DNA of 64,000 nucleotides from Prosthecobacter debontii (lineage in GTDB: Bacteria; Verrucomicrobiota; Verrucomicrobiia; Verrucomicrobiales; Akkermansiaceae): positions 1 to 64,000 of the forward strand of contig CAMBTP010000007.1 of NCBI GenBank assembly GCA_945870855.1, written 5' to 3'. The translations under genes were made by a program, and so were the position numbers. Shown here in pieces: positions 1 through 64,000 of the stretch; positions within the stretch are counted from its first letter, which is position 1, and each line of letters begins with the position of its first letter. The notes under the pieces are model-generated. The model was not told where the DNA came from. It made no database searches and saw only the letters and a list, made by a program, of their open reading frames with translations.

Positions 1-52
1 ACCGATTTCCAAGTCCTCCGCAAAGGGGCTGCAAGACCCTTCTCCATACGGA

Positions 53-146
53 GAATTGAACCGCCAAGAGCGCCAAGAAAGAAAAGTGAAGAATGCAAAA
101 AACAATTCCTCCTTGGCGAACTTCTCTTCCTTGGCGGTTCAAATTC
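53..146. repeat. Inverted repeat built on a GCCAAG motif
   Basis: Left arm gaattgaaccgccaag (53-68), right arm cttggcggttcaaattc (130-146); extra gcgccaag / cttggcg inside. Confidence 0.7.
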
Positions 147-174
147 TTCCCATTCGGCAAGGCTGCAACCAGCT

Positions 175-281
175 TACTTCGTTTTTCCATCACAAACCCA
201 AAAAGCTGCGGATGAGAACCGCAGCAGTCAAAAGCCTCCGGCGGCATGGATATGCGCAAGGACTTTTGGCAAATGGTATAG
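175..281 (+). repeat. REP-like palindromic repeat, copy A
   Basis: 175-265 matches the reverse complement of 36802-36892 at 90/91 bases; contains hairpin gctgcgg-atgagaa-ccgcagc (205-225). Confidence 0.85.
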
Positions 282-299
282 ATGATTCCGCTGAATTGC

Positions 300-1031
300 T
301 CAGTCCCTGCGGCCAAACAGCATGGAGACGTAGTAGAGCAATGTCGCGAGCGAACCGATGGCGGCGACCACGTATGTCATGGCAGCCCAGAACAATGCGT
401 TTTTTGCTTTGTCATGATCCATCGCTGAGGAAACGCGGGAGCCTTCCAGCCAAACGAGGGCGCGGCGGCTTGCATCGAACTCCACGGGCAAGGTCACGAA
501 AGCGAATAGCGTGGTGACGGCGAACAGCGTGACCCAGATGTAGAGAAAAGCAGGCGTATTGAAAAAACTCGCGCCAAAAATGCTGGCGATAAGGAATATA
601 TTCAGTGTCTTCCCGGCGAACTGCACAGCGGGTACCATTTTCGAGCGCATCGTGAGCCATGCGTAGGACTTCGCATGCTGGATGGCGTGACCACACTCGT
701 GGGCTGCGACGGCTGCGGCTGCGATGCTGTTCATCGCATAAACCCCTTCGCTGAGATTCACGGTTTTCTTGGTGGGATCGTAGTGATCGGTGAGTTTTCC
801 TGGCGTATGGATCACCTTCACATCGGTGATGCCATTTTCGCGAAGCATCGTCTCGGCGATCTGCGCGCCGGTGAACTGAATGGGAATCTGCGAGTATTCG
901 TTAAAACGGCGCTTCAAAGTGCTGGAAACGATCCAACTCGCAAGCGCGGTGGCCACCATTATGATTAGGAGGGTGGGCGAGATGCCGTAAACGAATGCGA
1001 TGTGCGGGGTGTTGATGAGAATATCTGTCAT
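300..1031 (-). CDS. Neutral zinc metallopeptidase, YugP-like
   Basis: AAHECGHAIQHA HExxH motif with several hydrophobic segments. Confidence 0.85.
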   Translation of the reverse strand: MTDILINTPHIAFVYGISPTLLIIMVATALASWIVSSTLKRRFNEYSQIPIQFTGAQIAETMLRENGITDVKVIHTPGKLTDHYDPTKKTVNLSEGVYAMNSIAAAAVAAHECGHAIQHAKSYAWLTMRSKMVPAVQFAGKTLNIFLIASIFGASFFNTPAFLYIWVTLFAVTTLFAFVTLPVEFDASRRALVWLEGSRVSSAMDHDKAKNALFWAAMTYVVAAIGSLATLLYYVSMLFGRRD

Positions 1032-1110
1032 GTCGGTATGATAAATGATTTTTTAGTTGTCGCAAATAGAAGCGAGACAAAGGGCGCTTTTGTCTGAGGA
1101 AACGCTATGG

Positions 1111-1710
1111 TCAGACATCGTTCCGGATCAGTCGGAAGCGCTCATGATAAACGCCGCCGTTGAGTTTCCGGCAGCAGGAGTAGCACGCGACAGCGCGGCG
1201 AAAGGGACGGACACGAGTGATCACCGCCAAACAAGAGGGGCAGGCGTAAGCGAAGTTGCGCTTCATCCTCCGGGACTTGAGAGGCAGGGTGTGGTAGGGT
1301 TGCTCGTCGGGGATACCGAGTTCCGCGCAGGCGGCGCGCCACTCTGGGCCGTGCGGATCGATATGCCGCCGACCGCAGCGCTCGTAGGCGAGAAGGTGGG
1401 CGAATTCGTGCTTCAACGTGCGCCAGATGTCTGCCTCGGAGAAATCCTTGAGCTTCGGGTTCATCTCAATGCCGCGCGAAGGCCACCATGCACGGCCGGC
1501 GGTGGTGCGCATCCGCGGGTTCCAGGTAACCCGGACTTTTTTAGCAAGCTCCGGCAGTCCGAAGGTAACTGCCTGCTCCTGACACCATACGGTCATGCCG
1601 GAATCATACAGGGAATTCGGCGCGCTGCGGGGGGCTTTTTGCAGAGTAACCTTCTCTGACCGCAGCCATGCGGGGAGTCGGAATTCCAGTTGCGCGAAGG
1701 GTTTTGCCAT
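1111..1710 (-). CDS. SprT-like zinc metalloprotease domain protein
   Basis: LKHEFAHLLAYE motif followed by a Cys-containing C-terminal zinc-ribbon-like region; start chosen at MAKPFAQ. Confidence 0.7.
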   Translation of the reverse strand: MAKPFAQLEFRLPAWLRSEKVTLQKAPRSAPNSLYDSGMTVWCQEQAVTFGLPELAKKVRVTWNPRMRTTAGRAWWPSRGIEMNPKLKDFSEADIWRTLKHEFAHLLAYERCGRRHIDPHGPEWRAACAELGIPDEQPYHTLPLKSRRMKRNFAYACPSCLAVITRVRPFRRAVACYSCCRKLNGGVYHERFRLIRNDV

Positions 1711-1823
1711 CCTTGGAAAATTTATGTTTTTCCCCAGCCGCTTGGCAAGCCCGCCGACGGAGTTTTTCACGCTCCCGCCGTTTGGATTGCAAGACGGGCG
1801 GGCGCGGCTAATCTCCCTGGCAG

Positions 1824-2990
1824 ATGAGATTTCTAAAAAAGCTGTTTTTCCTATGTTTGGCCTTGGCAACGCCGCTGCTAAGCCAGACCCCACCGCCTGA
1901 TGCCGAACCGCTGCGCGAACTCGGCGTGCCGGACGATGGCATCCGCGTGGCGGTTATCGGATACCATGATTTCTCGGCCACGGAGCGCGAGACCGCGATG
2001 CGCATCCATACCTCGAAATTCCGCAAACAGATGGAAGCAATCCGTCAGCTCGGACTCACGGTGATTCCGATGGCGGATTTCATCGCATGGAAAGACAGCG
2101 GAAAAGAGATCCCTGCAAAGGCTGTGGTGATCACCATTGATGACGGCTGGAAGTCCACCTACACCGACGCGTATCCCATTCTCAAGGAGCTCGGTTACCC
2201 GTTCACAATCTACCTCTACAAGAATTACGTGGACGGCGGCGGCAAGGCGCTGACTACCCCGATGATCAAGGAAATGGTGAAACATGGCGCAACCATTGGC
2301 AGCCACTCAGTGACCCATCCGTTTCCACAGGCAGTCAAGGCAAGCCGTAAACGCGGCCCGGAAACTTACGACAAGTTCCTGAACACAGAGATGGGCGAAT
2401 CGAAAAAATTCCTAGAAGAAAAATTCGGCGGGTCGGTGAAAACTTACGCTTATCCAGGTGGCTATTTCACCGAGGAAATGCTTACCAAGGCCAAGCAGCT
2501 CGGCTATACGCACCTCTTCACAGTTCAGCCCGGGAAGGTCAAACGCCAACTCCCCAACGAAATATTGCCGCGATATGTGATCCTTGGGAACTACGATAAG
2601 ATCTTCGATTTCGCTGTAACATTCCGTGATTCCCAGACGGCCATGCCCGCAGGATCAGTCGCAGGGCTTGTGCAGGAACTCCCTTTTCCCGTCGAACCCC
2701 AGCCGGGAGCCATGATCAATTCCCGCCTGCCCGTCATTTCCGTGGATCTCGCCAAAGCCGAAAACATCGATCCGAAAACCCTGTCCATGCAAGTCGCGGG
2801 CTTCGGCGAAGTGCCAGCAAACTATGCCAGCGAGGGGAAAATCTTCTCATGGCAGGTTAACCGCCGCCTCCGCCAGCCCATCTGCCAAGTGCAGGTCACA
2901 TGGAAAGACAAAGAAGGGAAAGTTACGGAAACGCCCCTCAAATGGAGCTTCCAGATCGACCGCGAAGCCGCCTATCTGCCCGATGAATGA
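1824..2990 (+). CDS. Polysaccharide deacetylase family protein, secreted
   Basis: N-terminal signal peptide; VVITIDDGWKSTY and GSHSVTHP motifs. Confidence 0.9.
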   Translation: MRFLKKLFFLCLALATPLLSQTPPPDAEPLRELGVPDDGIRVAVIGYHDFSATERETAMRIHTSKFRKQMEAIRQLGLTVIPMADFIAWKDSGKEIPAKAVVITIDDGWKSTYTDAYPILKELGYPFTIYLYKNYVDGGGKALTTPMIKEMVKHGATIGSHSVTHPFPQAVKASRKRGPETYDKFLNTEMGESKKFLEEKFGGSVKTYAYPGGYFTEEMLTKAKQLGYTHLFTVQPGKVKRQLPNEILPRYVILGNYDKIFDFAVTFRDSQTAMPAGSVAGLVQELPFPVEPQPGAMINSRLPVISVDLAKAENIDPKTLSMQVAGFGEVPANYASEGKIFSWQVNRRLRQPICQVQVTWKDKEGKVTETPLKWSFQIDREAAYLPDE

Positions 2991-3037
2991 ACGAATTTTG
3001 AAGTTTGAGTTTTGAAATTTGAGATTTAGTTTCCGCC

Positions 3038-4435
3038 ATGTTTTCCGCCCTCAGCGACAGCCTCGACAAGACCTTCCGCAACCTCCGCGGTGTCGGCAAA
3101 ATTTCTGATAAAAATATCACAGATGCGCTCCGTGATATTCGCATCGCACTGCTGGAGGCGGATGTCGAGTTCGGCGTTGCCAAGGAGCTGATCGCCCGCG
3201 TCAAAGAGGCCTCGATGGGCGAGGATGTCCTCAAATCGATCAAGCCCGGCGAGCAGATCGTGAAATTTTTCCACGACGAACTGACCCGCGTCCTCGGCGG
3301 CGACAACGTCCCGCTGGATCTCAACCCACCCGCCCGCATTTTAATGGTCGGCCTCAACGGTGCAGGTAAAACCACCACCTCCGCGAAGCTTGCCCGCCGC
3401 CTGAAAAAGGAAGGCCGCCGCCCACTGCTTGTCGCCTGCGACCTTTACCGCCCCGCCGCCATCGAACAACTCCAGACGCTCGCCAAGCAAGCGGATGTCC
3501 CTTGTTTCGCCCCGGAGAGAGGCGAGACGGATGTGATCAAAGTCGCCCGCGAGGCCATCGCATTTGGTGAAAGCACGGGTGCCACCGTGCTGATCTTCGA
3601 TACCGCAGGCCGTCAGGAAATCGACGAGCGACTCATCGAGGAACTCAAAAAGCTCAACGCTTTCCTGAAACCAAAGGAGACCCTCCTCGTCGCCGACGCC
3701 GCCACCGGCCAGCAGGCGGTTTCGGTCGCCACCCATTTCAACAACGCGGTCGGCATCACCGGCATCGTGCTCACGAAACTCGATGGCGACGCCCGCGGTG
3801 GCGCGGCGCTCTCCATGCGCGAGGTCACTGGCAAGCCGATCAAATACGCGGGCGAGGGCGAAAAACTCGATCAGCTCATGGAGTTTCACCCCTCCCGCAT
3901 GGCCGACCGTATCCTCGGCATGGGCGACATCGTCAGCATGGTGGAAAACGTCGCTGAGGCGGTGAACGAAGAGGACGCCATGCGCTCGGTGAAGCGGATG
4001 CAGGAAGGGAAATTCGATTTTAACGACTTCCTCGACCAGATGCGCATGATCCAGAAGCTCGGCCCGTTGGAAGGATTGCTCGGCCTGATGCCGGGCTTCA
4101 GCAAGATTAAGAAGCAGCTCCCCGCCGGTGCTTTGGACAACAGCAAGATCAAGCGCACCGAGGCCATCGTGCTTTCCATGACCCCCTACGAACGCGCCCG
4201 CCCGGAGATCATCAAAGCCTCGCGCCGCCAGCGTATCGCTGCGGGTTCCGGCACCTCGATGATGCAGGTGAACCAACTCATCAAGCAGTTCGGCGAGATG
4301 CGCAAGATGATGCGATCACCAGGAAAAATGAAAAACATGATGAAAGCCATGGGCGGCCCCGGCGGCATGAGCGACATGATGAAAGGCCTCGGCGGCATGG
4401 GTGGTGGAGGCAAGGGCGGGAAATTCCCGTTCTGA
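3038..4435 (+). CDS. ffh: Signal recognition particle protein Ffh
   Basis: GLNGAGKTTTSAKLA, DTAGRQ, TKLDGDARGGAAL and Met/Gly-rich C-terminal M domain. Confidence 0.97.
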   Translation: MFSALSDSLDKTFRNLRGVGKISDKNITDALRDIRIALLEADVEFGVAKELIARVKEASMGEDVLKSIKPGEQIVKFFHDELTRVLGGDNVPLDLNPPARILMVGLNGAGKTTTSAKLARRLKKEGRRPLLVACDLYRPAAIEQLQTLAKQADVPCFAPERGETDVIKVAREAIAFGESTGATVLIFDTAGRQEIDERLIEELKKLNAFLKPKETLLVADAATGQQAVSVATHFNNAVGITGIVLTKLDGDARGGAALSMREVTGKPIKYAGEGEKLDQLMEFHPSRMADRILGMGDIVSMVENVAEAVNEEDAMRSVKRMQEGKFDFNDFLDQMRMIQKLGPLEGLLGLMPGFSKIKKQLPAGALDNSKIKRTEAIVLSMTPYERARPEIIKASRRQRIAAGSGTSMMQVNQLIKQFGEMRKMMRSPGKMKNMMKAMGGPGGMSDMMKGLGGMGGGGKGGKFPF

Positions 4436-4522
4436 GATGAACGCGGATGCCTAGCTTAAATTCTTCTCGGCTCTCGTGAATGAACCCTGAATTCCTCACC
4501 GCGCCTTCAGGGCAAACGCATC

Positions 4523-4958
4523 TTATTTTGTGAGGATCTTCTCGAGGTATTTGTTGTCCCATCCTGCGCGTTTTACTCGGCCTTTGATTCCCCGGCGGTT
4601 TGTGGACTCCCGATGAACCAAGTTCATCGCTAGTCCTCGCGTTGGGCAAATCAAGATACTGGCGGAACCACTCTTCTTTGGCGTTTCCAAATTCCTCCAT
4701 GTCCTCGAAGCTTTCGCAGCCGCAGATAACGGCACACAGGGAGATGATTTCGCCTTTGTCCAAAACCGGGGCATCCGCCGCGAAGGTGTAGTAGGGCGGG
4801 CGCAGGGGAATGCCTTCGGCAAGGGTGATTCCGAGATCGCCGGACATCGCGTTTTCGCCGCCCAAGGCCACGTGATGCGAAGCGGCGGAGGCAAAGCAAA
4901 GGCCTAGAGCCAAGCAAACGACCAGATGGAGACAGATCATTCTACGAACGACATGCAC
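4523..4958 (-). pseudogene. Chimeric ORF with ISAs1-family transposase remnant
   Basis: Signal-peptide-like start, then EIISLCAVICGCESFEDMEEFGNAKEEWFRQYLDLPN (ISAs1 N-terminus); C-terminal piece GIKGRVKRAGWDNKYLEKILTK is in another frame; catalytic core absent. Confidence 0.75.
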
Positions 4959-4962
4959 AAGC

Positions 4963-5664
4963 TCACTCCTCCCCGGACATCTCGCGCTCTAGTGTGCTTT
5001 TGTGGCGGATGTCTTTCGCGTGCTCGAGGTAAACGGCGTCCTCGCCGATATTTGAGGAGAGATCGCCTACGCGCTCGAGGGAGCGGACGATGAAAATGAG
5101 GTGGAGGTATTCTTGGCAACGCCCCTGGGCTTCCTCCATGCGGGAGGCAAAATGGGCGGTGGTCTGCTTGTGCATCCGGTCGAGCTCCTTGTCGCGCGTG
5201 TGCAGGGAGGCTCCGAGCGCGCTGTTGCCGTCGCTGTAGGAGGAAATCGCGTCGCGCAGGAGATGGTCGGCGAGCGTGTAGAGCGGCTCGATGAGATTCA
5301 CCTCGCTGAGCTCCGGAGTGGCAGAGATTTTCTTGGCGCGCTTGGCGATGTTCACCGCGTGGTCGGAGATGCGCTCCAAGTTCATGGAGATTTTCATCGA
5401 GGAAACAACGAGGCGCAGATCCGTGGCCATGGGGTGGTATTTCACGAGGATATCCATGCCGTGTTGGTCGATGCTGCGCTCATAATCATCCACATCGTCG
5501 TCGTCGGCGATCACGGAGTTGGCGAGTTCGCTGTTGCGCTCCATCAGTGCTTGGACTGCTCGCTCGAGGTTGTGGCGTGCCTTGGCGGCCATTGCCAGAA
5601 CCTCGCTCTTGAATGCGGCGATGGCGTTGTCAAAGTCCCTGAGAATGTGTGGTGAGCTGTTCAT
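4963..5664 (-). CDS. phoU: Phosphate transport system regulator PhoU
   Basis: PhoU repeats; downstream of pst genes. Confidence 0.95.
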   Translation of the reverse strand: MNSSPHILRDFDNAIAAFKSEVLAMAAKARHNLERAVQALMERNSELANSVIADDDDVDDYERSIDQHGMDILVKYHPMATDLRLVVSSMKISMNLERISDHAVNIAKRAKKISATPELSEVNLIEPLYTLADHLLRDAISSYSDGNSALGASLHTRDKELDRMHKQTTAHFASRMEEAQGRCQEYLHLIFIVRSLERVGDLSSNIGEDAVYLEHAKDIRHKSTLEREMSGEE

Positions 5665-5676
5665 ATCTTTCTCGGT

Positions 5677-6438
5677 TTATCCGAATCTTCCGGTGATGTA
5701 TTCTTCCGTTTTCTTCACAGTTGGATTGGAAAATATTCGCGCAGTGTCACCGAATTCAATCAGTTCGCCCATGTAGAAAAACGCGGTCTTGTCAGAAACC
5801 CGCGCTGCCTGCTGCATGCTGTGAGTGACGATGACGAAAGTATAGTCGCTTTTGAGCTGAAAAATGAGATCTTCTACTTTCGCTGTGGCGATGGGATCGA
5901 GGGCGCTGCACGGCTCGTCCATAAGAACGATCTGGGGCTTCACAGCGAGCGTGCGAGCAATGCAGAGCCGTTGCTGTTGGCCGCCGGAGAGGCCGAGTGC
6001 TGATTCATCGAGGCGATCCTTGGCCTCATCCCACAACGCGGCAGCTTCAAGTGCTTCTTGCACGGACTGATCGATGACCGCCTTATTTTTCTCACCGCGG
6101 AGGCGGATTCCATAGGCGACGTTTTCGTAAATACTGCGCGGAAACGGGTTAGATTTTTGGAACACCATGCCGACGTCGCGGCGGAGTTTGACGACATCGA
6201 CCGAGCGGTCGTGGATATCGATACCGTTGATATGGATGGAGCCGCGGGTGATTTTGGCGATGGCGATCTCATCATTCATCCGGTTAATGCAGCGGAGCAG
6301 GGTGGACTTGCCGCAGCCGGAGGGGCCGATGAACGCCGTCACTCCGTGGGCTGGGATTTCCAGATTGATATTCTTCAACGCCGGAGACGATCCGTAACGG
6401 AAATCGAGCTCTTGGATGACTACGGAGTGGTCTTGCAT
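5677..6438 (-). CDS. pstB: Phosphate ABC transporter ATPase PstB (second copy)
   Basis: [47 protein letters not shown]. Confidence 0.95.
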
Positions 6439-6456
6439 GACTGAAAATGAGTTGAA

Positions 6457-7224
6457 TCAACCGAAAGTGCCGGTGACGTAGGCTTCCGTTTGTGGGTCTT
6501 GTGGTCTTTCGAAAACGTCCATCGTCGGGCCGTATTCGATGAGTTTTCCGAGATACATGAATGCGGTCATGTCGGAACAACGGGTTGCTTGGGACATGTT
6601 GTGGGTGACGATGACAATGGTGTATTGTTTTTTGAGCTCGCTGATGAGTTCCTCGATCTTGAGTGTGGCGAGGGGATCGAGCGCGGCGCAAGGCTCATCC
6701 ATGAGGAGGATTTCTGGCTGGTTGGCGATGGCGCGGGCGATGCAGAGGCGTTGTTGTTGACCGCCGGACAGGCCGAAGGCGCTGGCGTGCAGGCGGTCTT
6801 TGACTTCTTCCCAGAGGGCGGAGCTTTTCAGGGCATTCTCGACGATTTCATCCAACTCAGCGCGTTTGGTCAAACCCGCAAGACGTGAGCTGAACGCCAC
6901 GTTCTCATAGATGGACTTGGGAAAGGGATTGTATTTTTGGAAAACCATCCCGATCCGGCGGCGGAGCTCCTGGAGGTCGATGTCCTTGCGATTGATATCG
7001 ATCGAATGGACTTCAACAGAGCCGCCGGTCACTTCGGCTCCGGGGATGCGGTCGTTGATGCGGTTGATGCAGCGGATCAGCGTGGATTTTCCGCAGCCAG
7101 AGGGGCCGATGAAGGCGGTCACCTGGCGGGCGGTGATGTCCATGGTGACATCATGGAGAACCTGTTTGCCGGAGTAGGCAAAGTTGAGGTTCTTGATTTG
7201 TATCGCGGTTTTCATGGTTACCAC
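6457..7224 (-). CDS. pstB: Phosphate ABC transporter ATPase PstB (first copy)
   Basis: [47 protein letters not shown]. Confidence 0.95.
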
Positions 7225-8345
7225 TTGAGTTTGGAGCGGAGTTTACTGCGTAGGATGACGGAGCCGAGCGAAAGGATGGCGACGAGCACCAGGAAAACAA
7301 ATACCGAGCCGTATTGGGCGCGCTGAGTGTATTCGGAATTCGGGATGCGGGCAGCGAGGGTGTAGATGTGATATGGCAGCGCCTGGACTTGGGAGGAGAG
7401 AACATCGAGCGGGCCATCAACCCCTTCCCATGGAAGATCGTCTTTCGCCGCAACGGCGGCGGTGAACATGATCGGTGCGGTCTCACCGGCGACGCGGGTG
7501 ATGGCGAGCAAGGAAGATGTGAGGATGCCTGGCAGGGAAAACGGCAGGACGCATTTACGGATCGTCTGCCAGCGGGTGGCACCCATGGCGAGCGAGGCAT
7601 CGCGGAAACCCTGAGGCACAGCACGCAGAGATTCTTCCGAGGCGGTAATGATCACAGGCAGGATCATGCAGGCGAGAGTGGCGCAACCAGCCATCAGCGA
7701 CGAGCTCCAGCCTTGGAAACTGATCACATAATCGCTGATCATCAGCGGGATGGTTAGAATCGAGCGATCCGATGGATCCTGAGTGATCACCGGCACGATC
7801 AGCACAAACACCGAGAATCCGAACAACCCGAAAACGATGGAGGGAATGCCTGCGAGGTTGAGAATCGCCAAACGCACCGCATGGATGAAAGGGCTTTGCT
7901 TGGCGTATTCCGATAGATAAATCGCAGCGCTCACTCCAAAGAACAACGCGAGCATCATGGAGCCGATGGTTAGTAACGCCGTCCCCGCAATGGGGCCGAT
8001 GATACCGCCGCCCGAGTAAGAATAAGTCTGCTCGTTGAAGATGGCTTCCGCTCCATTCTTTACCACGTATGCGCTGTATTGCGAGGCCGGTAGCTGGTAG
8101 CGATTTCCTTTTTCGTCATCGAAGACGTGGAGCGTTTCATTTTTCGCAGTTAGAAACTCGAGATCCACGAAGGGAGCCTCTGCCTTGAAAAGGACGGGAG
8201 CGCCATCGACAACGATTTTTCCAAACAGCAATGCGGCGATGAGGACGATGGAATAGGTCACGCCGGAGAGCAGCGTGCGCACGATACGATCCTTGAAGTG
8301 GCCCTTGGGGAGCCCCTTGCGGATGAGAGTTTCGGGATCGAACAT
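7218..8345 (-). CDS. pstA: Phosphate ABC transporter permease PstA
   Basis: BPD permease region [23 protein letters not shown]; operon context. Confidence 0.93.
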
Positions 8346-8356
8346 GGGATGAAGAG

Positions 8357-10297
8357 TCAGTGTTTCATTTTGCTCACGAAGCGGTGGGCGGTGGCGTTGA
8401 TGGCAAGCACGACGACGAACAAAAGGATGCCCACGACAAACAGCGCCCGGTAGTGGACGCTACCCAATGGAACCTCTCCAAGCTCTTGGGCGATGATGCC
8501 GGTGAGGGTGTGGGTGGGTTGGAAAAAGGCGCCGAGCCCTGCCGTAAAATCGGGGATTTTTATGCGGTTTCCGGCAACGAGCAGCACCACCATAGTCTCG
8601 CCGATGACGCGACCGAATCCCAACAGGATCGCGGCGAGGATTCCCGAGAAAGCGGCGGGAATGATGACGCGGAAGGTTGTTTGCACCCGCGAGGCACCAA
8701 GGGCTTCGGAGGCCTCGGCGTAGGCGGAGGGCACATTATTTAGCGCGTCCTCCGCGAGTGAGAAAATGGTGGGGATGCTCATCAGGGCAAGCAGGCAGCC
8801 AGCGGTGAAAATATTAAGACGCTCCTCAATGGGGAATCCCGGAATCCATTGCAGCGAGTCCCACTGCGACACATCCCGCAAGATTGTCCCGAAAACGAGG
8901 ATGCCGATGAAGCCTAGGACGACAGAGGGAATCGCCTGGATGAATTCGATCACGGGCTTTATCAGCTCTTGCTCGCGGCTGGATGCAAATTGATTGACAT
9001 AAATGGCCGCGCCAATGCCGGTGGGTATGGCAATGATCAGCGCAACGATGGCTATCATCAAGGAGCCAACAGCGAGGGGTAAGATGCCGTAAAAATCCTG
9101 CCACTCCCCGCCCGTGACCCAGTTCTTACCGGTGAGAAAGGATGAAATCGCTGCGCTCAATGGCACAGGAATTTGATGATTCCATGAATTGATGGCGGCA
9201 GGTGTTTTTTCAAGATCGGCGAGAAAAACCGGCCAGGCTCTGCGCCCTACATCGAGAAGACGAATGGCTTCGGGCTGGGTCAGAGAGGTTGGGAGTTCTT
9301 TGACTATCCCGGAGGTCGATTCCTTTAGTTTGGTGTTCACCTCGACACAGGCGGACTTGCGCTCCATGAGGAGTTTCATCGGGCCCTCGATATCCGGTTT
9401 ATCGGCGAGGGAGGCCAAGGCATCCGCTTTAAGGCGCTCGCGCTCCACAGGATCCTCGGCGTTTTCTGCCGCAGCGAGAAGAGTTTTGCGGTCTTTCTGG
9501 AGGATGTCCGCAGATTGGATTTTTTCTTTGGTAACGGTGACGGCTTCGGTCATTTCCGAGACCAACGAGCTCAAATCATAACCCGCGGACTCGAAGGTAT
9601 CGATGGTGGCGCGCATGGCCCGCAGCGGCTCGGAGTGCTTTTGTTGAGCGGCAGAGTATTCATCGGTGAGCGTAACGACGAGAGGGGGATCCTCGGTGGA
9701 GTCCACGGCACGGAGGCGGATGGATTCGATCAAATCTTGCCGTTCCTTTGCGGAGAGGTGCGGCGTATCGGGCAGCGCTTCAAGTGCCTTATCCTTCTGT
9801 TTCTGGAAATTGGCGCGCAGGGACGTAAGGATCTCGGAATCCGCAGTCGAGCCTTCCTGGGTATTGTTTAGGACAAGATCGCGAGTGGGGCCGATCTGGT
9901 CGGTATAGGCATTGAACAGGGCGCTGGCCTCCTGATAGCGCTGGAGCTCCTTGGCGCTCTTGCCGTTGATCTCCGCGAAATATGCACGGTTCAAAACGCT
10001 GGTTAGCTGCTCATGGGCGGTCAGATTCTTCCGCGAGATATCAACGAATTCCAAACCCGCGATGCGATAGACCGACAACTCGCGTTGATAGCCCGGAAAA
10101 AATCCGAGGCCTTCTTTGAGAAGGAAAACGATAATTAGGACGAGAATAACAATCGTCAGGCCGGCATTCGAAGCAAAGAAAAACTTGATCGCCTTCTCAG
10201 ACGAAAAGCCCCGTTTTTGAAAACGGTGGGGAGCTTCAGGATTGGGGGGGGCAGCAGCTTGCATGCGGTCGATGAGAGATTCGTAATCAGCTTTCAA
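8357..10297 (-). CDS. pstC: Phosphate ABC transporter permease PstC with long N-terminal insertion
   Basis: C-terminal permease (AYAEASEALGASRVQTTFRVIIPAAFSGILAA); ~300-aa charged helical segment between TM1 and the core. Confidence 0.92.
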   Translation of the reverse strand: MKADYESLIDRMQAAAPPNPEAPHRFQKRGFSSEKAIKFFFASNAGLTIVILVLIIVFLLKEGLGFFPGYQRELSVYRIAGLEFVDISRKNLTAHEQLTSVLNRAYFAEINGKSAKELQRYQEASALFNAYTDQIGPTRDLVLNNTQEGSTADSEILTSLRANFQKQKDKALEALPDTPHLSAKERQDLIESIRLRAVDSTEDPPLVVTLTDEYSAAQQKHSEPLRAMRATIDTFESAGYDLSSLVSEMTEAVTVTKEKIQSADILQKDRKTLLAAAENAEDPVERERLKADALASLADKPDIEGPMKLLMERKSACVEVNTKLKESTSGIVKELPTSLTQPEAIRLLDVGRRAWPVFLADLEKTPAAINSWNHQIPVPLSAAISSFLTGKNWVTGGEWQDFYGILPLAVGSLMIAIVALIIAIPTGIGAAIYVNQFASSREQELIKPVIEFIQAIPSVVLGFIGILVFGTILRDVSQWDSLQWIPGFPIEERLNIFTAGCLLALMSIPTIFSLAEDALNNVPSAYAEASEALGASRVQTTFRVIIPAAFSGILAAILLGFGRVIGETMVVLLVAGNRIKIPDFTAGLGAFFQPTHTLTGIIAQELGEVPLGSVHYRALFVVGILLFVVVLAINATAHRFVSKMKH

Positions 10298-10375
10298 AAG
10301 CGAAACAAGAAAATGAGCACCGCAAGCGAACTAACGATACCCATTCTTGATAGCAACATAGAGGACAATAGAGAA

Positions 10376-11185
10376 TTAGAGGTCAGCGACCGGGATGAAG
10401 CCGACCTTGCGGACGATATCCTGACCAGCGGAAGACTCGACGTATTTCATGAAGGCATCTGCTTCGGCGCTCGGTTTGTCAGGAGCGTAGAGGTAGCAAA
10501 GACGGGCGTAGGTGTATTTCTTGGCGTTCGCGGCAATCGGCTCGACACCATCGATGACAAGTGTCTTGGTGCCGGTAGTCTTGGAATAGGCGAGACCGAC
10601 GTAGCCGATGCCGTTCTTATTCTTCGCGACTTCCTGGGCGATTTGCTCATTGCCCGCCATTTTCAGCGAGGAGGATGGATAATCGCGGCCTCCCATGGCG
10701 AGTTTTTGCCAATCCTTGTAAGTGCCTGAGGACGTATTCCGCGTATAAACGGAGATCTTGCCGGGTGCGCCGCCAATTTCAGACCAATCCTTGATTTGAC
10801 CGGTGAAGATCTTGGCAACCTCGGCCTTGGACAGCTTCGCAAGCGGCGAGTTCTTATTTACGATCACGGTAAGCATATCGTAGCAAATCCCGTGTTCCTT
10901 GATGAAAACTCCCTTGGTTTTGCAGAAAGTGCGCTCGTCGTCCTTGACCTTGCGGGAGGACATGCCGATCTGCGCTGTGCCGTTGGCGAGTGCCGGGAAG
11001 GCGGTGGTGGATCCCTCTGCGGCGATCTCGAATTTCACGCCTTTATTACCGGCGGCCTTGAAGCCTTCGGCGAGCTGGGGCACGAGCTTGGCACCGAGAG
11101 TGTCGCTGCCTTTGATGCTCAGGGTTTGCGCGCTGGCCACGGACAAAGTCGCGGCGGCGGTGAATAGTGTGATAAACGTTTTCAT
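10376..11185 (-). CDS. pstS: Phosphate-binding protein PstS
   Basis: Signal peptide; KGSDTLGAKLVPQLAEGF, YTRNTSSGTYKDWQKLAMGG. Confidence 0.95.
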   Translation of the reverse strand: MKTFITLFTAAATLSVASAQTLSIKGSDTLGAKLVPQLAEGFKAAGNKGVKFEIAAEGSTTAFPALANGTAQIGMSSRKVKDDERTFCKTKGVFIKEHGICYDMLTVIVNKNSPLAKLSKAEVAKIFTGQIKDWSEIGGAPGKISVYTRNTSSGTYKDWQKLAMGGRDYPSSSLKMAGNEQIAQEVAKNKNGIGYVGLAYSKTTGTKTLVIDGVEPIAANAKKYTYARLCYLYAPDKPSAEADAFMKYVESSAGQDIVRKVGFIPVADL

Positions 11186-11221
11186 ATATTTTGGTATTGG
11201 TTGTTTGGTTTTTTGCTGATG

Positions 11222-12547
11222 TTAGAAGGAGAATCGTAGGCCGGTCATGGCTGTGTAGCCATCATAGTCGCCACCGCCCATGTGGGAGTATTCGATGCCG
11301 TTCATGAGTTTGAGTTTGTGGCCATAAATGTAGTAGTTGAGCCCCATGTAAGCCGAGGCATAAGTGTTGCCTTTCTCGTCATTATTCGCGCCACTGGGCA
11401 ACTTAGACAAGCGCTCATAGCGACTAGGAACCGTAATGCCATTGCCAGCATCCGAGTTAGCTAACTGCAAGCGCCCCACCAACTGCAAACCATTTGCGAT
11501 GTAATAGGATGGAATGACGCTCAGCGCGATCACGTCGGATTGGCTAATGTTCTTTTGTATCCCGCTTTGCTCGGCAGTGCCATCAAACCCGAATCCATAG
11601 AGAAGTTCGGTAGTCAGACCGAAGCGCCCACTGGTTATGTCATTGGTAAGTGCTATCGAATCAGTGAAACTCGGCGATGTCCCGGGCGTGAAGTCCGCGT
11701 CTTTGAGTTTTACATATCCCGGATCAGAATTGTGCATGTAGTGCAGGGAAGCGACCGCCGTGTCGAGGCCGACTTGGGATGAATAGTCATATCCGATTTT
11801 TCCCAAAATCACCAAACCTTCATTGAAACTGGAAAACTCACGAACCCGATCGCCGCCGTAGATGCCGAGTTCGTAGAGCCAGTATTCCTGAATCCCTTTT
11901 CCAGAGACCCAAGCACCGGTCAATTCGCCCGGGAACAGCGTGTTGGAGATCAGGCTGCGCTCTATGGTCAGAATTTCTTTGGAAGAGATTTCCTGCTCAC
12001 GGGAGAACTTCACCTTAGTCTTGCCGACGGAGAGATTGAAGGTATCCACAGGGGCATAGGTTAGATAGAGATCGTAGATATCCTTGTAGGGCGAGAAATC
12101 ACCGCTGCTGTCATGCGCATCTACATCCACGTCGATCTGACCTTCGAGTTTCCAAGTTTGGAACCATTTTGACTTGAAGCCGAAGCGAGCGCGGCGGGAT
12201 TCAATGTCATCTCCCCATACGGTCTCGTCGTTGCCGGCAGCCTTGTAATCGGAGGTGTTGAATGTGTCGCCATCGTCACCGAAGATCGACTGGACTTGCA
12301 GGCGGCCTTGTAGGGAGAATTCCTGGAGGACTTGGTTGTCATCGTTTTTATAGAGCGTGAATCCGGACCATGCTCGATCCCACGCGGTCTCACCGGGAAA
12401 CTTGCCCAGCAGTAGGCCCGTAGCATAGCTGCTTAGGGCGCTTGATTCATCGATATATGGTGTGGTTTCGGTGCCAGCGTGGACTGGGATGGAGCCTAGT
12501 AGGCTTGTGGCGACTATGATGTGTTTAATTGATTTCATGGGGTGCAT
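11222..12547 (-). CDS. Porin, phosphate-selective OprO/OprP-like
   Basis: Signal peptide, beta-barrel pattern ending in F, next to pstS. Confidence 0.8.
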   Translation of the reverse strand: MHPMKSIKHIIVATSLLGSIPVHAGTETTPYIDESSALSSYATGLLLGKFPGETAWDRAWSGFTLYKNDDNQVLQEFSLQGRLQVQSIFGDDGDTFNTSDYKAAGNDETVWGDDIESRRARFGFKSKWFQTWKLEGQIDVDVDAHDSSGDFSPYKDIYDLYLTYAPVDTFNLSVGKTKVKFSREQEISSKEILTIERSLISNTLFPGELTGAWVSGKGIQEYWLYELGIYGGDRVREFSSFNEGLVILGKIGYDYSSQVGLDTAVASLHYMHNSDPGYVKLKDADFTPGTSPSFTDSIALTNDITSGRFGLTTELLYGFGFDGTAEQSGIQKNISQSDVIALSVIPSYYIANGLQLVGRLQLANSDAGNGITVPSRYERLSKLPSGANNDEKGNTYASAYMGLNYYIYGHKLKLMNGIEYSHMGGGDYDGYTAMTGLRFSF

Positions 12548-12561
12548 TTGACCTTTCGGTC

Positions 12562-12657
12562 GTGTGACGAAATTTATTTGGTTTCGTCACACAAGATCGC
12601 TAGGTATTGATTTTACAAGCACTCCATAACTGATTAATTGTGACAAATTCGTCACAA
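12562..12657. promoter_or_regulatory. Palindromic regulatory sites upstream of the porin-pst operon
   Basis: gtgtgacgaaa (12562-12572)/tttcgtcacac (12582-12592) and ttgtgacaaattcgtcacaa (12638-12657). Confidence 0.55.
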
Positions 12658-12787
12658 AGCAGATTCTGAACGATTCGAAATGGCGATAAATGCTGCCTCA
12701 CATCTTAAAAATGGCCAGTTGGCAGATGTCTTTCAACGATTTGATCGTGAAGAAATCGTCACAATTCAGCAAAGCCCAACATGTCGG

Positions 12788-14788
12788 CTACGCCAGTAGG
12801 ACTCCCTCATCTACAGAGGTCTTCCTGTCGGTGAAAACGGGTTCCACCTCGCGATCGGCGGCATTCGCGCGCTCGATGCTTTTGACGTGGCACTGCGCCA
12901 TGAACTCCTCGAAATTGATCAGCTCCATGCGCCCGTCGTGGTGCTCGACGATGGCGGTGAGGCTCTCGACCCAGTCGCCGGAGTTGAGGTAATGGATGTT
13001 GCCGACGCGCTTGTCCTCTGGCGTGTGAATGTGGCCGCAGATAATGCCGTCGCAGCCCTTGTGGACGGCGAGTTCCTGGAGCAGGGACTCGTATTTATCG
13101 ATGAAACTCACGGCGGATTTAACCTTGGCCTTTACGCGCTTGCTTAGGGAAAAATATTCCTTTCCCTGCCAAGCCCGCCAGCGGTTATACCAGCGGTTGA
13201 TGTAGAGGAGGGTGTCGTACCCGACCGAGCCGAGGGCGGCCAGCCACTTGTGGTTCGTGGAAATGCTGTCGAAGCCGTCGCCGTGGACGACGAGGTAGCG
13301 TTTCCCACCCACTGCGGCGTGGATGTATTCTTTGGCGAAGCGGATTTTCCCGAAGGCGAGTGGGAGAAAACGTTCGAGGATTTCGTCGTGATTACCGCGT
13401 AGATAAATGATCTCTGTTTTCCCTTTCTCAGACATCTTGAGAATTTTCCGGATCACGCGGCTGTGGCTTGGCAACCATTTCGAGCCACGCCGCAGCGCCC
13501 AGCCATCTACGATGTCACCGTTGAGGACGAGCTTTTCGCAGCGGACTTGTTTGAGGAAATCGACAACTTCATCCGCCTTGCTATCCGCCGTGCCGAGATG
13601 GATGTCGGAGAGGAAAACGGTGCGGTAAGAAACCTTCTCACGTTTCCCGATTCGCGGCGTTTGAGAGTAGGGTTTGCGAGGGCTTTCCTTAGTGTTGATG
13701 ATCGATTTCAAACGCTCCTCGAACTCGGTGACGACGGCAGCCCAGCCTTGGGACTCTGCCAACTCTCGGGCGGAGATTCGCATCACGTGCCCCATGCGAA
13801 TGGCAAGCGCGGCGTGGGCGCGATCAAGGAAAGCGGCGGCATCTCCTTTGGGTGCTTTCAGGCCGTTGACTCCATGTTCCACGAAACGCGCGGCGGCAGC
13901 GTAATCATAACTGACAGTTACCAAACCGCTGGCCATGCCTTCGAGCACAACGTTTCCAAAGGTCTCCGTGAGACTGGGGAAAAGCAGGATATCCGCCGAG
14001 GCGTAATGCCGCGCCAAGGCCTCCCCCGTCTGGACACCTGCGAAGTGAACCCACGGATGCTTCGCAGCGAGTTTTTCGCGGATCGGCCCGTCTCCGACCA
14101 CCACACAGCGCAGATCCGGCACGGCGGCGCGCATTTGGGAAAAAGCGGTCATCGCGAGCTGCAGATTTTTCTCGGCGGCAACACGCCCCACCACCATCGC
14201 GACGGGGGCCGCCGATCTCGCGCCCCACTCGCCGCGGAGGGTCTCGCAGCGTTTCTTGGGATCGAAGAACAAGGTATCCACACCACGCCCAAGCAGATGC
14301 ACATTTTTAAAACCCTCGGTCTTGAGGCGCTCGACCAGCTCCGGCGAAGGGGCGAGCGTGCAGTCCGCGCGCCCGTGGAAGCGTTTCAGGTAAGCCATCG
14401 CCACCGATTGCAAACCGCGCAGGTTGTAGCGTTCCATGTATTCGTGGAAATTCGTGTGAAAGCCCGTCGCCACTGGGATGCCGAGCGCCTTCGCAGCCTT
14501 CACTGCGGATTTTCCCAGCGGGCTTTCCGTGGCGACATAGATGACATCCGGGCGCTGTTTTTGCCAAAGCTCGCGCAGTTTGAACGGGCCAGGTAGCCCA
14601 ACGCGCACCTCCTTGTATCCCGGCAGCGGCACCGAAGCGGCGATCGTTTCTCCGCGCTTGCCCTCGCCGGTTCTGATCAAGTGGACATGATGTCCGCGGC
14701 TCCGCAGTCCGTCGCTAAGGCGACCCAAGGTCATGGCCACCCCGTTTATATCCGGGGCGAAGGTGTCCGTAACAATGTCTACTTTCAT
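12788..14788 (-). CDS. Fusion of GT4-type glycosyltransferase and LpxH-like metallophosphatase
   Basis: N-terminal GT4 features (PSLTETFGNVVLEGMASGL); C-terminal FLSDIHLGTAD, GDIVDGW, LRGNHDE, ICGHIHTPE. Confidence 0.9.
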   Translation of the reverse strand: MKVDIVTDTFAPDINGVAMTLGRLSDGLRSRGHHVHLIRTGEGKRGETIAASVPLPGYKEVRVGLPGPFKLRELWQKQRPDVIYVATESPLGKSAVKAAKALGIPVATGFHTNFHEYMERYNLRGLQSVAMAYLKRFHGRADCTLAPSPELVERLKTEGFKNVHLLGRGVDTLFFDPKKRCETLRGEWGARSAAPVAMVVGRVAAEKNLQLAMTAFSQMRAAVPDLRCVVVGDGPIREKLAAKHPWVHFAGVQTGEALARHYASADILLFPSLTETFGNVVLEGMASGLVTVSYDYAAAARFVEHGVNGLKAPKGDAAAFLDRAHAALAIRMGHVMRISARELAESQGWAAVVTEFEERLKSIINTKESPRKPYSQTPRIGKREKVSYRTVFLSDIHLGTADSKADEVVDFLKQVRCEKLVLNGDIVDGWALRRGSKWLPSHSRVIRKILKMSEKGKTEIIYLRGNHDEILERFLPLAFGKIRFAKEYIHAAVGGKRYLVVHGDGFDSISTNHKWLAALGSVGYDTLLYINRWYNRWRAWQGKEYFSLSKRVKAKVKSAVSFIDKYESLLQELAVHKGCDGIICGHIHTPEDKRVGNIHYLNSGDWVESLTAIVEHHDGRMELINFEEFMAQCHVKSIERANAADREVEPVFTDRKTSVDEGVLLA

Positions 14789-15018
14789 GATAGTCAGGAT
14801 TGATTAACTTTCAGTCTTTGGAACAAAACACTCCAGCACCGCTGTCATGCACTCCCCAGACGGTGACGATTTCGACACTTTGCAGAAGCGTTTTTCTAAA
14901 AACTAACAGAAAGGTTTTCCGTATAATCGGGGGTTAACTACTAAATATGCCGTAGTTTTTGCGTTGACGCTACTACCTGTATGGTTAGCCTGCGTCCAAC
15001 TGTTTCCAATTTCTATTC

Positions 15019-15510
15019 ATGCGTTGCGTCCAATGCGGCTCCCAAAAAGACAAAGTGCTCGATTCGCGCTCCTCGAAAGATGGAACGACGATTCGTCGTC
15101 GCAGGGAATGCCTGAAGTGCACTTACCGATACACGACCTACGAGCAGATCGAGCGCACGGAGCTCCGCGTGGTGAAACGCGACGGCACCCGGGAATCGCT
15201 GAATCGGGAAAAACTGATGAGCGGCCTGATCAAGGCTTGCGAGAAAAGACCGGTCTCCATGGAGCGCCTCGACCGCGCGGTGGAGGAAATTTTGACCGAT
15301 CTCCACAAGGATCACCTCAGCGAGGTGCCATCCGCGTCGATCGGCGCGAAGGTGATGGACAAGCTTCACCAGATCGATCCGGTGGCCTACGTGCGTTATG
15401 TTTCCGTTTACCGGCAGTTCGAGAACGTCAGCGAGTTCATCGCCGAGATCCAATCTCTCTCCCGTCGCGCCGCGCGCGATACATTCCAGCGCCGTCTCTT
15501 CAAGGAATGA
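15019..15510 (+). CDS. nrdR: Transcriptional repressor NrdR
   Basis: MRCVQCGSQKDKVLDSR zinc ribbon and ATP-cone domain. Confidence 0.95.
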   Translation: MRCVQCGSQKDKVLDSRSSKDGTTIRRRRECLKCTYRYTTYEQIERTELRVVKRDGTRESLNREKLMSGLIKACEKRPVSMERLDRAVEEILTDLHKDHLSEVPSASIGAKVMDKLHQIDPVAYVRYVSVYRQFENVSEFIAEIQSLSRRAARDTFQRRLFKE

Positions 15511-15537
15511 GCTGACACCTTTAAAAACAACCCCTTC

Positions 15538-16074
15538 GTGATCTCCTATATCGGCAACCGTCCCGCGCTCCAGATCGGCACCCACCAGGTGTTCGATTAC
15601 GATACCTCGTGGCTGGAAGACGCGCTGCGCCGCGCCGCCCGCGCTGCCGACCACGAGGATTTCCCACTGGTCTCGGAAATCCGTAACGGGGTGGAACTTT
15701 ACCTAGAGAACCAATGCGCGCTGCGCCTGCTGCAGCTTGAGGACTTGTTCGAAAGGATGCGGAAAATGCTGGTGAAAATCGGCTGTGAGCGCATCGCGGA
15801 AAAGCTGGAGCCACTGGCACCGCCGCTGACTTTTTCACTGGTTGCGGCCGCGCGCTCGGCGGGCAACGGCTTCGAGCTGGCATTTTTCGAGACGATACGG
15901 GTGGAACTTGCCCTGCTACGCGGGGCGGGCGCAGAGGACATCCGTTTCATCGGCCTGCGCGAGAGCGCCCTGATCCTGCGTGGAAAATCTAAGTGGAATC
16001 GCCAATGCGATACCATGCTCGCCGAAATCACCACGTTCCTGAATTCCGCCGGGACAATATGTGTGGATGTGTAG
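15538..16074 (+). CDS. Conserved hypothetical protein
   Basis: Long ORF with coding-like composition downstream of nrdR. Confidence 0.6.
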   Translation: MISYIGNRPALQIGTHQVFDYDTSWLEDALRRAARAADHEDFPLVSEIRNGVELYLENQCALRLLQLEDLFERMRKMLVKIGCERIAEKLEPLAPPLTFSLVAAARSAGNGFELAFFETIRVELALLRGAGAEDIRFIGLRESALILRGKSKWNRQCDTMLAEITTFLNSAGTICVDV

Positions 16075-16090
16075 GAGCGCCTTGATCAAG

Positions 16091-16237
16091 TCAGCGCTGG
16101 GTTTCCTTTTTCGCGGCTTTCCCACAACCGCAGCTTTTTCCGCAGCCAGATTTTTTCACGGGGCGGCATAGGCGGTAAGCAAAGGCAGCGACGGTGAGGG
16201 CGACGCAGGCGAGGGCGAGGTAGGTTTGGAGATCCAA
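16091..16237 (-). CDS. FeoB-associated Cys-rich membrane protein (48 aa, TTG start)
   Basis: Manual translation MDLQTYLALACVALTVAAFAYRLCRPVKKSGCGKSCGCGKAAKKETQR: one TM helix plus Cys-rich tail, directly downstream of feoB. Confidence 0.75.
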   Translation of the reverse strand: MDLQTYLALACVALTVAAFAYRLCRPVKKSGCGKSCGCGKAAKKETQR

Positions 16238-16279
16238 AATTCTAAGCTTTAAATTTTAAACCCTTAAGTAAGAGCGAAA

Positions 16280-18172
16280 TCAGAAACCCAGGAGGCGGCC
16301 TCCTTGGAAGACTAGGAGGGAGGCGGCGTAGGCGAAGCCGGACATAAAGAGAAACTGGCCAATAGCCCATTTCCAGGAACCTGCCTCGCGAGCTACTACG
16401 GCGGTAGTAGGTAGGCACTGGAGGGCGTAGATGAAGAAGACAAGGAGGGAAATAAGACTGAGGGGAGAGAAAAGCGGGCGTCCGTCGGGCCAGGTGGCGG
16501 CGGCGATGCGGTCGCGGAGGAGGCTGCGGGTTTCCTCGTCATCGTCCGTTTCCTCGACACTGAAAATGATGGCCAACGAGGAAACAACCACCTCGCGGGC
16601 GGCGAAGGAGGTGAGGATGGCGGTGCCGGTGCGGCCATCGAAGCCGAGGGGTTTCACGGCGGGCTCGATGAACGCTCCTATGCGGCCCATGGCGCTGTGG
16701 GCAAGGATTTCACCGGGGTCTTTGGAGTCGGTCTTCGGGTAGGTGGCCAGCGCCCAAAGCAGGATGGAAAGGCCGAGGATGATGGTTCCTGCTTTCTTCA
16801 CGAAAGACCAAGCGCGGTCGATGACGTGGCGGAAAATGTATGACCACTGCAGGCGGCGGTAGGGCGGGAGTTCGAGGAGGAAGTGATTGGGCGATTTGTC
16901 GGGGCCAAGGCGGCCGCGCAGGACTCGGGCTACGATGAATGCCGTAGCTGTGCCGAGCGCATAGATGCCGAAGAGGATGAGCGCCTGTTTCCACGAGCCT
17001 TCGTTTTCATGAAGCAGTAGCGGCACGATGAGGAAATAAACAGGAAGGCGGGCGGAGCAGCTCATCCACGGGGCGACGAAGATGGTGACGAGGCGCTCTT
17101 TGGCGGAGTCGATAGTGCGGGTGGCCATGACGCCGGGGATGGCGCAGGCGTAGGAACTGAAAAGTGGCAGGAAGGCTTTGCCGCTGAGTCCGGCCTTGGC
17201 CATGACGCCATCCATGAGGAAGGCGGCGCGCGCCATGTAGCCGCTGCTTTCCAGCAAACCGATGAAAAGGAAGAGCAGGATAATCTGCGGCAGGAAAACG
17301 AGCACGCCGCCGACCCCGGCGATGACACCATCGACAAGCAGCGAGCGGAAATCACCTTCCGGCATCATTCCCTCCACCCAGCCACCGAAGGAGCCGAGCG
17401 CGGCATCGATGAGATCCATGGGAACGGAGGCGAAGGAAAAAATCGCCCAGAAAACGGTGAACATCACCGCGATGAGAGCGATCCAGCCAAAGACGGGATG
17501 GAGGAGAAGGGAGTCGAGCTTGTCGGAAAAAGTGCGGGACTGCGCGTCCGGGCGGCGGGCGGCGAGGGTGCAGAGATCCGCGATGAAGTTGCGGCGGGTT
17601 TCCTCGGAGTCATCGCCATTTTTCAACCAAGTGACGGACGAGGGCGGTGGAAAAGGGTGGCGGAGGGCTTGTTTTAGCTCGATGATCCCCTTCCCTGCGC
17701 TCGCCTGCATGGGGACGACGGGGATGCCGAGTTCCTCGGAAAGCTTGGCGGGATCGAGGCGCAGGCCGGACTTTTCCGCGACATCAACCATGTTCAGCGC
17801 GAGAACGCAGGGCAGGCCGAGTTCGATGACTTGGAGGGCGAGCTGGAGGTGGCGCTCAAGGTTCGAGGCATCGACGACGCAAACGATCAGATCGGGGGCG
17901 GCGGTGCCGGGGAGTTTTCCGGTGACGGCATCGAGGGCGATTTTTTCATCCGGCGAGTTCGCGCGGAGGGAGTAGCAGCCGGGGAGATCGAGGACGAGAA
18001 GCTTGCGGCCATGTGGCGTGAAGGTTTCGCCGGTTTTCAACTCCACGGTAACGCCGGCGTAGTTGCCTACGCGCTGGTTCGCGCCGGTGAGGGCGTTGAA
18101 GAGTGTGGTTTTTCCCGAATTTGGATTTCCGATCAGGGCGACGGTGCTGGGAGCCTCAGATGCGGCGGACAT
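16280..18172 (-). CDS. feoB: Ferrous iron transporter FeoB
   Basis: GNPNSGKTTLFNALTGANQRVGNYAGVTVE G domain and polytopic C-terminus. Confidence 0.97.
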   Translation of the reverse strand: MSAASEAPSTVALIGNPNSGKTTLFNALTGANQRVGNYAGVTVELKTGETFTPHGRKLLVLDLPGCYSLRANSPDEKIALDAVTGKLPGTAAPDLIVCVVDASNLERHLQLALQVIELGLPCVLALNMVDVAEKSGLRLDPAKLSEELGIPVVPMQASAGKGIIELKQALRHPFPPPSSVTWLKNGDDSEETRRNFIADLCTLAARRPDAQSRTFSDKLDSLLLHPVFGWIALIAVMFTVFWAIFSFASVPMDLIDAALGSFGGWVEGMMPEGDFRSLLVDGVIAGVGGVLVFLPQIILLFLFIGLLESSGYMARAAFLMDGVMAKAGLSGKAFLPLFSSYACAIPGVMATRTIDSAKERLVTIFVAPWMSCSARLPVYFLIVPLLLHENEGSWKQALILFGIYALGTATAFIVARVLRGRLGPDKSPNHFLLELPPYRRLQWSYIFRHVIDRAWSFVKKAGTIILGLSILLWALATYPKTDSKDPGEILAHSAMGRIGAFIEPAVKPLGFDGRTGTAILTSFAAREVVVSSLAIIFSVEETDDDEETRSLLRDRIAAATWPDGRPLFSPLSLISLLVFFIYALQCLPTTAVVAREAGSWKWAIGQFLFMSGFAYAASLLVFQGGRLLGF

Positions 18173-18181
18173 GGCCGTGGT

Positions 18182-18469
18182 TCAGAGGACGGGGGAAACA
18201 AGGACTTGCTTGGCGAGCTCGCGGCTGATGGCCATTTTCGCGCCGCAAACGGTGCAGACGAGGTTGCGGCCGTTGGAGATTTTGCGGAGCTGCATCTGCT
18301 CACAGAAGCCGAGATCGCGGAGGCGATCACAGGCCGGGCCGTTGAGACTGCTAATGCGCACATCACAATTCACGGCCACCTCGTTGAGGGTGACTTGGCG
18401 GGTAGAAGTGAAGGCAGGCACGGAGGAAGATTCGCCTAATTGAGATTGGTTTGCAATAGGAAACAGCAA
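18182..18469 (-). CDS. feoA: FeoA-domain protein
   Basis: RLRDLGFCEQMQLRKI and CGAKMAISRELAKQVLV; upstream of feoB. Confidence 0.85.
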   Translation of the reverse strand: MLFPIANQSQLGESSSVPAFTSTRQVTLNEVAVNCDVRISSLNGPACDRLRDLGFCEQMQLRKISNGRNLVCTVCGAKMAISRELAKQVLVSPVL

Positions 18470-18520
18470 GAAAGCCTTTTGAGCCGGTTTATAACCGCAA
18501 AGCTTGATACAACGGGCGCT

Positions 18521-19747
18521 TCAGGCAATCCCCTTCGCCAGAATCATCACGCACTCGACGTGACGGGTGTGCGGAAAAAGATCGAAAGGCTGCACCTCGG
18601 TGAGTGCGTAACCGGCTTCGCGAAGGATTTTGTAATCCCGCACCTGCGTCGCGGGATCACAGGAAACATAAACGATTCGCTGCGGGCCGTAGCTGACGAG
18701 TTGTGCGAGAAATTCCGGCGAGCAACCCTTGCGCGGAGGATCGATCACCACTGCTGTTTCCTCGGGTGGCGTGTCGATCTTTGCGAAAATTTCCTCCGCA
18801 TCGGCTTGCAGGATCGAGACGTTTTCAAAACCGTTGAGCGCGACGTTGTTCGCCGCCCAGCGCGCACCCGCCTCGTTCACCTCCACGCCCATCACTTTCT
18901 CGAAGCGATTTGCCAGGCAAAGCCCGAAGAGCCCCGCGCCGCAATACGCGTCCACCAGATAACGCGCGCCGCCCTCCAGCGCCTTTTCGCCGACGTATCC
19001 GGTAAATTTTTCCAAGATAAACGGGTTGTTCTGAAAAAACTCGCCGGCCACGAAATCGAATTTCACGCCGGCGATTTCCTCGCGGGCGATGGCCTTGGGA
19101 TCGCGCTCGACGCGGCCTTCGGTGGCTCGCAGGAGGATGGTCGCTCCGCGTTTGTAGAGCCGCCCGTTCGCGCGCACATCTGCGTGGACTTCCGGCAGCG
19201 CGTCGTTTATTTCCTGCATCGCGATGGGGCAGTCCGGAACGTTCAGGATTTCCATACGCCGCCCGACTTTGAGGAAACCGATCTCCTTGATGACGCCGTC
19301 CACGGGTTTTTCAAAGTGCGGGGTGATTTTAGAGCGGTAGTTCCAGATCTGCTCCGAGCTGGCGCAAGGGTTCACCTCGCGCTCCTCGCCAGCCATGTGT
19401 TTCAGCAGCTCGCGGATCTGGCGAGTCTTCCAAGCGAGCTGTTTATCGTAGGAAAGGTGTTGGTATTGGCAGCCGCCGCACGTCCCGAACAACGCGCAGC
19501 CCGGCTCCACCCGATCCGGGGATTTTTCCAAAATCTCGACGAGATCCCCCTGCGAGTGGTTCTTGTCATTGCGGAAAATCCGCGTCCGCACCAGCTCGCC
19601 CGGCAAGGCGTAGGGCACGAAAACCACCCAGCCATCGACACGACCCACCCCCGCACCGAGGTTCGTTAGCGAATCAATCCGTAAATCAATTTCCTGATGA
19701 TAGGTGAAAGGTATCGGCGAGAACTTTTTCGGCGGGCGGCTGTGCAT
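18521..19747 (-). CDS. 23S rRNA (uracil-5-)-methyltransferase, RlmD/TrmA family
   Basis: TRAM-like N-terminus, DAYCGAGLFGL, VIDPPRKGCSPEFL, VYVSCDPATQVRD. Confidence 0.92.
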   Translation of the reverse strand: MHSRPPKKFSPIPFTYHQEIDLRIDSLTNLGAGVGRVDGWVVFVPYALPGELVRTRIFRNDKNHSQGDLVEILEKSPDRVEPGCALFGTCGGCQYQHLSYDKQLAWKTRQIRELLKHMAGEEREVNPCASSEQIWNYRSKITPHFEKPVDGVIKEIGFLKVGRRMEILNVPDCPIAMQEINDALPEVHADVRANGRLYKRGATILLRATEGRVERDPKAIAREEIAGVKFDFVAGEFFQNNPFILEKFTGYVGEKALEGGARYLVDAYCGAGLFGLCLANRFEKVMGVEVNEAGARWAANNVALNGFENVSILQADAEEIFAKIDTPPEETAVVIDPPRKGCSPEFLAQLVSYGPQRIVYVSCDPATQVRDYKILREAGYALTEVQPFDLFPHTRHVECVMILAKGIA

Positions 19748-19813
19748 GTGCTGGGAGCTAAGTTAGGCATCCCCTTCGCCGCGACGCAAAGGCAATCCCG
19801 CGTCCGATGACCG

Positions 19814-20218
19814 TCAGGGATCCAATATCCTCACCCCGGTGTCCGCGAAATGCTTTACGTTTCTGGTAACCACCGTGAAGTCGTGAACCAAAGCCGTCGC
19901 CGCGATCAGCAGATCGGGGATGTCCCGGCTTGGAAGCGTGGCCAGCCTTGCCGCCACACTGCAAATTTCCGAGTCAATGGGCATGATGTGCCCTGCGAAA
20001 TGAATCCTGACGGAAAAATCAAGCCAGTCCTGGAGCGCCTTGGCAAATACCGGATCGTCTGGCAGGACGCGAAAGATCCCATATTGGATCTCGAACTCGC
20101 TGATCGCGGAAATGTGATTTTCCCGTATATCCGTCCCACTCTCCCAGCTAGCGAATTCCGCGCTCCATCGCTGCGGATTGCGCAGGTGCGAGATCGTGTT
20201 TGTATCGAGAATGAACAT
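19814..20218 (-). CDS. PIN-domain toxin, VapC-like
   Basis: MFILDTNTISHL plus conserved acidic residues (SEFE, DLLIAA). Confidence 0.88.
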   Translation of the reverse strand: MFILDTNTISHLRNPQRWSAEFASWESGTDIRENHISAISEFEIQYGIFRVLPDDPVFAKALQDWLDFSVRIHFAGHIMPIDSEICSVAARLATLPSRDIPDLLIAATALVHDFTVVTRNVKHFADTGVRILDP

Positions 20219-20473
20219 TTACTGGTCGAAGCTGATCGTTTTCAGGGGAGCAGCGTCGAGTTTCGGGAAATCCCAGTCGGCATGGCGATCCAGACCTGTC
20301 ATATCCATCGCGAGGGCGGCACCTAGCGTCTTGCGTGAGGTGGAACCCTCACCCTCCAGTCGCAGCTTAAAGGATCGCCCGTTCCTTGTGATCGTTACCC
20401 CCCCGTCTTTTAGCAGGGCTTCAAAAAAATCACCGGTGCGGACTTTCAAGTCGGTCGCAGTCAGAGTTTTCAT
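20219..20473 (-). CDS. Cognate antitoxin, Phd/VapB-like
   Basis: MKTLTATDLKVRTGDFFEALLKDGGVTITRNGRSF; stop directly abuts toxin ATG (TAAATG). Confidence 0.75.
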   Translation of the reverse strand: MKTLTATDLKVRTGDFFEALLKDGGVTITRNGRSFKLRLEGEGSTSRKTLGAALAMDMTGLDRHADWDFPKLDAAPLKTISFDQ

Positions 20474-20629
20474 GACACGTGGATAGTCGATTCGATTGAA
20501 ATAGTCAATACGCTCGATTTAGCGAACCGCAAAGGATTCTGCGCAGGGGATGCGATCAAGGCTGCCCGGAATGACCGGGATGAACGTCTCGCAGCCGGAT
20601 ATCGGAAGACCAGCAAATGAAATCCGCTG

Positions 20630-21763
20630 TTGATTCATCCGGGATCATCTCAAGACTCGCCTCAATCTGCTTTCGGCCTTCACAGTTCCTGCGGCCGCGC
20701 CTATTGTGTGCATGTGCTTGCCGCCGCCTATCCCATCGCTCGGAAAATTTTGTTCTCGTTGGACGCGGAGACCGCGCACCACGCCAGCATGGCGGGGCTG
20801 CGTTTCGCCGAGAAAACCGGATTACTCAAAGCCCTTTCCGATCCTCCTCCGCAGGGTGAACCCATCGAGCTGATGGGCTTGAAATTCCCCAACCGCATCG
20901 GCCTCGCGGCGGGTCTCGACAAGGAGGGCAACACGATCGACGCGCTCGGGCGGCTCGGCTTCGGTTTCATCGAGATCGGCACGATCACCCCGCGCCCACA
21001 AGCGGGGAATCCCAAGCCGCGGCTGTTCCGCCTCATCCCGCACGAGGCGATCATCAACCGCATGGGCTTCAATAACCCCGGCATTGACGCGGGCGTCGCC
21101 AACGTCCGCGCCCACAGATCCTTCACCGGCCCGATCGGTTTCAACATCGGAAAAAACAAGGACACGCCGAACGAGAACGCCGCCGACGATTACCTTGCCT
21201 GCCTCGAAAAAGCCTATCCGGTGGCTGATTACATCGCGGTGAATCTTTCCTCGCCAAACACCCCAGGCCTCCGCGATCTACAAGCCGCCGATTCCTCCGC
21301 ACGGCTGTTAGAGACTCTGAAAGCTTCTCAGGAAAAACTTACCGCCCAACACGGGAAGCGCGTGCCCATTCTGTTCAAGATCGCGCCGGATCTAACCGAC
21401 GAACAAGTCGCGGATCTCGCGAAGGCTTTCCTTGACGGTGGCCTCGAAGGTCTGATCGCCACGAACACCACGCTGGATCGCGAAAAAGTCGCTGACCACT
21501 CATGGGCGCACGAAGCGGGCGGCCTCTCGGGGAAACCCGTTTTCGAAAAATCGAACCACGTCCTCGCCGCGTTTGCATCCGCCTTTTCCGGGAAAATTCC
21601 CATCATCGGGGTCGGCGGAATTTCCAACAAAGCCGAAGCCGAGGAAAAACTCCGCCTCGGCGCCGATCTCGTGCAAATCTACACATCCTTCGTTTACCAA
21701 GGCCCCGCCCTCGTCCGCGAGCTTCTGGAGAGCCGCGCAGCCAGCCGGCTTCTTCACCATTGA
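20630..21763 (+). CDS. pyrD: Dihydroorotate dehydrogenase (quinone)
   Basis: GLAAGLDKEGN, INRMGFNNPG, AVNLSSPNTPGLR, GVGGI motifs; true start uncertain. Confidence 0.95.
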   Translation: MIHPGSSQDSPQSAFGLHSSCGRAYCVHVLAAAYPIARKILFSLDAETAHHASMAGLRFAEKTGLLKALSDPPPQGEPIELMGLKFPNRIGLAAGLDKEGNTIDALGRLGFGFIEIGTITPRPQAGNPKPRLFRLIPHEAIINRMGFNNPGIDAGVANVRAHRSFTGPIGFNIGKNKDTPNENAADDYLACLEKAYPVADYIAVNLSSPNTPGLRDLQAADSSARLLETLKASQEKLTAQHGKRVPILFKIAPDLTDEQVADLAKAFLDGGLEGLIATNTTLDREKVADHSWAHEAGGLSGKPVFEKSNHVLAAFASAFSGKIPIIGVGGISNKAEAEEKLRLGADLVQIYTSFVYQGPALVRELLESRAASRLLHH

Positions 21764-21796
21764 TACGAAAATAAAAAATCCCCACGTAACCCTAAC

Positions 21797-22594
21797 ATGA
21801 AAAGCGCTCGCCTCCTCATCACACTCATCCTCGCCGCAGGCATTGTCGGCTACGCGGTGTGGCGGAGTTCCCGAACGGCTGCGCCCGAGGAGAAACTAGT
21901 TGGCTACCAAGATTCAGATGCGTCCTTCGCGATGCCCACGAGCAGCAAGCCCGACATGCGTTTCCATTTCCTCTCCGCATGGCAAGCAAACCAAGTCCCC
22001 ACCGCCAGCCGCATGGACGCCCCGATGGGTTCAGAAAACGGCGCGCTGACCTACAACGCCCAGAAATTTTGGGAAATGAACGACAAGCGCGGCGGCCACC
22101 ACACTGGAGACGATCTCAACGGCATCGGCGGCATGAACACAGATCTCGGCGATCCTGTTTTCGCGGCGGGCGACGGCCTCGTGGTCTATGCGGGCGAGCC
22201 TTCGCCGGGCTGGGGAAAAATCGTCGTCCTCGCCCACCGCGATCCGGCAGGAAAGCCAGTCCACACGATGTATGCCCACCTTCATGAAATCAAAACCAAG
22301 CTCAACACCCTCGTCGCGCGCGGTGAAGTGATCGGCACCGTCGGCACCGGCAACGGTCATTATCCCGCCCACCTCCACTTCGAGGCGCGCTCCTCCGATG
22401 GCGCGGACATTGGCGCGGGCTATACCTCCCAACCTCTCAACCGACTCGATCCCGCCGCCGTCCTCGCCGCCCTGCATGATACTTCAGAGAAAGGAATTTT
22501 ACCCGCCCCCCTGACCTTCGCGAGCAAGGACGACGCGCCTTGGACGAAGTTGGAAATGAAGAACGCCGAGAAGTTCTCCGAGCTTAAGGAGTGA
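21797..22594 (+). CDS. M23 family metallopeptidase
   Basis: HHTGDDLNGIGGMNTDLGDPVFAAGDG and HLHFEAR motifs. Confidence 0.9.
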   Translation: MKSARLLITLILAAGIVGYAVWRSSRTAAPEEKLVGYQDSDASFAMPTSSKPDMRFHFLSAWQANQVPTASRMDAPMGSENGALTYNAQKFWEMNDKRGGHHTGDDLNGIGGMNTDLGDPVFAAGDGLVVYAGEPSPGWGKIVVLAHRDPAGKPVHTMYAHLHEIKTKLNTLVARGEVIGTVGTGNGHYPAHLHFEARSSDGADIGAGYTSQPLNRLDPAAVLAALHDTSEKGILPAPLTFASKDDAPWTKLEMKNAEKFSELKE

Positions 22595-22667
22595 GTGGCG
22601 ATCAGGCTTGTTTTCGAAAGATCACGAAATTTGAGGAATTTCCCGGCAATGTGCGTATCATAAACTC

Positions 22668-23300
22668 GTGATGAAAAAACTCCTACTTGCCTTGTGCCTC
22701 GCGATACCGACCTTAGCGTCCTGCCAAACCGAGACGAAAATGAACGAAAATGATAAGAAGCCAGCCGCTGCGAAGGAAATCCCCGAGGGCGCACAGATCG
22801 TGACGGTGGGGGTTGGTTGTTTCTGGTGCGCCGAGGCGGCCTACGACCAGCTTGATGGCGTGTATTCCGCCGTTTCAGGATACATGGGCGGCGAAACGAA
22901 AGACCCCACCTACGAGGACATCTGCACGGGAGCCACGGGACACGCCGAGGTCGTCCGTGTCGTCTTCGATCCGAAAAAAATTCCTCTCGAGCGTGTGCTT
23001 GCCTGGTTCTGGGATCTCCACGATCCGACCCAACTCAACCGCCAGGGCAACGATATCGGCACACAATACCGCTCCGCGATTTTCTACGAAAATGACGAGC
23101 AGATAAAAATCGCAGAAGCCTCGAAGAAGGCGGCGCAGGAAAATTTCGACAAGCCCATCGTGACCGAAATCACCAAGGCTTCTGTTTTTTACCCTGCGGA
23201 AGACTATCACCAGGGATATTACTTCGCGAACAAATCGAAGAACGGCTATTGCAAATACATCGTCGAGCCGAAGCTAAAAAAGCTGAAACTCGATCACTGA
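22668..23300 (+). CDS. msrA: Peptide-methionine (S)-S-oxide reductase MsrA
   Basis: VGCFWCAEAAYDQLDGVYSAVSGYMGG; N-terminal signal/lipobox-like region. Confidence 0.95.
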   Translation: MMKKLLLALCLAIPTLASCQTETKMNENDKKPAAAKEIPEGAQIVTVGVGCFWCAEAAYDQLDGVYSAVSGYMGGETKDPTYEDICTGATGHAEVVRVVFDPKKIPLERVLAWFWDLHDPTQLNRQGNDIGTQYRSAIFYENDEQIKIAEASKKAAQENFDKPIVTEITKASVFYPAEDYHQGYYFANKSKNGYCKYIVEPKLKKLKLDH

Positions 23301-23317
23301 GAACGGGTCGCGTTGCG

Positions 23318-23995
23318 TCAGGCATTTTCCGAGAGATCCGGGCGGATCTGGCGTGTGCGTTCAAGCGCTTTTTCCCTCCGCCATACCTCGATCTTCGCGT
23401 GATTTCCTGAGAGCAAAACATCCGGGACTTTCATACCCATGAAATCGATGGGGCGCGTGTAGCACGGCGCTTCTAACAGGTTCGGATCGGAAAAGGATTC
23501 CTCGACAGCGGATTGCGAATCGCCGAGCGCACCGGGCAGCAGGCGGATGACGGCATCGCATAACACCGCAGCGGCGATGGCTCCGTTGGTGAGCACGTAA
23601 TCGCCGATGGAGATTTCCTCATGGATGAGCCTTTCGACGATGCGGTGATCGACGCCTTCGTAGTGGCCGCAGACGATGAGGAGGTGGTTTTCGCCGGAAA
23701 GCTCACGGACGCGGGCTTGCTTGAGCGGCGCGCCCTGCGGGGTCATCAATATCACGCGGGTGTTCTCCTTTTTCAGCGCCGTGATCGCCGCATGCAAGGG
23801 GCCGGGCTGCAAGACCATCCCAGGGCCACCGCCACAGGGCGAGTCATCCACGCGGCGGTGCTTGTCCTCTGACCAATCGCGTAGATTGTGCCCGCACACC
23901 TCCACGATCCCCGCATCCTGCGCGCGGCGGATGATCGAATCGCCCAGCGGCGCCAGCGCGATCTCGGGGAACAGGGTGAGGATGTCGATTTTCAT
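23318..23995 (-). CDS. trmD: tRNA (guanine-N1)-methyltransferase TrmD
   Basis: MKIDILTLFPE, DDSPCGGGPGMV, CGHYEGVDHRIVE, IGDYVLTNGA. Confidence 0.96.
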   Translation of the reverse strand: MKIDILTLFPEIALAPLGDSIIRRAQDAGIVEVCGHNLRDWSEDKHRRVDDSPCGGGPGMVLQPGPLHAAITALKKENTRVILMTPQGAPLKQARVRELSGENHLLIVCGHYEGVDHRIVERLIHEEISIGDYVLTNGAIAAAVLCDAVIRLLPGALGDSQSAVEESFSDPNLLEAPCYTRPIDFMGMKVPDVLLSGNHAKIEVWRREKALERTRQIRPDLSENA

Positions 23996-24000
23996 GAGGC

Positions 24001-24789
24001 TCAAAGGCTCATCGCCTGAAAGCCGCCATCGACGATCATTTCCATACCAGTGATGAACGAGCCGGCCTTGGATGAGGCGAGGAGGAGGGTGGCTCCGATG
24101 AGCTCCTCGGCGTTGCCGAAACGGGAGGCCGGGGTCTGGCGGAGGATGTCGAGCACGCGGGATTCGTCGAGCACCTTGCGGTTCTGCTCGGCGGGGAAGA
24201 AGCCGGGGACGAGAGTGTTGACGCGGATATCCTTGTCCGCCCATTCGCGGGCGAGGTTGCGGGTGAGGTTGTGGACGGCGGCCTTCGAGGCGGAGTAGGT
24301 GAACACGCGGGAGAGCGGGTTCAGGCCAGAAATGGAGCCGAGGTTGATGATCGAGGCAGGGCGCATCTCATCGACAAAATATTGCCCGAAAACCTGGCAG
24401 GCGCGGAAAATGGAGGTGAGGTTCGTATCGATGATGCGCGCGTATTCTTCCTCGGTGATCTCAAGAAATGGGGTCGGTGAATTGGTGCCCGCGCCGTTAA
24501 TGAGGATGTCCACACCACCGGATTTTTCCAAAACGGTGTCGAGCATGTCGTGAAGTGATTGGCGCGATGTGACGTCAACCGGCACGAAGTATCCCTTGCC
24601 GCCGTAGCTCTCGATTTCCGCAAGGCGCTTCTCCGCTTTTTCCGGAATGCGACCGCCAAGCACCACCTCCGCACCCGCCCGCGCGAGACCGACGGCCATG
24701 GTGCCGCAGAGCTCACCGGTGCCGCCGATAATGACAGCCGTCTTGCCGCTGAGATCGAAAAGTTCCTTGAGGTATGTGCTAGTTGTCAT
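24001..24789 (-). CDS. SDR family oxidoreductase
   Basis: [41 protein letters not shown]; start at MTTSTYLK. Confidence 0.9.
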
Positions 24790-24885
24790 GGGTGAATGTT
24801 TCCCCAACCGCACGGGACTTGCCAAGGGGAATCCAAGCAAGATTTGATTCAGCGACACCGACCCCACCTTCGGCTCGCGTCAGTT

Positions 24886-24951
24886 AGTCGTAGGCGGAAA
24901 GGAAGAAGCCGCCCGTGCCGCAAGCGGGATCGGCGATGGCTTTTTCGGGGA
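24886..24951 (-). pseudogene. Fragment of type I N-6 adenine DNA methylase (HsdM-like)
   Basis: Manual translation LHWGIPEKAIADPACGTGGFFLSAYD*; AdoMet motif I of HsdM-type enzymes, flanking gene absent. Confidence 0.65.
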
Positions 24952-25335
24952 TGCCCCAATGCAATGATCTTCATCAGCTTTTTTCTCCTGTATCCTACGC
25001 TTGTCGGATTCCGAGACCAAGCGGCTTTCAAGCACTCCACGTGTCAATCGCTCCAGAATTTCGGAAGGGATGTCGTCTTTCGGGACAGAGTGGAAGGCTA
25101 ATGACGACAAGAAGAATACCACTGTCAGCAAAGGTGCTGAGGATGACTTTTTGTATGCATCACATTGGGTGCTTCGCTGCGCCAGCTTGAAGCCGCGCTC
25201 CACACCGAAACTGCTCATGACCCCTGTTTTTCAAAAAAAATCACCCCTTGTGGCCTCGGGCGGCAGGATTCTTCTTGACGCACACCATGCCCGCGCCTAA
25301 ATCCGCCCCCCGTTTCCAAACAATCCTCTCCCACC

Positions 25336-25806
25336 ATGGCCAACGCACAAGTCATCCTCAAAGAAAAAATCGAAGGCCTTGGAGCCGAAGCCGATGTTGT
25401 AAAAGTCCGCGCCGGATACGCCCGCAACTACCTCGTCCCACAAGGCAAGGCATACGAAGCGACCAAGGCAAACCTCCGCCACGTCGAAGCCCTCAAAACC
25501 GAGCGCGCCCGCCGCGAAGCCGAGGAAATCGTCGTCGCCCAAGAGCTCGCCACCAAGATCGGCAAGCTCAAGCCGTCCTTCACCCTTTCCACTGGCCAAG
25601 GCGGCAAGGCATTCGGCTCCGTCACGAACATGGACATCCATAAGGAACTCGAAGCCGCTGGAATCTCCATCGACCGCCACTCCATCCAGCTCGACAAGCC
25701 GATCAAGAAATCTGGCAAGTCCGCCGTTGAAATCAAACTCAACGCCCAAGTCACAGCGATTCTCACGATCACCGTCGATGCCGGCGATGTCACCGAGGAG
25801 GATTGA
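25336..25806 (+). CDS. rplI: 50S ribosomal protein L9
   Basis: GLGAEADVVKVRAGYARNYLVPQGKA. Confidence 0.96.
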   Translation: MANAQVILKEKIEGLGAEADVVKVRAGYARNYLVPQGKAYEATKANLRHVEALKTERARREAEEIVVAQELATKIGKLKPSFTLSTGQGGKAFGSVTNMDIHKELEAAGISIDRHSIQLDKPIKKSGKSAVEIKLNAQVTAILTITVDAGDVTEED

Positions 25807-25918
25807 AACTTTAAAACTTAAACTTTAAACCTCAATGAAGAGGCCGGTTCCGAAAGGAACTGGCCTTTTTCTTATTCGTGTTCTTCCTTGGAGTTTAAAG
25901 TTTAAGTTTTAAAGTTTC
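25805..25918. repeat. AT-rich perfect 26-bp inverted repeat around the rplI terminator
   Basis: gaaactttaaaacttaaactttaaac (25805-25830) and exact reverse complement (25893-25918). Confidence 0.9.
25841..25873 (+). terminator. Rho-independent terminator of rplI
   Basis: ggccggttcc-gaaa-ggaactggcc followed by tttttctt. Confidence 0.85.
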
Positions 25919-25925
25919 CCGCAAG

Positions 25926-26942
25926 ATGATCCCGGCGAGAAAAGTCATGTATGAGGTTTCCCAGCCGCTGCGGCAGTATCTCTACCGCTTCGATCGGCTG
26001 CGGGACATTCCGAGGGTTTATTCGGAGCTGACAAGATTCACGGGCGCCGTGCCTTATGAAGATCCGCAGGGACGTGAAACGCTTTGGCTCACGGTGATGT
26101 ATCCGCCCGAAGTCCTTGCGGAGCTGCGGCCACGACTTATTCGGATTTACAGCGAGCTGAAAATCGGGCGCGACGCCGTCGAGCACGAGCACTTGCTGGT
26201 GGATCGCGTTGACTTCGGCGATTTCGGAAATTCCAAACCCTTTCGCATCCGCGTCACGAACCTTTTCAACGATAACTCCGACTACTTTTACGTGAAGCAA
26301 GCCGATGCCTCCCGCATCTACGGCCTTGAGCTGGAGCACATTCTTTCGCCGAACCGGATCAACTACATGGTCAAAGGCAACACGCTCATCGAAGAGCACA
26401 TCGCGGGTGTGCCGGGCGATGTTTTCCTGCGCGATTACCTGCCGGATCCGAAGCTCAATAAAGTCCGCATCGCCAAGGAGTTCACGAAATTCACCGAGCG
26501 CTCCTTCATCCGCCTGCTCGGGGATATGCGGAGCGTGAACTACGTCGTCGATATCACCCCGGACTTTGAGGAGGTGCAATACCGCGTCCGCCCGATCGAC
26601 TTCGACCAGCAATCCTACGAGGGCAACGGCAACATTTACCTCGCCTTCCGCTTCAATTCAAACCGCCCCGTCACACGCCTCGCTTTCAACGTTCTGAATC
26701 GGAAATCCATCGATCAATACGTCAACGAAGAACACGCCCAGATGGCGCGCCGTGCGAAAGTGGAATCCACCCGCCTACGCGCCCTGCTCGGCATCATGCG
26801 CCGTGAGGAAATCGCACCGATGGAACATGTCCATCGCCTCGCGCTCGAGCTCGACCGCATGCACGGCACCACCGATTTTCGCGACTGCAAATCCATGGGC
26901 GAGCTCACCGCCGAGCATATCTCGCTGATGCTAGGGGTGTGA
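25926..26942 (+). CDS. Conserved protein of unknown function
   Basis: 338-aa coding-like ORF, no family recognised. Confidence 0.75.
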   Translation: MIPARKVMYEVSQPLRQYLYRFDRLRDIPRVYSELTRFTGAVPYEDPQGRETLWLTVMYPPEVLAELRPRLIRIYSELKIGRDAVEHEHLLVDRVDFGDFGNSKPFRIRVTNLFNDNSDYFYVKQADASRIYGLELEHILSPNRINYMVKGNTLIEEHIAGVPGDVFLRDYLPDPKLNKVRIAKEFTKFTERSFIRLLGDMRSVNYVVDITPDFEEVQYRVRPIDFDQQSYEGNGNIYLAFRFNSNRPVTRLAFNVLNRKSIDQYVNEEHAQMARRAKVESTRLRALLGIMRREEIAPMEHVHRLALELDRMHGTTDFRDCKSMGELTAEHISLMLGV

Positions 26943-27021
26943 TGGCCGGATGCTTGGGGAAGGAAAGAATGATCTGGGAGGCATGGATTGGCGCGTTGAG
27001 CGGCACGCATCATCGATATAA

Positions 27022-27468
27022 CTAAGGAGCCTTGGCAGCGTCGGTAACAGGTTTGCGCCGCAAGTTGACGAGTTGGAGAAAGCCGCCCGAGGTTCCGTCG
27101 GAGGAAAGGAAAAACTGGTTCTTACTGCGCAGGACGATGAGCTGGGACTGCTCGTCTTGTGGGACAGGGAGGATGTTGCTTTCCTGAATCTTCCACTCCT
27201 CACCTTCCTTGTATGCGAGCTTGTAAACGGCGTAGCCCTCCGGCGCGTCCACGAGCATGGTCTCGCGCGTTGCCATCTCCTTCTGTTTCCCGTTGCCGAA
27301 CTGCATGGCGATGGTATGCGGCGAGAGGTTGTGCACTCGCAGTTTGCCGAGCGGGAGCTTTGCGGGATCGTCTTCGATCACATATCCGGAAAAAGTTCCT
27401 TCCGCAGCGGGCGCCAGCAGAATGGTGACGCGGCGGGCGGTAGGCGGGAGGCGGACGAGGGAGACCAA
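27022..27468 (-). CDS. Hypothetical protein, possibly 5'-truncated
   Basis: Coding-like sequence continues in frame upstream of the annotated Met without a clear start. Confidence 0.5.
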   Translation of the reverse strand: MVSLVRLPPTARRVTILLAPAAEGTFSGYVIEDDPAKLPLGKLRVHNLSPHTIAMQFGNGKQKEMATRETMLVDAPEGYAVYKLAYKEGEEWKIQESNILPVPQDEQSQLIVLRSKNQFFLSSDGTSGGFLQLVNLRRKPVTDAAKAP

Positions 27469-27679
27469 GGTCGGATTCTCCTTACGGAGTTGCGCCAGGT
27501 GAATTCCTGTAAATACATCCGAGTCTTTTGGGTTTATCGAATAGCATTTTGAAAAACTTACTTATTGATACATGATGTAAAGATAACGGTCAAATTGGAG
27601 CGAAAATTAGGTTTAAAGGGTATTGGAAAATCTGAGATTGGACTATTCACGCCGTTGGCGACAAATCGGGTCCACCTCA

Positions 27680-30166
27680 CTACCTCGCCGACGATAACCT
27701 AATGCTGCGCATTTCCGGCTGGGTTGTCGCCGCGTTGATGGCTTTTATCGCATCCTCAACCGCGCCGGTCCGCCTGTTATTGAGTTCTCCCGAGGGATAC
27801 TCGCCCCGCTCGCACTGGGCGTTTAATTCAACGATCAGCTCTTTCAGGCCCGGAATCGCCCCGCGAGCGGCCGAACCATAAGCCACGATCTCCTTCATGA
27901 TTTCGCCGGTCCGGCCTTCACTGCCGTGGCCACCTTGGGTTTTCGCAAAGATCACCCCGGCATCGATCGCCTCCTTGTAATGAAATTTCGTCAATGCCCT
28001 AAAAGCACCCATGCGGATCTCCGCGCCGAACATGGTGTCCGCCGGACACAGCGTCTTCACGGCGATGACTAGATCCGGCGCTAGCGCCTGCACGTCGTCG
28101 GGTGTTAGATCTTGTTCGAAATAACCTCTCAGCGTGGCGCGGGCCATACCGTCCGCGTTTTTGGAAATGACCCTTACGGCCGGGTAGCGCAGCTTTGGAT
28201 CGGTGTCCTTGAGTGCGCCGGTCAGGCCGCCCGCAAACAAGGCCGAGGCCAACTGGCCGTGTGTGAATTGGATGCAATCCGCCCAGTTGACCGGTTGAAG
28301 CGGCTCGGCCGTCTGCGCCACCGCCATCAGGATATCCGGCAGCGCGGGTTTCGCCTCGCCGCCCATCTTCTTGATGGCCTGCGCGGCCTTGTAGCGCAGC
28401 CAGCGGTCTTGGTGCGATAGCAGTTTCACCAAGACCGGAAGCGCCTGTTCGCTCTTCATCCAGCCAAGCGTTTCGGTCGCGCCCTGAGCGATGTGCACAT
28501 CCTTGCCTTGCGCCATCGCAATCAGTTCCGGCACCATCGCTTTCGCCTCGGGGCGCTGCGACAGCTCCTCCGACGCCCAACCGCGGACAATCGGCGACCA
28601 ATCGCCGAACGCGGTCACAAGTTCTTTTGCGCTTTTCTGCTTGCGGTCGAGGTCAAAACTGCCGGAAGCGATGGCCTCCACCACCTGCTGTTTGCTCAAC
28701 CAGTTAGATGATTTCGAATCCTTGCCGGTGATACAGAGTTTCTTCAGTGGCAGCGAATAAGTTAGGACATAGGTGGCGTTCGGGCTCAGCCCATTATAGC
28801 TACTATTTCCGTAGTAGGTTGCGTCATCGGTCTTGCCGGGGCCGTATTGCTCACCGCCGTCATAGGTGAACGATCCGTCACAGCGCCGCACCAGATCGAG
28901 ATGCCATGAGGCCTCCTTGAAAAAGGCAGACGCCGCCGCAGGCCCGCCGGTGCTGGCACCGAGCGCGCTCCACAGATAGCTGAAGCCCTGTCCGGTGTGG
29001 CCGCATTCGCGGTTGCGGTAACCTGCTGTGGCCATCTTCGCGAAGAACTGCGCTTCCTTGACCGCGCTGTCCTGCTGTGTGAAAAACATCGCGGCAATTG
29101 AGTTTTTGCCGTTATTTTCATGGTAAGGCCATGGCTCGTGCTCGCCATACGGGATGGCGCCCTTGTCGGCATAGTAACCGAAGAATCCATTCGCCCGCAT
29201 GATCGCGGCATCCACCTCCGGATCCTTCACGCCGCATTTTTTTCCCATCACGATGGAAAGGTTGGCCGGCAGTCCCGCCATGTTCACTGGGCCATAGGGC
29301 GGGATCGAACCATGCAGCTTGCCCTCGGGAGTCAGGCGGGAAATGCCGTGGCCGAAGGTGCCATACATGCTCTGCCCCTTGGAAAGGGTGACCGTGTATT
29401 CATGGATCGCGTGCAGCACTTCCTTGTCACCGGTGAGCCGGTAGTATTCGCACAAAAACAGGTTCCGATAGCCCCAGTCCCAGATCACCATGCCGTCCTT
29501 GAGTTCGAGCTTGAGCGTGGGCGGCCCGATCTTGTGGGCAAACTCCTTCACCTTTGGCAGGTATTCGGGATTTCCGGTCGCCAACAATGCGAGGCCGTTG
29601 ATTGCACCATTCCAGCTTTCTTCGAGCGGCTCCTTCTCTAGAGCCTTGCATGCTTGCTCGAAGATCTTCTTGGACTTGGGGCAATTGTATGGCGCCGTGG
29701 CGCTGTAGCTTCCGATCACCGCTAGCTTGATCTGGACTTCTTCGGATTTCCCCGCACGCCACCGGATCAGCTTCAGAGTGCCCTTGTTTGTCTCTTTTTC
29801 TGCGTTCTGGATCGCCATGGCGATGCTCTTGCGGGCGTCATCGCTGAAGGGCTTGCCGTCCACGCCGAGAATCACGTCGTCCACCTGCATCACGCCATCC
29901 GCCGGCGACTTGGCACCGACGTGGGTGACGAGGATTTGCCGGCTGGACAGCGTGGTCCGCCCCTGCATGCTGTCGAGGTAATCCGCTGGGCGGGTGTAAA
30001 TCCAGCCGCGTAACCCGGTGGATCCCAAATTATATGTGAGCTCGCGGTCAACCTTGCTGCCCGTGGTCAGATCCGGCGGGGTTAGCGGCGACTCCGCAGA
30101 GAGATTGCCGCCGACCATGACCGCTACGGCAACCATTCCTATCATCTTTCTGCTGTGCATTTTCAT
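27680..30166 (-). CDS. Secreted PDZ and HEAT-repeat protein (DUF6288-like)
   Basis: Signal peptide, PDZ-like VDDVILGVDGKPFSDDARKSI, HEAT-like C-terminal repeats. Confidence 0.7.
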   Translation of the reverse strand: MKMHSRKMIGMVAVAVMVGGNLSAESPLTPPDLTTGSKVDRELTYNLGSTGLRGWIYTRPADYLDSMQGRTTLSSRQILVTHVGAKSPADGVMQVDDVILGVDGKPFSDDARKSIAMAIQNAEKETNKGTLKLIRWRAGKSEEVQIKLAVIGSYSATAPYNCPKSKKIFEQACKALEKEPLEESWNGAINGLALLATGNPEYLPKVKEFAHKIGPPTLKLELKDGMVIWDWGYRNLFLCEYYRLTGDKEVLHAIHEYTVTLSKGQSMYGTFGHGISRLTPEGKLHGSIPPYGPVNMAGLPANLSIVMGKKCGVKDPEVDAAIMRANGFFGYYADKGAIPYGEHEPWPYHENNGKNSIAAMFFTQQDSAVKEAQFFAKMATAGYRNRECGHTGQGFSYLWSALGASTGGPAAASAFFKEASWHLDLVRRCDGSFTYDGGEQYGPGKTDDATYYGNSSYNGLSPNATYVLTYSLPLKKLCITGKDSKSSNWLSKQQVVEAIASGSFDLDRKQKSAKELVTAFGDWSPIVRGWASEELSQRPEAKAMVPELIAMAQGKDVHIAQGATETLGWMKSEQALPVLVKLLSHQDRWLRYKAAQAIKKMGGEAKPALPDILMAVAQTAEPLQPVNWADCIQFTHGQLASALFAGGLTGALKDTDPKLRYPAVRVISKNADGMARATLRGYFEQDLTPDDVQALAPDLVIAVKTLCPADTMFGAEIRMGAFRALTKFHYKEAIDAGVIFAKTQGGHGSEGRTGEIMKEIVAYGSAARGAIPGLKELIVELNAQCERGEYPSGELNNRRTGAVEDAIKAINAATTQPEMRSIRLSSAR

Positions 30167-30235
30167 ATATTAATTTCAAATACCCTCTTGCCTTGCTTGC
30201 GGGGGGGCATATTTGACACTTTAGCGCTAAGCTGG

Positions 30236-32296
30236 TCATTTTTCGAGCTTGGTCGCGAGTTTCGCCGCCCAGAGCGTGGCGAGTTCGCGCAGGCCAGGGC
30301 CGCTGAAATACAAGCCGTTGCCGTCGTCGTCACGCATGCTGCCTCTAAGTGCGTCGGAGTCGGGGCCTTCGAGGGCGATGCCGGCTTTCCACAACGATGC
30401 CTGCGCGGCGCGAATGTCCTGCGACACTTCATTACCTGGGCCACGATAGCTCACTTGTGCCACCATCCATGGTGCGTTCCAACCGATCTCGCTGCGCGAA
30501 TCGACGATGAGCTTTTCAAGGCACTGGCGATACAGCTTGGCGGTCGCGTCTTGCTGGCCAGCATCGCTTTCACCCTGTTGCCAGAGGACCGCGCGGAACC
30601 CTTTAGATCCGAGTTGTTTCATGCGGGCGACGAACGACGAATAGGCGGCGCCGTTACTCTCCCAGTCGCGCACGCTGGCGGCGCCTATCCCGCAAGCGAT
30701 CAGGCCAATCGGCACGTTGAGTCGTTGGGCCATGGCATCGCCAAACGGCAACAGGAAGCTGCCACCCTCGCCGCTGGCGCCGGCTTGTGGATCGTTGGAG
30801 AGGCGCCAGCGTCTGCCATCGAAAGTGGTAACTTTACTGGTTTGGGTGGTTTGTTTTTCATCGCCGTGGTCGGAGGACTTTGACGAGTCGGCTACCACAA
30901 ACACCTCACCGACGCCCAAATGCTCGACGGCGGCATCCATGACTGTCTTGTCAGGAGCCACAGCCCGCACTTCCAAGCGGTACCAGCCGCCGGCGGGAAC
31001 GTCCATCGTCGCCATAAACTCCGCGTCCTTGAAAGTCGGCGTGAGCTTTTGCCATGCTCCCGCTTGTTCGTTGGTGACAAGTCTTGCTCCAAGCACGCTG
31101 GTTATGGCACTGGCAGGGTCTATTCGTCCGGTCACGGTGAGTTTACCCTTGGTCTTGCTAGAGCGTTGCACGACTTGGTAGTCCAGCGGCGTGAGCAACG
31201 TGAGGGTCGGCTTGCCGGGCACCAGCAGGGGCAACATGGCTTTGCCTAAGGCCTCGCCGATGAGGAAATACGTCTCGCCATTCTGATATTCATGGTGACC
31301 TGCGCCGCTTGGGGAATCCTTCTCCTCCCGCATAAAATCGGTCGTTTTGACAAACTTAACGGTGTCCTTGAACTCAGGCTTTGCCGCCACGTCGGCCTGC
31401 GCTTTTCTAACGGTCAACGCAGCTTCCGGTATGTCCGTGAGCCACGGACCGGCGAATTCCCCAATCACCACCGGCAGTCGTGGGGCCTTGAGTTCGCTGC
31501 GGACATCTTTGATCAAATTCGTTAGGTTTTGCTCGTAGGCTGCCGTTGCCTTGGCGTCGCAAAAGTCATTCCACCCGTGCCACCAAACGAAGCCGGACAG
31601 TTCGTAGCCGTCGCCGGTGTAGCCAGGAAACTGCACCTTGATGTCGCCGAGCACTTTGTTGATCGTGCCGATCATCTCGGTGTAGAACGGCCCGACAGTA
31701 CCTCCGGAACTGGGTGGCCGGAAATCCACATCCAGGCTCTTGCCGCCCCAAGCGGTCTTGATGATGAGCACTTGCTCGGCGTAATGCTCGCCCATGAGAT
31801 GGCCGAACGCCACTTCAGGCCCGAAATACATGGTGTTTCGACCCTTCCAGGTCATATCCCCGAGAGGCCAACCGTAACCAAAAGAAAGTGGCCCGTGGAG
31901 CGTGCCAAATTCACTAATCTTATACATCCATACGTCATCGCGCACGTCTGCCCACTCGCCATTTGCATTAACCAAGTGTTGGATCAAAGGTGCCTTGGCG
32001 GGATCCGACAATAGGGAGCGCAGGGTTCCTTTTTTTTCATTACCGGCGTCGTCTTTGGCCTCCAAGGTGCCCTGTCCCTGCATGTTAGATTGACCAGCGA
32101 GAATGAAGACCTTGAGCGGACCTTTGCCTGCCTGTTTGAGGATTTCGGCAGGGTCGTTCGGGGCGGCGGCGGCAAATCCGCTCAAAGCGGACCACACGCC
32201 GGCGCAAATAGCGGTCGTCAATAAGGCTGGATTTAACATGTTTGGTATTAGGTCAAGGGGGGAAATAACGAGAAAAACGGGGTGCTCAAGAAACAC
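30236..32296 (-). CDS. Sialate O-acetylesterase / SGNH carbohydrate esterase
   Basis: VFILAGQSNMQGQG, VWWHGWNDF, LWQQGESDAG. Confidence 0.85.
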   Translation of the reverse strand: MFLEHPVFLVISPLDLIPNMLNPALLTTAICAGVWSALSGFAAAAPNDPAEILKQAGKGPLKVFILAGQSNMQGQGTLEAKDDAGNEKKGTLRSLLSDPAKAPLIQHLVNANGEWADVRDDVWMYKISEFGTLHGPLSFGYGWPLGDMTWKGRNTMYFGPEVAFGHLMGEHYAEQVLIIKTAWGGKSLDVDFRPPSSGGTVGPFYTEMIGTINKVLGDIKVQFPGYTGDGYELSGFVWWHGWNDFCDAKATAAYEQNLTNLIKDVRSELKAPRLPVVIGEFAGPWLTDIPEAALTVRKAQADVAAKPEFKDTVKFVKTTDFMREEKDSPSGAGHHEYQNGETYFLIGEALGKAMLPLLVPGKPTLTLLTPLDYQVVQRSSKTKGKLTVTGRIDPASAITSVLGARLVTNEQAGAWQKLTPTFKDAEFMATMDVPAGGWYRLEVRAVAPDKTVMDAAVEHLGVGEVFVVADSSKSSDHGDEKQTTQTSKVTTFDGRRWRLSNDPQAGASGEGGSFLLPFGDAMAQRLNVPIGLIACGIGAASVRDWESNGAAYSSFVARMKQLGSKGFRAVLWQQGESDAGQQDATAKLYRQCLEKLIVDSRSEIGWNAPWMVAQVSYRGPGNEVSQDIRAAQASLWKAGIALEGPDSDALRGSMRDDDGNGLYFSGPGLRELATLWAAKLATKLEK

Positions 32297-32320
32297 CCCG
32301 TCTTCCCCGCAGTAAGTTGA

Positions 32321-35300
32321 TCACTCGGCGGTGACGCGCACGAACAACTTCGACGCGGTGAGCGGTTTATCGGCACTGAGGGTGACCGTGACCGTTTCCA
32401 CACCGGTGGCGGTGCTGTCGAGTTGTTGGTCCGCGCCGACGTCTTGAGACCATAGAAAAAGGTCCGAAGAAGTCCACACCTTATAGGTTAGGTTGGTAGT
32501 CGCCGGGGTCGCACGGCGGGTGTAGCTGAACTCGCCGCTAGTCTTGTCCAGCGGAGTTTTGATCGGGGAACACGATGAGCCACTGGACGGATCGAGGCCG
32601 AAGGCGTATTCTGATTCGTTAGACATCCCATCGCTGTCGGGGTCACCCGCGGTAGTCTTGTCGGACAAGTTCGGGTAATCGGCATCTATCCATGCCTGGA
32701 ACGGGTCGGCTGGAGCTGTCACCGTCACATCCACCGAGGTGCTCCCGAGTTCGTAATTAGCGGTATCCGTTGGTGTAAATGTCACGTCATGGGCAGCTGT
32801 GCCGACGGAGGGCACCTCGTTCGGATTGTTAAAGGCGAACGTGCCTGACACAGTCACGCCAGCCGCGTTGACAAACGTCCCACTCAAGGTCGAAGCGCTT
32901 AGCGGTTGGCCGGAGGTGATGGACGTCGCCGATGGCAAAGGGGATCCAGGAGCCTCGATCTGGAAGCCCATGATTGCCAATCCGTTTGTTGGGTTCCATG
33001 TTAGATTTATCTTTCCAAGTGAGTTGGCAACCACATCTTGGAAGAGCACATAGTTTTGCCCTTCTACCCAGGTTGATCCGTTGGGCGATGACGTGCTGTC
33101 GAGATTCTGGGTTGATCCGTTGCTGCACGTATTGTCAGTTACAAACGAACCGTTGTTCCGGTCATTGCCGTGATAGCTCGCGATGTAGATGTCGTATGCG
33201 GAACCCACGGTGAGACCGGAAAGGGTCCCAGTTTCAGAGCTATTCGGGTTCGCGCCATTGGAGAGGAGCGTGAGGGAAGGACTGCCCCAAGGGTCAAAAG
33301 CATTCCATTGATTGCCAAATTCAAAGCCCACGGCCGTTGGGGTTCCAGTGGAGTCGTTCAAGGCCGACCCAGTGACGTCTTGCCACTGACCCGACCAGGT
33401 GAATTGGTTCCAAGTCGTCCCGGCGCCTCCGGCAGGCCCAACCGGGCTGCTTTTTGAAGCGCTGCCAATGCTTACGTTAATCAAAGGCCCGGCTGACAAC
33501 GGTGCCTGATAGGTCAGGTTACCTTTGTTGACCGTGAGTGTCCGCGGCACGTTGGTGGCGGCATTGTAGTTGGCATTTCCCGACTGGCTGGCGGTGATGG
33601 TCGTGCTGCCCGCTTTGAGGATCGTCACGGTATTACCGGAAATACTCGCCACCGAAGTATCCGAACTGGTATAGCTCACAGTCAACCCGGAACTGGCTGT
33701 CCCGGTGAGCACCAACGATGCATCACCATAGGACTTGGACACCAAGGCATCAAAGGTGATTGTCTGATTTGCCGCGTTGACCGTCTGGGTCGTGGCACTG
33801 GCAGTAGTGCTGCCACTGAAGCCGGATGTTCCGCTGTATGTGGCGGTGATGTTATGACTACCGGTGGTGAGGGCACTGCTGATAAGTTGAGCCTGGCCGG
33901 TGCTGGTATTGACCGACACTGGACTACCAAGCGCCACGGCGTCGTCGTAGAACTGTACGGTACCGCCGCTGGGCGTTGGTGCGACGGTGGCCGTCAAAGT
34001 CACGTCACTGCCGTAGGTGGAAGGACTGCCGGAGGTGCCCAAGGTCGTGGTGGTGGCGGCGGCGTCCACTACAGCGGAAGGATAGGCCGTGGTTAACGCG
34101 TACTTGGACGCGAGGTAGCTACCGACGATGGCCTCTTGGTCTGCAGTCAAGGCGGTATCGTAAATCAGGATTTCGGCGATGTCGCCGTTCAAACCGTCCC
34201 GATACCCACGGTCTTTGGTAACGTTGTTCGCTTGCACGTTACCGGCTGTGACGAGGGAAACTAATTGGAATGTCCCAGTGGGCAAAGTTGTGGTGGTGCC
34301 ATCCACTACCGCTCCCATGAGCTTGGTCGTTCCACCGCGCACGTTCGAGCTGGCATCGCTGCTGCTCCACAGGCGACCACTTCCACCGCGATGGAATGCA
34401 TAACTCTCGGTGTCTCCCAGCAGGAAGCGACCGTTGTCGCCGTTTTCCTTGAGCACCCAGAACACGCTCCGGATGTTCGAAATGCGGGTGAAATTGAGGT
34501 TGCTGCCATTGATGCGCACCACCGGTTTACCGTTAGCGTCGCTTTGGCCGGTCTTATAAATAGGCGAACCATGTGTCTTGGTCGCGGTGTTGTTCTGGCC
34601 CGACATGTCCGTCCAAGAGTCGACGGTGTCCCCATCATTCAGTCCCGTAATCGTCGAGGCATCCAGCCACAAACTGAGTCCGTTCGTTACGGCCCACGGA
34701 GTAACTGTGACGGTATAGGTATTGGTAGAACCATTCACGGCGGTGACGGTGTAGGTCTGCGGGTTGGTGAAGTCCCGAGAGCTGCCGGAGGATGGACTGG
34801 CGGATGCGCCGTTGTGAGTGAAAGTGGGCGACAGCGCAGTGACAGCCATGCCAACCGGCGCCGAGACGGTGATGTTATTCCCGCTGATCGTGGCCGGACC
34901 AAAAGACGAGTCAAATGTCAGGATGTCTTTGGTCGTATCCGGATCCTGAGCAACATCATACGTCAATGTAACGGTCCCCGACCAAGTGCCGTTCCAGCCG
35001 CTCGTGAGATAAACCGCATATTCGTTAAGATCGATGGCGGGGATGCCGGTTGTGATCGTTTTGGTAATGGTTTCACCAACGCCATAAGCGTATCCACCAT
35101 CCCAAATCACCTCAGTGGCAGCGCCCGGTGCGCCGTCATCATAATTATCTCCAACCCGTAGGATACCAGAAGCGGTGCTGTTGGCGGCGAAGAAAACGCA
35201 AATGTCGCCAACATAAGGGTCGCCGGCATCCGTTCGTGCGTCGATGGCGACCGACCTGAGAATTGATCCAACAGGCAATACCGCCTTGGCGATTTTTTCT

Positions 35301-35479
35301 ACTTTGGCTCCGCCGCCAAGAGCGGTGCCGCTGCCTTGGGCACCGAGATTGATGACGCTAGTAGTGGTCAACGCATGGGCGCTGTCCGCAGTCAGAGCCA
35401 CAAGTGCCGCCATGCCTACGGCTAGGGCCGCACGTTGCATGCTGTTAGTAAAATGCCGAATAGTGTTAGGTTTTTTCAT
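32321..35479 (-). CDS. Large secreted protein with LamG-like and Ig-like repeats
   Basis: Signal peptide; LSLWLDASTITGLNDGDTVDSWTDMSGQNN; repeated TTTLGTSGSPSTYGSDVTLTATV-type domains. Confidence 0.75.
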   Translation of the reverse strand: MKKPNTIRHFTNSMQRAALAVGMAALVALTADSAHALTTTSVINLGAQGSGTALGGGAKVEKIAKAVLPVGSILRSVAIDARTDAGDPYVGDICVFFAANSTASGILRVGDNYDDGAPGAATEVIWDGGYAYGVGETITKTITTGIPAIDLNEYAVYLTSGWNGTWSGTVTLTYDVAQDPDTTKDILTFDSSFGPATISGNNITVSAPVGMAVTALSPTFTHNGASASPSSGSSRDFTNPQTYTVTAVNGSTNTYTVTVTPWAVTNGLSLWLDASTITGLNDGDTVDSWTDMSGQNNTATKTHGSPIYKTGQSDANGKPVVRINGSNLNFTRISNIRSVFWVLKENGDNGRFLLGDTESYAFHRGGSGRLWSSSDASSNVRGGTTKLMGAVVDGTTTTLPTGTFQLVSLVTAGNVQANNVTKDRGYRDGLNGDIAEILIYDTALTADQEAIVGSYLASKYALTTAYPSAVVDAAATTTTLGTSGSPSTYGSDVTLTATVAPTPSGGTVQFYDDAVALGSPVSVNTSTGQAQLISSALTTGSHNITATYSGTSGFSGSTTASATTQTVNAANQTITFDALVSKSYGDASLVLTGTASSGLTVSYTSSDTSVASISGNTVTILKAGSTTITASQSGNANYNAATNVPRTLTVNKGNLTYQAPLSAGPLINVSIGSASKSSPVGPAGGAGTTWNQFTWSGQWQDVTGSALNDSTGTPTAVGFEFGNQWNAFDPWGSPSLTLLSNGANPNSSETGTLSGLTVGSAYDIYIASYHGNDRNNGSFVTDNTCSNGSTQNLDSTSSPNGSTWVEGQNYVLFQDVVANSLGKINLTWNPTNGLAIMGFQIEAPGSPLPSATSITSGQPLSASTLSGTFVNAAGVTVSGTFAFNNPNEVPSVGTAAHDVTFTPTDTANYELGSTSVDVTVTAPADPFQAWIDADYPNLSDKTTAGDPDSDGMSNESEYAFGLDPSSGSSCSPIKTPLDKTSGEFSYTRRATPATTNLTYKVWTSSDLFLWSQDVGADQQLDSTATGVETVTVTLSADKPLTASKLFVRVTAE

Positions 35480-35699
35480 GGTATAGGTTTGTGTTGATTG
35501 TTGGATAAGAATGACTTGATTCTGTTAATTTTTTGCTAAGACAGAGTTTTGATTGCTAATTTGTTATTGGGTGAACGCTCTTGAAAGAGCCGGATATTTG
35601 CGTTTTCTAATACACACAAGAAAATGTCGGCGATCTGCTGGGGCGCAACAATTTTTTGTTTTGCAACTAGCCCAAACTTTGAATAGGCTACCAAGCATT

Positions 35700-36785
35700 A
35701 TGGAACCGATGCGCCGCATGACGACCAGTGAACTCGCCGCCGAACACCTGCGCACCGGCTTGCGGAGCGGACGCTGGGGAGAAACCCTTCCCGGAGTGGC
35801 CCGCTTGGCGCAGGATCTCGATGTCAGCCGTCACACGCTGCGCACGGCACTGCGTCAACTGGAAACCGAGGGGGTGCTTGCTGGCCGCGGCTTGGGACGG
35901 AGCCGCTGCATCACCGCCACCGGCGCGAACATCTCCTCTCAGCGCCCGCTGCGCATTGCGATTCTGCGTCACGACCTGCGTCCCACGGACAATGCCCAGA
36001 CAGCAGCAATCATATTCGAGATCATTCATTCACTGGAAAGCGCAGGCCATACTGCTTTTTTCAGCAAAATATCCCAACTCCAACTCCGCCACGATGTCCG
36101 GCGCATTGCCAAGGAAATGGCGAAGACCCCGGCGGATGCCTGGATCGTCGTGGCTGGGTCACGCCCGCTGTTAGAGTTGTGCGCCAACCTGCCGATTCCC
36201 TGCCTCGCGCTCTACGGCCGCTCCGACGGACTGCCCTTGGCCGGCGCCGGGCTAGACAGGATACAGGCCTTCCGCGCTGTTACTCGCGACCTCATTAAGC
36301 TGGGGCACCGTCGCATCGTACACATCGTGCGAGCCACCCGTCGCGAGCCAGTTCCGGGAGCTCCCGAACGCGCCATCCTAGAAGAGCTCGCCGCCCACGG
36401 CTTGACAACCAACGAATACAACCTGCCGAAGTGGGAGGAGACACCCGCAGGATTTTACAAATTACTCGAAAACTTGTTTCTATATTCGCCGCCCACCGCG
36501 CTAATAGTCGATGAGACAGCGCGATTCATTGCCACCATGGAGTTTCTCTCGCGGAGGGGTATCAAGGTGCCGGAACAAGTCTCGTTGGTTTTCCCCGATG
36601 ACGATCCGGCGTTGGCCTGGTGCCATCATGGGATCGCCCACCTGCACTGGGACTCCAAGCCTCTCATCCGCCGCGTGGTGCGCTGGGTGGACGCCGTGCG
36701 CAAAGGCAAGCCCGACCGCAAAATCATCAATTACCCGGCGGAATTCGTCCCCGGCGGCAGCATCGGCCCGGTGTGGAAAGGGTGA
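35700..36785 (+). CDS. GntR-type HTH regulator with LacI-like sensor domain
   Basis: RSGRWGETLPGVARLAQDLDVSRHTLRTALRQLETEGVLAG then periplasmic-binding-like domain. Confidence 0.85.
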   Translation: MEPMRRMTTSELAAEHLRTGLRSGRWGETLPGVARLAQDLDVSRHTLRTALRQLETEGVLAGRGLGRSRCITATGANISSQRPLRIAILRHDLRPTDNAQTAAIIFEIIHSLESAGHTAFFSKISQLQLRHDVRRIAKEMAKTPADAWIVVAGSRPLLELCANLPIPCLALYGRSDGLPLAGAGLDRIQAFRAVTRDLIKLGHRRIVHIVRATRREPVPGAPERAILEELAAHGLTTNEYNLPKWEETPAGFYKLLENLFLYSPPTALIVDETARFIATMEFLSRRGIKVPEQVSLVFPDDDPALAWCHHGIAHLHWDSKPLIRRVVRWVDAVRKGKPDRKIINYPAEFVPGGSIGPVWKG

Positions 36786-36801
36786 GACGGGCGAGGTTCT
36801 C

Positions 36802-36892
36802 AAGTCCTTGCGCATATCCATGCCGCCGGAGGCTTTTGACTGCTGCGGTTCTCATCCGCAGCTTTTTGGGTTCGTGATGGAAAAACGAAGTA
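36802..36892 (-). repeat. REP-like palindromic repeat, copy B
   Basis: Reverse complement of 175-265 with one mismatch. Confidence 0.9.
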
Positions 36893-36935
36893 TTCCGGTA
36901 GCAACCCGTCGTCCCGTAAAACAAAGCCGTCCTTA

Positions 36936-37033
36936 AGAGCTGTGAATAAAGAATCACAGCAGTCCAGAGCCTGCGGCGCACTCTACTTTGTTGTCACTTC
37001 ATTTTTGCGCACAAACTTTTGGCAAACGGTATA
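36936..37033 (+). repeat. REP-like palindromic repeat, divergent copy C
   Basis: gctgtga-ataaagaa-tcacagcagtccagagcctgcggcgc and acttttggcaaacggtata align to copy A. Confidence 0.7.
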
Positions 37034-37110
37034 ATCGCGGACAACGATTGCCATCTGTCTCTGCCATATTCCCCATCCCCAACGGGGATAACGGCGATAG
37101 CGAAGCCCCT

Positions 37111-38592
37111 TTAAAAATCTCCAAACGCGCCCCGAAGATCAGTCGCCGCGCTTTTTGAGGCGGTTTCTTTTTCCGGGACGAAGGAGAAGTCTTCTTTGGG
37201 TTCGATGTCGATTCCGGGGTTAGCGAGTAGGGGGCGGGTGGTTTTGTCGATGGCCTCGAGGTTGGGGAGGGTAGTGCCTTCGGGGGCGGCTTTGAGCTCC
37301 TCAAATTTCCTCGCGGTGGACATGACGCGGGTCTCGTAGGAGCCGATGGCTTTGTTGTAATTCTCGACAGCGGCGTTGAGGGAGTTTCCGAGTTTTGAAA
37401 AGTGCTCGGCGAGCTTGCCGAGGCGCTCGTGCATGCTGCGGCCGAGGGCGGAGATTTCCTTGGCGTTGAGGGCGAGGGCTTCCTGCCTCCAGCCGTAGGC
37501 GACGGCTTTCAGCAGGGCGATGAGAGTGGTGGGGGTGGCGAGGATGACACCGTTATCCACGCCGCGCTCGATGAGGCTGGGATCCGAATGGAGGGCGGCG
37601 GAGAAAAAGGATTCGCTGGGCAGGAAGAGGACTGTGAACTCCGGGGTGTCCTCGAATTGGTCGGTGTATTTTTTCGAGGAAAGCTGCTGGATGTGAGTGC
37701 GCACCTGGGCGGCGTGCTGGGTGAGAAAACGCTCGCGCTCCGCTTCGTCGGAGGTTTCGAGGGCGTTGAGGTAGGCGTCCATGGGCGTCTTGGAATCGAC
37801 GACGATGGATTTCCCGCCGGGGAGGCGCACAACGAGATCGGGGCGGAGGCGCTTACCCTCGTCGGTTGTGGAGGTGGTTTGGAGGGTGAAATCGCAGTGC
37901 TCCTGCATGCCGGCAAGCTCGACGACGCGGCGGAGCTGCATCTCGCCCCATTGGCCGCGGCCGGTCGGTTGGCGGAGGGCTTTCACGAGCGAGGCGGTTT
38001 CCTTCTGGAGGCCGAGCTGGCCTTCGCCGAGGGCGCGGACTTGCTCTTTCAGTTCGGCATACGCGCCTTCACGGAGTTTCTCGATCTCGCCGATGCGTAG
38101 CTCGAATTTCCCTAGGGAGTCAGCGACGGGCTTGACGAGGGTTTCGATGGCGGTCTTGCGTTTCTCGATCTCGCCCTTCGCCTCTTCGGTTTGCGAGGCG
38201 AGGGTGGATTTGGCGAGGTGGAGAAATTGCTCGGTAGCGCCTTTGAGTGCGTCGGCGGAGAGGGCTTTGAAGGTGTCGGAGAGCTTGATCTCGGCGCGTT
38301 CGAGGAGGGCTTGCTTTTCCTCTGCTGCCTTCCGCTCGGCTTCGAGTTGGCTTTTCATTTCACCGAGCTGGTTGCGGTAGGTTTGGGCTTCGGTCTCATT
38401 GCGCCGCCACTCTGCAGTGGTGGTGGCGAGGCGGGTTTCGGAGTCGGCATTACGGCGCTCCTCGGACTTCAGCCGCTCAGTGAGGGCGGATTTCGCGGAG
38501 CCGGCGGCGAGGTAGGTGACCAGCCATCCGACGAAGATCGAGGCGAGGGCGGTGGTGATAAAAGGAGCGTAGTGTGTGAATTCGGGCGGCAT
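37111..38592 (-). CDS. rmuC: DNA recombination protein RmuC
   Basis: GRGQWGEMQLRRVVELAGM, VDSKTPMDAYLNAL, coiled-coil N-terminus. Confidence 0.93.
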   Translation of the reverse strand: MPPEFTHYAPFITTALASIFVGWLVTYLAAGSAKSALTERLKSEERRNADSETRLATTTAEWRRNETEAQTYRNQLGEMKSQLEAERKAAEEKQALLERAEIKLSDTFKALSADALKGATEQFLHLAKSTLASQTEEAKGEIEKRKTAIETLVKPVADSLGKFELRIGEIEKLREGAYAELKEQVRALGEGQLGLQKETASLVKALRQPTGRGQWGEMQLRRVVELAGMQEHCDFTLQTTSTTDEGKRLRPDLVVRLPGGKSIVVDSKTPMDAYLNALETSDEAERERFLTQHAAQVRTHIQQLSSKKYTDQFEDTPEFTVLFLPSESFFSAALHSDPSLIERGVDNGVILATPTTLIALLKAVAYGWRQEALALNAKEISALGRSMHERLGKLAEHFSKLGNSLNAAVENYNKAIGSYETRVMSTARKFEELKAAPEGTTLPNLEAIDKTTRPLLANPGIDIEPKEDFSFVPEKETASKSAATDLRGAFGDF

Positions 38593-38705
38593 GGTCGGTT
38601 TCTTTCTACTTGCGGGGGCGGGGTTGCTGGAGTTGTTGTGGTTAGCGCGGTTCGTGATAATACTGAACTGCCGCGCCTCTGCAAACAACCAAGCATTTCA
38701 AAATC

Positions 38706-39329
38706 ATGCCACATACACTCCCCGACCTCGGATACGCGTTCAACGCTCTAGAACCCCACATCGATGCGCTGACCATGGAAATTCACCATGGCAGGCACCA
38801 CCAGGCCTATATTACGAACCTCAACAACGCGCTCGCCGGCAAGGCTGATCTCGAAGCGAAGTCCGCGATGGATCTGATTACCGACCTCGCGTCTGTCCCA
38901 GAAGAAATTCGCGGCGCGGTGCGCAACAACGCTGGCGGTCACGTGAACCACAGTTTTTTCTGGAAAGTCATCGCCCCCGGTGGCGCGAAAGCTCCCTCAG
39001 GTGATCTCGCGGCTGCCATCGACGTAGCGTTCGGTTCCTTCGATGCCTTTAAGGAAGCCTTCGCGAAAGCCGGCCTGACTCGCTTCGGCTCCGGCTGGGC
39101 GTGGCTCTGCAAAAAAGCCGACGGCACACTCGCCGTTTGCTCTAGCGCGAACCAGGACAACCCGCTCATGGGCGAGGCCTTCGGTGGCTGCGGCAGCACC
39201 CCGATCCTCGGACTCGATGTCTGGGAGCACGCCTATTATCTCCACTACCAGAACAAGCGCCCGGACTATATCGCCGGGTTCTGGAACGTAGTGAACTGGG
39301 ATGTCGTCACGGAAAACTTCGCGAGCTGA
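38706..39329 (+). CDS. sod: Superoxide dismutase (Fe/Mn)
   Basis: [45 protein letters not shown]. Confidence 0.97.
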
Positions 39330-39346
39330 TTCCAAGCATTTTAAAT

Positions 39347-39380
39347 AAATCCCTCCGGAGAGATCCGGGGGGATTTTTTT
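39347..39380 (+). terminator. Rho-independent terminator downstream of sod
   Basis: aaatccctccgg...ccggggggattttttt. Confidence 0.85.
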
Positions 39381-39420
39381 GTGCGGTGAACTTCTAGAGT
39401 CCACCGTGCAGAAACGAGAC

Positions 39421-40938
39421 TCAAATCCCCGTCACGATCTCAACCGCGGGTAGCGCTTTTTTGATCTCGGCGATAGCCTCCGGCGTGACGGCGGTCTGCC
39501 AAAGGTAGAGGCGCTTCAGGTTCGGCAGGGCGATGAGTTTTTTCACGCCAGCGTCGGTGACTTTGGTGCCGTAGAGGTTCACAGATTCCAGTTTCGTGAG
39601 CTTCGCAAGCGTGTCCAGCGAGGCGTCGGTGATACCCGTTTCGGAAAGGCGCACCATGCGGAGATCTGTGGCAGCGGCGAGCTTCGCAATGGAAGCATCC
39701 GTGACCGAAGTAGCGGAGAGATCGATCGCGACCATTTTTGCAAGCACTGGGGCGAGCTTCGTGAAAAGCTCGTCTGTAAGGTTTTTCCGCATGGAAACGC
39801 CGGTGAAGGTGAGGCTTGAAGAGGATTGCGATTCAAAGGTTAGCCCGCCGGGGAAATCCGTTCCAAGCTTGGCGACCGTCGCGCGGAGATCATCGGAAGG
39901 CTGGTCGGAGGAAGCTTCTTTCACGGCCACTTCACCTTTTCCGATAGCTAGATCCAGCTTGCCGATAGCGGCGCGGATCTCGTCTGTTAGATTCAACTCA
40001 CCGGCGGTTTTCTTGGGATCGGCTCCTTCGTTGATCCACCATTTCACGACAGCGAGTTCTTCGGCTTCGAAGCCTGGCTTGCCATCCGGCGGCATGTGCT
40101 CCTCGTCGTCTTCGGGAAGTTCGGCGCGATATACGATATTGCTATCCTCAGCGCTGCCTACTTCGATAGCGGAACCTTCCTTGCCGCCTTTCACGAGCAT
40201 CTCGTAGGTGTCCATCCGCAGCTTGCCTTTGATTTTTCCTTCTTTGTGGCACTGCACGCAGCGCTTGTTTAGGATAGGCTGGACGATGTCCGCGTACACG
40301 ATCTGCTCCTCGAGCGGCTTGGCTTTTTCTTCTTTCTCCCTCGGCTCAAGACCGAGCGCATTGCGGATCGGATTAGGGGCATACTGAGTTAGATAATCGG
40401 TGCCGTGGGTCATCGAGGCGCCGCCGTGGCTTGCAAAGCCCATCACGCCGACACTTGAAAAAAGCAGGAGGCGATAGAATACCTGAGAGGCGGCCGGCGC
40501 GAGGCTCCATGCCTTCACGATCATGGTCACCACCGCCGCGCAAGCGAAGCCCAGTCCGCTCCAAAGATGGTTTTCCGCCAACTCGCTGCCCTCGTATCCG
40601 CCGCCATGGTAAAGCATGAAACCGGCGATCACTGCCGCCACCGCGCTACCCGCGCCGATGAAGATCGGGAGCACCCCGCGTGGTGATTTCTGCTTGGAAA
40701 ACATTCCGAGCAACTCCTGTAGCAGGATCAGCGAGAAAATCCCGATCGGAAGATGCAGGATGACTGGATGAAAGCGTCCGAGAAAGCGCACTAGGTCCGG
40801 CATTTTGTCCCCGTCCGGTTCACCGGCGAGAAATGGCATGGCGATCATGCCGCCGATAGTGAGCAGGCCGGTGATGGTCAGGAACCATGGCAATGCTTTT
40901 CCGGCGGGCTGGGTGTCGAGGTCGATTTCTTTAGACAT
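39421..40938 (-). CDS. Membrane cytochrome c-like protein with leucine-rich repeats
   Basis: N-terminal TM region, KRCVQCHKEGKIKGKLRMDTYEML (PSCyt1-like CxxCH), C-terminal LRR repeats. Confidence 0.85.
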   Translation of the reverse strand: MSKEIDLDTQPAGKALPWFLTITGLLTIGGMIAMPFLAGEPDGDKMPDLVRFLGRFHPVILHLPIGIFSLILLQELLGMFSKQKSPRGVLPIFIGAGSAVAAVIAGFMLYHGGGYEGSELAENHLWSGLGFACAAVVTMIVKAWSLAPAASQVFYRLLLFSSVGVMGFASHGGASMTHGTDYLTQYAPNPIRNALGLEPREKEEKAKPLEEQIVYADIVQPILNKRCVQCHKEGKIKGKLRMDTYEMLVKGGKEGSAIEVGSAEDSNIVYRAELPEDDEEHMPPDGKPGFEAEELAVVKWWINEGADPKKTAGELNLTDEIRAAIGKLDLAIGKGEVAVKEASSDQPSDDLRATVAKLGTDFPGGLTFESQSSSSLTFTGVSMRKNLTDELFTKLAPVLAKMVAIDLSATSVTDASIAKLAAATDLRMVRLSETGITDASLDTLAKLTKLESVNLYGTKVTDAGVKKLIALPNLKRLYLWQTAVTPEAIAEIKKALPAVEIVTGI

Positions 40939-40971
40939 GTTGTTGGTGGATCAATTCAGGGTGCGGGCGTT

Positions 40972-41223
40972 TTATACGTCAATCGTGATGTCTTTCTTTC
41001 CTGCTGCTTGTGGAGATGGGCTGGAATTGCCTTTTTTCCCTACAAAGGGCAACCATTTCCGAAGGTCGTAACCCAAGTATGAGGTGCATTTCAGGAAAAT
41101 GGCAAGGGCGACGGCCTCGTCAATAAATGGCAGCGGATCCATCGCCGGGAAAGGCAATGGTCCGATCGTAAGCAGATACAATCCCGTGAGGATGGCTCCA
41201 AGCCATGCGAGTTTTCGTTTCAT
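40972..41223 (-). CDS. Small membrane protein, DUF1232/YkvA-like
   Basis: TM segments and DPLPFIDEAVALAIFLK. Confidence 0.55.
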   Translation of the reverse strand: MKRKLAWLGAILTGLYLLTIGPLPFPAMDPLPFIDEAVALAIFLKCTSYLGYDLRKWLPFVGKKGNSSPSPQAAGKKDITIDV

Positions 41224-41248
41224 CGTCGTAATATTCTACTGATTTCCG

Positions 41249-41641
41249 ATGGCTCAACTTTCCGAGTTTTTCTTGATTCATCCCGGGCTATCGCCGAAGG
41301 TTGGCGATATGGATCCTATTTTACTGAAAACTCTCCACCTAGCCGCTGTCTTCGCCCTGTTCGCCTCTCTCGGCGCGACCTTGCTCGTTGGATCGAAAGC
41401 CAAGTCCGCCTCGATACTGCACGGCATCTCGCTTGTCCTGATTCTCCTTATTGGCTTCGCCATGCTGAAAAAACCGCCGATGGATCAGCAATGGTGGATG
41501 GCGAAACTCGGCCTCTGGCTGTTTATCGGCGTGGCTCCCGTCCTCTCGAAGCGCAAGATCCTCACTCCGTGGATGGTCTTCGTGCTTTGTCTCCTCGCTG
41601 CCACCGCCGCCGCTTACCTCGGCATCCGAAAGCCGTTCTGA
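41249..41641 (+). CDS. Small integral membrane protein
   Basis: Four predicted hydrophobic segments. Confidence 0.65.
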   Translation: MAQLSEFFLIHPGLSPKVGDMDPILLKTLHLAAVFALFASLGATLLVGSKAKSASILHGISLVLILLIGFAMLKKPPMDQQWWMAKLGLWLFIGVAPVLSKRKILTPWMVFVLCLLAATAAAYLGIRKPF

Positions 41642-41702
41642 GATTATATTCAGCCCTTGGGCGCTGCGGGGAGCCATGAAGGCAATTCACTCGGGTAGCC
41701 GA

Positions 41703-41957
41703 CTACTCGATAGGTGGGCTGGTGATGATCGTCGCATCGCCAGCCTTTTTAAAAGTGGGGGCGGAGCGGAGCTGGTTGTCGTCGGGGAGGGTGAGCATAT
41801 CCGGCAGGCGCAGACCGTCATCTACAAGGGCGGGAGGGGTCGGCGCGGCGGGCGTGATTAAGACGTCTTTCTTGGGAGGCTCTGGAATCACGATCACCTT
41901 CGCCGGCGCGCAAGAGGCGACGGCGAGAGCGGCCAGCAAGATAATTGGGGGTTTCAC
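41703..41957 (-). CDS. Small putative lipoprotein
   Basis: MKPPIILLAALAVASCAPAK lipobox-like signal. Confidence 0.55.
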   Translation of the reverse strand: MKPPIILLAALAVASCAPAKVIVIPEPPKKDVLITPAAPTPPALVDDGLRLPDMLTLPDDNQLRSAPTFKKAGDATIITSPPIE

Positions 41958-41968
41958 GGGAGCCGTGC

Positions 41969-43099
41969 TTAGCGCGATTTAATGGGCGGGACCGGGCTAA
42001 GGGTTTGCGGGCCGGTGTAGAGAGTGAGGGGGCGGTAGAGGCGATTGTCGCGGAGCTGTTCGAGGATGTGAGCTGTCCATCCGGAGGTGCGGGAAATCGC
42101 GAAGATCGGGGTGAAAAGGTCGGTGGGGATATCGAGCGAATAATACACCGTGGCGGAATAGAAATCGACGTTTGCCTCGAGGCCTTTGCGGTCACGCATG
42201 ATCTCGGCGATGCGCTCGGACATCTTGATCCATTTCGGCTCGCCGAGCTCTTCGGTAAGTTTCACGGCAAGCTTGCGGAGATGTGGTGCGCGGGGATCAA
42301 GCACTTTGTAAACTCGGTGGCCGATGCCCATGATTTTCTCCTTCCGCGTGAGCTTGCCTTCGACCCACGCGTCCACATTTTCCAGCTCACCGATGTCTTG
42401 GAGCATGTGGATCACGCCTTCGTTCGCACCGCCGTGGAGAGGGCCTTTGAGTGTGCCGATGGCGGCCGTGATCGCAGAATACATGTCGGATAAGGTAGCG
42501 ACGGTTACACGGGCGGAGAAGGTGGAGGCGTTCATGCCATGATCCGCATGGAGGATGAGGGCGACATCAAGAACGCGTGCGGCAGTGTCGGTGGGAACTT
42601 CGCCAGTGATGAGATAGAGGAAATGCTGAGCCTCGGTGAGATCCTCGCGGATTGGCGGTAGTTCAAGGCCATTGCGGAAGCGATGAAAGGCAGCGACGAT
42701 GGTGGCGGACTTCGCACAGAGCGAGAGGGCGATAGCGGCGTTCGCTACCATGTCCGGCTCGCCGATTTTTGCGCGGTGATCATACATGCCGAGCATGGAG
42801 ACGGCGGTGCGCAGGACATCCATAGGGCCAGCGTCCTTGGGCGCGTGTTTCAGAAAATCGATGACCGGTGCGGGCAGCGCACGCTCGGCGCGGAGCTCTA
42901 TTTCAAAGGCGTGCAACTCGGCCTCGTTCGGCAGGCGGTTGTGATGGAGTAAGAAGACGACTTCCTCGTAGCAGCAATTAGCGACGAGATCGTCGATGTG
43001 ATACCCGACGTAGCTGAGTTCGCCGATATTACCGATGACATTGCTGAGGGAGGATTCGTTGGCGATGACCCCTTCGAGGCCGCGTGCGTATTCTGACAT
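41969..43099 (-). CDS. gltA: Citrate synthase
   Basis: LHADHGMNASTFSARV, GPLHGGANEGV, MGIGHRVYKVLDPRA. Confidence 0.95.
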   Translation of the reverse strand: MSEYARGLEGVIANESSLSNVIGNIGELSYVGYHIDDLVANCCYEEVVFLLHHNRLPNEAELHAFEIELRAERALPAPVIDFLKHAPKDAGPMDVLRTAVSMLGMYDHRAKIGEPDMVANAAIALSLCAKSATIVAAFHRFRNGLELPPIREDLTEAQHFLYLITGEVPTDTAARVLDVALILHADHGMNASTFSARVTVATLSDMYSAITAAIGTLKGPLHGGANEGVIHMLQDIGELENVDAWVEGKLTRKEKIMGIGHRVYKVLDPRAPHLRKLAVKLTEELGEPKWIKMSERIAEIMRDRKGLEANVDFYSATVYYSLDIPTDLFTPIFAISRTSGWTAHILEQLRDNRLYRPLTLYTGPQTLSPVPPIKSR

Positions 43100-43229
43100 T
43101 ATCGGGGAAAAAGATTGGGGGTTAGCTCGGACAGGTGCAAAGAAGCGTTTTGCGTGCCGCGGCGCAAGGGAGAAAGGATTCTTTGAATCATGCGTCGATG
43201 ATTCCTTCGGGATCACCATGCCATTGCGA

Positions 43230-44822
43230 TCAGCGCTCCTTGATTGCCTTGATGGCGCGCTCGGCGAGCACACGGAATTCGGAGTCTTTCGTTACGACGA
43301 TTTGGCCAAGCGGGGAAAGGCTGCTCTCAGTGCCGATTTGGCCAAGGATGTTGATTGCAGAACGGCCCAAAGTAGCATTTTCCGAGTCAAGCTGTTCGAT
43401 CACGCTTGGCTCGATCACGGCACCGAACGCCATGTAATGGCGCTCCCAGATCGAAGGATTAGCTAGCCAAAGGGTATTTACGGAAGGGATGGCCTTTTGA
43501 TTATTTCCTTTCTGCAATAACTGCACGAGGCTCTCGGGAACCGGCTTTTCGGCAGCGATATGTTCTTCGAGAACTTTCAGAGCCGCCTCTCCCACCAAGC
43601 TTGGATCCTTAAGCCAAACTAGCAGCGCTTTCGAAAGTTCATCATGGAAACGGATCCCTGGCTTTTCCATGAGTTTAATTAGAATGTCGCTGATATCCTC
43701 GCGGTAGATCGAGGGTTTGGCGGAGGTGAGGCGCTCGACAGCGAGCCTCACGCGATCTATGTCGATACTGGCGAGTTCGCGTTGGTTCAATTTGAAGAAA
43801 GCCGGATCATTTTGGTTATTAAGCTTGTCCGGGGAATTGTATTCAAACTGTTCATTATTGACGCTGACCTCAATGACTCCGATCTCTGAATGCACTGCCT
43901 TGGTGGTGCCGAGAAGGCCGGCTATCTTAGCCACTTCTGTGATATCCATGTCCACATCCGTAAGCACCATCAGGTAGTCGCCTTTGTCCCGTGGATAGGG
44001 GTGGGAGTTGGCTCCCGCCATGGTTTCACGGGTCAGATAGTCTCTCACCGTGTAGATGTTCCGTTGAAGAAGGTCCGTGAGGTAAATTCCGTAAGCGGCT
44101 TTTTCACTGCTCGCGCTTTTTAAGCGGTTTTGTTCGACTTCGAGCGGTTTAGTCGAGAATCGTTCTTTCAATGCGGTAAAAGGATCTTCCGGTGCCTCAG
44201 GAATGAGCAGCGGATTAGTCGGGTCGACATAATTTGGCGAATCAACTGATTCTGTCAATTTTGCCGGAGTCCCCTTGACAAAGAAAGGTATGGTCATCAC
44301 CCCAGCCGCCATCAACAGTCCGAATAATCCCGCTTTAGCCCGTGCTTTAGGGCTTGCGTAAAGCAGCAAGGCGATACTGATAGTAGAAACAAAACCTCCC
44401 ATGATTAGCATATTTTTGAGCGGCATGGCACCCATTAATCCACTCGGCTCGCTGGATAAAAAGAACATCAGGGCAATTATCCCCATCTGCGCGACTCCCA
44501 CGAATCCGGCTATGATGCGTTGTGGGGAGGCGGGCTCTAGTTTATAGGGTTGGGCTTGTTGTGCGTTACGGACTGGCTGCACATCTGTCAGGCCTAAACC
44601 CCGGAGGTGAACCCTTTTGTAGCCGTCCAGTTCGGTTGAGGCTCGTTCTCCCGGATAGAATTTTTTGTAGCGCAGGATTACATCATCGTTGATGCGGAAG
44701 CGCGTGTCGCAAAAACTGCACTCGACCGTCCGATTCATGAGGTCGGCACCTAGGGAAAAACGCTGCCGACAAGATGGGCAACGGACACTAAGGGGCTCTG
44801 CTTTCTCTGTTTCGGTAGGCAT
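43230..44822 (-). CDS. Zinc-ribbon membrane protein with HEAT-like C-terminus
   Basis: VRCPSCRQRFSLGADLMNRTVECSFCDTRF, TM segments, Ala/Leu-rich repeats. Confidence 0.65.
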   Translation of the reverse strand: MPTETEKAEPLSVRCPSCRQRFSLGADLMNRTVECSFCDTRFRINDDVILRYKKFYPGERASTELDGYKRVHLRGLGLTDVQPVRNAQQAQPYKLEPASPQRIIAGFVGVAQMGIIALMFFLSSEPSGLMGAMPLKNMLIMGGFVSTISIALLLYASPKARAKAGLFGLLMAAGVMTIPFFVKGTPAKLTESVDSPNYVDPTNPLLIPEAPEDPFTALKERFSTKPLEVEQNRLKSASSEKAAYGIYLTDLLQRNIYTVRDYLTRETMAGANSHPYPRDKGDYLMVLTDVDMDITEVAKIAGLLGTTKAVHSEIGVIEVSVNNEQFEYNSPDKLNNQNDPAFFKLNQRELASIDIDRVRLAVERLTSAKPSIYREDISDILIKLMEKPGIRFHDELSKALLVWLKDPSLVGEAALKVLEEHIAAEKPVPESLVQLLQKGNNQKAIPSVNTLWLANPSIWERHYMAFGAVIEPSVIEQLDSENATLGRSAINILGQIGTESSLSPLGQIVVTKDSEFRVLAERAIKAIKER

Positions 44823-44929
44823 GTGATGAATTAGTGTCACTCTGCGGCTAGAAGATTGCAAGCCCGCACGCTGAACCAACCCGGAAAATTCGCTCGTCAC
44901 ACCCGTCCATAACGGTTGAAACTCATCGA

Positions 44930-45703
44930 GTGATCCACCCCACCGCCATCATTTCGCCGAAGGCCGAGCTCGGCAGGAACGTCCGCGTCGGCCCCTACTG
45001 CGTCATCGGCTCAGGTGTCGTGCTTGGTGATGACTGCGTGCTCCATTCCCACGTGATCTTGGAGACGAACTCGGTTTTTGGGAAAGGTAACGAGTTTTTC
45101 CCCTTCGCGGTCGTCGGCGGGAAAACCCAGGACTTGAAATACATCGGCGAGCCCACGGCGCTGGAGGTCGGCCACCACAACGTGTTCCGCGAAAACTGCA
45201 CGATCCACCGCGGCACCCACGAGGAGCTGCCAACCCGCATCGGCTCGCACAATCTTTTCCTCTGCTACTCCCACGTCGCGCACGATTGCCAGCTCGGCGA
45301 CCACATCATCCTTTCCAACAATGGCAGCCTCGCCGGCCATTGCACCGTCGGGGACTACGCCATTGTTTCCGGCCTCGCCGCCGCACACCAGTTCTGCCGC
45401 ATCGGGAAACACTCCATCGTCGGTGGCCTGTCGAAAATCGTCCAGGACGTGCCGCCCTTCATGATCATCGATGGCAACCCCGCCGCCACCCGCGGTCTCA
45501 ACCTCATCGGCCTGCAACGCCGAGGTTTTTCCGAAGACGACATCCGCGACCTCAAGTCCGCCTATAAACGCTTGTTCCTGAAAAAGGACATCTCCCTCGC
45601 TAACGGCGTCAGCTCGCTGAAAGCCACCGCCGCCGCATCGAATTCCCACGTCGAGCACCTCATTCATTTCATCGAGGAATCTCAACGCGGCGTGACGAGG
45701 TGA
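44930..45703 (+). CDS. lpxA: Acyl-ACP--UDP-GlcNAc O-acyltransferase LpxA
   Basis: GTG start; left-handed beta-helix hexapeptides, FRENCTIHRGT, SHVAHDCQLGDH. Confidence 0.95.
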   Translation: MIHPTAIISPKAELGRNVRVGPYCVIGSGVVLGDDCVLHSHVILETNSVFGKGNEFFPFAVVGGKTQDLKYIGEPTALEVGHHNVFRENCTIHRGTHEELPTRIGSHNLFLCYSHVAHDCQLGDHIILSNNGSLAGHCTVGDYAIVSGLAAAHQFCRIGKHSIVGGLSKIVQDVPPFMIIDGNPAATRGLNLIGLQRRGFSEDDIRDLKSAYKRLFLKKDISLANGVSSLKATAAASNSHVEHLIHFIEESQRGVTR

Positions 45704-45748
45704 GCGGAGAGAATCTCATGAGCGGCTCGCAACGGTTGCCTGAACATC

Positions 45749-46450
45749 ATGAAAATCTTCTTGTTCCTGCTCGCGATCTCGCTCGCTTTTTTCCCCTCCT
45801 GCAAGGGCAAGGCGAGAGCCAAGGAAGAGGCGAAAGAAGAGGCTCCTAAATCCATGGAAACTGAACTCGCGGAGAAAAAACTGGAACGCGGCTCCCCCGT
45901 TTTCATCCGCGCCTTCAAGGAGGAGCGCGTGCTGGAGCTTTTCATCGAGAACAAGACCACCGGCCAGTTTGAGCTCTTCCGCACCTATCCCATCGCCGCC
46001 GCCAGCGGCCAGCTCGGGCCCAAGCTCGCCGAGGGCGACCGCCAAGTGCCGGAGGGATTTTATTTCTCCCATCCCAGCGACATGAACCCGAACAGCTCCT
46101 TCCATCTCTCCTTCAACGTCAACTATCCCAACGCCTACGACCGCGCCCATGAACGCACCGGCACCTTCATCATGGTTCACGGCAGCAATGTCTCCGTCGG
46201 CTGCCTCGCTATGACGGATGAGAAAATCGAGGAAATCTACACGCTCTGCCAAGCTGCCTTGGATCATGGTCAGCCGTTCTTCCGCGTCCATATCTTCCCC
46301 TTCCGCATGACTCCGGAGCGCATGGCCACAGCCATCGGAAGCCCCCACCTCCCGTTCTGGGAAAACCTCAAAACCGGTTACGACCTTTTCGAGAAAAACA
46401 AGATGCCGCCCATCGTCAGCGTGCGGGATAAGGAATACGTGTTCGAGTGA
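45749..46450 (+). CDS. L,D-transpeptidase family protein, YafK-like
   Basis: Signal peptide/lipobox; TFIMVHGSNVSVGCLAMTDEKIEEIY. Confidence 0.88.
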   Translation: MKIFLFLLAISLAFFPSCKGKARAKEEAKEEAPKSMETELAEKKLERGSPVFIRAFKEERVLELFIENKTTGQFELFRTYPIAAASGQLGPKLAEGDRQVPEGFYFSHPSDMNPNSSFHLSFNVNYPNAYDRAHERTGTFIMVHGSNVSVGCLAMTDEKIEEIYTLCQAALDHGQPFFRVHIFPFRMTPERMATAIGSPHLPFWENLKTGYDLFEKNKMPPIVSVRDKEYVFE

Positions 46451-46463
46451 AGCCGAGCCCCAA

Positions 46464-46576
46464 GGAGCGGCGGATCAGAATCCGCCGATGTCCATGGGAG
46501 GACGATGAATAAGCGCGGCCGCACATCCCATCGGCACCTCATGGGCTAGGGCGGATTTTTGATCCACCCCTCCATG
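46464..46576. repeat. 113-bp terminal-inverted-repeat element, copy 1
   Basis: ~96% identical to 46605-46717 (5 differences); imperfect TIR; internal hairpin cggcggat-caga-atccgccg. Confidence 0.9.
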
Positions 46577-46604
46577 CGCTTCGCGTGAGGCTTCTTACTG
46601 GCAT

Positions 46605-46717
46605 GGAGCGGCGGATCAGAATCCGCCGATGCCCATGGGAGGACGATGAATAAGAGAGTCCGCACATCTCATCGGCACCTCATGGGCTAGGGCGGATTTT
46701 TGATCCACCCCTCCATG
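46605..46717. repeat. 113-bp terminal-inverted-repeat element, copy 2
   Basis: Direct repeat of copy 1, same length, separated by 28 bp. Confidence 0.9.
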
Positions 46718-46774
46718 TTTTTCTCAATGACACCTTCGAGGGCGTGAACCTTGAGAACGCCGACAAGCTTTTCA

Positions 46775-48448
46775 TCACCAAGGTAAAGGAAACGCCCGGT
46801 TGAAGGCAAAGACCTTGTCGCGGAGGGCGTGGAGCTTGGCGGTGTTGGTGTGGTCGGCTAGGGCTTCGGCGATGAAATCGGCGACTTGTTCGACGTCCTT
46901 CTCCATCATCCCACGAGTGGTGACAGCGGGGGTCCCAATGCGGATGCCGCTGGGCTTCATCGGGCTGCCGGTGTCGAACGGGATTCCATTCTTATTAACC
47001 GTGATGCCCGCCTCGTCGAGGGCGACGGAGGCGTCGGAGCCGTTGAGGCCTTTCGGGCGCAGATCGACGAGCATTACGTGGTTGTCCGTGCCGCCGGAGC
47101 AGATGCGGAAACCGTGGTGCGTAAGGCGGGCGGCAATGGCTTGGGCGTTTTTCACGACCTGGGCGGAGTAGGTTTTGAACTCAGGCTTGAGCGCCTCGCC
47201 GAAGCAAATGGCTTTTGCCGCGATAACGTGCATGAGCGGGCCACCTTGGATGCCGGGGAAGACTTGGGAGTCGATTTTTTTCGCAAACTCTTCTTTGCAG
47301 AGGATGATGCCACCGCGCGGGCCGCGCAGGGATTTGTGGGTGGTGGAAGTGACGAAATCCGCGTGCGGGAAGGGGCTTGGATGGACACCTGCCGCGACTA
47401 GGCCGGCGATGTGCGCCATATCGACGAAAAGGTACGCGCCGACCTCGCGAGCGAGTTTTCCCATGCGCTCAAAGTCGATGATGCGGGAGTAAGCAGAGGC
47501 ACCAACGGTGATGAGCGCGGGCTTGAGAGTGCGAGCGGTTTTTTCCAACTCGGCGTAGTCGATGCGCTCGTCATCCGGCGAGACTCCGTAGTGAGTCACG
47601 TCGTAAAAGCGGCCGGAGAAATTTGCCTTGTGGCCGTGGGTGAGGTGGCCGCCGTGGGAGAGATCCATGGTGAAAATTTTATCTCCAGGCTTGAGCACGG
47701 AGAAATAGACGGCGGTGTTCGCCTGCGAACCGGAGTGCGGCTGGACGTTGGCGTGGTCGGCTCCAAAAAGCTCCTTGGCGCGCTCGATGGCGAGGGTTTC
47801 CACGACATCCACGTATTCGCAACCGCCATACCAACGTTTCCCGGGGTAGCCCTCGGCATATTTGTTAGTGAGCAGCGAGCCCTGCGCCTCCATCACGGCG
47901 GGAGACGCGAAGTTTTCCGAGGCGATCAGCTCGATGTGGTTCCGCTGGCGGTGCTCCTCGCCGACGATGGCCGCGTAGAGCTCGGGATCGGTCACGGAAA
48001 TCCGGCTGCCGGAGGAATTGCAAACACGAGATTCGTGGCGCCCGCCCTCGAAGTCGGTGGCGATGAAGGCGCTGGCCATTTCCATCGCGGCGTCGATATC
48101 AGTGTGTTTTCCGGAAAGGCAAAGCACATTGGCGTCGTTGTGTTTGCGGGTGGTGACGGTTTCCTCGACCGAGCGAACACTCGCGGCGCGGACGTGGGTA
48201 TGACGGTTTGCGGCGATGCACATGCCCACGCCCGAGGTGCAGGCAAGGATGCCAAAATCAAAAGTGCCATCTGCAACATTGCGGGCAACGAGGTTAGCAT
48301 AGTCCGCGTAGTCCACCGAGTCCGGCGTGTTCGTTCCGAAATCCTCCACCTCATGCCCTGCGGCACGTAGGTGAGCGACGATGGCGTTCTTCATTTCAAA
48401 AGCGCCATGATCGGCGCCGACGGCGATGCGGAGTGGGGATTGGGTCAT
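46775..48448 (-). CDS. glyA: Fusion of ribose-5-phosphate isomerase B and serine hydroxymethyltransferase
   Basis: N-terminal RpiB ([29 protein letters not shown]) in one frame with GlyA ([39 protein letters not shown]). Confidence 0.95.
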
Positions 48449-48604
48449 GGCAGAGAGGACTTGCGCATTCAACGACGGGGATGCGGCGATGGGAAATGGA
48501 AATTTGTAGAAAATTGCCCCCCCGCAATCTTTCGCTCGCATCCGGCGGGGCGGAAGCTAAGAATCTCTCCACGGCAGAGGCCGACAGAACCCGAAAACCC
48601 TACC

Positions 48605-50242
48605 ATGACCATCATCTCATTCATCCTGTTCACCCTCCTCGCGGCGGGACTCACTTGGTTCATCACCCGCAAGGACGAGGCACAAAGCTCCGAGGGCTTC
48701 TTTCTCGGTGGCCGCTCGCTGACTTTCCCCATCATCGCGGGCTCGCTGCTGCTCACGAACCTATCGACCGAGCAGATGGTCGGCCTCAATGGATCTGCTT
48801 TTAAAAATGGCTTAAGCGTCATGGCTTGGGAGGTGGTCGCTGTTGTCGCACTCGTTCTCATGGCCATGTTCTTTTTGCCGCGCTTTTTGAAAGCCGGCAT
48901 CACGACAGTGCCCCAGTTCTTGGAAAACCGCTTCGACAAGCGCACACAGACCCTCGCGAATTCAATTTTCCTCACCGCTTACGCCTTCCTTCTCATTCCC
49001 ATCGTTCTCTACACCGGTGCGCTGGGCCTGATTAGCATCATGGATCTTGAGAATCTCACTGGCATTACGAACCAGACCGTTCTTCTCCACACCATTTGCG
49101 CAGTCATCGGTATCGGAGGCCTGCTCTACGCACGCTTTGGCGGACTTCGTACGCTGGCCGTTCTGGATACCATCAACGGTGTCGGACTTCTCATCGGCGG
49201 CTTCATGATCGCCTTTTACGCCCTCAACACGCTCGGTGGTGATGGTGGTATCAGTGCCGGTTGGGAGAAACTGAATGTGGAGCATCCCTCACACATGGAT
49301 TCGACAGGTGAATCCGGATCCGAAGTGCCATTCTCCACCCTTTTCACAGGAGTCGCGCTGCTGAACCTCTTCTACTGGTGCACGAACCAGCAAATTATCC
49401 AGCGCACCTTTGGCGCCAGCAGCCTGGCCGAGGGGCAGAAAGGTGTGCTCCTAACAGGGGCCCTAAAACTTCTCGGCCCGATCTATCTCGTTCTTCCGGG
49501 CCTCATCGCCTACCATCTTTATTTCGGCCAAGATGTGGCAAATGATGAAGCTTATGGCAAATTGGTTTCGGACGTGCTACCCGCCCATTTTACCGGCTTT
49601 TTCGCCGCCGTCATGGTGGGGGCTATCCTGAGTTCCTTCAATGCGGCTCTCAACTCGACTTCCGCGCTATTCTCGATCGGCCTTTATAAACACATGATCA
49701 ATCCACAGGCAAGCGATGAGCAAACGGTGAAAACCGCCAAGCTCTTTGTCACCGGCATTGCCATTGTCGCGATGATTGGAGCCCCTCTTTTGGCGAAGGC
49801 ATCAAGTATTTTCAGTTACTTGCAGACGATGAACGGCATCTACTTCATTCCGATTTTCGCAGTGGTTCTGATGGGAATGCTCAATCGGCGCGTCCCTTCA
49901 TGGTCGGCATTTGTCAGTATGGTCATAGGCCTTATCCTGCTGATCAGCACTTTGATTGCGTATCCCGTTTTCGCCCCCAAGAAACTCAATGCCGCGACCG
50001 GAAATATGGATGCCTCCAGTTTTGCAGACTTCACGGGCTTCAGCAATTTTCACCTAATGGGCATCGTCTTCTTGCTGCTCGTGGGTATCATGTTTGTCGC
50101 CAGCAAGGTCTCACCTCGCGCGGAAGCATGGGTTCTTGAGACGAGGACTCCCATTGACATGACCCCATGGAAAAATGCGAAGTGGGCTAGTCTGCTTTTG
50201 GTCATCCTTGTGATCGCCATCTATGCCGCCTTCGCGAAATAA
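48605..50242 (+). CDS. Sodium:solute symporter (SSS family), putative sugar transporter
   Basis: GFFLGGRSLTFPIIAGSLLLTNLSTEQMVGLNG and multi-TM SGLT pattern. Confidence 0.9.
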   Translation: MTIISFILFTLLAAGLTWFITRKDEAQSSEGFFLGGRSLTFPIIAGSLLLTNLSTEQMVGLNGSAFKNGLSVMAWEVVAVVALVLMAMFFLPRFLKAGITTVPQFLENRFDKRTQTLANSIFLTAYAFLLIPIVLYTGALGLISIMDLENLTGITNQTVLLHTICAVIGIGGLLYARFGGLRTLAVLDTINGVGLLIGGFMIAFYALNTLGGDGGISAGWEKLNVEHPSHMDSTGESGSEVPFSTLFTGVALLNLFYWCTNQQIIQRTFGASSLAEGQKGVLLTGALKLLGPIYLVLPGLIAYHLYFGQDVANDEAYGKLVSDVLPAHFTGFFAAVMVGAILSSFNAALNSTSALFSIGLYKHMINPQASDEQTVKTAKLFVTGIAIVAMIGAPLLAKASSIFSYLQTMNGIYFIPIFAVVLMGMLNRRVPSWSAFVSMVIGLILLISTLIAYPVFAPKKLNAATGNMDASSFADFTGFSNFHLMGIVFLLLVGIMFVASKVSPRAEAWVLETRTPIDMTPWKNAKWASLLLVILVIAIYAAFAK

Positions 50243-50249
50243 TCCACCC

Positions 50250-51416
50250 ATGCTTTCTCCGAACACCCCGATCAAATTCCTCGTCACCGAGGCAGGTGCC
50301 GCGCTGCTCTCCCGCTACGGAGTTTCAGCTACTACAGTTTCCGTAGCTCCGGGTAGGGTGAACCTGATCGGCGAGCATATCGATTACTGCGATGGCTTTG
50401 TGCTGCCCTTCGCGATCGAGCGGGCGGTGGTCATAGCCGCCGCGCTGAATGGGACTTCCGAGGTTCGCGTCGCAACTTCTTTCGATACCGAAGGCGCGGT
50501 GATCCCGCTCGGTGCGCCGCAGGAAATTTCCGAGCCGAAATGGTCGAACTACCTGCGCGGTGTGATCGAGGGTTTCCGGCTGCGCGGGATTGAGGTGCCG
50601 GGTTTCGATGCGTTTATCGTCTCCAGCCTACCGGTGGGCGCGGGGCTTTCCTCCTCCGCCGCGCTGGAGTGCGCCATGGCGACTTTGTTGGAAGGTTTCA
50701 CGGAAACATCCCTCGGCACTCGTGAGAAAGCTCTGCTCGCACAAAAAGCGGAGCATGATTTCGCGGGCGTGCCCTGCGGGATTATGGATCAGTTCGCCTC
50801 CGCCTTTGGAAAAGAAGACCAGCTCATCCTGATCGACTGCCTCACTGGCGGGACGGAGATGGTGCCCTTCGCCGATCCCTCGCTGACCATTCTCGTTTCC
50901 AATACCAAAGTTTCCCACGAGCTTTCCGACGGCGGCTACGCGGCGCGGCGGAAAAGCACGGAGGACGGCCTCGCCGCGATCGGCAAGCCAAGCTGGCGCG
51001 ATGTGACCCTCGCGGATCTCGAAGGTGCGGCAGGGAAAATGGATGAGGTCACCTTCCGCCGCGGCCGCCACGTTGTCGGCGAGATCGCCCGCACGATCGC
51101 CGCGGCGCAGGCCCTCAAATCACGGTTTTTCACGAGCCTCGGCGGCCTCATGTATGCCAGCCACGATTCTCTCAGGGATGATTTTGAAGTTTCCTGCCCG
51201 GAGCTCGACCATCTTGTGAAAACCGCGAGCGGCCTTGAGGGAGTGATCGGCGCACGGATGACAGGCGGCGGCTTTGGTGGCTCCACGGTTACGCTCTGCC
51301 AAGCGGACAAAGCGGAAGCCATTGCCGCATTTCTCGCGGCCTCCTATGAGGCGGAGTTCGGCTTCGCCCCGGAAATTTTCGCCACCCGCCCGGCGGAGGG
51401 CGCGAGGTTGGTGTGA
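50250..51416 (+). CDS. galK: Galactokinase
   Basis: APGRVNLIGEHIDYCDGFVLPFAI, LPVGAGLSSSAALE, RMTGGGFGGSTV. Confidence 0.96.
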   Translation: MLSPNTPIKFLVTEAGAALLSRYGVSATTVSVAPGRVNLIGEHIDYCDGFVLPFAIERAVVIAAALNGTSEVRVATSFDTEGAVIPLGAPQEISEPKWSNYLRGVIEGFRLRGIEVPGFDAFIVSSLPVGAGLSSSAALECAMATLLEGFTETSLGTREKALLAQKAEHDFAGVPCGIMDQFASAFGKEDQLILIDCLTGGTEMVPFADPSLTILVSNTKVSHELSDGGYAARRKSTEDGLAAIGKPSWRDVTLADLEGAAGKMDEVTFRRGRHVVGEIARTIAAAQALKSRFFTSLGGLMYASHDSLRDDFEVSCPELDHLVKTASGLEGVIGARMTGGGFGGSTVTLCQADKAEAIAAFLAASYEAEFGFAPEIFATRPAEGARLV

Positions 51417-51481
51417 GCTGAGCCCGCGCTTTGCGGAAAAAAAATCTCTCCAAGCGCCGCGCTGGCATTTAGTTTGCCGCT

Positions 51482-52429
51482 GTGACGAATTTAGCGAAAC
51501 CATCCCAAAGCAGCTCACTCTGGAAAGATGCGTGGCATCGTTTGGCGCGGAACAAGCCCGCTTTGGTCAGTCTCGGCATACTGGTCGTGGTGGTGATTGC
51601 GTGCTTCATCGTGCCATTTCTACCCTTTGTAAAAGACCCCGCAGCAATCAACCTCGCCAATCCCGCCGCCGCTCCCAGCACGCAGTATTGGTTTGGCACC
51701 GACCAGCTCGGGCGCGATCTTTTTGCGCGGGTGCTATACGGCGGCCAGGTCTCGCTGCTTGTGGGCTTTGTCGCGACCGGCGTGGCGGTTTTGATCGGCG
51801 TGGTCTTTGGCGCGATCTCCGGATATTGCGGCGGTAAGACCGATGCCGTGATGATGCGTTTTGTGGATATTCTCTTCGCCCTGCCCTTTCTAGTGCTGGT
51901 GATTCTTTTCGCGCTCGTGGTCGATGATTACGCCTCTGATTTCACCACTTGGGTCATCGAAACGACGGGTTGGCAGCGTGGCCGCGTCGCCCCTATTACC
52001 ACACTGATTCCGCTTTTCATCGCGATCGGTGCGATCGGTTGGTTGACCATCGCCCGCATCGTCCGGGCCCAGGTAATGAGCGTGAAAAATCTCGATTTCG
52101 TCGAGGCGGCAATCTCGCTGGGTTTAAGCCGTTTCCGCATCCTTTTCCGCCACATCCTGCCGAACGTGATTGGCCCTATCATCATTTACACCACGCTCGC
52201 GGTGCCGGGGATTATGCTTCTGGAAAGCGTGCTGTCCTTCCTTGGCCTCGGCGTGAAACCACCGAACTCCTCGTGGGGCATCCTCATCAAAGAAGGCGCG
52301 GATCGTATGGAAGTCACTCCCTACCTGCTGCTTTTCCCCTCTCTGTTTTTCGCTACGACCCTCTTCGCTCTCAATTTCCTCGGCGACGGCCTCCGCGACG
52401 CCCTCGATCCGAAATCTTCGAAGGATTGA
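51482..52429 (+). CDS. ABC transporter permease, DppC/OppC family
   Basis: FGTDQLGRDLFARVLYGGQVSL, FVEAAISLGLSRFRILFRHILPNVIGPI. Confidence 0.92.
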   Translation: MTNLAKPSQSSSLWKDAWHRLARNKPALVSLGILVVVVIACFIVPFLPFVKDPAAINLANPAAAPSTQYWFGTDQLGRDLFARVLYGGQVSLLVGFVATGVAVLIGVVFGAISGYCGGKTDAVMMRFVDILFALPFLVLVILFALVVDDYASDFTTWVIETTGWQRGRVAPITTLIPLFIAIGAIGWLTIARIVRAQVMSVKNLDFVEAAISLGLSRFRILFRHILPNVIGPIIIYTTLAVPGIMLLESVLSFLGLGVKPPNSSWGILIKEGADRMEVTPYLLLFPSLFFATTLFALNFLGDGLRDALDPKSSKD

Positions 52430-52443
52430 AGACTGCCCTGCGT

Positions 52444-53175
52444 ATGCGAACCGGGAAAACGCCGTTGCTTGAAGTCCTCGACTGGCTTTACCCGCCGATT
52501 TGCGAGATCTGCGGGTTGGGGCTTTCCGAAGGCAAAGCACTTTGCGAACCCTGCGCGGAACGCCTGCCACGCATTGTCACGCCGTTCTGTGATGTCTGCG
52601 GCGAACATTTCCAAGGCCTCATCGACGGCCCATTCGATTGCCCGAACTGCAATGAGATCTCGTTCCACTTCGAGTTCGCGCGGTCGGCGATGGTTCGCTC
52701 GGACGCGACTTTAAATCTCGTTCACCGCCTGAAATACGGCAAGGAAATCCATCTCGGCGCGGAGCTGGGAAGACTGGCTTGCCTAGCGTTTTCAGACAGG
52801 CGCCTGGCCGTGGCGCTGGAGGAGAAGTGGCCGCTAGTGCCGGTGCCGCTTCATCGCTCGCGGCAGATGGAGCGGCAGTTCAATCAAGCTGAGGAGATCG
52901 CGAGATCTATATCTATTGAGACGGGGCTGCCGGTCTCGCACCTGTTGAAAAGGGGACGGCGCACCGAAACCCAGACCCGCCTGAGTAGAAAACAACGGAT
53001 GGAAAATTTGCGGGGCGCTTTCAAGTTGCGTGAGCCATTACCCGAGAATGTTCCGCCCGGTTATCTCCTCGTGGATGATGTTTTCACCACCGGCTCCACC
53101 GTGGACGAGTGCGCAAAGGTGCTGCGAAAAGCGGGAGCGGGGAGAATCGCGGTGCTCACGGTGATGCGAGGGTGA
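52444..53175 (+). CDS. comF: ComF family protein (phosphoribosyltransferase)
   Basis: N-terminal Cys pairs CEICGLGLSEGKALCEPC; YLLVDDVFTTGSTVDECAKVL. Confidence 0.93.
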   Translation: MRTGKTPLLEVLDWLYPPICEICGLGLSEGKALCEPCAERLPRIVTPFCDVCGEHFQGLIDGPFDCPNCNEISFHFEFARSAMVRSDATLNLVHRLKYGKEIHLGAELGRLACLAFSDRRLAVALEEKWPLVPVPLHRSRQMERQFNQAEEIARSISIETGLPVSHLLKRGRRTETQTRLSRKQRMENLRGAFKLREPLPENVPPGYLLVDDVFTTGSTVDECAKVLRKAGAGRIAVLTVMRG

Positions 53176-53184
53176 GAGATGACG

Positions 53185-53248
53185 GGAGTGGCTGACGCCT
53201 GTCTGCCACGAGCATCCATCGACGTGGCAGACAGGCGTCAGCCACTCC
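53185..53248. repeat. 64-bp hairpin repeat, copy 1
   Basis: Perfect 26-bp arms ggagtggctgacgcctgtctgccacg / cgtggcagacaggcgtcagccactcc with 12-nt loop. Confidence 0.95.
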
Positions 53249-53269
53249 GATGCATAGCGCATCACTTCT

Positions 53270-54259
53270 CTACGGCGATAGCTCGGTATCGGATGTTTCG
53301 GATTTCGCAGGAAAAATGCGGACGATTATCGTGCAGCACGCGAAGCAGAAGCCGAGTGCGGCGATGGGCAGGAGACCGGATTTAAGGTCATTGCCGATGA
53401 CCCATTGGGGAAGCGGGGACTCGATATTCATGTCACGAACCATGGCTATAGTCTTTAGGGCGAGAACCAACCCTGCATGCAGGCCGATGGGGAGCCAGAG
53501 GGAAAAGGTGCGGATTCGGCACCAGCCGAGCAGCAAACCGATAAGGGTCAACGTGGTGAAATCGGTAACGAAAAACAGCGGGGTCGCGAAGTGGCCGAGC
53601 GTGCCGCCGAGGATTTCAAACCCCGCGTACCAGGCGCGTGGATCCGCGATGATCATTCCGTCCGGCGGACTTAGGAAATGGGCGACGGAAAACATCATCG
53701 AGCTGCCGATCCACGCAGTGCGAACAGAGCATGTCCGCAGCCAAAAGCCCAGCAACAGACCGCGAAACAAAAGCTCCTCGATGATCCCTACCCCAAGCGC
53801 AGGCACGAAAGCCTTGGAGAAAAATTTCGTGATGGAAAAATCGGTCTCTTGCGGGACAGTTGCGCCGCAGGCCTCGAGAACGAGAGCCAGTGCGACGAGC
53901 GAGGCCGATCCTATCAGCAGTCCGCTAGCAAGGTGCGCGAAGCGCCTGCTCCACGGTGACCGCCGAAGATCGTAAACGTCGGCGGACGGATCGCGCGGCA
54001 TACGTTTCACACGGCGGATCAAAAAGGGCAGCAACACCAACCCGGATATGAGCAGGGAGCGGGAGAAATAGCGGTCGATCTTCGCCCGCCCGGCAGATCC
54101 GGCGATGTCTTCGATGGCGGCGGGGTAGTCTTTCGTATCCGCGCTTTTAGCGAGATTTTTCCCCGCGTCATACAGATGCGGCGTGAGCAGGGCGGCTGCG
54201 AAAAGCGAGGCGGTGAGCCAGAGTATGATTGCTCCGGCCTCTGACTTGAGGAAACGCAT
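53270..54259 (-). CDS. CPBP family intramembrane metalloprotease
   Basis: GIIEELLFRGLLLGFWLR motif in multi-TM protein. Confidence 0.85.
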   Translation of the reverse strand: MRFLKSEAGAIILWLTASLFAAALLTPHLYDAGKNLAKSADTKDYPAAIEDIAGSAGRAKIDRYFSRSLLISGLVLLPFLIRRVKRMPRDPSADVYDLRRSPWSRRFAHLASGLLIGSASLVALALVLEACGATVPQETDFSITKFFSKAFVPALGVGIIEELLFRGLLLGFWLRTCSVRTAWIGSSMMFSVAHFLSPPDGMIIADPRAWYAGFEILGGTLGHFATPLFFVTDFTTLTLIGLLLGWCRIRTFSLWLPIGLHAGLVLALKTIAMVRDMNIESPLPQWVIGNDLKSGLLPIAALGFCFACCTIIVRIFPAKSETSDTELSP

Positions 54260-54519
54260 TAGTCGGTTTTCTTTTGTGCGAACAACCACTTGATGACCTC
54301 GGGATCTTTGTATGTCTGTGTCCATGAGTCGTGGCCAACTCCGGGATACATGGTCATCTCCGCCTTGCCGTCAACTTCTTTTAGAATGGTGCTCCTATCC
54401 ATTTTCTCGGGAGCGGCGAAACGATAGAGCACTTCCGTCCGGTCGGTAGCCTTGAAGGTCATCGGCACGGGTTCGGCGAAGGCGGTGGTCATCGTGAAGA
54501 TGGCGGCGAGGCTTTTCAT
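54259..54519 (-). pseudogene. Signal peptide fused to alpha/beta-hydrolase C-terminal tail
   Basis: MKSLAAIFTMTTAFAEP... then MTMYPGVGHDSWTQTYKDPEVIKWLFAQKK; nucleophile region missing; TAATG overlap with 53270-54259. Confidence 0.6.
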
Positions 54520-54526
54520 GGCGTTG

Positions 54527-55810
54527 TTAGGAAATGCTTTCCGCGCCGAAATACGGGACGAGCGCGGCGGGGATTTTGATCGAGCCATCGGCTTGCTGGC
54601 ATTGCTCTAAGAGCGCCACGTAGAGCCGGGGCAGGGCCGTGCCGGAGCCGTTGAGGGTGTGCGGGAAACGGTTTTTGCCCTCCTTGTCCTTGAAGCGCAA
54701 CTTCATCCGCCGCGCCTGGTAATCGCCGAAGCACGAGCAGCTCGATACCTCCAGATATTTTCCGTGGCCGGGTGCCCAGACCTCGATGTCGTAGGTTTTT
54801 GCCGAGGATTGACCGACGTCGCCGGTGCAAAGCTCGATCACGCGGTAATGCAGGCCGAGCTTTTGCAGAATGCTTTCGGCGTGCGAGGTGAGTTGTTCGA
54901 GAACTTGGAAACCTGTCTCGGGATCGACTACCTGCACCAACTCCACTTTATCAAACTGATGCATGCGGATGATGCCTTTGTTATCGCGCCCGGCAGAACC
55001 GGCTTCGCGACGGAAGCAGGGGGTGTAGGCGACGAGCTTGATCGGTAGATCCGACTCGGGAACGATGGTGTCGCGGTAAAGGTTTGTCACCGGCACCTCG
55101 GCGGTGGGGGCGAGGAAAAGGGTGTTGCGGCCGTCGTTTTCCGAAGGCTCTGTGCCATACATATCGTCCTCGAACTTCGGCAATTGCCCGGTGCCCTCCA
55201 TGCACTCACGCAGGACAAGGTGCGGCACGTTCACCTCTTCGTAACCGTTTTCCGCCTGCGTATCTAACAGAAAGTTTATCAGCGCCCGCTCGAGTTTCGC
55301 ACCCTTGCCGCGATATACCGCAAAGCCCGAGCCGGCGATACGTATCGCATCGTCCCACGAGATCAGGCGGTGTTTCGTGGCGAGCTCGACGTGATCCTTC
55401 GGCTCCGCAATGGCTGGCTTTTCACCCCACTCGCGGACGATAGGATTGTGCTCCTCGCTATCGCCCACCGGGCATTCCGCGTGGGGTAGGTTGGGTATGT
55501 TGAGAAGTAGGTCGTTCTGCTTCGCGGTCGTCTCCTCAGCGAGCACGTCAAACTTCGAGATTTCGTCGTTGATGCCGCGCACCTCCGCCTCGATGGCCGA
55601 GCTGTCCTCACCCTTTGCCTTCATCATGCCGATCTGCTTAGAGATCGTCTTGCGCTTGTTCTGGAGTTCCTGCTTGGAAGTCTCCGCCGCCCGCCGTGCT
55701 TCATCGCAGGCAAGCACCTCGTCGATGAGTTTCCAATGATCTCCACCGCGCGCCTTGAGCCGCGTCCTCACTTCATCCGCCTGTTCCCGTATTACCCTTA
55801 TGTCCAGCAT
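54527..55810 (-). CDS. serS: Seryl-tRNA synthetase
   Basis: MLDIRVIREQADEVRTRL, TAEVPVTNLYRDTI, class II motifs. Confidence 0.97.
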   Translation of the reverse strand: MLDIRVIREQADEVRTRLKARGGDHWKLIDEVLACDEARRAAETSKQELQNKRKTISKQIGMMKAKGEDSSAIEAEVRGINDEISKFDVLAEETTAKQNDLLLNIPNLPHAECPVGDSEEHNPIVREWGEKPAIAEPKDHVELATKHRLISWDDAIRIAGSGFAVYRGKGAKLERALINFLLDTQAENGYEEVNVPHLVLRECMEGTGQLPKFEDDMYGTEPSENDGRNTLFLAPTAEVPVTNLYRDTIVPESDLPIKLVAYTPCFRREAGSAGRDNKGIIRMHQFDKVELVQVVDPETGFQVLEQLTSHAESILQKLGLHYRVIELCTGDVGQSSAKTYDIEVWAPGHGKYLEVSSCSCFGDYQARRMKLRFKDKEGKNRFPHTLNGSGTALPRLYVALLEQCQQADGSIKIPAALVPYFGAESIS

Positions 55811-55921
55811 TGCGCGCGCACTTTCACGGATCGCCGCTGGAGTGAAAAGCTCCGATTTTAGAACGTAGGATCGCGCAAACATAAAGATTGCGACCGTTAT
55901 TACTTAGGTTATAATCCTTGT

Positions 55922-56149
55922 ATGATCACCACCGTCAAAATCATCTCAATCGGCAACTCGGCAGGCATCATCCTGCCCAAGGAGCTTTTGGAAAAACTGC
56001 GCGTTTCGAAAGGCGACACCTTGACCGTCACAGAAACGCCGGATGGCCTGGGTCTCAATCCGTATGACGAAAATTTCGCGACTGCAATGAACCTCGCTGA
56101 GGAGATCATGAGAGAGGATCGGGATGTCCTCAGGAAGCTTGCCCAGTAG
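55922..56149 (+). CDS. AbrB/SpoVT-type antitoxin
   Basis: MITTVKIISIGNSAGIILPKELLEKLRVSKGDTLTVTETPDGL. Confidence 0.9.
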   Translation: MITTVKIISIGNSAGIILPKELLEKLRVSKGDTLTVTETPDGLGLNPYDENFATAMNLAEEIMREDRDVLRKLAQ

Positions 56150-56168
56150 AATTTTGGAAAAGCACCCG

Positions 56169-56564
56169 ATGATTACCGAACCGAAATGGATCACTCCGCA
56201 AATCGCGCATGCGGTTCATAGCAGACAAATCGCGGAACACGGAGGACAAGATGGCCTGAGGGATGAAGGCCTTCTACTTTCGGCGTTGGCGAGACCCCAG
56301 CAGTTGCTGAGTTACGGTAGCCCGCCTCCCGACCTTTGTGCCTTGGCGGCGGCATACGCATACGGCATTGCGAAAAACCATCCCTTTCTGGATGGCAACA
56401 AACGCACCGCATTCGTGGTTTACCGACTGTTTCTGAAATGGAACGGGATCGAGCTGCTTGCCGAAAAGACACAGCGCTATGTTACCATGCTCGCCCTCGC
56501 CGCTGGGGAGATTTCCGAGGAAGACTTTGCCACATGGCTTTGCGCAAACACCTCATCCGAGTGA
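56169..56564 (+). CDS. doc: Doc-like Fic-domain toxin
   Basis: KNHPFLDGNKRTAFVVYRLFLKWNG Fic/Doc motif; downstream of antitoxin gene. Confidence 0.88.
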   Translation: MITEPKWITPQIAHAVHSRQIAEHGGQDGLRDEGLLLSALARPQQLLSYGSPPPDLCALAAAYAYGIAKNHPFLDGNKRTAFVVYRLFLKWNGIELLAEKTQRYVTMLALAAGEISEEDFATWLCANTSSE

Positions 56565-57749
<1,185 letters not shown>

Positions 57750-57793
57750 TTCTGGAGAGCCGTGCTTTTAGCCGGCTTCTTCGATTTTTCCCT

Positions 57794-57826
57794 AGCGAGC
57801 CGCCCGAAAGGGTTGGCTCGCTTTTT
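57794..57826 (+). terminator. Rho-independent terminator of gap
   Basis: agcgagccgccc-gaaa-gggttggctcgct-ttttt. Confidence 0.8.
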
Positions 57827-57856
57827 CGTTTGGGGCGGCAAAGTCTCTGCGCTTAA

Positions 57857-58942
57857 ATGACCGCCATGACCACCCCAGCAAGAAACCGCGCCATCCAGCT
57901 CGACGGGCTGCGTGCGCTTGCGATGCTCGGGATTTGCTGGGATCATTGGGTGCCAGAGGCATGGAATTTTGGGCTGCCTTACGAGGTCGGGCTCTACTTT
58001 TTTCTAGTGCTCTCAGGGTATCTCATCACCGGCTCGCTACTGCGCACGCGCGACAAACAGGAAGCCTTGGGCACGGGCTGGCGCTGGCGGGCGTGGAAGG
58101 AGTTCCAGTGGCGGCGGGGTCTGCGTATCATGGCGCCGTATTATGTGGCGCTGGCCATCGCTCTCATTTTCATCGCGCCGAAGATCGGACCCCACATCCA
58201 TTGGTATCTCCTTTACCTCGCTAATATCCACATCGCCCTGCTTGGCGAATGGCCGCACGGCACCTCGCATTTCTGGTCCATCGCGATACAGCAACAATTC
58301 TATCTCTTCTGGCCGGCGGTGATCTGGCTCGCGCCTCGCCGTTTCCTCATTCCGGCGATGCTCCTTTTCACAGCGATCGCGCCGCTTTCGCGCTATTGCG
58401 AGCACCTTCTCATGCCGCCCTTCATCTGGCCTCACAAGCTGAGCTGGGTTTGGTTCGATTTCTTCGGCATCGGCGGGCTGATGGCGCTGGCGGTACACCG
58501 GGGCTTCCCGCTTTCGGCTAGGTTTTGGAAAATTCTCATGGTCGTGGGTTGTGGAGCCTACACGGTATTCGAGTTCGGCCCGCGCTTCGGCCTGCCGCCA
58601 AATCGGATCGGGCCGTTTTACGCGTCTATCCTTAGCGTTGGCCTCTGCGGCGTGATCGCGACGGCCTCGCTAGGCTGGAACAACTTTGCCGGACGTTTTT
58701 TGGAAACTAAATTTCTCCAGAAAGTGGGCCTGCTTTCCTACGGCATCTACCTCTACCACAATCTCGCGCCCATCATCCTCGGCAAAATTCTGCCCTTTCT
58801 TTGGCAGGGGCCTTACGCCGAGACCGCGCCGCAAATCGTTGTGCGGATTGCGCTTTTCGCCGTGCTGACTTGGGCTATGACGATACTTTCCTGGAAATAC
58901 ATCGAGACCCCGCTCAACAACATAAGGTCGAAACAATCCTAA
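57857..58942 (+). CDS. Acyltransferase family 3, OafA-like
   Basis: AIQLDGLRALAMLGICWDHW, GLYFFLVLSGYLITG, multi-TM. Confidence 0.9.
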   Translation: MTAMTTPARNRAIQLDGLRALAMLGICWDHWVPEAWNFGLPYEVGLYFFLVLSGYLITGSLLRTRDKQEALGTGWRWRAWKEFQWRRGLRIMAPYYVALAIALIFIAPKIGPHIHWYLLYLANIHIALLGEWPHGTSHFWSIAIQQQFYLFWPAVIWLAPRRFLIPAMLLFTAIAPLSRYCEHLLMPPFIWPHKLSWVWFDFFGIGGLMALAVHRGFPLSARFWKILMVVGCGAYTVFEFGPRFGLPPNRIGPFYASILSVGLCGVIATASLGWNNFAGRFLETKFLQKVGLLSYGIYLYHNLAPIILGKILPFLWQGPYAETAPQIVVRIALFAVLTWAMTILSWKYIETPLNNIRSKQS

Positions 58943-59036
58943 GCTATTTGATCCGAGGAGAGCAGTAAAACATCGCTGCCCTCAAGGTGCGGCGGGGCGG
59001 TGAGGATCGTCATGAAGCATTGCGCCAAATTTCTTC

Positions 59037-60005
59037 CTATCTCCCTGCCGGAGTGCGCTCGAAAAGCGATGCAAGATCCGGCAAGTCAGAGGCGCTGTGG
59101 GCGGGCTGGGAGGAGGTGACTTTTCCGTTTTTAAAAACGAAGGCACCGGGCATCTGCAAGCCGTCACCAGCGAGGTGCCCGACTCCGCAACCTTTGAAAA
59201 CGGCGATCATCCCGCGCCACCAGACTTGTGGGCCGAAGAGCTCGATGAAGCCCCCCTTACCGAGGCCGAAGGCGCGGTAGAGTTCACAGCGCGGATCGGC
59301 GATGCGCGGGACATTCGAGTTTTCGCCGAGGTATCCGATTTCCTCGCCGGATTTCAGCATGTGGACGAGGACAAGGGTCGCGTTCTGTTGTTTCGCCTGC
59401 TGCTCCAAATCCTGAAGTCCGCGTAGAATCTGGCGGGTGAAGGTGCAGCCAAAATGGCGCAGGAACACGAGCACGAGAGGACGATCTGCGGAGGCATCTG
59501 CAAGGGTCTCGCCGGTGGAAAGCTGATAGACGGCGGCCGCTTCCTCCACGCTGTAAGGCTTTGAGCGGGAAACCGGGATTCCGATATGCGCGCGCAGCGT
59601 GATCCAGAGGATGGCGGCATAGGGGATAATCCAAACAAGATCATCGATGACCAAGAAAAGTAAGCAGCCGGCCGGAAGGGTGTTGTTTGAAATGGCAAAG
59701 GCAACGATTACCGAGGCGGCCACCGCTTTCGCAAAGCCGAGCAGGACGATGAGCCAGTGATGAACAGGATCGGCAGCGGCCAGAAAAAGTGCAAAACCGA
59801 GAAAGCCCGAGATCAAGCCGAGCGTGCGCCAGAGCATCGGGTGATTTGGACGGGGGATACCGAGCAGGTCGAAACCATGGAAGGGCCAGGCGTTCGTCCA
59901 GACCGCGAACAGCACATGATAGGCCGCGCCAAGCAACAGGGCGATCCGCATCCATTGTTTGGCGCGGCAATTTTCCCCGTGGCAGCTAATAATCATAACT
60001 GACAT
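59037..60005 (-). CDS. TM region fused to PRXL2/AhpC-TSA-like thioredoxin domain
   Basis: N-terminal TM segments; VFLRHFGCTFTRQILRGL and YRAFGLGKGGF. Confidence 0.75.
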   Translation of the reverse strand: MSVMIISCHGENCRAKQWMRIALLLGAAYHVLFAVWTNAWPFHGFDLLGIPRPNHPMLWRTLGLISGFLGFALFLAAADPVHHWLIVLLGFAKAVAASVIVAFAISNNTLPAGCLLFLVIDDLVWIIPYAAILWITLRAHIGIPVSRSKPYSVEEAAAVYQLSTGETLADASADRPLVLVFLRHFGCTFTRQILRGLQDLEQQAKQQNATLVLVHMLKSGEEIGYLGENSNVPRIADPRCELYRAFGLGKGGFIELFGPQVWWRGMIAVFKGCGVGHLAGDGLQMPGAFVFKNGKVTSSQPAHSASDLPDLASLFERTPAGR

Positions 60006-60039
60006 TATCTACGAAGTCTGCGTGCGCAACGGGAGATTT

Positions 60040-60252
60040 TCAGGCCTCCGAGAGAATTCGAGCCTGGTCGAAATCGAAGGGCGTCATTTCCAGAAGCACC
60101 GCCGCGCCGTCGGGAAATTCCGTTGCCGCGTCGGTCAGTTTTTTGGAAAGATGGCCGAGCACGACCTTGCCGTTCATCAATTCGACGCGATAGAGGATCT
60201 CGCCCTTGCGTTCGAGGACGGTTCCGGTGGTTTCGATGGCGGCTTCGGACAT
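60040..60252 (-). CDS. infA: Translation initiation factor IF-1-like protein (divergent)
   Basis: ETTGTVLERKGEILYRVELMNGKVVLGHLSKKL S1-like fold. Confidence 0.75.
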   Translation of the reverse strand: MSEAAIETTGTVLERKGEILYRVELMNGKVVLGHLSKKLTDAATEFPDGAAVLLEMTPFDFDQARILSEA

Positions 60253-60262
60253 GGCTTTAATA

Positions 60263-61294
60263 TCAACCGAGATCGCGCCAACGCACAAGTCCAGCCAGCG
60301 GCATTTCACCATCCGGATGCCAGAAAATTCCCGGCTCCTGCGCCTTTCCTGCGGCGCAGATGCGAGGTGGGGAAAGGTTTTCCAAGCGCGTTGCTGCGGT
60401 GATCGGTTCGACGACGGCGGTGGAGAGGAAACGGGCTTCCGGGCCTATGGTTTCCGCTGAAATTTCAGAGGGCATAGGCAAAACCCGGACGAAGCCTGAA
60501 CCCGGGCCGGGGCGGAGGGTGGTGGATTCGCCGTCGCGGACGATGGTCCAATTTACAGAATTTTCGCTCTCCCACATCTTTACATCTGCTCCGTTGGCGA
60601 TGCGGAAGCGGGTGAGCTCGCGTTCGTTGCGGACGGCTCCCGCTTCGGAAAAAGTGGGGGCAATCTTCGGTCGCCTCTCCGCATCCAATGCCTCCGCAAG
60701 TTTCCCACAAAACGATTCCACTTCCCCTTCCACGTAAATCGCCTGCACGGAAAGGCAGCCGCGCTGGCCGTAGCGCATGATATCCTCTGCGAGATCTCGG
60801 TGAATTCCCTCCCGCTCGGAAAAAACGAAGGCCGCACTGATTTTCGGGCCATGTGCGATGATTCTTGTCTCCGGAGAAAGCCGGTTTCTGAAAAACTCCA
60901 GCGTATCTGCCCCGCCATAAATCACCGCCACCTCTGGAGCACACCATTCCTCTGGCAACTCGCGGCGCACATCTAACAGATCGATCCCGCGCGCCCATTC
61001 CTCGAATTCCGGCAAGCCCGCCGAAGGCACTTTCACCCAGCTCCGGCAGCCGATCAGAAGCGCGCGGAACGCCGATTGAAACGCCGCGTGTTCCGTATTC
61101 CCACTGACCACATGCAGCACGGGCTCACGCGGGACGACGCGTGAGCCATCCACCCAATCCTCCAGCCGCCGCGCATCACCAAGCTCCGCGTCCAGCCATT
61201 TTACGAGTAACTCCGCATCGTAAGCGCCCACCCATTTCTCCAGCGACTTCCGCTGGGAAACGAGGAATGCGATACGCTGGGCGAGGGTTTTCAT
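60263..61294 (-). CDS. Acyl-CoA reductase, LuxC family
   Basis: LHVVSGNTEHAAFQSAFRALLIGCRSWVKVPS, MRYGQRGCLSVQAIYVE. Confidence 0.88.
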   Translation of the reverse strand: MKTLAQRIAFLVSQRKSLEKWVGAYDAELLVKWLDAELGDARRLEDWVDGSRVVPREPVLHVVSGNTEHAAFQSAFRALLIGCRSWVKVPSAGLPEFEEWARGIDLLDVRRELPEEWCAPEVAVIYGGADTLEFFRNRLSPETRIIAHGPKISAAFVFSEREGIHRDLAEDIMRYGQRGCLSVQAIYVEGEVESFCGKLAEALDAERRPKIAPTFSEAGAVRNERELTRFRIANGADVKMWESENSVNWTIVRDGESTTLRPGPGSGFVRVLPMPSEISAETIGPEARFLSTAVVEPITAATRLENLSPPRICAAGKAQEPGIFWHPDGEMPLAGLVRWRDLG

Positions 61295-61392
61295 TTGCTT
61301 ATGAATGACACGGAAACATCTAACGTTATGTCTGTCATTTCATCGCCAGCTTGCCAACACCATCCCGAGAAATCAATGCCAAGGTGTCACAA

Positions 61393-61456
61393 GGAATGGC
61401 TGCCGCCAGTCTGCCACGACGATGGATGATCATGGCAGACTGGCGTCAGCCACTCC
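61393..61456. repeat. 64-bp hairpin repeat, copy 2 (reverse orientation)
   Basis: Arms match at 23/26; loop acgatggatgat corresponds to reverse complement of copy-1 loop. Confidence 0.9.
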
Positions 61457-62440
61457 CCGAGAGCAACCCCGTGCCACAGCGGCGGGATCACGGCCGAGGA
61501 GGATAAATTCCCGCTCACCGACCGCGATGGCGAGATCCTGCGTCCTTATCGCGGCCACGGTGTCGAGGTTCGCGAGATCGATGATTTCGAGATAGCCGAC
61601 TTCGCCGGTTTTCGCGGGTGCGCCGGAATGCACATCCATGATTCGGATGCCGACCCATGGCGGCCCTTGGTGCGTTTCGGCGTTGCCCCATTTATAGAAT
61701 TGGGAGAACAATTCCGTCATCCCATACTCGTTGAGAATGCGGCTTTCCGGCACACCGAAATGAGCGGAGAGGCGGGCGCGGACTTCGGTGGGGGTGAAGG
61801 ATTTTTTCAGTCCCTTGCTGCCGCCGGTTTCAAAAATCCATGAGCCTTCCGGGAGTTGCCGCGGCTCCATTTCATCGCAGGCTTTCACCAAGGCTATAGA
61901 GGTGCCGAGGATCGCAGCGGGGGTTTCTGGGTGGAAATTTTCCAAGTGGAAATTGCCTTTGGGATCAATGAACCATAAGCCGCCCGAAGGGACGGCTCTC
62001 CCGCAGAGAATCTCGAACATGCGGACGAGCGAGGAATGGGGCGCTTCGGCGGCGCACTGTGAGAAAAAATAGGGCCGCTGCATCTCGGGTAACCCTAGTA
62101 AATGCCACGCGCCGAGCACTGAGGCGGCGTATAGTTCCAGATCGCAATATTCATGTTTCCCCTTGATCTCCGAGGTCGTTCCGGATGTCAGGAAATAGCC
62201 GATAACTTCACTTTCAGGAAAACACCGCAGAGCCACGCCGGGGAGCTTGAAGATATCCGTGGGCAGCGCCGGGATATCGTACCATGAAGCGATTTTTTGC
62301 GGAGTTTTTTCAAGTGATTCACAGTATCTCCGGTAGGAAATATTCTGCTCAAACTGGTATTCGAAAACCTCCAGCGCCATCGCCGCGAAATCGCCGTGGC
62401 CGCCGCGCATCCAGTCCAGCAGGCGTGATTTCAGATCCAT
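61430..62440 (-). CDS. Acyl-protein synthetase, LuxE family
   Basis: FLTSGTTSEIKGKHEY, RILNEYGMTELFSQFY, FILLGRDPAAVARGCS; last codons and stop lie in the hairpin repeat. Confidence 0.88.
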   Translation of the reverse strand: MDLKSRLLDWMRGGHGDFAAMALEVFEYQFEQNISYRRYCESLEKTPQKIASWYDIPALPTDIFKLPGVALRCFPESEVIGYFLTSGTTSEIKGKHEYCDLELYAASVLGAWHLLGLPEMQRPYFFSQCAAEAPHSSLVRMFEILCGRAVPSGGLWFIDPKGNFHLENFHPETPAAILGTSIALVKACDEMEPRQLPEGSWIFETGGSKGLKKSFTPTEVRARLSAHFGVPESRILNEYGMTELFSQFYKWGNAETHQGPPWVGIRIMDVHSGAPAKTGEVGYLEIIDLANLDTVAAIRTQDLAIAVGEREFILLGRDPAAVARGCSRGVADASLP

Positions 62441-62466
62441 GGCGATGGCCGAAATGAAGAGAGTCC

Positions 62467-62585
62467 AACCACGGATGAACGCGGATGAATACGGATGAAA
62501 AGAGATTCGGGAGGCATTCCCTTCACTTTTCTCAGATGGGCGAAGCCTAATTCTAATCCGTGTTTATCCGTGTCCATCCGTGGTT
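62467..62585. repeat. Inverted repeat of ACGGATGAA-type motif
   Basis: aaccacggatgaacgcggatgaatacggatg (62467-62497) vs reverse complement of 62555-62585. Confidence 0.85.
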
Positions 62586-62593
62586 AAAATTCT

Positions 62594-63415
62594 TCAATGA
62601 CTGGCGTGGTGGATCGCCAGGAGTTTAATCAACAGATCCTCGATGAACTCAAGTGGGATCTGGTTCGGGCCGTCGGAGAGGGCGTTCGCGGGGTCGGAGT
62701 GGACTTCCATGAAAAGCCCATCAATTCCAGTAGCCACCGCCGCTCGCGCGAGCACGGGAGCCAGCTCGCCATCGCCACCCGTTGCACCGCCGAGGCCGCC
62801 GGGGCGTTGCACTGAGTGGGTGGCATCGAAAATGACCGGGATGCCCTCTTTCCGCATGAGGTAGAGCGAGCGCATATCGACTACGAGATTGTTGTAGCCG
62901 AAGGTCGTGCCGCGCTCGGTGATGAGGAATCTTTCGCAGCCGAACGAACGCATCTTGTCCGCGATGTTTACGGTGTCGAGTGGGGCGAGGAACTGGCCTT
63001 TCTTCACATTCACTACGCGCCCGGTTTTCGCCGCTGCTTCTAACAGATCCGTCTGGCGGCAGAGGAAGGCGGGGATCTGCAGGAGATCGATGTGCTCGGC
63101 GGCGATTTCTGCATGCTCCGCGGTGTGGATGTCGGTGGTGACCGGGCATTTCAGTTCCTTGGAAATTTCACCGAGGATCCGGCAGCCCTCTTTGATGCCC
63201 GGGCCGCGGAAGGAGCCGACGGATGTCCGGTTCGCCTTGTCGAAGGAGGCCTTGAAAATGAAGGGGATGCCCGTGCGATCCGCGATCTCCTTGAGCGAGC
63301 GCGCCATCTCCCATGCGAACTTTTCACTCTCCAACGCGCAGGGGCCGAGGATGAAAAACGGGATGGGGCCACCGACGGGAACGTGGGCGATTTGGAAGGG
63401 TGAAAAGGATTTCAT
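62594..63415 (-). CDS. kdsA: 3-deoxy-8-phosphooctulonate synthase
   Basis: FILGPCALESEKFAWEMARSL, FKASFDKANRTSVGSFRGPGI, FDATHSVQRPGG. Confidence 0.97.
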   Translation of the reverse strand: MKSFSPFQIAHVPVGGPIPFFILGPCALESEKFAWEMARSLKEIADRTGIPFIFKASFDKANRTSVGSFRGPGIKEGCRILGEISKELKCPVTTDIHTAEHAEIAAEHIDLLQIPAFLCRQTDLLEAAAKTGRVVNVKKGQFLAPLDTVNIADKMRSFGCERFLITERGTTFGYNNLVVDMRSLYLMRKEGIPVIFDATHSVQRPGGLGGATGGDGELAPVLARAAVATGIDGLFMEVHSDPANALSDGPNQIPLEFIEDLLIKLLAIHHASH

Positions 63416-63684
63416 GATTCGGATTCGTCGAGGGCGGTTTTGTAAAGCGGAAGCAGGTTTTTCAAAGCCATTTCAAGCAGCTTGGCCTCGGTTTCCGTGA
63501 GGTTACCCGCTGTTTTCACACGCAGCATCCCGAGCGAGTCGATCACGGATTTCGCGGCGCGGAGGTTCACGGATTTCTCGCCCGTGCCCGGATTCGGAAT
63601 CTGGCCTAGGAAAAGGCCGGCGTTCTGCGCCTGGAGTAGGACAAAATCATTGAATCGGGGATCGGCTTCGGGAGCGTGGGGCAT
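63412..63684 (-). CDS. DUF1844-like protein
   Basis: FNDFVLLQAQNAGLFLGQIPNPGTGEKSVNLRAAKSVIDSLGML; start at MPHAPEADP. Confidence 0.8.
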   Translation of the reverse strand: MPHAPEADPRFNDFVLLQAQNAGLFLGQIPNPGTGEKSVNLRAAKSVIDSLGMLRVKTAGNLTETEAKLLEMALKNLLPLYKTALDESES

Positions 63685-63868
63685 GCCGGGAGATTTATGG
63701 ACTGACCGCAATGATGCAAGGACGGAGAAAGATTGGTGATTTATCCAGCAGCGTATTGCCCACCCGGGGATGTTGCTTGACGCGCTTTGCCGCCGTTTCC
63801 TACCTTTGGCGAGTGTTGGGGGTCGCGGTGATCCCTTACCTTTATCGAACACCTTGAAATCTACGCAC

Positions 63869-64000
63869 GTGGAACTGAACGAAATCCGTAAAATCGTCGA
63901 ACTGATGAATGAGCATGGGCTCACCCATTTCGACCTCTCGAAAAAAGATTTTCACCTGAAACTCAAGAAAGGTCCAGACATGGAGGAACTCGGCGCGTTG
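63869..64000 (+). CDS. accB: Biotin carboxyl carrier protein AccB, 5' partial
   Basis: GTG start; VELNEIRKIVELMNEHGLTHFDLSKKDFHLKLKKGPDMEELGAL; runs off the window. Confidence 0.8.
   Translation, partial: MELNEIRKIVELMNEHGLTHFDLSKKDFHLKLKKGPDMEELGAL

Follow-up and report, generated by a model that had tools for sequence, protein, structure and literature searches.

In the 64,000-nucleotide stretch of DNA analysed here (the window, G000:C7:1-64000), two hairpin-bearing arms lie in inverted orientation between convergent genes, and the locus raises the question of what unit they belong to and what has kept their stems paired. The original prediction described an inverted REP doublet resembling a REPIN, with compensatory changes in one hairpin stem that were taken to imply selection for the folded form as single-stranded DNA or RNA.

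Anatomy of the element at 36802-37033

Arms B (36802-36892, minus strand) and C (36936-37033, plus strand) can be read straight from the sequence as homologous hairpin arms in inverted orientation, exactly as predicted. They sit between convergent ORFs at 35553-36785 (plus strand; a GntR/LacI-type regulator, GntR + Peripla_BP_3) and 37111-38688 (minus strand; RmuC), both of which turn their 3' ends towards the element. Hairpin B (36842-36862, minus) has the stem GCTGCGG/CCGCAGC and a 7-nt loop, ATGAGAA, and hairpin C (36939-36960, plus) the stem GCTGTGA/TCACAGC and an 8-nt loop, ATAAAGAA. The two stems differ at two pairs, each on both sides, so that the both-sided changes are present as claimed. 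At the foot of each hairpin lies an AGTC tag (36838-36841, minus, reading GACT on the plus strand; 36961-36964, plus), followed after both stems by GCCT(C/G)CGGCG; the tag accompanies almost every B and C stem, and is also found beside REPs flanking other RAYTs. On the plus strand TTTTT comes right after hairpin B. The spacer between the hairpins (36863-36938) is conserved in short copies of the element, and when the whole element is folded as RNA (-76.5 kcal/mol, z -3.5), B pairs with C in a long REPIN hairpin.

The REPIN core, comprising the two inverted REPs and their spacer, spans 36823-36978 and occurs alone in congeners: bare REPINs of G033, G017 and G015 match positions 34-190 of a query covering window 36790-37050, or approximately 36823-36979. 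Outside this core the window copy carries terminal inverted repeats (TIRs). The right TIR, GCGCACAAACTTTTGGCAAACGGTATA (37007-37033, plus; core at 37015-37033), is intact and matches IS630 ends in congeners. The left one survives as a remnant (36802-36816, minus) that has lost its outer part, since other copies go on as TTTTGGCAAAYGGTMTA where the window copy stops after AAGGACTT (AAGTCC). Lacking most of its left TIR, the window copy is probably an immobile, fixed and dead insertion. The REPIN-like reading thus stands for the hairpin doublet but not for the extent of the unit, as the IS630-type TIRs outside the REPIN had been overlooked.

A recurrent unit with IS630-type ends

The window genome (G000; 2.98 Mb in 91 contigs, 91.6% complete) contains many relatives of both arms. 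The window contains the core CAGCAGTCNNNAGCCTNCGGCG in three copies (A, B and C), a number reached in 0 of 100 shuffles, and a slightly looser core has 83 matches genome-wide compared to one for the reversed pattern. BLAST searches of the same genome gave at least 40 strong matches to arm B and about 30-35 to arm C. The B-C inverted pair recurs with near-equal spacing at C5:59553, C8:346, C14:4853, C15:8240, C15:19757, C17:33609 and C66:234, and at least seven short B-C composites are present, with 95-99% identity. The window element itself is 95-99% identical to copies elsewhere in its genome and 88-92% identical to those of G008. B and C are one recurrent unit, rather than separate insertions.

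Long forms of about 650-900 bp also exist, in which the B and C arms lie at the ends and the spacer is replaced by other dispersed repeats (C1:65740, C5:46288, C53:19115, C62:13942, C74:799 and window 1-280). Their interiors are mosaics of other repeats (CGCAAAGACGCTAAG..., CCCTATGGAGAAGGGTC..., GGTAGGGTCGTTTTGAC...) in conserved order and without genes. Copy A (175-280, plus) is a B arm with an intact TIR (262-280) and forms the right end of one such long form, which is cut by the contig start. Contig ends fall within or near elements in C7, C8, C13, C25, C41, C53, C56, C60, C62, C65, C66, C73 and others; the true copy number is therefore probably higher, the assembly having been broken by the elements.

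Two further repeat families were seen in the window genome. A third REP type (GCTACAG/CTGTAGC or GCGGCAG/CTGCCGC) shares the AGTC foot and occurs partly as inverted pairs ~130 bp apart (C2:33842, C15:650, C24:34716/34844, C55:13457/13586, C58:12109/12258, C62:811). Another dispersed repeat, ~170 bp in length, has inverted ends (GGTAGGGC.GATCCGGCTCGGTC) and is found here and in congeners (C17:5633, C5:18014, C6:32266 and about 20 more in the window genome, loci L235-L253).

In the window genome and G008, ~26-bp TIRs (TAKACCRTTTGCCAAAAGTYC..., read inward) extend beyond both REP arms and are followed by unique DNA. The TIR core ACTTTTGGCAAAYGGTMTA has 63 matches in the window genome against none for the reversed pattern, and is nearly always joined to a B or C arm. 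Counted by arm, after one spurious row was taken out, TIRs are borne by 61 of 73 arms in the window genome and all seven in G008, compared to 0 of 34 in G033, G015, G017, G004 and G052. In four congeners, IS630-family insertion sequences have ends that match these TIRs. In G005 a full-length IS630 (L294, 353 aa, NF033545 E 5e-60) lies between TAGACTGATTGCCAAAAAT and ATTTTTGGCAAACGGTCTA, in G010 an N-terminal IS630 fragment lies between near-identical TIRs, and the left ends of the IS630 copies in G015 and G017 have about 26 nt in common with the element ends. Across copies, the outermost 10 nt of the B-end TIR vary in blocks (AAATGGTATA, AAACGGTCTA, AACCAGTCTA, AACCATTCTA), while the TTTTGGCA further in and the terminal TA hardly vary; IS630 ends show similar variation. 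The element is 247 bp long and contains no transposase ORF. Searches of the window genome with DDE_3 and with the G010 N-terminal fragment found no IS630 transposase, a weak absence given that the assembly is 91.6% complete and many contigs end in repeats, so that a multicopy IS could be missing from it.

Nearly all intact element ends finish in TA, and one locus allows an insertion to be compared with empty sites. The C17 copy lies within another dispersed repeat, of which ~29 uninterrupted copies were compared, and its joined flanks align without gaps to almost all of them. Uninterrupted, the site is GCCRTAATCCC; with the element in place it becomes GCCA-TA-GACC...GGTT-TA-ATCCC, with a TA on both sides instead of a single one. 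At this one clean locus TA is duplicated on insertion, which is the IS630 pattern; formally, the junction could also fit a TA-ended element inserted next to a TA without duplication. The orthologous site of C5:46288 in G005 is 70% identical, with gaps at the junction, and the flanks of the window copy gave only partial matches in congeners, yielding no empty site there.

The position of the REPIN between IS630-matching TIRs, together with the TA duplication, indicates that the amplified unit in this genome is a ~247-bp IS630-type MITE carrying a REPIN. We consider it highly probable that the stretch 36802-37033 is a copy of a non-autonomous composite transposon that multiplied as a MITE and in which IS630-family TIRs enclose an asymmetric REPIN. 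The observations behind this reading are the recurrence of the unit, the match between its TIRs and IS630 ends, one TA-to-TA insertion, REPINs flanking RAYTs in three congeners, and the covariation of the stems. Under this model, the TIRs of an IS630-family (Tc1/mariner-type) IS would have come to enclose the REPIN of about 156 bp (REP B, spacer, REP C), and the resulting ~247-bp unit (TIR-B-spacer-C-TIR) would then have spread through the genome as a MITE, with an IS630 transposase acting in trans to cut at the TIRs and paste the unit into TA sites. The hairpins, once substrates of an HUH RAYT on single-stranded DNA, would now be cargo, and hairpin B with its T5 may provide genes with a portable terminator at their 3' ends.

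Stem pairing and the mobiliser

The compensatory changes in the stems are genuine. Among 41 distinct hairpins from seven genomes, standard pairs fill 95.3% of pair cells compared to 83.8% in shuffles, and 41 cells are changed on both sides compared to 11.6 (0 of 500 shuffles as high), although this shuffle control ignores relatedness. For the same hairpins the covariation score is 0.304, falling to 0.077 or less when the partner is slid. Stem variants of B include GCGGCGG/CCGCCGC in G008 and at G000:C20, and GCTGGGG/CCCCAGC in G004; the C variant GCTGGGA/TCCCAGC is found in most congeners and at G000:C30. Some young copies carry one-sided changes that break pairs (e.g. G000:C66:404, and L179 in G008).

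The further step in the original prediction, from paired stem changes to selection for the folded form, goes beyond these data, because the double changes represent few independent events (about five by our estimate), pairs are broken in young copies, and template switching could give the same pattern. Such selection is plausible. The mutational alternative, in which template switching copies one arm of a hairpin onto the other and so changes both sides of the stem at once, is a serious contender, though we would put its chances below even. Short inverted repeats with a small loop are the classic substrate for template switching, and each stem here is one; the few independent double changes would also suffice for the observed counts. 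Against it stands the asymmetry of B and C, including two stem types, which has been kept across at least six species and suggests recognition by a transposase. Compensatory stem changes in REPIN hairpins have been described before and were called common (Bertels and Rainey 2011, PMC3116915).

A second alternative is that the hairpins have been kept by selection for an RNA function, as terminator, 3'-end stabiliser or small RNA, the copies having been domesticated. The stem covariation would agree with this, but where a hairpin is a transposase substrate, covariation alone is no evidence of RNA function. Elements lie mostly at gene 3' ends, the nearest gene turning its 3' end towards the element in 39 of 52 cases, although the purging of harmful insertions also yields such a bias. 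With T5 behind it, hairpin B resembles a terminator serving the upstream gene; on the plus strand the combination is terminator-like and, given its position close downstream of that gene, a terminator side effect is plausible. However, copies at unrelated loci are 95-99% identical and hence young, young copies with broken pairs persist, and no described RNA family was found in the window (Rfam 15, gathering threshold). We regard an RNA function as rather unlikely to be what has kept the hairpins, and the small RNA reading was dropped for want of an Rfam match.

It is less probable still, and in our judgement improbable, that the element is an ordinary REPIN, mobilised to this day by a RAYT as single-stranded DNA, with the extra ends being a longer REPIN tail. 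Such REPINs do exist in the genus. The asymmetric B/C pair occurs as a bare REPIN of ~156 bp, without TIRs, in G033, G015, G017 and G004, and at G015:C109, G017:C20 and G033:C15 a RAYT gene has such a B/C pair on either side. The G015 RAYT shares 85% identity with its counterpart in G017 and 77% with the one in G033; the G015 and G017 proteins match NF047646. Furthermore, the window genome encodes many Y1 transposases, some of them flanked by AGTC-tagged REPINs. However, the supposed tail is missing from 34 congeneric arms and is equal to IS630 ends, and the one clean insertion has TA at both ends. The closest RAYT-like proteins in the window genome and G008 are 42-49% identical to the cognate RAYTs and have other palindromes beside them; at G000:C6 and G008:C3 there is a different palindrome pair with the foot GACTGC/GAGTGC. 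The flanks of the located Y1_Tnp genes of the window genome contained no B/C hairpins, and a RAYT was rejected as the current mobiliser in this genome on that basis. Finally, the possibility raised with the original prediction, that copy C might align with B by chance without being related to it, is contradicted by ~30 C arms in the genome and by the recurrence of the B-C pair in the window genome and its congeners, and can be set aside with near certainty.

With the element read as an IS630-type MITE carrying a REPIN, the history of its hairpins may be one in which a REPIN lineage changed its mobiliser: it would depend on a RAYT (HUH, single-stranded DNA) in sister species, would have been left without this partner in G008 and the window species, and would have survived there as cargo of an IS630 (DDE, double-stranded DNA) MITE, with pairing maintained. 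We put this at a little under an even chance. A REPIN is commonly regarded as bound to a single RAYT; if the proposal is true, a REPIN has multiplied inside the ends of another transposon, and such populations can outlast their own transposase. The genus offers a natural comparison, with the same hairpins in the presence of the RAYT (G015, G017, G033) and in its absence (window genome, G008).

Outside the window, RAYT-like Y1_Tnp domains were also observed in frame within other genes of the window genome. One lies inside an alanyl-tRNA synthetase of 1161 aa (C10, about 14223-14546; L162) and another inside an IspG/GcpE protein of 842 aa (C58, about 6158-6337; L136). Y1_Tnp ORFs of similar length are present in G004, G008, G015, G017 and G033, which suggests conservation in the genus. 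At C7:72534-73055 (L168/L308) a RAYT ORF continues in frame after a class-III aminotransferase (BioA-like), giving 629 aa in all, and the RAYT part has GACATGTC-type palindromes at both ends.

Relation to known systems

The usual examples of IS630-type MITEs with a TA target are RUP, Correia/NEMIS, Nezha and ERIC. The element resembles this type of MITE in being short, non-coding and mostly intergenic, and in its IS630-matching TIRs, the TA at both ends and the high copy number. It differs in its interior, which here is a complete RAYT-type REPIN and in theirs an internally deleted IS. The MITE class is described in PMC3733652.

As in the GTAG- and CGTC-tagged REPs (Di Nocera et al. 2013, PMC3733652), tagged palindromes are arranged in dimers, and GTAG repeats have been reported in the verrucomicrobial O. 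terrae (PMC3733652). Unlike those superfamilies, nearly all copies here have the foot GACT (AGTC on the other strand). Coxiella QMITE2 (reviewed in PMC10969869) is likewise a MITE, and its truncated copies resemble REPs; however, QMITE2 owes its REP-like appearance to lost ends, whereas here bare REPINs and a RAYT are found in sister species.

The core of the element agrees with REPINs (PMC3116915) in having two inverted REPs and a spacer, in its intergenic location and long hairpin, in the bare copies that flank a RAYT in congeners, and in its compensatory stem changes. In contrast to REPINs, the two REPs differ (B and C types), the tag is AGTC/GACT, and in the window genome IS630-type TIRs surround the REPIN, with no RAYT found there that it flanks. 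A limited literature search, outside subscription journals, found no earlier report of an IS630 MITE with a REPIN in its interior. REPINs, IS630-type MITEs and compensatory stem changes in REPINs are each known; what appears to be new is the REPIN enclosed in an IS630 MITE.
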